Assembly: GCA_016926405.1 (NCBI GenBank)
Contig: JAFGOQ010000135.1
Coordinates: 1-34,769, forward strand
Length of the DNA stretch: 34,769 nt
Direction: 5' to 3'
DNA from: Bacteroidales bacterium
Lineage (GTDB): Bacteria > Bacteroidota > Bacteroidia > Bacteroidales > UBA6680
Shown here: one piece after another, positions 1 to 34,769 of the stretch
Numbering within the stretch: the first letter of the stretch is position 1
Layout: each line of letters opens with the position of its first letter
Position numbers and translations under genes: made by a program
The notes under the pieces: model-generated
Databases searched by the model: none
Told to the model about the DNA's origin: nothing
Seen by the model: only the letters and a program-made list of their open reading frames with translations

Positions 1-91
1 AAATTGTAATTAGATTAGGCAATTATTTCTGAATGATGATAAATTAGCCAATCATAACTAGCATCTATATTAACACCTATAATTATACTAC

Positions 92-120
92 AAAAAAAGG
101 CGCTCAAATTAATGAGCGCC
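92..120 (-). terminator. Rho-independent terminator of the M3 peptidase gene
   Basis: A perfect 7-bp stem GGCGCTC/GAGCGCC (99-105 with 114-120) has an 8-nt loop. On the minus strand it is followed by a run of seven T (plus-strand A run 92-98). It lies 25 nt past the stop codon of the minus-strand peptidase gene. The leftmost 91 bases hold nothing I can identify. Confidence 0.85.
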
Positions 121-145
121 CAAATATTTTGCGTGAAATCTTAGA

Positions 146-2260
146 TTATTTAAGACCCCTACGAACTAATAAAGGCTCTTTTGAAGGCTCTTGACCACGG
201 AACTTAACATATTGAACCATTCCTTCGTCGTTACCACATTCGCTTAAGCAGTGCTTACGGAATTTAGCAGCAAGTTCTTGGTTGTAGATATCGCCCGATT
301 GTTTAAATGCATCGAAAGCATCAGCATCAAGAACGGCAGCCCAAATGTACACATAGTAACCAGCAGCGTAACCATTGCTGAAAATATGGTTAAAGTATGT
401 TGTACGGTAACGAGGCCAAATCTCGTTAATTAAACCAATTTTGTCCATAGCCTCTTTTTCGAAAGCAACAACGTCGCGAGTTTTCTCTTCTGTTAAAGTT
501 TCGAAAGACATATCAAGGATAGAAGCAGCTAAATATTCAGAAGTAGCAAAACCTTGGTTAAATGTACCAGCTTTTTGCATTTTAGCAATAAGTTCGTCAG
601 AGATAACCTCGCCAGTTTTGTAATGCTTAGCATATACTTTAAGTACTTCTGGCTCTGCTGCAAAGTTCTCCATTACTTGCGATGGAAGCTCAACATAGTC
701 TCTTGGAACAGATCCTGCTGTACGAGAGTATTTACCAGTAGTAAATAATCCGTGTAGACCGTGACCAAACTCGTGGAACATAGTAGTAACCTCGTCCCAA
801 GTAAGAAGAGCAGGAGTATCGCCTGTTGGTTTAGTAAAGTTACAAACAATAGAAACTATTGGATCAACTTTTTTACCATTCTCCCAACCTGCATCTTGGA
901 AACCACCACACCAAGCACCACCGCGCTTGCTAGCACGTGGATGCCAGTCGAAATAAACAACACCTAGGTGTTTTCCATCAGCTTCTTTTACTTCCCATGT
1001 TTCACAATCTTTGTGGTAAACAGGTAAATCAGTACGTTTTTCGAAAGTAATACCGTAAAGTTTTGTAGCTACATGGAACATACCATTGCGTACATTTCCT
1101 AATTCAAAGTAAGGTTGAATTTCTGACTCTTCAAGATCGTATTTAGCCTTCTTAACTTTTTCAGCATAATACCACCAGTCCCAAGAAGCAATTTTGAATT
1201 TGCCACCTTCTGCATCAACAATCTCTTGCATATCTTTAACCTCTTGCTTAGCTTTTGCAATAGCAGGAGTCCAAAGCTCGTTTAAGAAAGTCATAACAGT
1301 CTCAGGAGTCTTAGCCATGTTTTTCTCAATTACATACTCAGCAAAGTTATTATAACCCATAAGTTTTGCTTGACGTACACGTAGGTTAACAAGCTTATCG
1401 AAAAGAACTTTGTTGTCGTTTTCGTTATCGTTGTTACCACGCATAAAGTAACCAGTGTAAAGTTTCTCGCGAAGATCACGCTTAGTAGAATAAGTTAAGA
1501 AAGGAAGCATACTTGGTTTTTGAGTTGTAAATAACCATTTACCCTCTAAACCTTGTGCTTTAGCATCGTCGGCAGCAGTTGCTACAACAGCTTCTGGCAA
1601 ACCATCTAAGTCTTCTTTATTGTCGATAACTAATTTAAATGCATTAGTCTCGTTTAATAGGTTTTGACCAAGTTTTAAAGATGTCATTGACATTTCTTCG
1701 TCAATAGCTCTCATTTTCTCTTTATCTTCAGGAGAAAGGTTTGCTCCATTGCGAACAAAATCTTGGTAGTATTTCTCTACAACGCGAATTTGTTGAGCAT
1801 CAAGATTACTTTCGTTACGTTTCTCGTAAACAGTTTTAATCTTTTTAAAAAGATCTTCGTTTAACGAAATATCGCTTCCGTGCTTACTCATAATTGGAGA
1901 AAGAACTTGAGCTAATGAGTCGATATAATCGTTTGTATTTGCACCCTTTAGTGAGTAAAATACAGTAGCTACTTTTCCGTAAAGCTTACCTGCCTTATCA
2001 AAAGGAAGGATAGTGTTTTCGAAAGTAGGCTCTTCTTGGTTTGCAACAATAGCGTCAATTTCAGCTTTGTGTTGTTTCATGCCCTCTTCAAAAGCTGGCA
2101 TATAGTCTTCGTTTGAAATTTTATCAAACGGAGGCACTTGGAAAGGAGTAGTGTACTCGGCAAAGAAAGGATTTTCGCCCTCTTTGCATGTTTTGTCGCA
2201 ATTACACGCCGACATAAATAATGTGGCAGCCGACAAAAACAAGATTGATGCTTTTTTCAT
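146..2260 (-). CDS. M3 family peptidyl-dipeptidase (Dcp-like), lipoprotein
   Basis: This 704-residue zinc metallopeptidase belongs to the M3 (thimet/Dcp) family, whose members cut dipeptides from the C-terminal end of short peptides. The active-site helix HEFGHGLHGL is at about residues 496-505 and carries HExxH. The conserved downstream segment with VELPSQVMENFA supplies the third zinc ligand in this family. The length is normal for Dcp. Residues 1-18 look like a lipoprotein signal ending in MSA before Cys19, so the enzyme is probably anchored in the periplasm or outer membrane, consistent with salvage of dipeptides. Oligopeptidase A-type specificity cannot be excluded. It is a single-gene unit with its own upstream -7 element and a terminator just after the stop. 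No strong Shine-Dalgarno sequence is seen. Confidence 0.93.
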   Translation of the reverse strand: MKKASILFLSAATLFMSACNCDKTCKEGENPFFAEYTTPFQVPPFDKISNEDYMPAFEEGMKQHKAEIDAIVANQEEPTFENTILPFDKAGKLYGKVATVFYSLKGANTNDYIDSLAQVLSPIMSKHGSDISLNEDLFKKIKTVYEKRNESNLDAQQIRVVEKYYQDFVRNGANLSPEDKEKMRAIDEEMSMTSLKLGQNLLNETNAFKLVIDNKEDLDGLPEAVVATAADDAKAQGLEGKWLFTTQKPSMLPFLTYSTKRDLREKLYTGYFMRGNNDNENDNKVLFDKLVNLRVRQAKLMGYNNFAEYVIEKNMAKTPETVMTFLNELWTPAIAKAKQEVKDMQEIVDAEGGKFKIASWDWWYYAEKVKKAKYDLEESEIQPYFELGNVRNGMFHVATKLYGITFEKRTDLPVYHKDCETWEVKEADGKHLGVVYFDWHPRASKRGGAWCGGFQDAGWENGKKVDPIVSIVCNFTKPTGDTPALLTWDEVTTMFHEFGHGLHGLFTTGKYSRTAGSVPRDYVELPSQVMENFAAEPEVLKVYAKHYKTGEVISDELIAKMQKAGTFNQGFATSEYLAASILDMSFETLTEEKTRDVVAFEKEAMDKIGLINEIWPRYRTTYFNHIFSNGYAAGYYVYIWAAVLDADAFDAFKQSGDIYNQELAAKFRKHCLSECGNDEGMVQYVKFRGQEPSKEPLLVRRGLK

Positions 2261-2376
2261 CTTCTTTTTAGTGTTTAAAAATTAGTATTTATTGTTATTT
2301 TATTAATCATTAGTTTATTCGCGCCTTTTGACAAGGAAAAAGCTGAATAGTTTATTTATATCAAAATAGTTGCGCT

Positions 2377-2384
2377 CAAATATA
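2377..2384 (-). promoter_or_regulatory. Candidate -7 promoter element for the M3 peptidase gene
   Basis: On the minus strand the sequence reads TATATTTG, an exact match to the Bacteroidota -7 consensus TAnnTTTG. It lies about 117 nt upstream of the peptidase start codon, giving a leader of roughly 110 nt. No convincing -33 element is seen. Confidence 0.5.
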
Positions 2385-2473
2385 TAAATAATAGAGCGGA
2401 TGTAGTTTTATTTTAGATATTTTACAACATTTGATGATGTTTATATTGCTATATTTACTGACGGATTTAAATT

Positions 2474-4666
2474 GTGAGCATGAGGTTTTTCTTTTCCCTG
2501 ATTGTATTTATAAGTTTTTCGATCTTTATTTCTGCACAAAATAGTATTGATACTCTTAAGCAAAGACTATCTATATATAGCTATAAAGAGAGAGTTGATA
2601 TTTTAAATGATATTTCTAGATCTTATAATCAAATTGATTTAGATAGTACTTTGCTGTATTATAATAAGGCAATATCGTTGGCTAAGTTGTTAAATTATAG
2701 ACAAGGTATTGCTTATGCCTATTCAAATTATAGTTCGTATTGGTATTATCGCGAAAAGAATGACAGTGTTATAAAATACTCTACTAAATCGCTTGAATAT
2801 GTCGATACAACAAAGCCTAGCTATATTTTGGTTAAATATTATAATTCAAAGGGACTTGTTGCACGCGACGAAAATAATTTTGAAGAGGCCGAAGAGTATT
2901 TTAAAAAAGTTTATGACGTAGGGATGCAGATAAACGATACTCTTTCTGTTATTTATTCTTTTATAAATAGAGGAATTAATTATAACAATAATGGTCGGAA
3001 ATCGAAAGCTATAGAATATTACAATAAGGCATTAGATTTTGCAGGAAATGGAGAGTTCAAAGTGTTAGCTTCTATTGCTTTAAAATTTATAGGTGATATT
3101 TATGTAGAAATAGGTGAACTGGATAAGGGAATAGAAAAACTAAAAGAATCGTATAGAATTAATTCAAAACAAGGCATTGAGTATCGAAAAATGACTGTAT
3201 GTCTGAGTTTAGCCGATGCTTATCTAAAAGAATTTAAATATAGCGATGCCGCTAATTTTTCTAAACGTGGTTACATTATAGCAAAAAATATAAATAGCTT
3301 AGAATATGAAACACGTATTGGATCAAAATTTTGCTTTGCTTTAAGTATGGATGGGAAGAGTGATAGCTCAATTTTGGTTGGTAATAGTTTGTTATCTAAG
3401 TGTATATCGATAAGTGATGCGTCAAGTTGTATTTTGGTTTATTCGGGATTGGCAGATTCTTATATTTCACAAAAAAAGTATAATGATGCATTTGTTAATT
3501 GTAATAATGCGTTACAATTGGCCAATAAATCTGGTGTTTTTGTTGATGTTATAGTAGCACAATATGTAAATTATAAATTTTATGTGGCAATTAAAGATTT
3601 TGAGAAGGCTAATAAACATTTAATAAAAATTAATGCATATAAAGATTCTTTAATAACAGGAATAAATAAAAATAGAATAAATGAATTGTCGTATGAATAC
3701 AAATTAGCACAAAGTGAAAAGAATAATTCAAATCTGAAGATAGAATCATACAATTTAAATCAGAAAGCTCTTCGTCAGCGACATTATATAGGGTCTTTAA
3801 TAATTGGAATTGTTTTTATCTCACTTGTTCTAATTTCTATTTATATTAATCTTCGTCATAAGCGTAAGACTAATTATTGGCTTAGATCTAAAAATAAAGT
3901 TATTTATAATCAGAAAGAGGAGCTAACTGCAACACTCGAAGAACTTGATGTAGTTGTTCAGAAACTTAAAGAATCGAATGCTACAAAAGATAAGTTTTTC
4001 TCAATTATAGCCCACGATTTAAAAAATCCTTTTAGTTCAATAATGAGTATGTCTGAATTGTTTTTGAGACGTATTGAGACAATTGATAGAGAAACTGCTA
4101 CAGTATTTATTAAAGAGTTAAGCGAAACATCAAAAAATACATACCTGTTGCTTAATAATCTTTTAACTTGGGCTCAGTCGCAACAAGATCAAATTGTTTT
4201 AAACCCTGACAGAATAAATTTAAACAAAATTGTGAATAATAGTATTTTACCATATAAGTCGTTTGCATCTAATAAAAACATTAATCTTATTAACGCTATT
4301 CCTGATAGCATTTTTGTCTATTGCGATGCCGACTCTATGAACACTGTTTTTGGAAATCTTATAAATAATGCAATAAAATTCACTAAGCATGGTGGTGAAG
4401 TAATTGTAGGTTCTGAAGTTGTTGAAAATAAGGTGGTAATTAACTTTGAAGATAATGGTATTGGTATGAAAACAGAACAACTCGAAAATATTTTCAGGAT
4501 AGATAAATCGATATCGACACCTGGAACAGAAAAAGAAAAAGGAACAGGATTGGGTTTAATTCTTTGTAAGGAGTTTGTTGAAATGAATAATGGAATAATT
4601 ACCGTTGAAAGCCAAGTAGGAAAAGGAACATCTTTTTATATAGATTTACCAATTAACAGAAATTAG
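2474..4666 (+). CDS. TPR-repeat sensor histidine kinase
   Basis: This is a 730-residue membrane sensor kinase. Residues 1-22 form a signal peptide ending near SAQ. Residues about 30-400 are a helical array of TPR-like repeats, for example AEEYFKKVYDVG and AIEYYNKALDFA, placed outside the cytoplasm. One membrane span lies at about 437-459, followed by a coiled coil. The HisKA domain carries the H-box FSIIAHDLKNPFSS with phospho-acceptor His514. The HATPase_c domain has NAIKFT, DNGIGM and GTGLGL. No receiver domain is fused and no response regulator is adjacent, so it is an orphan kinase with unknown ligand. The GTG at 2474 is followed two codons later by an ATG at 2480, and either could be used. 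An imperfect -7 element (TATATTTA, 2450-2457) with TTTG at 2430-2433 lies just upstream. Confidence 0.92.
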   Translation: MSMRFFFSLIVFISFSIFISAQNSIDTLKQRLSIYSYKERVDILNDISRSYNQIDLDSTLLYYNKAISLAKLLNYRQGIAYAYSNYSSYWYYREKNDSVIKYSTKSLEYVDTTKPSYILVKYYNSKGLVARDENNFEEAEEYFKKVYDVGMQINDTLSVIYSFINRGINYNNNGRKSKAIEYYNKALDFAGNGEFKVLASIALKFIGDIYVEIGELDKGIEKLKESYRINSKQGIEYRKMTVCLSLADAYLKEFKYSDAANFSKRGYIIAKNINSLEYETRIGSKFCFALSMDGKSDSSILVGNSLLSKCISISDASSCILVYSGLADSYISQKKYNDAFVNCNNALQLANKSGVFVDVIVAQYVNYKFYVAIKDFEKANKHLIKINAYKDSLITGINKNRINELSYEYKLAQSEKNNSNLKIESYNLNQKALRQRHYIGSLIIGIVFISLVLISIYINLRHKRKTNYWLRSKNKVIYNQKEELTATLEELDVVVQKLKESNATKDKFFSIIAHDLKNPFSSIMSMSELFLRRIETIDRETATVFIKELSETSKNTYLLLNNLLTWAQSQQDQIVLNPDRINLNKIVNNSILPYKSFASNKNINLINAIPDSIFVYCDADSMNTVFGNLINNAIKFTKHGGEVIVGSEVVENKVVINFEDNGIGMKTEQLENIFRIDKSISTPGTEKEKGTGLGLILCKEFVEMNNGIITVESQVGKGTSFYIDLPINRN

Positions 4667-4700
4667 TTATTTGTATTTATATATTGTGAGGTTTTTTAAA

Positions 4701-4718
4701 TAACCTAAGTGTAGGTTA
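4701..4718. repeat. Small perfect inverted repeat after the kinase gene
   Basis: TAACCTA and TAGGTTA form a 7-bp hairpin with loop AGTG, 34 nt after the kinase stop. The plus strand has no T run after it. On the minus strand T and A runs follow, but no minus-strand gene ends here. It could be a weak terminator or a protein site. Confidence 0.35.
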
Positions 4719-4832
4719 ACTAATAGTTGTAGTGTAATAAATATAATCTACTGTGAAGTACCAAACTGTTGCGAATAGTTATAAAAACAACTTAGCACTT
4801 TTGAGTCTTAGCGGTAATAACAAATAATTAAA

Positions 4833-5021
4833 ATGAAAAAATTACCATCGCTATTTATAGCTCTGTTTAGTTTAGCTGTTATAATTGTAAATATTGTTAA
4901 CAATCCAGACCATGCACAAATACTGTTTATGGAGATGAATAATTGGTTGTATCGTGGTATTTGGATGATCTTTGTACTCTATTCGGGATACAATTTTTAT
5001 CAAGCTAATTGGAAAAAATAA
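4833..5021 (+). CDS. Small two-span membrane protein
   Basis: This 62-residue open frame starts MKKLPSLF. It has two hydrophobic segments, at about residues 6-24 (LFIALFSLAVIIVNIV) and 40-56 (YRGIWMIFVLYSGYNFY), separated by a polar loop. It ends in a basic NWKK tail. I do not recognise a family. It is probably real because it is framed by an intergenic region upstream, has membrane-protein composition, and is followed within 10 nt of its stop by a clean terminator. The overlapping frame on the other strand is considered a shadow. Its role is unknown. It lies between the kinase and the glycogen cluster and shows no evident link to either. Confidence 0.65.
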   Translation: MKKLPSLFIALFSLAVIIVNIVNNPDHAQILFMEMNNWLYRGIWMIFVLYSGYNFYQANWKK

Positions 5022-5028
5022 AATTGTA

Positions 5029-5058
5029 AAGACGCTATTCACAGCGTCTTTTTTCTTT
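5029..5058 (+). terminator. Rho-independent terminator after the small membrane protein
   Basis: An 8-bp stem AAGACGCT/AGCGTCTT (5029-5036 with 5043-5050), loop ATTCAC, is followed by a T-rich tail. This separates the small protein gene from the glycogen cluster. Confidence 0.85.
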
Positions 5059-5263
5059 TGTAGTAAAATGATATTAAAAGACAATTATAAAAGTCTCTAA
5101 ACTAGATAAAATTATAACCTATCATAAACTATTACAGATTCTTTTTTGAATACAAATATTCTACCTAATTATATTTTGATAAAAATTAATACTTCTAAAT
5201 AATTCATGCTGTCATTGTTGATGGAAATTCCCTAACTTATTGAGAACTTTCTAATATTATGAC

Positions 5264-7249
5264 ATGGCAGAACTTGTTTTTTCTAAGGAGGAGTTGATAA
5301 ATTTAGGTAATTCCTTAAAGAAAGAGATCTTATTAACAAATGGAGCTGGTGGATTTTTAAATTCAACAGTTATTCTCTGTAATACCCGAAAGTATCATGG
5401 GATGTTAGTAATTCCATTGAAACAATTCGATAATAAGCCACATTTGCTTTTATCATCGGTTGATGAAACCATATTACAGCATGGTAAATCGTTTTATTTA
5501 GGCATTCATAAATATCCTGGAATAGCAGTTTATCAACCTCATGGACATAAATATATTACCAGTTTTACTAGCAATCCAATACCAACAATTACATACGGTG
5601 TTGGTGATGTAGTATTAAAAAAAGAGTTGTTGTTGGTTGATGAAAAAGAGCAATTCTTGATAAGGTACACTCTAGTTGATTGCCATTCTGAAACAACTTT
5701 GCGCATTCAGCCTTTTTTAGCTTTTCGCGATATTCATAAGCTTTCAAAGGCAAATATCGAAGCTAATGTAAAATGCAACAAGGTAAAAAATGGTATAAAA
5801 TCGCGATTGTACAAACCGTTTCCATGGTTAAATATGCAGTTTTCTAAGAGTGTAGAATTTATTCCCGCTCCAGATTGGTATTATAATATTGAATATATCG
5901 AAGAGTTAAACAGGGGGTACGATTACCAGGAAGATCTTTTTGAGCCAGGATTTTTCGAGGTGACAATAGAAAAAGGAGAGTCGATTGTTTTTTCGGCTTC
6001 AACTAGTGAAGAAGATGTTGATGAGCTCCATTCATTATTTAACTCACAATTAAAAAAATATCCTGTTAGTAATGATTTTATTGGATTGTTAGAAAATTCT
6101 GCTCAACAATTCTTGGCTAAGGATGATGAATCAATGAATATTATTGCGGGATATCCATGGTTTGGACGCTGGGGACGCGATACTTTTATTTCGTTACCAG
6201 GATTAACAATATCTCGTGGCGATTTAAAGTCGTGTAAAATGGTACTCGACACTATGTCAAAAGAGTTACAAAATGGGTTGTTTCCTAATATTGGAGAGAG
6301 TAGTAATGCCTCATTTAATTCTGTTGATGCTCCTCTCTGGTATTTTTGGGCTGTACAGATGTTTGCAAACGCTTTAAAAGATAACTCTATAATATGGAAT
6401 GATTATGGAGCTAATTTGAAATCAATTCTCGAAGGATATAGAAAAGGACTAGATTTTAACATAAAAATGCACCCAAACGGGCTTGTTTGGCAGGGGCAAG
6501 AAGGAAAAGCTCTTACTTGGATGGATGCTGTTGTTGATGGTGTTCCTGTTACTTCACGTACGGGATATGCTGTAGAAATAAATGCTTTATGGTATAATGC
6601 AGTATGTTTTACTCTTCAGCTTGCTTCTGAATTTAAAGACTTAGAGTTTGTTAGTGAGTGGGAAAGTATTCCTGAAACAATAAAAGAGTTTTTTAGCGAT
6701 ACATTTTGGTATGATAAAGGCGGATATTTGTTTGATTGTGTGAACAACAATGTTATCGATAAATCGGTCCGCCCAAATCAGATTTTTGCAGTTTCGTTAC
6801 CATATTCGGTTATTTCCGATTTTCAGAAAGCAGGAGTATTGTCTGTTGTTGAAAAAGAATTACTAACTCCAAAAGGTTTGCGAACATTGTCGCCTTATAG
6901 TTCAACTTATAAGGGCAAATATCAAGGAAATCAAAAAGAGCGTGATGAGGCATACCATCAGGGAACTGTTTGGCCTTGGTTGCTTGGGCATTTTGTTGAG
7001 GGGTATATTCGGGTTCATGGAATTAGTTCTTTGCCTTTTATTGAGAAGATTGTAAATAATTTTCATCAAGATGTTGCCGAATATGGATTATCTACCATTG
7101 GCGAAATATTCGATGGCGATCCACCACATAAGCCGCGAGGTGCAATATCTCAAGCATGGAGCGTTGCCGAAATATTACGTATTAATAAGATGATAGAGCT
7201 GTTAAGATATAAGAATCATATACTTATGTATAAGACTAATATCTTGTAA
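5264..7249 (+). CDS. Glycogen debranching enzyme (amylo-alpha-1,6-glucosidase, GH133)
   Basis: This 661-residue enzyme hydrolyses alpha-1,6 branch points of glycogen. The N-terminal part (about 1-250, with TNGAGGFLNSTVILCNTRKY) matches the bacterial/archaeal GDE N-terminal domain. The C-terminal (alpha/alpha)6-barrel contains GYPWFGRWGRDTFISLPGL, with candidate catalytic Asp306, and EIFDGDPPHKPRG, with candidate Glu614 near the end. QGTVWPWLLGHFVEGY is also typical of the family. There is no glucanotransferase domain as in the eukaryotic bifunctional enzyme, so it should act as a glucosidase alone. It is the first gene of the glycogen cluster. The GT4 gene begins 136 nt downstream. No perfect TAnnTTTG promoter was found in the 205-nt upstream region. 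Confidence 0.93.
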   Translation: MAELVFSKEELINLGNSLKKEILLTNGAGGFLNSTVILCNTRKYHGMLVIPLKQFDNKPHLLLSSVDETILQHGKSFYLGIHKYPGIAVYQPHGHKYITSFTSNPIPTITYGVGDVVLKKELLLVDEKEQFLIRYTLVDCHSETTLRIQPFLAFRDIHKLSKANIEANVKCNKVKNGIKSRLYKPFPWLNMQFSKSVEFIPAPDWYYNIEYIEELNRGYDYQEDLFEPGFFEVTIEKGESIVFSASTSEEDVDELHSLFNSQLKKYPVSNDFIGLLENSAQQFLAKDDESMNIIAGYPWFGRWGRDTFISLPGLTISRGDLKSCKMVLDTMSKELQNGLFPNIGESSNASFNSVDAPLWYFWAVQMFANALKDNSIIWNDYGANLKSILEGYRKGLDFNIKMHPNGLVWQGQEGKALTWMDAVVDGVPVTSRTGYAVEINALWYNAVCFTLQLASEFKDLEFVSEWESIPETIKEFFSDTFWYDKGGYLFDCVNNNVIDKSVRPNQIFAVSLPYSVISDFQKAGVLSVVEKELLTPKGLRTLSPYSSTYKGKYQGNQKERDEAYHQGTVWPWLLGHFVEGYIRVHGISSLPFIEKIVNNFHQDVAEYGLSTIGEIFDGDPPHKPRGAISQAWSVAEILRINKMIELLRYKNHILMYKTNIL

Positions 7250-7385
7250 GCTTTCTTAAGTCTTCTCTTTGCAAGTTGAAAACTCAAAATTATTATGATG
7301 AATAATTTGTGATTACTTATAAAATATCCTTTTGGTAATCGATATGAACGGAATTGTTAATTGATAAAAAAAATATATAGCTAGG

Positions 7386-8672
7386 ATGAGGGTATTAATG
7401 TTTGGTTGGGAATTTCCGCCACATATTACAGGTGGATTAGGAACCGCCTGCTATGGATTAGTGAAAGGATTAGCAAAAAACAATGTTGATGTGTTGTTTG
7501 TTGTACCTAAAGCCTACGGAGACGAGGATGCCTCGGCTGTTAAAATTGTTAATGCTTCTGATATTGAGGTTAATTTACAATCAATCTCCATTGAGGAGTT
7601 TTGGAAAAAAGTTTCTTTCCTCAATATTGCATCTAATCTTATACCTTATGTTTCGCCTGAAGAATTTAAAGAGATAGAATCGAAAAATACTTTAGATAAA
7701 GTAGACATCAGACAAACTATTTTTAAAACTAAATACGAATTTACTGGAAAATATGGTCACGATTTGTTGGAAGAGGTTTCTAGATATGCATTAATAGCTC
7801 AAGAGATTGCTTGCACTAATAATTTCGATGTTATTCACGCTCACGACTGGTTAACATATCCAGCGGGAATTGCAGCTAAAGTTGCATCGGGAAAGCCCTT
7901 GATTATTCATGTTCATGCTACAGAGTTCGATCGCTCTGGCGAGAATATTAATCAAAGTGTATTTGATATTGAGCGACAAGGAATGTTGGCGGCTGATAAA
8001 ATTATTACAGTAAGTAACTATACCCAAAATATTGTTGTAAACAGATATGGAATTGACTCTTCAAAAGTTTTTACTGTCCATAATGCAGTAGATTTCGATT
8101 TAGAAAATTACGAACATAAGAGATGGGAAAAGAGTGTGCCCGAAAAAGTTGTTACTTTTTTAGGGCGAATTACTTTTCAAAAGGGACCAGAGTATTTTGT
8201 AGAGGCTGCTAATATTGTGTTGCAGCGATATAAAAATGTTCGGTTTGTAATGGCTGGTAGTGGCGATATGCTAAACCGAATGGTTGACCGTGTTGCCAAG
8301 TTAGGCATTAGCGATAAATTTCATTTCACAGGTTTTTTAAAGGGCGATGATGTCGATAAAATGTTTATGAAAAGCGACGTTTATGTTATGCCATCGGTGT
8401 CGGAGCCTTTTGGTATATCTCCTTTAGAGGCAATGCGAGCCAGTGTTCCTGTTATTATATCGAAACAATCGGGCGTGTCTGAGGTGCTTAAGCATGCTGT
8501 AAAAGTCGACTTTTGGGATATAGATGCAATGGCCGATGCTATTTATGGACTTTTGTGTTACGATGGTTTGTCAACAATGTTTAGAGATCTTGGTAAACAA
8601 GAGGTGCTCGCTCTTAAGTGGGAGGATGCTGCTAAAAAAATCAATAATATTTATCATTCAGTTAATAATTAG
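7386..8672 (+). CDS. Glycosyltransferase family 4 (glycogen synthase-like)
   Basis: This 428-residue GT-B fold glycosyltransferase has an N-terminal MFGWEFPPHITGGLGTACYGL, where the Gly-Gly loop contacts the sugar nucleotide in this fold. A middle segment HAHDWLTYPAGIAAKVA and a C-terminal acceptor and donor domain follow. The latter contains FLGRITFQKGPEYFVEAA and SEPFGISPLEAM, the E-x7-E motif of GT4. Cytoplasmic location is expected because there is no signal sequence. Its place between a debranching enzyme and a GH57 gene indicates a role in alpha-glucan elongation or priming. Exact donor and acceptor are not visible in the sequence, and it could make a different alpha-glucan such as a maltosaccharide. 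Only 7 nt separate it from the GH57 start, so the two are probably co-translated. Confidence 0.88.
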   Translation: MRVLMFGWEFPPHITGGLGTACYGLVKGLAKNNVDVLFVVPKAYGDEDASAVKIVNASDIEVNLQSISIEEFWKKVSFLNIASNLIPYVSPEEFKEIESKNTLDKVDIRQTIFKTKYEFTGKYGHDLLEEVSRYALIAQEIACTNNFDVIHAHDWLTYPAGIAAKVASGKPLIIHVHATEFDRSGENINQSVFDIERQGMLAADKIITVSNYTQNIVVNRYGIDSSKVFTVHNAVDFDLENYEHKRWEKSVPEKVVTFLGRITFQKGPEYFVEAANIVLQRYKNVRFVMAGSGDMLNRMVDRVAKLGISDKFHFTGFLKGDDVDKMFMKSDVYVMPSVSEPFGISPLEAMRASVPVIISKQSGVSEVLKHAVKVDFWDIDAMADAIYGLLCYDGLSTMFRDLGKQEVLALKWEDAAKKINNIYHSVNN

Positions 8673-8679
8673 TTTAAAA

Positions 8680-10056
8680 ATGAAGACAATTTGCTTTTAT
8701 TTTCAGGTTCATCAACCTTATAGATTACGTAGATATAGGTTTTTTGATATTGCCGAAAATCATGATTATTTCGATGACTATTTAAATAAATCGATAATTC
8801 GCAAAGTTGCAGAAAAGTGTTACTTGCCAACAAATAAGCTGCTTCTTGATCTTATTAATGAGAGTGATGGAAAATTTAGAATAAGTTACTCAATTTCGGG
8901 AACTGCTATTGACCAGTTTGAGATGTATGCCCCCGATGTTTTGGAAAGTTTTAAGCGTTTAGCAGAAACAGGTTGTGTTGAATTTTTGTCTGAAACATAT
9001 TCGCACTCATTATCGTCGTTACGCAGTTTACCTGAGTTTACCAGACAAATTGAGCTTCATAGAAAAAAGATTCAACAACACTTCAATCAAACGCCCACTG
9101 TTTTTCGAAATACCGAGTTAATATATTCCGATAATATTGGAAATGACATTGCAAATATGGGATTCAAGGGAATGTTATCTGAAGGAGCAAAGCATATTTT
9201 AGGATGGAAAAGTCCAAACTTTGTTTATAATAATGCAATTAACCCAAAGCTAAAGTTGCTGCTAAAGAATTTTACCTTAAGCGACGATATTGCTTTTCGT
9301 TTTTCGAACCAAGCATGGGGAGAGTGGCCTCTTACCACAGAAAAATTTGTTCATTGGCTAAATTCAATCGATGAAGGCGATGAAATTGTTAACCTTTTTA
9401 TGGATTACGAAACCTTTGGTGAACACCAGTGGGAAGAAACGGGAATTTTTGATTTTATGCGTAATCTTCCTAAACGAGTATTTTCTAATTCTAACTTTGA
9501 GTTTTTAACTCCATCGCAGGCAATAGAAAAGCATCAGCCAGTAGCAAAAATGCATGTTCAATATCCAATATCGTGGGCCGACGAAGAGCGTGACCTTACT
9601 GCTTGGCTTGGCAATAATTTACAAGACGAGGCTTTTAATAAACTCTATTCGCTTTTAGATAAAATGAATTTTGTAATTGACCAAAACTTGCTTCGCGACT
9701 GGAAATATCTGCAGACAAGCGATCACTTTTACTATATGTGTACAAAGTGGTTTTCCGACGGTGATGTTCATAAGTATTTTAATCCATACGATTCGCCATA
9801 CGATGCATTTATTAATTATATGAATGTTTTGAGCGATTTTATGATGCGGGTTGATAAATATTTAGAAGAACAAAAAATTGATGTCCGTAATTATTCTTCA
9901 TCAGAAATAAGTCAGATGATTGCCTATTATCAGAGGAAAATTGATGAGTTTAATAGCCTTTTGAAATCTAAAAATGATGTTAAGCCTGATCTTATCAGAC
10001 AAAATATCCCTCGTAAAACAAAAGCTAAGCAAAGACAAGAAAAATATGTTGAATAG
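8680..10056 (+). CDS. GH57 family alpha-amylase / glucanotransferase
   Basis: This 458-residue GH57 enzyme starts MKTICFYFQVHQPYR, the HQP motif being the usual N-terminal mark of the family. The candidate nucleophile is Glu146 in VFRNTELIYSDN. The candidate acid/base is Asp242 in LFMDYETFGEHQWEETG. The family contains alpha-amylases, 4-alpha-glucanotransferases and branching enzymes. The length and the Bacteroidota-type neighbourhood favour a small amylase or glucanotransferase. I chose ATG 8680 over an in-frame start at 8524 because the family motif begins immediately after it and the longer version would overlap the preceding gene by 149 nt with unrelated sequence. There is no signal peptide, so it is cytoplasmic. 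Branching activity would fill the gap left by the absence of a GH13 branching enzyme here, but the sequence alone does not prove it. Confidence 0.9.
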   Translation: MKTICFYFQVHQPYRLRRYRFFDIAENHDYFDDYLNKSIIRKVAEKCYLPTNKLLLDLINESDGKFRISYSISGTAIDQFEMYAPDVLESFKRLAETGCVEFLSETYSHSLSSLRSLPEFTRQIELHRKKIQQHFNQTPTVFRNTELIYSDNIGNDIANMGFKGMLSEGAKHILGWKSPNFVYNNAINPKLKLLLKNFTLSDDIAFRFSNQAWGEWPLTTEKFVHWLNSIDEGDEIVNLFMDYETFGEHQWEETGIFDFMRNLPKRVFSNSNFEFLTPSQAIEKHQPVAKMHVQYPISWADEERDLTAWLGNNLQDEAFNKLYSLLDKMNFVIDQNLLRDWKYLQTSDHFYYMCTKWFSDGDVHKYFNPYDSPYDAFINYMNVLSDFMMRVDKYLEEQKIDVRNYSSSEISQMIAYYQRKIDEFNSLLKSKNDVKPDLIRQNIPRKTKAKQRQEKYVE

Positions 10057-10177
10057 TTTATTTGTTTTTGTTGAAATAGTGATTTAGCAAATTAAAGATT
10101 TAGCGAAGTTATCGAAAAATTGAAATGAATGCCTAATATCTGTTAGCTGTAACCAAATATCTAAAACCTGATTTAAT

Positions 10178-13100
10178 ATGTCAAACGAAACTAATATTCC
10201 CGATTATCTATTTGAAGTTAGTTGGGAAGTATGCAATAAGGTTGGTGGAATTCACACAGTGATTTCGACTAAGGCAACTACTTTGGCTAAGCAATTCAAA
10301 GGAAATCATATTTTTATAGGTCCCGATATTGTGCATCATGCAACTGAGTATCCAGAGTTTATCGAAGACGTTCAGCTTTTTAAATCGTGGCGCGAGAAAT
10401 CGGCGGCAAATGGTTTGCGCTTTAGAGTGGGGCGTTGGAATATTAAAAGCAAACCAATAGCTGTGTTAGTCGATTTCTCTAGTTATATTTCACAAAAAGA
10501 CTTCATACTAAGAGTTTTTTGGGACGAGTATAAACTTGATTCAATATCGGGTTCGTGGGAATATATTGAGCCTGCTCTGTTTGGATATGCAGCAGGTAAG
10601 GTTATAGAGAGTTATACTAGTTATTTTTTGAGTCGCAGTCATAAAATAGTTGCTCATTTTCACGAATGGATGACTGGTTGCGGCCTGCTTTATTTAAAGA
10701 CAAATGCAAAGCAAATAGCAACACTTTTTACTACTCATGCTACTGTTTTGGGGCGGTCTATTGCAGGTAATAATCTTCCTTTGTACGATCAAATAGATAG
10801 TTATAATCCTGAAATGAAGGCCCATGAATACAAGGTGGTTGCCAAGCATTCGTTAGAGAAAGTCTCGGCTATTAATGCTGACTGTTTTACTACTGTTAGT
10901 CAGATTACAGCATCGGAATGTAAGGCTTTTTTGTCGAAAGAGGTTGATATTATTACTCCTAATGGTTTTGACGATACTATTGTTCCCAGTGACGATGAGT
11001 ATAAATTGCAAAAAATTGAGGCTCGTGTGAAATTCCACGAAGTAGCCGAGGCTCTGTTGGGTTACAGTGTCTCTTACGATAGTATATTTTTGGGGACTGG
11101 TGGTAGATATGAGTTTAAAAATAAGGGTATCGATGTACTTCTTAAATCTTTGGCTAAATTAAATAGCAGTAAAACTTTAACTAAAGATATACTTGCTTTT
11201 ATTATGGTGCCTGCGGGGCATCATGGATCTAGAAAAGATGTGTTTCATAATTTAATGGATAATGATAATATTATTCAATTATCCAATAATCATATTTCGC
11301 ATTATTTATTAGATATCGACAACGACCCAATTCTTAATATGGCTAGAAGTTTGGGTCTAAATAATAAAGAACAAGATAGAGTTAAGATGTTTTTTATTCC
11401 TTGTTATCTTGATGGTTACGACAGGATATTTGATAAAACATATTACCAAATGTTGGTAGGTTTAGATATTACTCTTTTCCCTTCATATTACGAACCATGG
11501 GGCTATACACCACTTGAAAGTCTCGCTTTTAAAGTTCCAACATTAACTACTACCCTTGCTGGTTTTGGGTTATGGGTAAAAGATAAGTGCATCCAAGATC
11601 ATCCAGGTATTGAGGTGATTGAACGAACCGATTTTAATGAGGAAGAGGTTGTTAAGTTGATTTCAGAAAAAATTCTTTCGTTCTCGGAGTTTGATAGTAA
11701 TCGTAAACAAGAGATTTGTAACAATGCTTTTGATGTATCAAAAATTGCTCTTTGGGATAATTTAATAAACTACTATTATAATGCATTCGATATTGCTTTA
11801 ACAAAGGTTAGTGGCCGTATTGATAAGCTTACATATCAAGATAGAGAGGAGTTATTATTAAAACCATCTGTTGATATAGTTATTAGCAAACCCAACTGGA
11901 CTAGGCTTTTGGTGAAAAAAAATATTCCAAAGAAATTGGAGGCTCTGGATCTTTTATCGCGAAATTATTGGTGGAGTTGGAATCATGATGCAATAGATTT
12001 GTTTGAGAGTATTGATTCAGAATTATGGAGAGAAATAGGATACAATGCATTTCTGTTTTTGGAGAAAATTTCTTTGCGTCGATATTTAAAATTGTCAAAG
12101 GACGAAGAGTTTTTAAGTAAACTAAAAGCGGTTTTCGATAGGTTTAACAATTATATGAAATTGAAATCGGAGCAAACTGAACCTAAGATTGCTTATTTCT
12201 CGATGGAGTTTGGAATTCATACATCATTAAAAATTTATTCTGGTGGTTTAGGAATTTTAGCAGGCGATTATTTAAAGGAGGCAAGTGATAAAAATATAGA
12301 TATTATTGGTGTAGGATTGCTTTATAGGTTTGGATATTTTATGCAACAAATATCGTCAATTGGTCAACAGATACCTATTTACCAGTCGCAGGACTTCTCG
12401 AAAATTCCTGTTACTGCTGTTAAAGACAAAGATGGTAATATCTTAAAGGTTGTGATAGTTCTTCCAGGTCGAAATGTATATGTTAGAGTTTGGTTAGTTA
12501 ACGTGGGGAGAAATTATCTTTATTTGTTAGATACAGATTTAGACGAAAATATTCCAGAAGATCGTGTTATTACTAGTCAATTGTATGGTGGCGATTCAGA
12601 AAACAGGTTAAAACAAGAGTTAGTTTTGGGTATTGGAGGTATAAGAGCACTCAGAGCTATGGGGATAAATCCCGACATTTATCACTGCAACGAAGGTCAT
12701 GCTGCATTTACAGGTGTCGAACGATTGACTAATTTAATAAAAGAGGATGCTTTGTCATTTGACGAGGCTTTAGAAGTTGTTCGTTCGTCGTCGTTATTTA
12801 CAACGCATACCCCTGTTCCGGCTGGGCACGATACTTTTCAAGAAAGTTTGCTTCGTACCTACATATCTCATTATTCGCATCGCTTAAAAATTAGTTGGGA
12901 TCAGTTTATGAAATTAGGACGATTGAATCCAAATAACCTAAGCGAAAAATTTTCGATGAGCTTTTTGGCTACTAACCTTTCGCAAGAGATGAATGGAGTT
13001 AGTATGCTTCATGGTGATGTTACAAAACAGATGTTTAAAGATATGTGGCCGGGTTATTATCCTAATGAGTTGCATATTGGATATGTAACTAACGGTGTTC

Positions 13101-14419
13101 ATTTTTCCACTTGGGTATCAAAAGAGTGGAAAGAGTTCTGTATGGAAGAGCTTGGTGAAAATTTTCAGAGAAATTCTAATAACTGTGGAAGGCGTATTTT
13201 AAATATTTCCGATAATAAAATTTGGAATGTTAGAAAAATTCAAAAAAATAATCTGATTGCGTATATTAAAAAGCGACTTTTAGAGCCCGAAACTGTAAAA
13301 TTCGATAACCCAAAACAGATTATAGAAATTAGAAATAGCTTAAAAGAGAATGTGTTAACTATTGGTTTTGCTCGTCGGTTTGCTACATATAAAAGGGCTT
13401 ATTTGTTATTTACAGATCTTAAACGACTCAGTAAAATTGTTAACAATCCTAGCAGACCGGTTTTATTTATTTTTGCAGGAAAGGCACATCCTAACGATAC
13501 CGAAGGGCAGACGCTAATAAGGCGAATTGTTGAGCTTTCAAAAACGCCCGAGTTTATAGGAAAAGTAATATTCTTACAGAATTACGATATGGAATTAGCT
13601 AGCCATATGGTTCAGGGTGTCGATGTGTGGTTAAATAATCCTGTGCGGCCTATGGAAGCCTCGGGTACTAGTGGTATGAAGGCCGTAGTTAATGGTGTTT
13701 TGCATTTTAGTGTTCTAGATGGCTGGTGGGTTGAAGGATATAAACCCGATGCTGGTTGGGCTTTGCCTCAAGAACAGACATATAGCGATAACGAATTTCA
13801 AGATGCTCTTGATGTTGAAACAATGTATAGTATAATTGAGAATGATATTATTCCTTCATATTATCAGACAAATAGATCGAATATTCCAGAAAAATGGGTT
13901 GGGTATATTAAAAATTCAATGGCTCAAGTTGCTCCTAATTTTACTTCAAGTAGAATGCTATATGATTACGAAAATAAATTCTACAATAAGCTTTTTGTAA
14001 GGGGGAAACAAATTAAAGAAGACGATTTTAAATTAGCTAAAGATATTGTTGCTTGGAAAAAGTATGTATCGAGTAACTGGAACGATATTGAAATTGTATC
14101 TGTTAATCAAGTAGACACTTCAAAGGAGCCAATTGTTATTGGCGAAAAATATAAAATTGAAGTTGTATTAAAGTTAAATAGAATTGTTAGTAACGATGTG
14201 GGAGTAGAGTTGGTTGTTGCCGAATCTATCGAAGATAATAATGTGGTAGTAAAGTATACTCAAGAGTTTAACAATATAAAATCAGAAGGTAATATTGTTA
14301 CTTATTCTTTAGATATAATCCCTGAAGAACCAGGTGTATTCGATATAGGAATTAGGATCTATGCAAAAAATCCAAATCTTCCGCATCGTCAAGATTTTTG
14401 TTTAGTTAAATGGATATAG
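10178..14419 (+). CDS. GT3 glycogen synthase fused to GT35 alpha-glucan phosphorylase
   Basis: This is a 1413-residue, two-enzyme protein. Residues 1 to about 560 are a eukaryote-like GT3 glycogen synthase. It begins LFEVSWEVCNKVGGIHTV, the donor-binding loop, and carries FPSYYEPWGYTPLES with E-x7-E residues Glu439 and Glu447. Residues about 575-690 match the DUF3417 leader (LLSRNYWWSWNHDAIDLF). From about 690 the GT35 phosphorylase follows, with YFSMEFGIHTSLKIYSGGLG and the pyridoxal phosphate site EASGTSGMKAVVNG, Lys1168. A beta-rich tail of about 110 residues closes the protein. The synthase half adds glucose to alpha-1,4 chains. The phosphorylase half releases glucose-1-phosphate. Both active-site signatures look intact. 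It is the last gene of the glycogen cluster, 121 nt after GH57, with a strong hairpin 36 nt after the stop. Confidence 0.93.
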   Translation: MSNETNIPDYLFEVSWEVCNKVGGIHTVISTKATTLAKQFKGNHIFIGPDIVHHATEYPEFIEDVQLFKSWREKSAANGLRFRVGRWNIKSKPIAVLVDFSSYISQKDFILRVFWDEYKLDSISGSWEYIEPALFGYAAGKVIESYTSYFLSRSHKIVAHFHEWMTGCGLLYLKTNAKQIATLFTTHATVLGRSIAGNNLPLYDQIDSYNPEMKAHEYKVVAKHSLEKVSAINADCFTTVSQITASECKAFLSKEVDIITPNGFDDTIVPSDDEYKLQKIEARVKFHEVAEALLGYSVSYDSIFLGTGGRYEFKNKGIDVLLKSLAKLNSSKTLTKDILAFIMVPAGHHGSRKDVFHNLMDNDNIIQLSNNHISHYLLDIDNDPILNMARSLGLNNKEQDRVKMFFIPCYLDGYDRIFDKTYYQMLVGLDITLFPSYYEPWGYTPLESLAFKVPTLTTTLAGFGLWVKDKCIQDHPGIEVIERTDFNEEEVVKLISEKILSFSEFDSNRKQEICNNAFDVSKIALWDNLINYYYNAFDIALTKVSGRIDKLTYQDREELLLKPSVDIVISKPNWTRLLVKKNIPKKLEALDLLSRNYWWSWNHDAIDLFESIDSELWREIGYNAFLFLEKISLRRYLKLSKDEEFLSKLKAVFDRFNNYMKLKSEQTEPKIAYFSMEFGIHTSLKIYSGGLGILAGDYLKEASDKNIDIIGVGLLYRFGYFMQQISSIGQQIPIYQSQDFSKIPVTAVKDKDGNILKVVIVLPGRNVYVRVWLVNVGRNYLYLLDTDLDENIPEDRVITSQLYGGDSENRLKQELVLGIGGIRALRAMGINPDIYHCNEGHAAFTGVERLTNLIKEDALSFDEALEVVRSSSLFTTHTPVPAGHDTFQESLLRTYISHYSHRLKISWDQFMKLGRLNPNNLSEKFSMSFLATNLSQEMNGVSMLHGDVTKQMFKDMWPGYYPNELHIGYVTNGVHFSTWVSKEWKEFCMEELGENFQRNSNNCGRRILNISDNKIWNVRKIQKNNLIAYIKKRLLEPETVKFDNPKQIIEIRNSLKENVLTIGFARRFATYKRAYLLFTDLKRLSKIVNNPSRPVLFIFAGKAHPNDTEGQTLIRRIVELSKTPEFIGKVIFLQNYDMELASHMVQGVDVWLNNPVRPMEASGTSGMKAVVNGVLHFSVLDGWWVEGYKPDAGWALPQEQTYSDNEFQDALDVETMYSIIENDIIPSYYQTNRSNIPEKWVGYIKNSMAQVAPNFTSSRMLYDYENKFYNKLFVRGKQIKEDDFKLAKDIVAWKKYVSSNWNDIEIVSVNQVDTSKEPIVIGEKYKIEVVLKLNRIVSNDVGVELVVAESIEDNNVVVKYTQEFNNIKSEGNIVTYSLDIIPEEPGVFDIGIRIYAKNPNLPHRQDFCLVKWI

Positions 14420-14454
14420 TTCTGGTTAACCCATAAAATCAGGATTCTACCTTT

Positions 14455-14499
14455 AGAAAGTTTAATTACGAAGTTTTTCGTAATTAAACTTTCTTTTTT
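14455..14499 (+). terminator. Long-stem terminator that contains BlaI-type operator O1
   Basis: A perfect 18-bp stem (14455-14472 with 14477-14494) has the 4-nt loop GTTT and is followed by a T run ending at 14499. It lies 36 nt after the fusion gene stop and should end the glycogen transcript. The loop-proximal 16 bp (14467-14482) is TACGAA-N4-TTCGTA, the same dyad found again over the blaI start site, so the hairpin DNA doubles as a candidate operator. Confidence 0.85.
14467..14482. promoter_or_regulatory. Candidate BlaI-type operator O1
   Basis: TACGAA-GTTT-TTCGTA is a perfect dyad identical in its half-sites to the one at 14523-14538. The centres are 56 bp apart. It lies upstream of the blaI promoter. 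BlaI/MecI repressors bind dyads of this size as dimers. Confidence 0.6.
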
Positions 14500-14511
14500 A
14501 AATTATATCTA

Positions 14512-14519
14512 TATATTTG
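14512..14519 (+). promoter_or_regulatory. -7 promoter element of the blaI-M56 operon
   Basis: TATATTTG is an exact TAnnTTTG match, 38 nt before the blaI start codon. The expected transcription start, near 14525, falls inside operator O2. A TTTC at 14490-14493, 18 nt upstream, may serve as a weak -33 element. Confidence 0.7.
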
Positions 14520-14522
14520 TAT

Positions 14523-14538
14523 TACGAAAGTGTTCGTA
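14523..14538. promoter_or_regulatory. Candidate BlaI-type operator O2 over the transcription start
   Basis: TACGAA-AGTG-TTCGTA matches O1 in both half-sites and differs only in the 4-nt spacer. It begins 3 nt after the -7 element. A repressor bound here would block initiation, which is the usual autoregulation of BlaI-family genes. Confidence 0.65.
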
Positions 14539-14556
14539 GATAAAATTTAAACTGTT

Positions 14557-14943
14557 ATGCAAAAGTACAAACCAACCGAGAGTGAGTTAGAGATTCTGCA
14601 AATATTGTGGTCTGAAGGCGACTGTAATGTTAAGCAGATAAATGATATTCTAAACCAAAAGCGCGAGGTGGGATACACCACAACTTTAAAAACAATGCAA
14701 ATTATGTTCGATAAAGGTTTGCTTTCGCGCGAAAAAGATAAACGAACACATATTTATAAGGCCGAATTACAAAAAGAGGATACCGAAAATATGATGATAA
14801 GCAAACTTATGAATTCGGTATTCGAAGGGTCGGCAGTAAAACTTGTTATGCGTGCCTTGGGTTCGCAAAAAACAAGTACCGAAGAGCTCGAAAAAATTAA
14901 GAGTTTAATTAACGAAATTGAAAAAGAAAACAATAACCAGTAA
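14557..14943 (+). CDS. BlaI/MecI/CopY family transcriptional repressor
   Basis: This 128-residue protein has the winged-helix fold of the BlaI/MecI family. Its N-terminus YKPTESELEILQILWSEGDCNVKQIND is the typical first two helices. VGYTTTLKTMQIMFDKGLLSREKDKRTHIYKAEL covers the recognition helix and wing. The C-terminal third is the helical dimerisation segment that the partner protease cleaves or destabilises in the classic systems. The M56 protease gene begins 9 nt downstream, so the pair is an operon. Two identical dyads bracket its promoter and point to autorepression. The regulated target beyond itself is unknown. Beta-lactam sensing is not implied, since the partner lacks a penicillin-binding domain. 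Confidence 0.93.
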   Translation: MQKYKPTESELEILQILWSEGDCNVKQINDILNQKREVGYTTTLKTMQIMFDKGLLSREKDKRTHIYKAELQKEDTENMMISKLMNSVFEGSAVKLVMRALGSQKTSTEELEKIKSLINEIEKENNNQ

Positions 14944-14952
14944 TTATTGATT

Positions 14953-17622
14953 ATGGAATTTAGCTTTTTAACTGTAGAATTTCAGAAAGCAATAGGATGG
15001 TCGTTGGTACACAGTATTTGGCAAATATTGGTAATAGCTATTGTTCTAAAAACAGTTTTGTTAATCAGTCGTAAAAACACTCCAAGCCTTAAGTTTAATT
15101 TTATGTTGGCTTCATTAGTGTTTTCGCTGGTAAGTTTTGTTATAACTTTTTTTGTTGTATACACACCAGCTGCTGTTAACACCGCAGTTGTGAATACATC
15201 TAAGTTAATAGTTCCAAATATTGTATTTGCAAGTCAACCCCAGTCGGTTTTGGCAACAATTACATCCTTTATCGATGCCCATGTTAACACCATTGTTTTT
15301 ATATGGTTGATTGGAATAATGCTATATATTTTAAAAATAGTGTTTGGCTTTTTGTATGTCGAAAATATTAAACGGAATAGTACACCTATTAATGATAAAA
15401 CTTTCATTCAACTATTCGAAAAGCTTTGCCAGCGTATTGGAATTCTCCGATGCGTTAAAGTTTTAGAGTCGATGACAGTGAAAGTTCCTATGGTTATGGG
15501 GCATTTAAAACCAGTTTTGTTATTACCTGCAGGATTACTTACTGGAATGCCTTACAATCAGATTGAAGCTATTATGGCTCACGAGCTAGCTCATATTTAC
15601 CGTCGCGACTTTTTGGTAAATATTATAGTGGTCGTAATAGAATCGTTGTTTTTCTATCACCCCGCCATTTGGTGGATAACCTCTGCTATGGACGACGAAA
15701 GGGAGAAATGTTGCGACGATATTGCCGTAAAAATTATGGGCAGTAAACTTATCTATGCTAAAGCTCTTACTTCGGTTATTGAGAAAAGTATAGCTAAACC
15801 GCAAATGGCCTTAGCGTTGTCTAGTAATAAACAAAAATTGTATTTACGAATTTCAAGACTTTTAAAAGATAATAATATGAAAAGTAATTTGAGAGAAAAA
15901 ATGATTTTGCCAATAGCACTGTTGTTGGTAATATCGACACTTGCTTTTGCTTCTAACGTTAATAAACCAAACTCTACATTACAAAATGCTTTGCTCGATG
16001 CTTCGGCTAATATTGATAAGCAAGTTGATAAGGAAAAAGAAAAGTATCATTATAGTTTTGGATTAAGAGATTCTACTTCGTTGAAGGGTGCTAATGGTTC
16101 AAGTTCAACAATAACTTATAATAGTGGATTTACTATTTCAAGAACAGGAACCTACAAATGTTCGTCTGATAATATTGTTCATACATCGGAAAGCCAGAAT
16201 TTTGTTTGTATTGAAGGAAACTCAGATGGTCAATCAGTTATGGCTATTCTTGATGGAGATAAGTTGTCTCATTTAAAAATAAATAGTGAGATAATAGATC
16301 AGAAGGATTATTACAAGTATAAGAAAGTGGTTGATAAGTGTGTTAAGAAAGCATTAGCATCTGAAAAGAATCGAATAGTGGTTCCTTATAGGGTAAATAA
16401 TGACGATAGTTTTGGTTCTGATAACAAGGGACTTAATGTTCAGAAAACTCACACTAACTCAGTTGGAGTTACCGATGGTAAAAAATCTTCGTCTAGCTCT
16501 AGTCAGTTGGTTAAGGTAATTGCTAAAGATGATAGTAATATTGTTAGAAAAGTTTCTGAAGATATTGAAGCAAATAATGTAATTTACATTGACGACCAAA
16601 GTGGTTCAATGGTAATTAAGGGAAATAGTTTTAGTGTTGATTCTGTTGATTATTTTTCAAATGCTAGTCAGTATACGTCAATAACTCATAAGATTAACGA
16701 TAAAAATGTGCTTCTTGTTCTTAATGGAAGTTCTGTTGTTAAACTAAAAATAAATGGAAAAGTAATTCCTGAGTCGGATTACCAAAAGTATAAACATTTA
16801 GTTGATGAGTGTATAGACAAGTCGGATGATATAGTTAAAGAGGAAGAAAAAAAATCATCTTTATGTGAATTAAGCACCGACTCCGATGAGAATATCTTTT
16901 ACTCTTCTGCCCATAACGATTCTTACCTTTATTTAAACAAAACAATAAAGGGTGAAAGAGTAAAAGTTGCAATAGATGGAAACACTGTTAAAAAGCTCGA
17001 GGTTAATGGTAAAGTAATTCCCGAATCGGAATATAAAAACCATAAAAAGCTTATTAAAGAGTGTATTGAGTTGTCGGTTATGTCGGAGAAAGAAATTCGT
17101 GATGTTGAGAAAGATTTGATTAATGTAAAAGAGGATTTGTCAAATACCGAGATCGATTTAAAGGAAATTGAGGAAGATATTGAAGAGGCTCAAATATCGT
17201 TAAATAAAGATTTAAAAAATATTAAACTAAATCTTAATATAACTAGCGAGAAAGATCTTAAAAAACTTCGTAAAGAACTAGAGCGTGTTAAGAATATTAA
17301 GGTTATGAGTTCGGGAAATTCTACCAACGAAGAAAATATAGATATTGATGTTGAAGCAATAATGAGTTCGGTAGAATTTGCAATGAAAAATCTTGATATC
17401 GATAAAATTGTTGGTGATGTTACTTTGTCTCTTGATAATGTTAGCGAGATTAAAAGCAATATTGATTTTAACGAAATTAGTTTGAGTGTAAAAAAAGCTG
17501 GCAAAGAGATTAATACCGATAAAATTATTGTTCAAGTAAATAACCGTAACAATAAAATTAAGGCTATAGATATTAAAGAACTAGAAAAAGATATCGACAA
17601 AAAAGCCAAAAAGAAAAAGTAG
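14953..17622 (+). CDS. M56 (BlaR1-type) membrane metalloprotease with three-module sensor region
   Basis: This 889-residue protein has membrane spans near residues 10-34, 50-74, 108-132 and around 315-335, as in BlaR1 and MecR1. The zinc site HELAH is at residues 210-214 in IMAHELAHIYRRDF, followed by DDEREKCCDDIAV. The protease should inactivate the partner BlaI repressor on signal. In place of a penicillin-binding domain, residues about 340-710 hold three diverged modules. Each ends in a similar segment (LKINSEIIDQKDYYKYKK, LKINGKVIPESDYQKYKH, LEVNGKVIPESEYKNHKK). A charged coiled-coil stretch (about 710-800) and a basic KKAKKKK end follow. The signal is unknown. I prefer ATG 14953 to the TTG two codons upstream. 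A terminator lies 30 nt after the stop. Confidence 0.9.
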   Translation: MEFSFLTVEFQKAIGWSLVHSIWQILVIAIVLKTVLLISRKNTPSLKFNFMLASLVFSLVSFVITFFVVYTPAAVNTAVVNTSKLIVPNIVFASQPQSVLATITSFIDAHVNTIVFIWLIGIMLYILKIVFGFLYVENIKRNSTPINDKTFIQLFEKLCQRIGILRCVKVLESMTVKVPMVMGHLKPVLLLPAGLLTGMPYNQIEAIMAHELAHIYRRDFLVNIIVVVIESLFFYHPAIWWITSAMDDEREKCCDDIAVKIMGSKLIYAKALTSVIEKSIAKPQMALALSSNKQKLYLRISRLLKDNNMKSNLREKMILPIALLLVISTLAFASNVNKPNSTLQNALLDASANIDKQVDKEKEKYHYSFGLRDSTSLKGANGSSSTITYNSGFTISRTGTYKCSSDNIVHTSESQNFVCIEGNSDGQSVMAILDGDKLSHLKINSEIIDQKDYYKYKKVVDKCVKKALASEKNRIVVPYRVNNDDSFGSDNKGLNVQKTHTNSVGVTDGKKSSSSSSQLVKVIAKDDSNIVRKVSEDIEANNVIYIDDQSGSMVIKGNSFSVDSVDYFSNASQYTSITHKINDKNVLLVLNGSSVVKLKINGKVIPESDYQKYKHLVDECIDKSDDIVKEEEKKSSLCELSTDSDENIFYSSAHNDSYLYLNKTIKGERVKVAIDGNTVKKLEVNGKVIPESEYKNHKKLIKECIELSVMSEKEIRDVEKDLINVKEDLSNTEIDLKEIEEDIEEAQISLNKDLKNIKLNLNITSEKDLKKLRKELERVKNIKVMSSGNSTNEENIDIDVEAIMSSVEFAMKNLDIDKIVGDVTLSLDNVSEIKSNIDFNEISLSVKKAGKEINTDKIIVQVNNRNNKIKAIDIKELEKDIDKKAKKKK

Positions 17623-17651
17623 CATATCTTTTACTATATCTATAAAGTTAT

Positions 17652-17687
17652 AAAAGCCACTCAAAGCAATAATTGAGTGGCTTTTTT
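17652..17687 (+). terminator. Terminator of the blaI-M56 operon
   Basis: A perfect 13-bp stem AAAAGCCACTCAA/TTGAGTGGCTTTT (17652-17664 with 17673-17685), with an 8-nt loop, ends in a T run. The A-rich left arm means it could also act on the other strand. Confidence 0.9.
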
Positions 17688-17889
17688 ATATCTGTAGATA
17701 TGTAAGCTGTTAATTTGTTTATAAAAAATGTTTAATTCATTTTGATTTTTGCATTTTGTTATTTATTTTCATAACCGTTGTTTTAAATAGCTTTAACTAT
17801 AAGCTTAATAAAATAATATCTCTATTAAATTTATTTTTTAACTCTGGTTGGTGTCTATTTACAACACCACCTATCTAAAATGTAATAAT

Positions 17890-18624
17890 ATGATTTCGAA
17901 AGAAGCTTACGAAAACGAGAAAGAGGCAATTGAAGCTATTAACGTAAAAGATGCTTTACGCCTTACAATGCCTGCTAGCCAGTATATGTACGAGGCCGAC
18001 AAGCTGTTTTCTCACGGTGTAAAAGACAAAGAGGTTCTTGTCTCTTATGGCTTAGACGCTACAATTATTGATGCTATTCCTAAGCGCAACGATGCTTTTC
18101 GTTATGCGCAGTCGGTATGGGCTGAAGAGCATCAAGATCGCGAACAGGCTGCTATTGAGTGGAACGAACTTCGACCACAAGGCGAGGAATTAAAGGCTGT
18201 TATGTTACATAATTTTAGGTTTGCTTATCGCAACGACCCAAATATGCAAGCGCGCCTTAATCGTATTGCCGAAGGCTCGGGGAATGCCGATACTATTCAA
18301 GATTTGCACGATATGGCAATATTGGGTAAAGAGAATGCGGCTCCGCTTATTGCTATTAATTACGATGTAACAACATTAGACACAGCAGCCGATCTTGCTG
18401 TAAATATGTCGAAGGTTTTGGCTCGTGCCAACGATAATCGTGAAGAGACCAGTCAGCTTAGAATTAATCGCGACAAGGCTTTTACCCATCTAAAGCAAGC
18501 TGTTGATACTGTTAGAGATTACGGTAAGTTTGTTTTCTGGCGCGACGAGAATAAACTAAAAGGCTACCGTAGCGATTATTTTGCAAGAAAAAATAAAAAA
18601 AGCGCAACTTCCGAAATAGAATAA
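17890..18624 (+). CDS. Unrecognised helical protein of 244 residues
   Basis: I do not recognise this family. The protein begins MISKEAYENEKEAIEAINVKD. It is mostly alpha-helical and highly charged, with no signal peptide, membrane span or cysteine motif, so it should be cytoplasmic. Residues about 155-235 (AADLAVNMSKVLARANDN, then DKAFTHLKQAVDTVRDYGKF) look like long amphipathic helices. The C-terminus is basic (YFARKNKKSATSEIE). The coding frame is well supported by its length and composition. I chose ATG 17890 rather than an upstream in-frame ATG at 17848 because the extra 14 residues look like translated leader. It stands alone between the M56 operon terminator and its own terminator. A 21-bp tandem repeat begins 32 nt after the stop and stays in the same reading frame. 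Confidence 0.75.
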   Translation: MISKEAYENEKEAIEAINVKDALRLTMPASQYMYEADKLFSHGVKDKEVLVSYGLDATIIDAIPKRNDAFRYAQSVWAEEHQDREQAAIEWNELRPQGEELKAVMLHNFRFAYRNDPNMQARLNRIAEGSGNADTIQDLHDMAILGKENAAPLIAINYDVTTLDTAADLAVNMSKVLARANDNREETSQLRINRDKAFTHLKQAVDTVRDYGKFVFWRDENKLKGYRSDYFARKNKKSATSEIE

Positions 18625-18656
18625 ATTGCTGAAAGCCCCGTATCTCTTAGTCCATA

Positions 18657-18793
18657 TTCAATCCGAAGGGGTCAAGGTTCAATCCGAAGGGGTCGATATT
18701 CTATCCGAAGGGGTCAGGGTTCAATCCGAAAGGGTCAAGACTCTATCCGAAGCTGTTAAAACTCTATCCGAATAGTATAAAACCTTATCTGAA
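18657..18793. repeat. Seven-copy 21-bp tandem repeat, decaying left to right
   Basis: The core ATCCGAA recurs at 18661, 18682, 18703, 18724, 18745 and 18766, and as ATCTGAA at 18787, exactly 21 bp apart each time. The first four units keep a longer core, ATCCGAAGGGGTC (one has AAGGGTC). The last three lose the GGGGTC half or diverge. The period equals seven codons. In the frame of the preceding gene the units read as SIRRGQG-like heptads, without a stop until 18757. Confidence 0.9.
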
Positions 18794-18832
18794 GGGGTGA
18801 CAGCTTTGCTGCAAAAACTTAAATTTTATTTA

Positions 18833-18875
18833 ACACACCCAAAGTTGATATTAATTATTGGCTTTGGGTGTTTTA
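18833..18875 (+). terminator. Terminator downstream of the 21-bp array
   Basis: A perfect 10-bp stem ACACCCAAAG/CTTTGGGTGT (18835-18844 with 18862-18871) closes a 17-nt AT-rich loop and is followed by TTTT. It probably ends the transcript of the unrecognised 244-residue gene, so the array would be transcribed. Confidence 0.7.
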
Positions 18876-18879
18876 ATTT

Positions 18880-19077
18880 GTGTTCTTTTTAAACCGAAAC
18901 CATCAACCAAGTGCCAAAATATTATAAAGAGTTAGTTGACCAATTTATACACTAAACCAATAGTGTGAAGATTGTATTATGAGATATATAACATCTTGTG
19001 CAGCATAAATCATTCGGGTATAAATTGGTTAAGTTTAGTTAATATTGCTCAGACAAAACAATACTGTTTTTATAAAA
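18880..19077. other. Intergenic stretch with no gene
   Basis: This AT-rich leader precedes the EamA transporter. I see a small hairpin ACACTA-AACCAA-TAGTGT near 18949-18966 and a loose AAACCAAT/ATTGGTTA inverted repeat about 70 nt apart. No gene, promoter match or conserved RNA was recognised. A 60-codon open frame at 18972-19154 overlaps the transporter and is not believed. Confidence 0.5.
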
Positions 19078-19956
19078 ATGAACACTATAAAGAAATCGTA
19101 TATCTTCTTAATTATAGGAGCTTTACTAATATCGTTTGCACCAGTTTTAATTAAATATGCTGGTGCACCTGGCATTGTTACTGTATTTTATAGATTATTA
19201 TTTGGTACACTAACTTTAATAATTCCGTTTTTTATATCTAGAATAAAGAGCAAAACTAAAATTAGTAGAAAAGGGATGCTGTTTGCTACAATTGCTGGAT
19301 TATTTCTCTCGATAGATATGGCGTTATGGTCAACAGGTATAATGAAGTCAAATGCTGCAATGCCTACTTTAGTGGGAAACCTTTCTCCTTTATGGGTTGG
19401 AATAGGAGCTGTGTTTATTTTTAAAGAACGACAATCGATTAAATTTTGGCTGGGACTATTTATTGCTTTTACTGGAGTTTCGTTTTTGGTTATTCAAGAA
19501 TTTTATAGTGTTAATGGTATTTTTAGTGGCTTAATGTATGGCTTGTTTTCTGGTATGTTTTACGCAGCATTCATGTTACTTGCACAAAAGGGAAGAGAGC
19601 ATTTAGATACCTTGTCGTTTTTATTTCTGAGCACTTTATCGACAACTATTTTTTTAGGAGTATTTGCATTAGCTGAAGGTTTAGAGTTTAGTGGATACTC
19701 AAATAATGTGTGGACGGTTTTTATTATAATGGGAGTGTTTATACAGGCCGGAGCGTGGTATTTTATTAATTATTCGCAAGGGTATTTACCAGCGTCGTTA
19801 GTTGCACCTACTTTGCTTGCACAACCTGTTTTGGCAGGAGTAATTGCCTATTTTATACTAGGCGAAGAACTTACATTGTGGCAAATTTGTGGTGGCCTTG
19901 TTGTTGTTGTTGGAATTTATACTGTGCATTTTGCAAAGCAAGAGATAAGAAAATAA
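19078..19956 (+). CDS. EamA/DMT-family transporter
   Basis: This 292-residue inner-membrane protein consists of ten hydrophobic segments arranged as two EamA repeats, the pattern of the drug/metabolite transporter superfamily. The first half includes ISFAPVLIKYAGAPGIVTVFYR and LVGNLSPLWVGIGAVFIFKER. The second half has APTLLAQPVLAGVIAYFILGEEL, the matching signature of the second repeat. Such proteins export or import amino acids, nucleosides or similar small metabolites. The substrate cannot be read from the sequence. ATG 19078 is preferred over an in-frame start at 19045, because the extra residues are polar leader and the first span follows directly on MNTIKKSYIFLII. It is a monocistronic gene. 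Confidence 0.9.
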   Translation: MNTIKKSYIFLIIGALLISFAPVLIKYAGAPGIVTVFYRLLFGTLTLIIPFFISRIKSKTKISRKGMLFATIAGLFLSIDMALWSTGIMKSNAAMPTLVGNLSPLWVGIGAVFIFKERQSIKFWLGLFIAFTGVSFLVIQEFYSVNGIFSGLMYGLFSGMFYAAFMLLAQKGREHLDTLSFLFLSTLSTTIFLGVFALAEGLEFSGYSNNVWTVFIIMGVFIQAGAWYFINYSQGYLPASLVAPTLLAQPVLAGVIAYFILGEELTLWQICGGLVVVVGIYTVHFAKQEIRK

Positions 19957-20038
19957 TTTGTTCTCTCTTTTTAGTTTTGTTGAATATAGACTAATCTAAC
20001 AAAGGGATAATAAATAGAGTATTGTATTTAATTTTTTT

Positions 20039-20116
20039 GCGTTAGGGATTGAAGCGATACCCCGCAGCTTTGCGAGGAGTATAGCGAAAAGCCCGACCCC
20101 ATAGGGGAAACGCCCA
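20039..20116. repeat. GC-rich structured intergenic element, likely dispersed repeat
   Basis: A locally GC-rich block stands out in AT-rich DNA. It begins GCGTTAGGGATTGAAGCGAT and includes ATAGCGAAAAGCCCGACCCC. It holds an imperfect hairpin ATACCCCGCA/TGCGAGGAGTAT and then CCCC-ATA-GGGG. From memory, similar blocks recur between genes in many Bacteroidota genomes, but I cannot search here. It lies between the convergent EamA and ppdK genes. Confidence 0.5.
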
Positions 20117-20122
20117 TATACC

Positions 20123-20155
20123 AAAAAAAGCCACCCCATAACGGAGTGGCTTTTT
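20123..20155. terminator. Terminator between convergent eamA and ppdK
   Basis: A 10-bp stem AAAAAGCCAC/GTGGCTTTTT (20125-20134 with 20146-20155) has an 11-nt loop. On the minus strand it ends in a run of seven T, so it terminates ppdK, and the plus strand also ends in five T. Bidirectional use is plausible. Confidence 0.85.
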
Positions 20156-20176
20156 GAATATATAGTAAGATAGTTA

Positions 20177-22894
20177 TTATCTTAAGTTTGCTTGAGCAGC
20201 AGCTAAACGAGCGATAGGCACACGGAAAGGAGAACAAGAAACGTAGTTCATACCTACTCTGTGGCAGAATTCAACTGACGAAGGCTCACCACCGTGCTCA
20301 CCACAGATACCAAGTTTGATATCAGGACGAGTAGATTTACCTTTAGCGCAACCCATTTCAACAAGCTGTCCGATACCTTCTTGGTCAAGAACCTGGAATG
20401 GATCGTGCTTAAGGATACCTTTTTGGATGTAGATAGGTAAGAATTTACCAGCATCGTCACGAGAGTAACCAAAGCCCATTTGAGTAAGGTCGTTAGTACC
20501 GAATGAGAAGAACTCAGCGTGCTTAGCAATTTGATCAGCAGTAAGAGCAGCGCGAGGAATCTCAATCATAGTACCTACAAGGAAGTCAACAGTGATTCCT
20601 TTTTCAGCAAATACAGCTGCAGCAGTCTCACGAATGATATCTTCTTGCATTTTGAATTCTTGCATAGTACCAATAAGTGGAACCATGATTTCTGGTTGTG
20701 GGTTAAGACCTTTAGCTTTAAGATCGCAAGCAGCCTCGATAATAGCACGAGCTTGCATTTCAGTAATCTCTGGGTAAGTGTTACCAAGACGACAACCACG
20801 GTGACCTAACATAGGGTTGAATTCGTGAAGAGATTCAACTTTTTCTTTAACAATGTTAACGTCGATACCTAAACGCTCAGCCATTTCGATTTGAGAAGGC
20901 TCGTCGTTTGGAGTAAATTCGTGTAATGGTGGATCTAGTAAACGGATAGTAACACCAAAGCCGTCCATAGCCTCAAGAATTCCAGAGAAATCTTCGCGTT
21001 GGATAGGAAGTAATTTAGCAAGAGCCTCTTTACGACCTTCAACGTTTTCAGCAAGAATCATTTGACGGATAGCCCAGATACGGTCGCCTTCGAAGAACAT
21101 GTGCTCTGTACGACAAAGACCAATACCTTTAGCACCAAAATCGCGAGCAGCTTTAGCATCAGCAGGAGTATCGGCATTTGTACGAACGTACATACGAGTG
21201 TTTCTCTCAGCCATTTCCATAATCTTACCAAAGTCACCGTCAAGCGATGGAGTGATAGTAGCTACTTTACCTTCGTAAACAACTCCAGTAGAACCATTAA
21301 GAGAGATAAAATCGCCTTCGTTATATTTAACGCCGTTGATTGTTAAAGAAGAACCTGTAACAACGATACCAGCAGCAGAAGAGATACAACATTTACCCAT
21401 TCCGCGAGCTACTACAGCTGCGTGAGAAGTCATACCACCACGCTCAGTAAGGATACCTTCTGCAGCGTACATACCTTTAAGATCTTCAGGAGAAGTCTCA
21501 CGACGAACAAGAATAACTTTCTCGCCACGAGCAGCCCATTCTTCGGCAGCAGAAGCAGTAAATACAATTTTACCAGTAGCAGCACCAGGAGAAGCAGGAA
21601 GACCTTTAGAAAGAACTTTAGCCGACTCCATAGCCGATTTTTCGAATACAGGGTGAAGTAATTCGTCTAGTTTGTTAGGCTCAAGACGAAGAACAGCTGT
21701 TTTTTCGTCGATAAGACCTTGCTCAACCATGTCAACAGCCATTTTAACCATAGCTGCACCAGTGCGCTTACCATTACGTGTTTGAAGCATCCAAAGTTTA
21801 CCTTCTTGAATAGTAAACTCCATATCTTGCATATCTTTGTAGTGGTCTTCAAGCTTTTGTTGGATAGTGTTAAGCTCGTTGTAAAGCTCAGGCATAGCCT
21901 CTTCTAATGATAAGAAGTTAGCTTGACGATCGGCCTCAGAAGTACCGTTACGCTCAGCCCAACGCTTAGAACCAATAGTAGTAATTTCAAGTGGAGTACG
22001 AATACCAGCAACAACATCCTCACCTTGAGCGTTGATTAGGTACTCACCATTGAATTGGTCTTCACCAGTAGCAGCATCACGAGAGAAACAAACACCAGTA
22101 GCAGAAGTTTCGCCCATGTTACCGTAAACCATTGCTTGAACGTTAACAGCAGTACCCCACTCGCCAGGAATGTTTTCCATTTTTCTGTAAAGGATAGCAC
22201 GCTCTGTGTTCCACGAATCGAAAACAGCGCAGATAGCACCCCAAAGCTGATCCCAAGGATTTGTTGGGAAATCAACACCAGCGTGTTCGCGAACAACTAC
22301 TTTGTAATCTTCAACAAGTGATTTAAGATCTTCAGCAGTAAGTTCAGTATCTAATTTATATCCTTTAGCTTCTTTAGCTTTGTCAAGAGCAACCTCAAAT
22401 GGATTGTGGTGTCCATCTTCAGCCTCAACACCCATAACTACGTCACCGTACATGTGGATGAAACGACGATATGAATCGTAAGCAAATTTCTCGTTTCCTG
22501 ATTTTGCTGCAATAATTTTTACAGTCTCATCATTCATACCAAGGTTAAGAACAGTGTTCATCATACCTGGCATAGAAGCTCTAGCTCCCGAACGAACAGA
22601 AACTAAAAGAGGGAACTCACCATCTTTAGGCTCAAATTTAGCGTTCATAGCTTTTTCAGTTGCAGCAATACCTGCTTCAACTTCAGCTTTCATTAGTCCA
22701 ACAACTGTATCTTTACCAATAGCATTATACTCTGTACAAACTTCTGTAGTGATAGTGAATCCTGCAGGAACCGGAACACCAATTAGGTTCATCTCGGCAA
22801 GGTTAGCACCTTTACCACCCAACAAGTTTTTCATGTCGGCTCTACCTTCGGCTTTACCGTCACCGAAAGTATAAACGCGTTTTACTTGACTCAT
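20177..22894 (-). CDS. ppdK: Pyruvate, phosphate dikinase
   Basis: This 905-residue PPDK converts pyruvate, ATP and phosphate to phosphoenolpyruvate, AMP and pyrophosphate, reversibly. It connects glycolysis and gluconeogenesis in the cytoplasm. The N-terminal nucleotide-binding domain starts KRVYTFGDGKAEGR and has MKNLLGGKGANLAEM and SVRSGARASMPGMMNTVLNLG. The central phospho-histidine domain carries TERGGMTSHAAVVARGMGKCC with the swivelling His491. The C-terminal TIM barrel has GTNDLTQMGFGYSRDD and the catalytic Cys864 in GICGEHGGEP. The length fits the Bacteroidota form. A -7 element lies 59 nt upstream of the start and a terminator follows the stop. The codon third positions appear more biased than in neighbours, as expected for an abundant enzyme. 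Confidence 0.97.
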   Translation of the reverse strand: MSQVKRVYTFGDGKAEGRADMKNLLGGKGANLAEMNLIGVPVPAGFTITTEVCTEYNAIGKDTVVGLMKAEVEAGIAATEKAMNAKFEPKDGEFPLLVSVRSGARASMPGMMNTVLNLGMNDETVKIIAAKSGNEKFAYDSYRRFIHMYGDVVMGVEAEDGHHNPFEVALDKAKEAKGYKLDTELTAEDLKSLVEDYKVVVREHAGVDFPTNPWDQLWGAICAVFDSWNTERAILYRKMENIPGEWGTAVNVQAMVYGNMGETSATGVCFSRDAATGEDQFNGEYLINAQGEDVVAGIRTPLEITTIGSKRWAERNGTSEADRQANFLSLEEAMPELYNELNTIQQKLEDHYKDMQDMEFTIQEGKLWMLQTRNGKRTGAAMVKMAVDMVEQGLIDEKTAVLRLEPNKLDELLHPVFEKSAMESAKVLSKGLPASPGAATGKIVFTASAAEEWAARGEKVILVRRETSPEDLKGMYAAEGILTERGGMTSHAAVVARGMGKCCISSAAGIVVTGSSLTINGVKYNEGDFISLNGSTGVVYEGKVATITPSLDGDFGKIMEMAERNTRMYVRTNADTPADAKAARDFGAKGIGLCRTEHMFFEGDRIWAIRQMILAENVEGRKEALAKLLPIQREDFSGILEAMDGFGVTIRLLDPPLHEFTPNDEPSQIEMAERLGIDVNIVKEKVESLHEFNPMLGHRGCRLGNTYPEITEMQARAIIEAACDLKAKGLNPQPEIMVPLIGTMQEFKMQEDIIRETAAAVFAEKGITVDFLVGTMIEIPRAALTADQIAKHAEFFSFGTNDLTQMGFGYSRDDAGKFLPIYIQKGILKHDPFQVLDQEGIGQLVEMGCAKGKSTRPDIKLGICGEHGGEPSSVEFCHRVGMNYVSCSPFRVPIARLAAAQANLR

Positions 22895-22952
22895 AATATT
22901 TATTTTATTGTTAATAAATTAATTAGCTTTATTACGCTTTTTTAGCGGGTAG

Positions 22953-22960
22953 CAAAGGTA
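22953..22960 (-). promoter_or_regulatory. -7 promoter element of ppdK
   Basis: On the minus strand this reads TACCTTTG, an exact TAnnTTTG match. It sits 59 nt upstream of the ppdK start and predicts a leader of about 50 nt. No clear -33 was seen. Confidence 0.65.
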
Positions 22961-23028
22961 CTTAAAAAAATATTTTTCTGAAAGTGTTTTTGCTCTCAAC
23001 TTTAGTATAAGTTTATCTTCTTATTGTT

Positions 23029-24855
23029 TTATTTTGAGGTTGATATAACTTTCATTAAACAGTTTTTACAGTCGAACTCTAATTGAAAGCTGTTACCATC
23101 GCTAATTAGATACATAGGTTCTGAAAAACCTCCGTTTGTATGGTGATGTTTTGGGCATATTCCGGCCTCAAATTTAAGGCAATGACGGGTGGTCATTAGC
23201 TCTTTGTTATTTGTGTTTGTTAGTAGTTCAAAGCCTTTTTCTTTTACTGTAGTTTGGTGTCGTTGGTAGAATTGTTGCGACAGCTTGTTTGTAACATTGG
23301 CTTTGTAATCGACTTCGCTTTGAGGATAAGGCTCGTTGTTTACAACTATATTATTCTCTTCTGTTTTGTAATTCTCTATTCTGTAATTGTGCAACATTTC
23401 AAGCGTGTCGCGACGCAGATTTGTTATTACCGATGCAGGAACAAAAAAATCTATTTCGTCGGCATCTATTTCAGTAACTTCAAAAACAGTATTTCCTGTT
23501 TTTTTAAGATTAGTAACAATTGACTCTTTCTGACGCTCTGGCGATTTTACTGCTTCTTTTTCTATCTCTATTTGGTTGCAAACAGAGTTGTTGTCTGTAT
23601 CGGTAATTGTAAGACTTAGTCCACATTCGGTTGATTGAAGGGACATGTAAACGTCAATTTTTCGGCTAACAGTTTCTCTAGAAAGTTCTTTTTCGAACTC
23701 CTGATTGTGGTTTCTAAACAACTCAATTCCAGTTTTAATACCTTTAACCGATGAGTGAAAAAGTTTGTTTCCCTCTACTCTGTTAATTCTGAATCCACAA
23801 AGATTGTTGTTACTATCGAAAAAGCATAATCCATCGCCGTTGGCTATTTTAATATCTGATGAAAGAGTTATGTGGTCTTTTTCGATAGATTTTACTAAAC
23901 CAATACTTTCTCCAATAGACTTTGAGGTGTTGAATGATGTAATTCCTTTTTGTCTATCGTCGAAAAAGTATGTCGAGAAACCTCTGTTAAAGCTCTTTTC
24001 TGGTGCAGAAATAAAACTCTTGCTAGATTTTCCTGATGAAGCACGTGTGTACTTATGATTGTTTTCGATAAGTTGGTTGAGCTTTTCGCTGTACCACGTG
24101 GTTATGTTTTTAACGTAACTAATATCTTTAAGTCGTCCTTCTATTTTAAACGAGGTGATGCCCAATTCTGCAATACGTTCTATATTGTCGGAATTGTTTA
24201 AGTCTTTAAGCGAAAGAAGATGCTTTTCGGCAATAACAGTTTTGTTGCTTGCATCAACCATTTTGTATTTTAATCGGCAAGGCTGAGCACATGTTCCTCT
24301 GTTAGCACTTCGTTTCCCTACATGGTGGCTCATGTAGCATTGTCCCGAAAGCGAAACACACAATGCTCCATGAATGAAATATTCTAAATCAACTTTTGTT
24401 GATTGTCTTATTTCTTTTATCTGATTGTACGATAGTTCGCGAGCAAGAATAACTCTGTTTACACCAACCGATTCGAGAAACTTAACTTTATCGAGGGTGT
24501 AATTATTTGTTTGAGTACTGGCATGGATAGCAATAGGAGGTAGGCTCATTTCTAAAATAGCCATGTCCTGAATTATTAATGCATCGACCTTGATTTTATA
24601 AAGCTCGTGAATTAGTTTTTCGGCTTTCTCGAGCTCGTTATCAAACAAAATAGTGTTTATAGTAACAAAAACCTTGGCGTTAAAAAGGTGAGCATAATTA
24701 ACTAGTTCTGCAATATCCGATAAGCTATTTCCTGCGGCTAATCGAGCGCCAAATTCTTTGGCTCCGATATAAACGGCATCGGCTCCACTATCTATAGCTG
24801 CTTTTCCGAACTCTAAGTTTTTAGCTGGTGCTAATAATTCTAATGCTATCTTCAT
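23029..24855 (-). CDS. U32 family protein (RlhA/TrhP-like RNA hydroxylase)
   Basis: This 608-residue member of the U32 'peptidase' family is now tied to prephenate-dependent hydroxylation of RNA (TrhP on tRNA uridine 34, RlhA on 23S rRNA). The N-terminal TIM-barrel starts LELLAPAKNLEFGKAAIDSGADAVYIG. The family signature is ALCVSLSGQCYMSHHVGKRSANRGTCAQPC, with Cys residues that match the iron-sulfur type ligands. A DUF3656-like middle region and a Cys-rich tail (CLKFEAGICPKHHH and DCKNCLMK) follow. The length and tail are closer to RlhA than to the shorter TrhP. I do not assign a substrate. It is a single gene, 134 nt upstream of ppdK on the same strand, with its own -7 element. Confidence 0.85.
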   Translation of the reverse strand: MKIALELLAPAKNLEFGKAAIDSGADAVYIGAKEFGARLAAGNSLSDIAELVNYAHLFNAKVFVTINTILFDNELEKAEKLIHELYKIKVDALIIQDMAILEMSLPPIAIHASTQTNNYTLDKVKFLESVGVNRVILARELSYNQIKEIRQSTKVDLEYFIHGALCVSLSGQCYMSHHVGKRSANRGTCAQPCRLKYKMVDASNKTVIAEKHLLSLKDLNNSDNIERIAELGITSFKIEGRLKDISYVKNITTWYSEKLNQLIENNHKYTRASSGKSSKSFISAPEKSFNRGFSTYFFDDRQKGITSFNTSKSIGESIGLVKSIEKDHITLSSDIKIANGDGLCFFDSNNNLCGFRINRVEGNKLFHSSVKGIKTGIELFRNHNQEFEKELSRETVSRKIDVYMSLQSTECGLSLTITDTDNNSVCNQIEIEKEAVKSPERQKESIVTNLKKTGNTVFEVTEIDADEIDFFVPASVITNLRRDTLEMLHNYRIENYKTEENNIVVNNEPYPQSEVDYKANVTNKLSQQFYQRHQTTVKEKGFELLTNTNNKELMTTRHCLKFEAGICPKHHHTNGGFSEPMYLISDGNSFQLEFDCKNCLMKVISTSK

Positions 24856-24869
24856 TTATATAATTTTGA

Positions 24870-24877
24870 CAAAAGTA
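24870..24877 (-). promoter_or_regulatory. Candidate -7 element of the U32 gene
   Basis: The minus strand reads TACTTTTG, matching TAnnTTTG. It is only 14 nt from the start codon, so the transcript would have a very short leader of about ten bases or fewer. Confidence 0.5.
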
Positions 24878-25011
24878 GTGCTTTTATTTTAACCTCTATT
24901 TGGCTTTGTTATTTCATTTTGATGAAATGTAAATTTGGGTTGAATGTATATTTTATCGGGGGTTGTTTTTGGATATATGTTTTGTTATATTTATTGTTAA
25001 ATTTTTAGAGT

Positions 25012-25641
25012 ATGGATATTATAAAACAATTAAACTGGAGATACGCTGTTAAAGAGTTTAATAGTAATCGTGAATTATCGTTAGGTATAGAAGATGCCTT
25101 AAAAGATTCTATTATGCTTTCTCCTTCGTCTTTTGGATTACAACCATATAGAGTTCTTTGGGTTAAAGATTCGTTACTACGTGAGGAGCTTGTTCAATAT
25201 TCATGGGGTCAGAAAAAGGTAGAGCAGTCAAATTTGTTGATAGTTTTTTGTTCTGAATTGAATATTGATGATAATTATATTGATAATTATATAAGTCGTA
25301 TAAGTGAGGTTCGATCTGTTGCTGTAACCGATTTATCGGTTTTTAGTCGTAACATGAAAAGCCATTTTTCTAAAATGGATGATAGGCAGAAACATGAATG
25401 GGCAGCCCGACAAACATATATAGCTTTAGGGAATTTACTTACTGTTTGTGCAGGTTTGTATATTGATGCCTGTCCCATGGAAGGTTTTTTAAACGATAAA
25501 TATGATGAAATACTTGGGTTAAAAGAGAAGGGTTTGCATTCTGAAGTTATTGTAGCTTTAGGTTTCAGGTCGGCTAATGATTTAACTCAGTTTCAACAGA
25601 AGGTTCGGCGAAAAAAAGAAGACTTATTTATAGATATGTAG
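25012..25641 (+). CDS. Nitroreductase-family NAD(P)H-dependent oxidoreductase
   Basis: This 209-residue FMN-dependent oxidoreductase is like NfsB and YdjA. The N-terminal WRYAVKEFNSNREL is the usual FMN phosphate contact. MLSPSSFGLQPYRVLWVKD follows as the second FMN-binding segment. AARQTYIALGNLLTVCAGLYIDACPMEGF is the central helix and dimer interface. HSEVIVALGFR with a basic RRKKEDL tail closes the fold. The substrate is unknown; this family reduces nitro compounds, quinones or flavins using NAD(P)H. It is cytoplasmic and divergent to the U32 gene. It ends at a shared bidirectional terminator with the rplT operon. Confidence 0.92.
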   Translation: MDIIKQLNWRYAVKEFNSNRELSLGIEDALKDSIMLSPSSFGLQPYRVLWVKDSLLREELVQYSWGQKKVEQSNLLIVFCSELNIDDNYIDNYISRISEVRSVAVTDLSVFSRNMKSHFSKMDDRQKHEWAARQTYIALGNLLTVCAGLYIDACPMEGFLNDKYDEILGLKEKGLHSEVIVALGFRSANDLTQFQQKVRRKKEDLFIDM

Positions 25642-25678
25642 AAAAAACAAAAGCAACTCTATTTAGAGTTGCTTTTTT
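25642..25678. terminator. Bidirectional terminator between nitroreductase gene and rplT
   Basis: A 12-bp perfect stem AAAAGCAACTCT/AGAGTTGCTTTT (25649-25660 with 25665-25676), loop ATTT, has T runs on both strands. It serves the plus-strand nitroreductase gene and the minus-strand thrS-infC-rpmI-rplT operon. Confidence 0.92.
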
Positions 25679-25714
25679 ATATAATAAGCACTTATATATT
25701 TAATTTATTAAGCT

Positions 25715-26059
25715 TTATTTTACTTTGCTTACAATTTCTTTGAATGCAGCAGAGTTGTTCATAGCTAAATCGGCAAGAGTCTTGCGGTTTAACTCGATAC
25801 CTGCTTTTTTCATTTTACCCATAAATTCAGAATAAGACATTCCTTCAAGACGAACTGCAGCATTAATACGCTGAATCCATAATTGACGGAAATGAACTTT
25901 TTTCTTCTTTCTATCACGGTAAGCGTAAGTTAAACCTTTTTCAAGGCTGTTCTTTGCTACCGTAAAAACATTACTTCTTGCACCAAATTGTCCTTTTGTT
26001 TGTTTAAGAACTTTTCTTCTTCTTGCACGTGCTGCAACGGTGTTTACTGATCTTGGCAT
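25715..26059 (-). CDS. rplT: 50S ribosomal protein L20
   Basis: This 114-residue, highly basic L20 starts [20 protein letters not shown], with the conserved [20 protein letters not shown] and [24 protein letters not shown] segments. L20 binds 23S rRNA early in large-subunit assembly. In other bacteria it represses its own operon by binding messenger RNA. It is the last gene of the thrS-infC-rpmI-rplT operon, 103 nt after rpmI. That unusually long spacer can form a paired structure. Start and length are standard. Confidence 0.98.
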
Positions 26060-26162
26060 TTTTTTTAATATTAGAATACTTAGCGCTCCACTCCATGTTG
26101 GAATCTTTTCCTGCTAAAATACTCGGTTAATAACTTTTTTCTTAATAAGTAATATTAAAAAA
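26060..26162 (-). promoter_or_regulatory. Structured rpmI-rplT spacer
   Basis: The ends of this 103-nt spacer form a perfect 13-bp AT stem (26061-26073 with 26150-26162). A further CTTA/TAAG pairing lies inside it (26079-26082 with 26146-26149). The interior offers small hairpins, including GGAA-AAGA-TTCC. It directly precedes the rplT start. It may be a translational control element, for example an L20 target, but this is an inference. Confidence 0.4.
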
Positions 26163-26360
26163 TTACTTCATACAAAGTAAGTGCTTAATATTGCTTTCGT
26201 CTGTTTTGTCTACTTGACCTGCATAAGTAAGATTTCTCTTTCTTTTAGTCGACATTTTAGTAAGGATGTGACTTTTAAATGCGTGTTTTCTTTTTAATTT
26301 TCCGCTTCCAGTTAGAGTAAATCTCTTTTTCGCGCTGGAATTAGTTTTCATTTTTGGCAT
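26163..26360 (-). CDS. rpmI: 50S ribosomal protein L35
   Basis: This 65-residue basic L35 has the family start [20 protein letters not shown], then [24 protein letters not shown] and a short acidic-to-basic tail. It is a structural protein of the large ribosomal subunit. It sits 39 nt after infC in the conserved infC-rpmI-rplT order, so it is co-transcribed with thrS. Length is normal. Confidence 0.98.
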
Positions 26361-26399
26361 GCTTCTTCTTTTTTATGGATTATATAATGAAACAAGTGC

Positions 26400-26960
26400 T
26401 TATTTCTTAGCTACTTTAGGCGCAATAAAGATAGTCATTCGTTTACCCTCTAATTTAGGTAAACTCTCTACTTTGCCAAGTTCTTCTAACTCCTGAGCAA
26501 ATTTCAGAAGTAGAATTTCTCCTTTTTCTTTAAAAAGTATTGTACGACCTTTAAAGAAAACAAACGCCTTTACTTTAGCTCCTTCTTCAAGGAATTTCTT
26601 GGCGTGATTAAGCTTAAAATTAAAGTCGTGCTCGTCTGTATTCGGTCCAAATCTAATCTCTTTAAGAACAACTTTCGAAGCTTTCGCTTTAAGCTCTTTT
26701 TGCTTCTTTTTTTGTTGATATAGAAATTTCTGGTAGTCAGTAATCCTACATACAGGCGGATTAGCGTTTGGAGAAATCTCAACAAGGTCAAGATTAAGAT
26801 TGTCTGCCATTCTTAATGCTTCTTCAATTGAAAAAACGCCTGCTTCCTCAACCTCCTCTCCAACGATACGTACCATTGGTGATTTTATTTCTCTATTTGT
26901 CTTGTGAAGCGCAACCTTTTCCTGCATTGGTCTGCGTCCTCTAAAATTTGGTCCAGCTAT
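26400..26960 (-). CDS. infC: Translation initiation factor IF-3, probable AUA start
   Basis: IF-3 checks the start codon and tRNA in the 30S initiation complex. The N-domain has [17 protein letters not shown] and [20 protein letters not shown]. The C-domain has [21 protein letters not shown] and ends FIAPKVAKK. The first ATG is at 26927, but I extend to ATA at 26960. A perfect AGGAGG (plus-strand 26969-26974) lies 8 nt before this ATA, the frame is open to it, and an in-frame stop overlaps the AGGAGG. The added [10 protein letters not shown] resembles the Arg-rich start of other Bacteroidota IF-3. This gives 186 residues. A rare start codon on infC lets IF-3 limit its own synthesis in E. coli (AUU). 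It follows thrS by 54 nt. Confidence 0.9.
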
Positions 26961-26974
26961 GACTAAGTCCTCCT
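26958..26974 (-). promoter_or_regulatory. Strong Shine-Dalgarno and AUA start codon of infC
   Basis: AGGAGG, an 8-nt spacer, and ATA are read on the minus strand. The rest of the window shows few Shine-Dalgarno sequences, which makes this one stand out. It is 41 nt from the first in-frame ATG, too far to serve it. Confidence 0.75.
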
Positions 26975-27014
26975 AAAATTTGTTAAACTATTTTTTTTAA
27001 TTGGTGCAAAGATA

Positions 27015-28964
27015 TTAATTTTCTTTTACTTCAATCAATTTTTTCACTTCTTCTTGAATATGCGAGGCAAACTCACCAATTGACATTGTTCCTTTATCAC
27101 CATCTCCCTGCTTACGAACAGATACCGATTGAGAGTTTTCTTCTTGCTCGCCAACAATTAAGAGGTAAGGAATTTTCATTAATTCATTGTCTCTAATCTT
27201 TTTGCCAATTTTTTCGTTACGGCTATCAACAATAACTCTTACGTCTTCTTTCGATAACATATCGGCTACTTTATTTGCGTAGTCGTTATATTTTTCGCTG
27301 ATAGGTAGAATTACTGCTTGATCCGGATTTAACCACAATGGGAATTTACCTGCAGTGTGCTCAATTAATACCGCAACAAAACGCTCCATTGAACCAAAAG
27401 GTGCACGGTGAATCATAATAGGACGGTGTTTTTGATCGTCGCTACCAACATATTCTAATTCAAAACGCTCTGGCAAGTTATAGTCAACTTGGATTGTACC
27501 TAGCTGCCACGATCTTCCTAAAGCATCTTTAACCATGAAGTCGAGCTTAGGACCATAGAATGCAGCTTCGCCATATTCTACAACTGTTTCTAAACCTTTT
27601 TCGCTTGTTGCTTCAATAATTGCATTTTCGGCTTTCTCCCAATTTTCATCAGAACCGATATATTTTTCTCTGTTTACCTGATCGCGTAAAGAGATCTGTG
27701 TAACAAAGTTTTCGAAATTTAATGTCTTAAATATGTAAAGAACAATATCTATTACTTTCTTAAACTCATCTTTTAGCTGATCGGGACGACAGAAAATGTG
27801 CGCGTCATCTTGAGTAAATCCACGAACCCTTGTTAAACCATGAAGCTCGCCACTTTGCTCGTAACGATAAACAGTACCAAACTCAGCATATCTAACAGGT
27901 AGATCTTTATAAGATTTTGGTCTTGCTTTAAAAATCTCGCAGTGGTGAGGACAGTTCATCGGTTTCAATAAAAACTCTTCGCCTTCGGCAGGAGTATTTA
28001 TTGGCTGGAACGAGTCGGCACCATATTTAGCATAGTGGCCAGATGTTACATACAGTTCTTTATTTCCAATATGAGGAGTGATTACTGGTAGGTAACCATG
28101 TTCTTTCTGAACTCTTTTTAAGAAATTCTCTAAACGTTCACGTAACATTGCTCCTTTAGGTAACCAAAGAGGTAAACCTTGTCCAACACGTTGCGAGAAT
28201 GTGAAAAGATCAAGCTCTTTACCAATTTTACGGTGATCGCGCTTTTTAGCCTCTTCCAAAAGAATCATATGCTCTTCAAGCATCTTTTGCTTAGGGAAAG
28301 ATATTCCGTAAATACGAGTAAGCTGCTTGTTTTTCTCGTTTCCACGCCAGTACGCACCAGCAATACTTAAAAGCTTAACAGCTTTAATGTAGCCTGTGTT
28401 TGGTAAGTGTGGTCCACGACAAAGATCGGTGAAATTACCTTGTTTATATAGTGTAATAGTTCCGTCCTCAAGATCGCTTATAAGCTCGGTTTTATATTGA
28501 TCGCCTTTGTTCTCGAAATAGTTAAGAGCTTCAGCTTTTGTGATATCTTCTCTTGTATAACTGTTTTTTAGACGAGCAAGCTCAATCATTTTCTTCTCTA
28601 TTGCAGGAAGATCTTTATCGGTAACAGTTGTTCCTTCTGGCATGTCAAGATCGTAGTAAAAACCACTCTCGATACTTGGTCCAATAGCAAGTTTAACACC
28701 AGGGTAAATAGCTTCTATAGCTTCTGCCATAAGGTGGGCAGACGAATGCCAAAAAGCATGCTTACCTTCTTTGTCATCCCAAGTGTGAAGTTTGATGCTA
28801 GAGTCGGTGGTAATCGTTCGCGTTAAGTCTTGGATATCGCCATTTACGGTGATAGACAAAACCTCTTTAGCTAGATTATTACTGATGCTCTTAGCAATCT
28901 CAATTCCAGTTATTCCCGAGTCATACTCTCTGACACTATTGTCAGGAAAGGTAATTTTAATCAT
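27015..28964 (-). CDS. thrS: Threonyl-tRNA synthetase
   Basis: This 649-residue class II synthetase charges tRNA-Thr. The TGS domain (1 to about 62) begins [14 protein letters not shown]. The editing domain has [11 protein letters not shown]. The catalytic core has zinc ligands in [20 protein letters not shown] and [15 protein letters not shown]. The anticodon-binding domain ends the protein. ATG 28964 is chosen over the in-frame ATG at 29018 (18 residues longer). A -7 element at 28997-29004 puts the transcription start near 28990, downstream of 29018, and MIKITFPD is the usual family start. A start at 28976 is also possible. It is the first gene of the thrS-infC-rpmI-rplT operon. Confidence 0.97.
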
Positions 28965-28996
28965 ACTGTTTAACATTTGTTTATAATACAGAACTG

Positions 28997-29004
28997 CAAA
29001 TATA
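28997..29004 (-). promoter_or_regulatory. -7 promoter element of the thrS operon
   Basis: The minus strand reads TATATTTG, an exact TAnnTTTG match, 33 nt upstream of the chosen thrS start. It rules out the longer thrS reading if used. No clear -33 was noted. Confidence 0.6.
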
Positions 29005-29193
29005 CTACTTATTATCAAAATTAGTTCTATAACTATTGCCCTCTTTGTTTAGTTATTTTCTATTAATTGTAAATTTTGGTCATTAATCAATATAATTGTT
29101 ATTATTTATACTCATTGAGTAATTGAAAAATTGATAATGCTAATTTTACAGACTTATAGTTACGAATTATCATAAAGACTAATATATAATACA

Positions 29194-31365
29194 ATGAGAA
29201 AAATTTCTTTGTTTTTAGCCATTTGCTTCTTTACAATAGCTGCATTTGGTCAGGAATATAAAAAGATTACTCTAGAAGATGAGCACGTTAAAGGAACTTT
29301 TAGAGCTAAATCTGTTTATGGTGTAGAGTCCATGAATAACGGTGTTAATTACACAACATCGTCGGGTAGTAATACTATAACAATGTTTGAGTATGCTACA
29401 GGTGAAAAAGTTGCCGATGTTTTAACTAAAGATGATTTGTTGAGCGCTAATATTAAATCGTTTGCAGATTACTCTTTTTCCGACGACGAGTCGAAAGTTC
29501 TTCTTACTACAAACAAGAATTATATCTATCGTCACTCGTTTACTGCCGATTATTATATTTTCGATAGAAAAACTAAAACATTTACTGCAGTTAGTAAAAA
29601 TGGTGCTCAGCAAAGTGCTACTTTTTCGCCAGATGGTTCAAAAGTGGCTTTTGTTCGCGATAACAATCTATTTATTACTGATATTACTTCATCTACCGAA
29701 GAGCAAATTACTACCGATGGTAAGTTTAATTACATTATAAATGGTGCTTGCGACTGGGTTTACGAAGAGGAGTTTGGATTTGCTGTTGCCTTTAAGTGGT
29801 CGCCCGATGGTAAATATTTGGCTTATTATAAGTTTGATGAAAGCCGCGTTAAAGAATTCGATATGATGGAGTATAAAAACAAACTCTATCCACAACCTTA
29901 TACTTATAAATATCCTAAAGCGGGCGAGACTAATTCTATTGTCTCAATTCATACATTTAATCTTGCTACAAAAGAAACAAAAACAATGAATGTAGGGGAG
30001 GAGACTAATCAGTATATCTCGCGTATTAAGTGGACACAGCAATCAGATAAGCTTAGTATGATTCGTCAGAATAGATTGCAAAACAAACTAGAGATTATGG
30101 TTGCCGATGCTGCTTCTGGTGAATCTAAGGTTATTTATACAGAGACAAACAGTCGCTATATTGGAGAGGTTAACGATAATTATGTTACTTTTTTGCCTGG
30201 TAACAACCTTTTTATTATCACTGCTGAGTTAGATGGATGGCGTCATATTCATTTGTTCAATATGAAAGGCGAAAAAGTTCGTCAGTTAACAAAAGGGAAT
30301 TGGGATGTAACTAAGTTTTTAGGTTACGATGCAAAGTCAAAGCGACTGTTTTACGAATGTGCTCGTACTTCGCCAATGACTCGTGATGTTTATTCTGTAG
30401 GTATTAATGGTAAAAAAGAGATTAAACTAACACAAAAGAGAGGTTATAACAGGGTTGCTTTTAGTAAAGGTTTTAAATATTTTATAAACTTCCATTCAAC
30501 ATTAAATACTCCAAACTATGTTACCATGCATAATGCAAAGGGTAAACAGTTACGAGTTTTAGAAGATAATAAAGAGCTTGTTGAGAAGTTAAAAACATAC
30601 CCACAGCTTAATCGTGAGTTTTTTACTTTCACTACTTCCGAAGGTGTTAGTCTTAATGGTTGGATGTTAAAGCCTCTTAATTTCGATGCTAATAAAAAGT
30701 ATCCTGTTTTGATGACTCAATATAGTGGGCCAAATTCGCAACAAGTTCTAGATAGGTTTGATTATAGCTGGTATCACTACTTGGCGCAAGAAGGTTATAT
30801 GGTTGTTTGTGTCGACCCACGCGGAACAGGTGCACGTGGCGAGGATTTTAGAAAGGTTACTTACGGACAGCTTGGTAAATACGAAACTATCGATCAGATT
30901 GAAGCTGCTAAATATTTAGGTTCGCTTGATTATGTTGATGCCAGCAGAATAGGTATATGGGGATGGAGTTTCGGTGGATTTATGTCGTCCTCTTGTTTAT
31001 TTAAGGGCGATGGTGTTTTTAAAATGGCTGTTGCTGTTGCTCCTGTTATTAACTGGCGTTATTACGACAGTGTGTATACCGAGCGTTTTATGGGCTTACC
31101 TCAAGATAATGCCTCGGGTTACGACGATAATTCGCCAATTAATTTGGTTGATAACTGGACAAAAGGAAAGTATCTATTAATTCATGGTATTGCCGACGAT
31201 AATGTTCATGTTCAAAACTCAATGGAGTTGATTACAAAACTTATTAACAGTAATAAACAATTCGAAATGCAGATGTATCCCGATAAAAACCACTTTATTA
31301 ATGGTGGAAAGACTCGTTTGCATTTGTATACTCGAATGACAGATTTTGTAAAAAGCAATCTTTAA
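29194..31365 (+). CDS. S9B dipeptidyl peptidase IV-like protease
   Basis: This 723-residue exported serine peptidase is like DPP-IV, which removes X-Pro or X-Ala dipeptides from peptide N-termini. A signal peptide (1-19, ends FGQ) leads to the periplasm. The N-terminal beta-propeller includes SDDESKVLLTTNKNYIYRHS. The DWVYEEEFG motif carries the acidic pair Glu192 and Glu193 that holds the substrate amino group in DPP-IV. The alpha/beta-hydrolase domain has the nucleophile Ser592 in GWSFGGFMSS, Asp668 in HGIADDNVHVQ and His700 in DKNHFI. All key residues are present and length is normal. It is probably a single gene; like the M3 lipoprotein, it suits peptide feeding. Confidence 0.95.
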   Translation: MRKISLFLAICFFTIAAFGQEYKKITLEDEHVKGTFRAKSVYGVESMNNGVNYTTSSGSNTITMFEYATGEKVADVLTKDDLLSANIKSFADYSFSDDESKVLLTTNKNYIYRHSFTADYYIFDRKTKTFTAVSKNGAQQSATFSPDGSKVAFVRDNNLFITDITSSTEEQITTDGKFNYIINGACDWVYEEEFGFAVAFKWSPDGKYLAYYKFDESRVKEFDMMEYKNKLYPQPYTYKYPKAGETNSIVSIHTFNLATKETKTMNVGEETNQYISRIKWTQQSDKLSMIRQNRLQNKLEIMVADAASGESKVIYTETNSRYIGEVNDNYVTFLPGNNLFIITAELDGWRHIHLFNMKGEKVRQLTKGNWDVTKFLGYDAKSKRLFYECARTSPMTRDVYSVGINGKKEIKLTQKRGYNRVAFSKGFKYFINFHSTLNTPNYVTMHNAKGKQLRVLEDNKELVEKLKTYPQLNREFFTFTTSEGVSLNGWMLKPLNFDANKKYPVLMTQYSGPNSQQVLDRFDYSWYHYLAQEGYMVVCVDPRGTGARGEDFRKVTYGQLGKYETIDQIEAAKYLGSLDYVDASRIGIWGWSFGGFMSSSCLFKGDGVFKMAVAVAPVINWRYYDSVYTERFMGLPQDNASGYDDNSPINLVDNWTKGKYLLIHGIADDNVHVQNSMELITKLINSNKQFEMQMYPDKNHFINGGKTRLHLYTRMTDFVKSNL

Positions 31366-31370
31366 AATAT

Positions 31371-31423
31371 TAAGAAGTGTGATATATGATTTTCTTTTGG
31401 TTCTGATTATATCACACTTCTTA
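31371..31423. repeat. 16-bp inverted repeat downstream of the DPP-IV gene
   Basis: A perfect 16-bp stem (31371-31386 with 31408-31423) has a 21-nt loop, starting 6 nt after the stop codon. No T run follows on the plus strand, so it is not a textbook terminator, but it may stabilise the transcript end or stop it weakly. Confidence 0.55.
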
Positions 31424-31447
31424 AATCTTATATTTAATACATTTTGT

Positions 31448-31455
31448 TATATTTG
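31448..31455 (+). promoter_or_regulatory. -7 promoter element of tRNA-Leu
   Basis: TATATTTG, an exact TAnnTTTG match, lies 12 nt before the first base of the mature tRNA, so transcription would start about 5 nt before the tRNA. Confidence 0.65.
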
Positions 31456-31466
31456 CTATCTGCTTT

Positions 31467-31550
31467 GCCCAGATGTTGAAATTGGTAGACAAGCCAGCTT
31501 GAGGGGCTGGTGCTCTTAAGGGTGTGCAAGTTCGAGTCTTGTTCTGGGCA
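31467..31550 (+). tRNA. tRNA-Leu, anticodon GAG
   Basis: This 84-nt tRNA has a 7-bp acceptor stem GCCCAGA/TCTGGGC and discriminator A. The anticodon stem CCAGC/GCTGG encloses the loop TTGAGGG, giving anticodon GAG, which reads CUC and CUU leucine codons. The variable arm is long, as in class II tRNAs, and the T loop is TTCGAGT. CCA is not encoded. It is a single-gene unit with its own -7 element and a terminator immediately after. Confidence 0.97.
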
Positions 31551-31553
31551 CAA

Positions 31554-31596
31554 ACAAACGTAGCTTAGGGATTTATCCCTGAGCTACGTTTGTTTT
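31554..31596 (+). terminator. Terminator of tRNA-Leu
   Basis: A 12-bp outer stem ACAAACGTAGCT/AGCTACGTTTGT (31554-31565 with 31582-31593) continues through a T-G pair into AGGG/CCCT. A short T run follows. It starts 3 nt after the tRNA end. Confidence 0.92.
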
Positions 31597-31597
31597 A

Positions 31598-31960
31598 TAG
31601 TATAAAAGTTAAGCAATATTTATGCATTGTAAGAGTTTTCTATCAATATTTTTGGATGATAATAGATATTGTTCATGTGCCAATAATTATTTTGGTTATG
31701 CCAATTAGCATTGTTCATTTTCCAATCAAGTTTTGAGGAGCCTTTTAAAGGATTTTGGCGTTTTTATGCAGTTTGGTTTTCTCTGCATTGTATTTTGTTT
31801 TATGCCAAGTATTTCTTCTAGGACAATATATTAGTAGACCTGTAGGTGGCAAATTATATTTAAACAAAACAATTGTAAAGCAGAGGTTATCAACAAATGT
31901 TATTTTTTATAGATTTGGCAACGTTTTAATAATCCTAAATTATTTTTTAATCTATTTTTT
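31598..31960. other. Gene-free stretch with three 21-bp-period repeats
   Basis: This 363-nt stretch between the tRNA terminator and the outer-membrane protein gene holds no credible gene. A 69-codon open frame (31755-31964) starts with TTG, overlaps the next gene start and lacks any family signal. The one structure seen is the CCAAT repeat at 31664-31726. No exact TAnnTTTG was found. Confidence 0.6.
31664..31726. repeat. Three-copy 21-bp repeat with CCAAT ends
   Basis: CCAAT occurs at 31680, 31701 and 31722, exactly 21 bp apart. Units one and three share ATTGTTCATNTNCCAAT (15 of 17 identical), and unit two is more diverged. A fourth, weaker unit may precede at 31643. Confidence 0.7.
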
Positions 31961-32650
31961 ATGAAAAGTAAAGTATTCTATTTTTTATTTATTATTGGCT
32001 GTTTTTCTTGTCTGCAGACTATTAAAGGTCAAATGATTATTGTTAAAGGAGGTCTTAATAATGATTTTGTTTCAAGAAGTTCTTATTTCGAAAATAGTGA
32101 TTTCTTGTTTAAGACTGGATTTCATTTAGGTGTAAGTGTTAATATTCCATTTAATGATAAATATTCTTTTGAACCTGGTCTTCTTTTTACTACAAAAGGA
32201 TATAAGGTTAATGATCGGATAATACAAAAGAATTCTTATGACGATCCTGGAAGAGTTATTGAATTTATTATGTACTCTGATTTGTTCTATTTAGATATAC
32301 CTATATTATTTAAGCGGTCGTGGAACGTAAATGAAAATATGAAACTATTTGGAGCTGTTGGCCCTTATGTTGGTATAGGCTTATTTGGTAGAAATGGAAT
32401 TGAAAATACAAATAGTGATGAATATCCAGTATCAGGTTGTAGTGATTGGGGTAGCAATTTGTATATGTCAAGTATAGATGCTGGAGTTTCAATAGTGACA
32501 GGAGTCTCAATTAAAAGATGTTCTATACAACTGTCATATCAAAATGGTTTTTCCAATATAAATATGGTAAGTGGCGAAAATTATTCCGATATAAAAGCTA
32601 AAAGTAGGTCTGTTCATTTATCGTTTGGTTACACTTTAGGAAAGAAATAA
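31961..32650 (+). CDS. Outer-membrane beta-barrel protein (PorT-like)
   Basis: This 229-residue protein has a signal peptide (1-23, ending KGQ), then alternating hydrophobic strands typical of an eight-strand outer-membrane barrel. Examples are GFHLGVSVNIPFNDKYSFEP, LFGAVGPYVGIGLFG and SVHLSFGYTLGKK. The last ends in an aromatic-containing strand of the type recognised by the assembly machinery. This matches the porin-family/PorT-like barrel proteins of Bacteroidota. Function is unknown. The channel gene starts 30 nt downstream, so the two may share a transcript. An upstream gene-free stretch contains the 21-bp repeats. Confidence 0.8.
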   Translation: MKSKVFYFLFIIGCFSCLQTIKGQMIIVKGGLNNDFVSRSSYFENSDFLFKTGFHLGVSVNIPFNDKYSFEPGLLFTTKGYKVNDRIIQKNSYDDPGRVIEFIMYSDLFYLDIPILFKRSWNVNENMKLFGAVGPYVGIGLFGRNGIENTNSDEYPVSGCSDWGSNLYMSSIDAGVSIVTGVSIKRCSIQLSYQNGFSNINMVSGENYSDIKAKSRSVHLSFGYTLGKK

Positions 32651-32680
32651 TATTGTGTAATTTCTAAATGTAAAAATCTA

Positions 32681-33472
32681 ATGATTAAGCAAAAGGCTTT
32701 TAGATTAGTAGAAAAAGGAGCGCATGGGTCAATAATAAATGCATATTTTGATTATGCTATAATGATTTTGATTATGCTGAATTTATTGGCAATTGTTCTT
32801 GAAACAATTACTGATATTCATGCTTCTTTAAGAGACTTTTTGAGAGTGTTTGAAGTGTTTTCTGTAGTAGTATTTTCTTTTGAATATATTATTAGAATTT
32901 ATGTTTCAGATTTAACGCATCCTTCTAGTAGTAGAGTTAAATCTGCAATGAAGTTTGTCTTTTCTTTTTATGGTTTAATTGATCTTTTGTCTATAACTCC
33001 TTTTTATTTACCATTTGTAATTAAAATAGATCTTAGGTTTTTAAGAGCTATGAGACTTTTAAGGTTTATTAGAATATTAAAAATTAACAGATATAATAGC
33101 TCTCTTAATCTAATTTGGAGTGTTATTAAAGATAAGAAACCTGAATTAGCTATTACTGGATTTGTTACTTTTTTAGTACTGTTAATAGCCTCTTATCTTA
33201 TGTATTATATTGAGGGCGAAGCGCAGCCTGATAAATTTCCTAATGTGATTGCAAGTTTTTGGTGGGCTGTAGCTACATTAACTACTGTCGGATATGGCGA
33301 TGTTTATCCTATAACTGCATTGGGTAAGTTTGTTAGTGGTTTAATTGCTATTTTGGGAATAGGGTTAGTGGCTTTGCCAACAGCATTGGTTAGTGCAGGT
33401 TTTATGGATAAGATTAAAAATAGTAACAAAGACTCTATAAAATGTCCTCATTGTGGTAAGAATATAGATTAG
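32681..33472 (+). CDS. Voltage-gated-type potassium channel
   Basis: This 263-residue six-span channel of the Kv superfamily has a charged S4 segment (LRFLRAMRLLRFIRILKINRY). The pore helix precedes the selectivity filter TLTTVGYGDVYP, with Thr202-Val-Gly-Tyr-Gly206. S6 (GLIAILGIGLVALPTALVSAGF) closes the pore. The cytoplasmic tail is short and ends KCPHCGKNID, with a single CxxC knuckle that resembles half a zinc ribbon. Tetramerisation could bring four such knuckles together. No nucleotide-binding domain or RCK domain is present. It probably carries K+ and shapes membrane potential. The gene lies 30 nt after the barrel gene and 36 nt before the VOC gene. Confidence 0.93.
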   Translation: MIKQKAFRLVEKGAHGSIINAYFDYAIMILIMLNLLAIVLETITDIHASLRDFLRVFEVFSVVVFSFEYIIRIYVSDLTHPSSSRVKSAMKFVFSFYGLIDLLSITPFYLPFVIKIDLRFLRAMRLLRFIRILKINRYNSSLNLIWSVIKDKKPELAITGFVTFLVLLIASYLMYYIEGEAQPDKFPNVIASFWWAVATLTTVGYGDVYPITALGKFVSGLIAILGIGLVALPTALVSAGFMDKIKNSNKDSIKCPHCGKNID

Positions 33473-33508
33473 TGTTGAAGTGTATTATAGTTGATAAAAA
33501 ATAGAAAT

Positions 33509-33970
33509 ATGAAATTCATCTGCCCCTTAATAACTGTATCCGATATTAATCGTTCGCGCAAGTTTTATGTCGATTTGTTAAATCAGAAAGTGAAATATGA
33601 CTATGGCCAAAATGTAACCTTCGAAGGCGATTTTGCTATTCATTTACAATCGCATTTTAAAGATCTTATAGACGGCAAAGAGATTAAAACGGGAGGAAAT
33701 AACTTCGAACTATATTTCGAAAACGATAATGTTGAGCAAATTGTCGATAGTCTTAAGGCAAACAATGTTTGTTTTGTTCATCCTCTTAGAGAGCAGCCTT
33801 GGCGACAGAGGGTAGTTAGGTTTTACGATCCCGACAATAATATTATTGAAATTGGAGAGTCAATGGAGCATTTATGTCTTAGGCTTTCTGACGAAAATTT
33901 GTCGATAGAAGAAATTTCGGTAGTAACAGGTCTTTCTTCGGGTTTTATTATTGAATCACTTAAAAAATAA
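33509..33970 (+). CDS. VOC-family (glyoxalase/bleomycin resistance-like) protein
   Basis: This 153-residue protein starts MKFICPLITVSDINRSRKFYVDLL, the common beginning of VOC domains. It has FYDPDNNIIEIGESMEHLC, where Glu of the last strand is a usual metal ligand. The first candidate His is HLQSHFKD in the middle strand. After the VOC fold, about 35 residues (LSIEEISVVTGLSSGFIIESLKK) look like a small helix-turn-helix-type hairpin. Substrate is unknown. ATG 33509 is preferred to a TTG six codons earlier. The GNAT gene follows after 26 nt, suggesting a two-gene unit, with the channel gene 36 nt upstream. Confidence 0.85.
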   Translation: MKFICPLITVSDINRSRKFYVDLLNQKVKYDYGQNVTFEGDFAIHLQSHFKDLIDGKEIKTGGNNFELYFENDNVEQIVDSLKANNVCFVHPLREQPWRQRVVRFYDPDNNIIEIGESMEHLCLRLSDENLSIEEISVVTGLSSGFIIESLKK

Positions 33971-33996
33971 AGAAACATATTTTGTGCTAAGCAAAA

Positions 33997-34542
33997 ATGG
34001 AACATATTTTAGAAATTAAAACCGAGCGTTTGTTAATTAGGCCTGTTATAGCCAACGATGCTTACGAAATATACGATTACCGATCGGACGTTACAACCAA
34101 TAAATATCAGGGGTGGATTCCTAATTCAATCGACCAAGTACACTACTTTGTTAATAATACAGCCTCGCAAATAAATACTTTTGGCACTTGGTTTATGTTT
34201 GTAATTGTTGATAAAGAGACAGATCATGTTATTGGTGATGTTGGAGTATGTTTTTTAGATGTAGAGAGTCTCCAGGCTAAAATAGGTTATACTTTGTGTA
34301 AATATTATCAAGGTGTTGGATTAGCCACCGAAGCTGTTTCAGCTGTTATCGATTTTCTTTTTAAGAAATTAAAAAAGCGCAGACTTATATGTACTATCGA
34401 TCCGAAAAATAAAAAATCGATTAGATTAGTTCAGCGACTGGGTTTTAAACTAGAGGAGAACTGTACCGAAAAATTGCTTGTTGACGAGGATTGGCCAGAC
34501 GATTTAGTTTATACTCTTGTTAAGAGAGAGTGGGTGTATTAA
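33997..34542 (+). CDS. GNAT family N-acetyltransferase (RimJ/RimL-like)
   Basis: This 181-residue protein begins EIKTERLLIRPVIANDAYEIYDY, the usual start of RimJ/RimL-type GNAT enzymes. The acetyl-CoA pyrophosphate loop is at about YYQGVGLATEAVSAVIDF (Q-x-x-G-x-A form). The later segment RRLICTIDPKNKKSIRLVQRLGFK is the typical motif B. Acceptor could be a protein N-terminus, a small amine or an antibiotic; the sequence does not tell. It is cytoplasmic. No terminator was seen after the stop. Confidence 0.9.
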   Translation: MEHILEIKTERLLIRPVIANDAYEIYDYRSDVTTNKYQGWIPNSIDQVHYFVNNTASQINTFGTWFMFVIVDKETDHVIGDVGVCFLDVESLQAKIGYTLCKYYQGVGLATEAVSAVIDFLFKKLKKRRLICTIDPKNKKSIRLVQRLGFKLEENCTEKLLVDEDWPDDLVYTLVKREWVY

Positions 34543-34644
34543 ACAACAGGGTGTAATAAGTAGACTCCTATTTTTATATACTGGTATTTTTAAATGTCTT
34601 TGGGTATAAACATTATAATTATAAGCTTGTTTAAATGTTGATTT

Positions 34645-34652
34645 TAAATTTG
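34645..34652 (+). promoter_or_regulatory. Possible -7 element near the right edge
   Basis: TAAATTTG matches TAnnTTTG. It lies about 95 nt before an ATG at 34748 whose frame stays open to the window end (7 codons). The gene, if any, is outside the window, so this call is weak. The rest of 34543-34769 is AT-rich and shows nothing else. Confidence 0.3.
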
Positions 34653-34769
34653 AGTGTAATGGTAATGTTTATTTGTTTGTATGTTGGCATTTAATAATTT
34701 TTTAAAATGGAGTTTGATTGTAATATTCAATTTTTTATTGAGTTATAATGCCTATAGTCAAACAGCTGT

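Follow-up and report, generated by a model that had tools for sequence, protein, structure and literature searches.

The intergenic region in front of blaI in this Bacteroidales genome raises the question of whether one DNA segment can act both as the terminator of the gene before it and as the repressor site of the gene after it. The region runs from an upstream stop codon, which ends at position 14419, to the blaI start at 14557, and lies within the window, by which we mean the whole 34,769-nucleotide stretch of DNA that was analyzed. We consider it highly probable, on comparative sequence evidence, that two dyads in this region are operators of the downstream BlaI, and that a lineage-specific terminator over the outer one ends the glycogen transcript and insulates the blaI-M56 genes. 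The features concerned are the following.

10178-14419, plus strand: gene for a glycogen synthase (GT3-like)-DUF3417-alpha-glucan phosphorylase fusion of 1413 aa (PF05693, PF11897, PF00343; TIGR02094).
14455-14499, plus strand: intrinsic-terminator-like hairpin with a perfect 18-bp stem (14455-14494), loop GTTT and a T-tract from 14495; absent in the sister genomes.
14467-14482, no strand: O1 (TACGAAGTTTTTCGTA), outer predicted BlaI operator, at slot -45 from the -7 element and in the loop-proximal part of the hairpin; the slot is conserved in orthologous promoters.
14490-14493, plus strand: TTTC at a -33-like position, also within the 3' arm of the hairpin.
14496-14511, no strand: vacant middle operator slot, at -16 from the -7 element in relatives; the dyad is absent here.
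14512-14519, plus strand: predicted -7 element TATATTTG, of the Bacteroidota TAnnTTTG type and kept in the sister genomes.
14523-14538, no strand: O2 (TACGAAAGTGTTCGTA), inner predicted BlaI operator, filling the third slot (+11 relative to the -7 element), where transcription is expected to start.
14557-14943, plus strand: gene for a BlaI-type repressor of 128 aa (PF03965, E = 1.2e-25), recognition helix GYTTTLKTMQIM.
14953-17622, plus strand: gene for an M56 (BlaR1-type) peptidase of 889 aa (PF05569, E = 2.7e-32), next in the operon after blaI.

The geometry described in the first-pass annotation proved accurate in each particular: the same TACGAA-N4-TTCGTA dyad, with identical 6-bp arms, occurs twice with starts 56 bp apart, O1 is the loop-proximal part of the perfect 18-bp stem, and O2 begins 3 nt (TAT) past the -7 element. 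The genome (2.9 Mb in 233 contigs, 92% complete, and as a MAG possibly incomplete) contains just three exact copies of the dyad, two of them at this locus, and the pair is therefore beyond what chance would place here. The third copy lies in the fusA reading frame, a position that rules it out as a member of the regulon.

The protein encoded downstream belongs to the BlaI/MecI (Penicillinase_R) family, with PF03965 scoring 90.5 bits against a cut-off of 22.6 over residues 7-119, and its nearest solved structures by sequence are those of Staphylococcus aureus MecI and BlaI (1sd6, 1okr, 1sd4). The adjoining PF05569 gene supplies the linked M56 (BlaR1-type) peptidase expected in this family, and M56 lies immediately 3' of blaI in at least 37 of 45 orthologous loci under a strict test. 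No penicillin-binding sensor domain, as found on the receptors of beta-lactam-inducible bla and mec systems, was detected by Pfam on the 889-aa protein, which gave M56/M48 matches only; the match to blaR1_generic (NF000326) scored far under the cut-off for that model and was limited to the peptidase part. The C-terminal half of the protein contains three copies of a K(I/V)NGKVIPES-Y-KYKxLVxxC-like motif.

To find out how far the dyads extend, we gathered BlaI orthologues on protein score alone. At the order level, orthologues separated cleanly from paralogues, with 15 genomes (this one included) at E < 1e-33 and the next at 5e-14, and dyads occurred upstream of blaI in all 15. A BlaI orthologue (E < 1e-30) was present in 43 of the 395 class genomes sampled. 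The combined survey comprised 45 promoters (the 15 order loci, a Melioribacter-labelled MAG, which has one dyad near its blaI, and 29 further class loci), with a dyad called when at least 10 of 12 arm bases agreed. Palindromic operator-like dyads 5' of the repressor's own gene, characteristic of the BlaI/MecI family, were present in 45/45, and 41 promoters had two or three in this first survey. The core of 100 such sites reads TACGA-N6-TCGTA, which differs from the canonical TACA/TGTA-type operator of beta-lactam-inducible bla/mec systems. The search of related genomes that had been proposed thus shows the dyads to be kept across order and class, and because nearly all relatives across the class keep them, they are very probably BlaI's own sites. 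Genome-wide counts and conservation together rule out a chance origin.

The motif does not extend to every member of the wider group: in four more orthologues, whose recognition helix begins differently (VQYTS, VNYAT), no exact dyad lies within 220 bp. VQYTS replaces VGYTT in G521:C2 (L104), G454:C1 (L116) and G375:C141 (L118), and these three loci share upstream TTTCGTACGAAA-N3-TTTC-(C/A)TACC-like sequences, which are possibly a third operator type. Nor does one operator serve every BlaI protein: 15 paralogous genes with a different, PAYNTVSTIVRIL-type helix had no TACGAA-N4-TTCGTA dyad upstream, and often had AACTA-N6-TAGTT-like dyads instead.

Scanning the 395 class genomes for a pair of exact dyads separated by 10-40 bp gave matches in 12 genomes, and the reversed control pattern gave none. 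Most matches adjoin blaI or M56, mainly directly 5' of the blaI orthologue. Where the gene order differs, the dyads follow these genes: in G149 and G448 an M56 gene apart from blaI has its own three-site array, and in G473 the array is followed by a small gene and then by blaI and M56. A single-dyad search of 25 genomes found few copies beyond the blaI-M56 locus, the exception being G511, which has a triple array with neither blaI nor M56 nearby. Its extra arrays lie away from blaI-M56: one (G511:C1:470224-470295, L058) stands 330 bp 5' of the gene for a LytTR response regulator, and another, a pair of dyads (G511:C1:4800131-4800170, L095), precedes the gene for an outer-membrane-type protein of 824 aa. 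The regulon of G511 is possibly wider than blaI-M56.

These distributions bear on the possibility that the dyads belong to another regulator acting at the same promoters. BlaI binding to the dyads is deduced from sequence, which leaves some room for such a regulator; however, the array tracks blaI or M56 through differing gene neighborhoods, and in four of four cases a change in the BlaI helix goes with a change in the operator. We therefore regard another regulator as extremely unlikely. The four cases are second blaI-M56 copies, in G149:C60 (L108), G448:C64 (L109), G469:C1 (L102) and G232:C87 (L103). Their recognition helices contain QMQRM or QIQRM, where the others have MQIM, and the dyads 5' of them read TACGAC-N4-GTCGTA or nearly so (with a spacing of 30 bp in G149 and G448). 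In each, I49 to R accompanies A to C in each half-site. This covariation implies that BlaI itself would read the dyad, although the four variants may share one ancestry, so that it may represent a single event. It suggests that specificity has switched naturally between the copies of a single genome, in that second copies with MQRM/IQRM would use the TACGAC-N4-GTCGTA-like operators, and further that I49 to R alone may switch the base at position 6 of the half-site from A to C. A gap-free alignment pairs I49 with the Arg of the MecI segment TLITRLYKKG. Conserved orthologous promoters and this covariation together lend strong support to the earlier proposal that the dyads are BlaI-type operators, as far as sequence can indicate.

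The arrangement of the sites relative to the promoter accounts for the spacing in the window. The -7 consensus in Bacteroidota is TAnnTTTG (PMC7366714), and operator starts measured from it cluster at -47 to -44, -18 to -14 and +8 to +13; for a few promoters -7 was assigned automatically in error, to an unrelated match or to the -33 region. Spacings between neighboring sites also cluster, at 24-28, 29-31 and 55-56 bp. A full array thus has the order operator, -33 TTTG, operator, -7, operator, with one slot 5' of the -33 element, one between -33 and -7, and one at the start site. Many lineages keep two of the three slots; the window keeps the outer pair (-45 and +11), and its 56-bp spacing arises because these two are filled and the middle one is vacant. 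The first-pass annotation also suggested that BlaI dimers on O1 and O2 may interact; the 40 bp between the two cores include this empty slot, the site of the third dyad in relatives.

The hairpin over O1 has a much narrower distribution. It begins 36 nt past the stop codon of the co-directional glycogen gene and has the form of an intrinsic terminator, a stable stem-loop followed after the stem by the T-rich tail TTTTTAAATT; termination itself is predicted. The stem is A+T-rich, with four G-C pairs, and the RNA fold of -20.3 kcal/mol (z = -7.8) was equaled in 0 of 200 shuffles. Hairpins after two downstream genes in the window are comparable, at -18.1 and -21.1 kcal/mol. Inverted repeats also follow the ORF at 29194-31365, one at 31370-31424 (17 bp, perfect, 21-nt gap) and one at 31552-31595 (21 nt, 95%, 2-nt gap). 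Across the 100 sites, outward pairing past the 16-bp dyad was 0 bp in 79, 1-5 bp in 20, and 12 bp at O1 itself. When the flanks were shuffled, 12 bp of pairing was reached in 207 of 20,000 trials, close to the 1 in 97 at which O1 would simply be dealt back its own right flank, and this frequency therefore carries no weight as a probability. No comparable hairpin lay over an operator at other promoters with co-directional neighbors, and G334 has a separate terminator-like hairpin 5' of its array. Pairing of 0-5 bp past the dyad at the other promoters rules out a conserved terminator-operator overlap.

Comparison with the two same-genus sisters, G001 and G002, marks the arrangement as lineage-specific. 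The gene upstream of blaI is divergent in both, and the C-terminal 433 aa of the glycogen fusion have no match in either genome, which rules out a conserved link to glycogen genes for these two. Alignment shows that they share the right arm (ATTAAACTTT) with the window and not the left arm, and that they have TTTG where the window has TTTC; their folds reach -5.2 and -5.6 kcal/mol, and the hairpin is absent. Since the sisters have a divergent gene and no hairpin, the stem and T-tract co-occur with a co-directional neighbor here alone. The proposal that one segment would serve as both terminator and repressor site is accordingly confined to this locus, where the overlap of a predicted operator with a terminator-like hairpin is real, and does not extend to the two sisters or to the other operators (1 of 100).

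The long palindrome could instead be a mutational by-product with no selected role, for example of template-switch correction of an imperfect inverted repeat. A right arm common with the sisters and a left arm rewritten to match it are what such an event would leave. However, the T-tract directly adjoins the stem, the co-directional neighbor occurs here only, and the fold is as strong as the other gene-end hairpins of the window; we hold a by-product to be unlikely. A further proposal, made in the first-pass annotation, was that BlaI occupancy of O1 alters glycogen termination, and hence read-through into blaI or glycogen expression. On such a view, BlaI/M56 signaling would feed back on the glycogen transcript. 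The operator does physically overlap the terminator; however, this coupling finds no comparative support, because the overlap occurs at 1 of 100 operators and neither the hairpin nor the glycogen gene was found in the sisters. Little would be gained by it either, as hairpin and roadblock probably act in the same direction. We judge such a switch very improbable.

Our preferred reading, a set of BlaI operators with a lineage-specific terminator added over the outer one, would work as follows. BlaI dimers on the array around the promoter would block RNA polymerase, and the blaI-M56 operon would stay under its own repression until BlaI is inactivated by the M56 peptidase, as the analogy with BlaR1 suggests. 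Around the outer operator, the flanking sequences of this lineage appear to have turned complementary, with the -33 TTTG becoming TTTC, and the co-directional glycogen RNA can therefore fold as an intrinsic terminator. Most likely, glycogen transcripts stop at the hairpin and blaI is thereby shielded from read-through, an effect in the same direction as that of a BlaI roadblock at O1. The price may be a -33 element (TTTC) of reduced strength.

Operators of Staphylococcus aureus MecI and BlaI read TACA-N2-TGTA, and the recognition helix of these proteins differs from that of the window BlaI (SPKTIRTLITRLYKKG versus GYTTTLKTMQIMFDKG). As a kind, a repressor of this family with a linked peptidase and autoregulation through several dyads is already known (PMC3305447, PMC8457756). 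The bla system of Bacillus licheniformis, with BlaI, BlaR1 and operators OP1-OP3 (PMC3305447), likewise combines a BlaI-family repressor, a linked M56-type receptor and three operators on its own operon. However, its operator probe contains TACATATGTA (PMC3305447) where the window has TACGAA-N4-TTCGTA, and the window operon has no beta-lactamase, an M56 protein with no detected penicillin-binding domain, and operators that interleave a TAnnTTTG promoter. In Clostridium thermocellum, DAP-seq of BlaI_0696 and BlaI_1845 revealed small, mostly autoregulatory regulons (PMC8457756), and dyad pairs similarly lie 5' of blaI-blaR1 operons, although the motif there consists of GTCTAT/GACTAT inverted repeats, from which the window differs in half-site and spacing. 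In the literature searched, coverage of which is incomplete, TACGAA-N4-TTCGTA is unreported in a BlaI context, and neither the three-slot layout on a Bacteroidota promoter nor the helix-operator switch was found.

The likely operator code TACGAA-N4-TTCGTA and the three-slot layout would thus apply to a BlaI-M56 subfamily present in 43 of the 395 class genomes. Its regulon is tight, often a single locus, which raises the question of what signal the M56 receptor senses where no beta-lactamase takes part. The terminator overlap, for its part, suggests that the symmetry of an operator can find a second use in an RNA hairpin.
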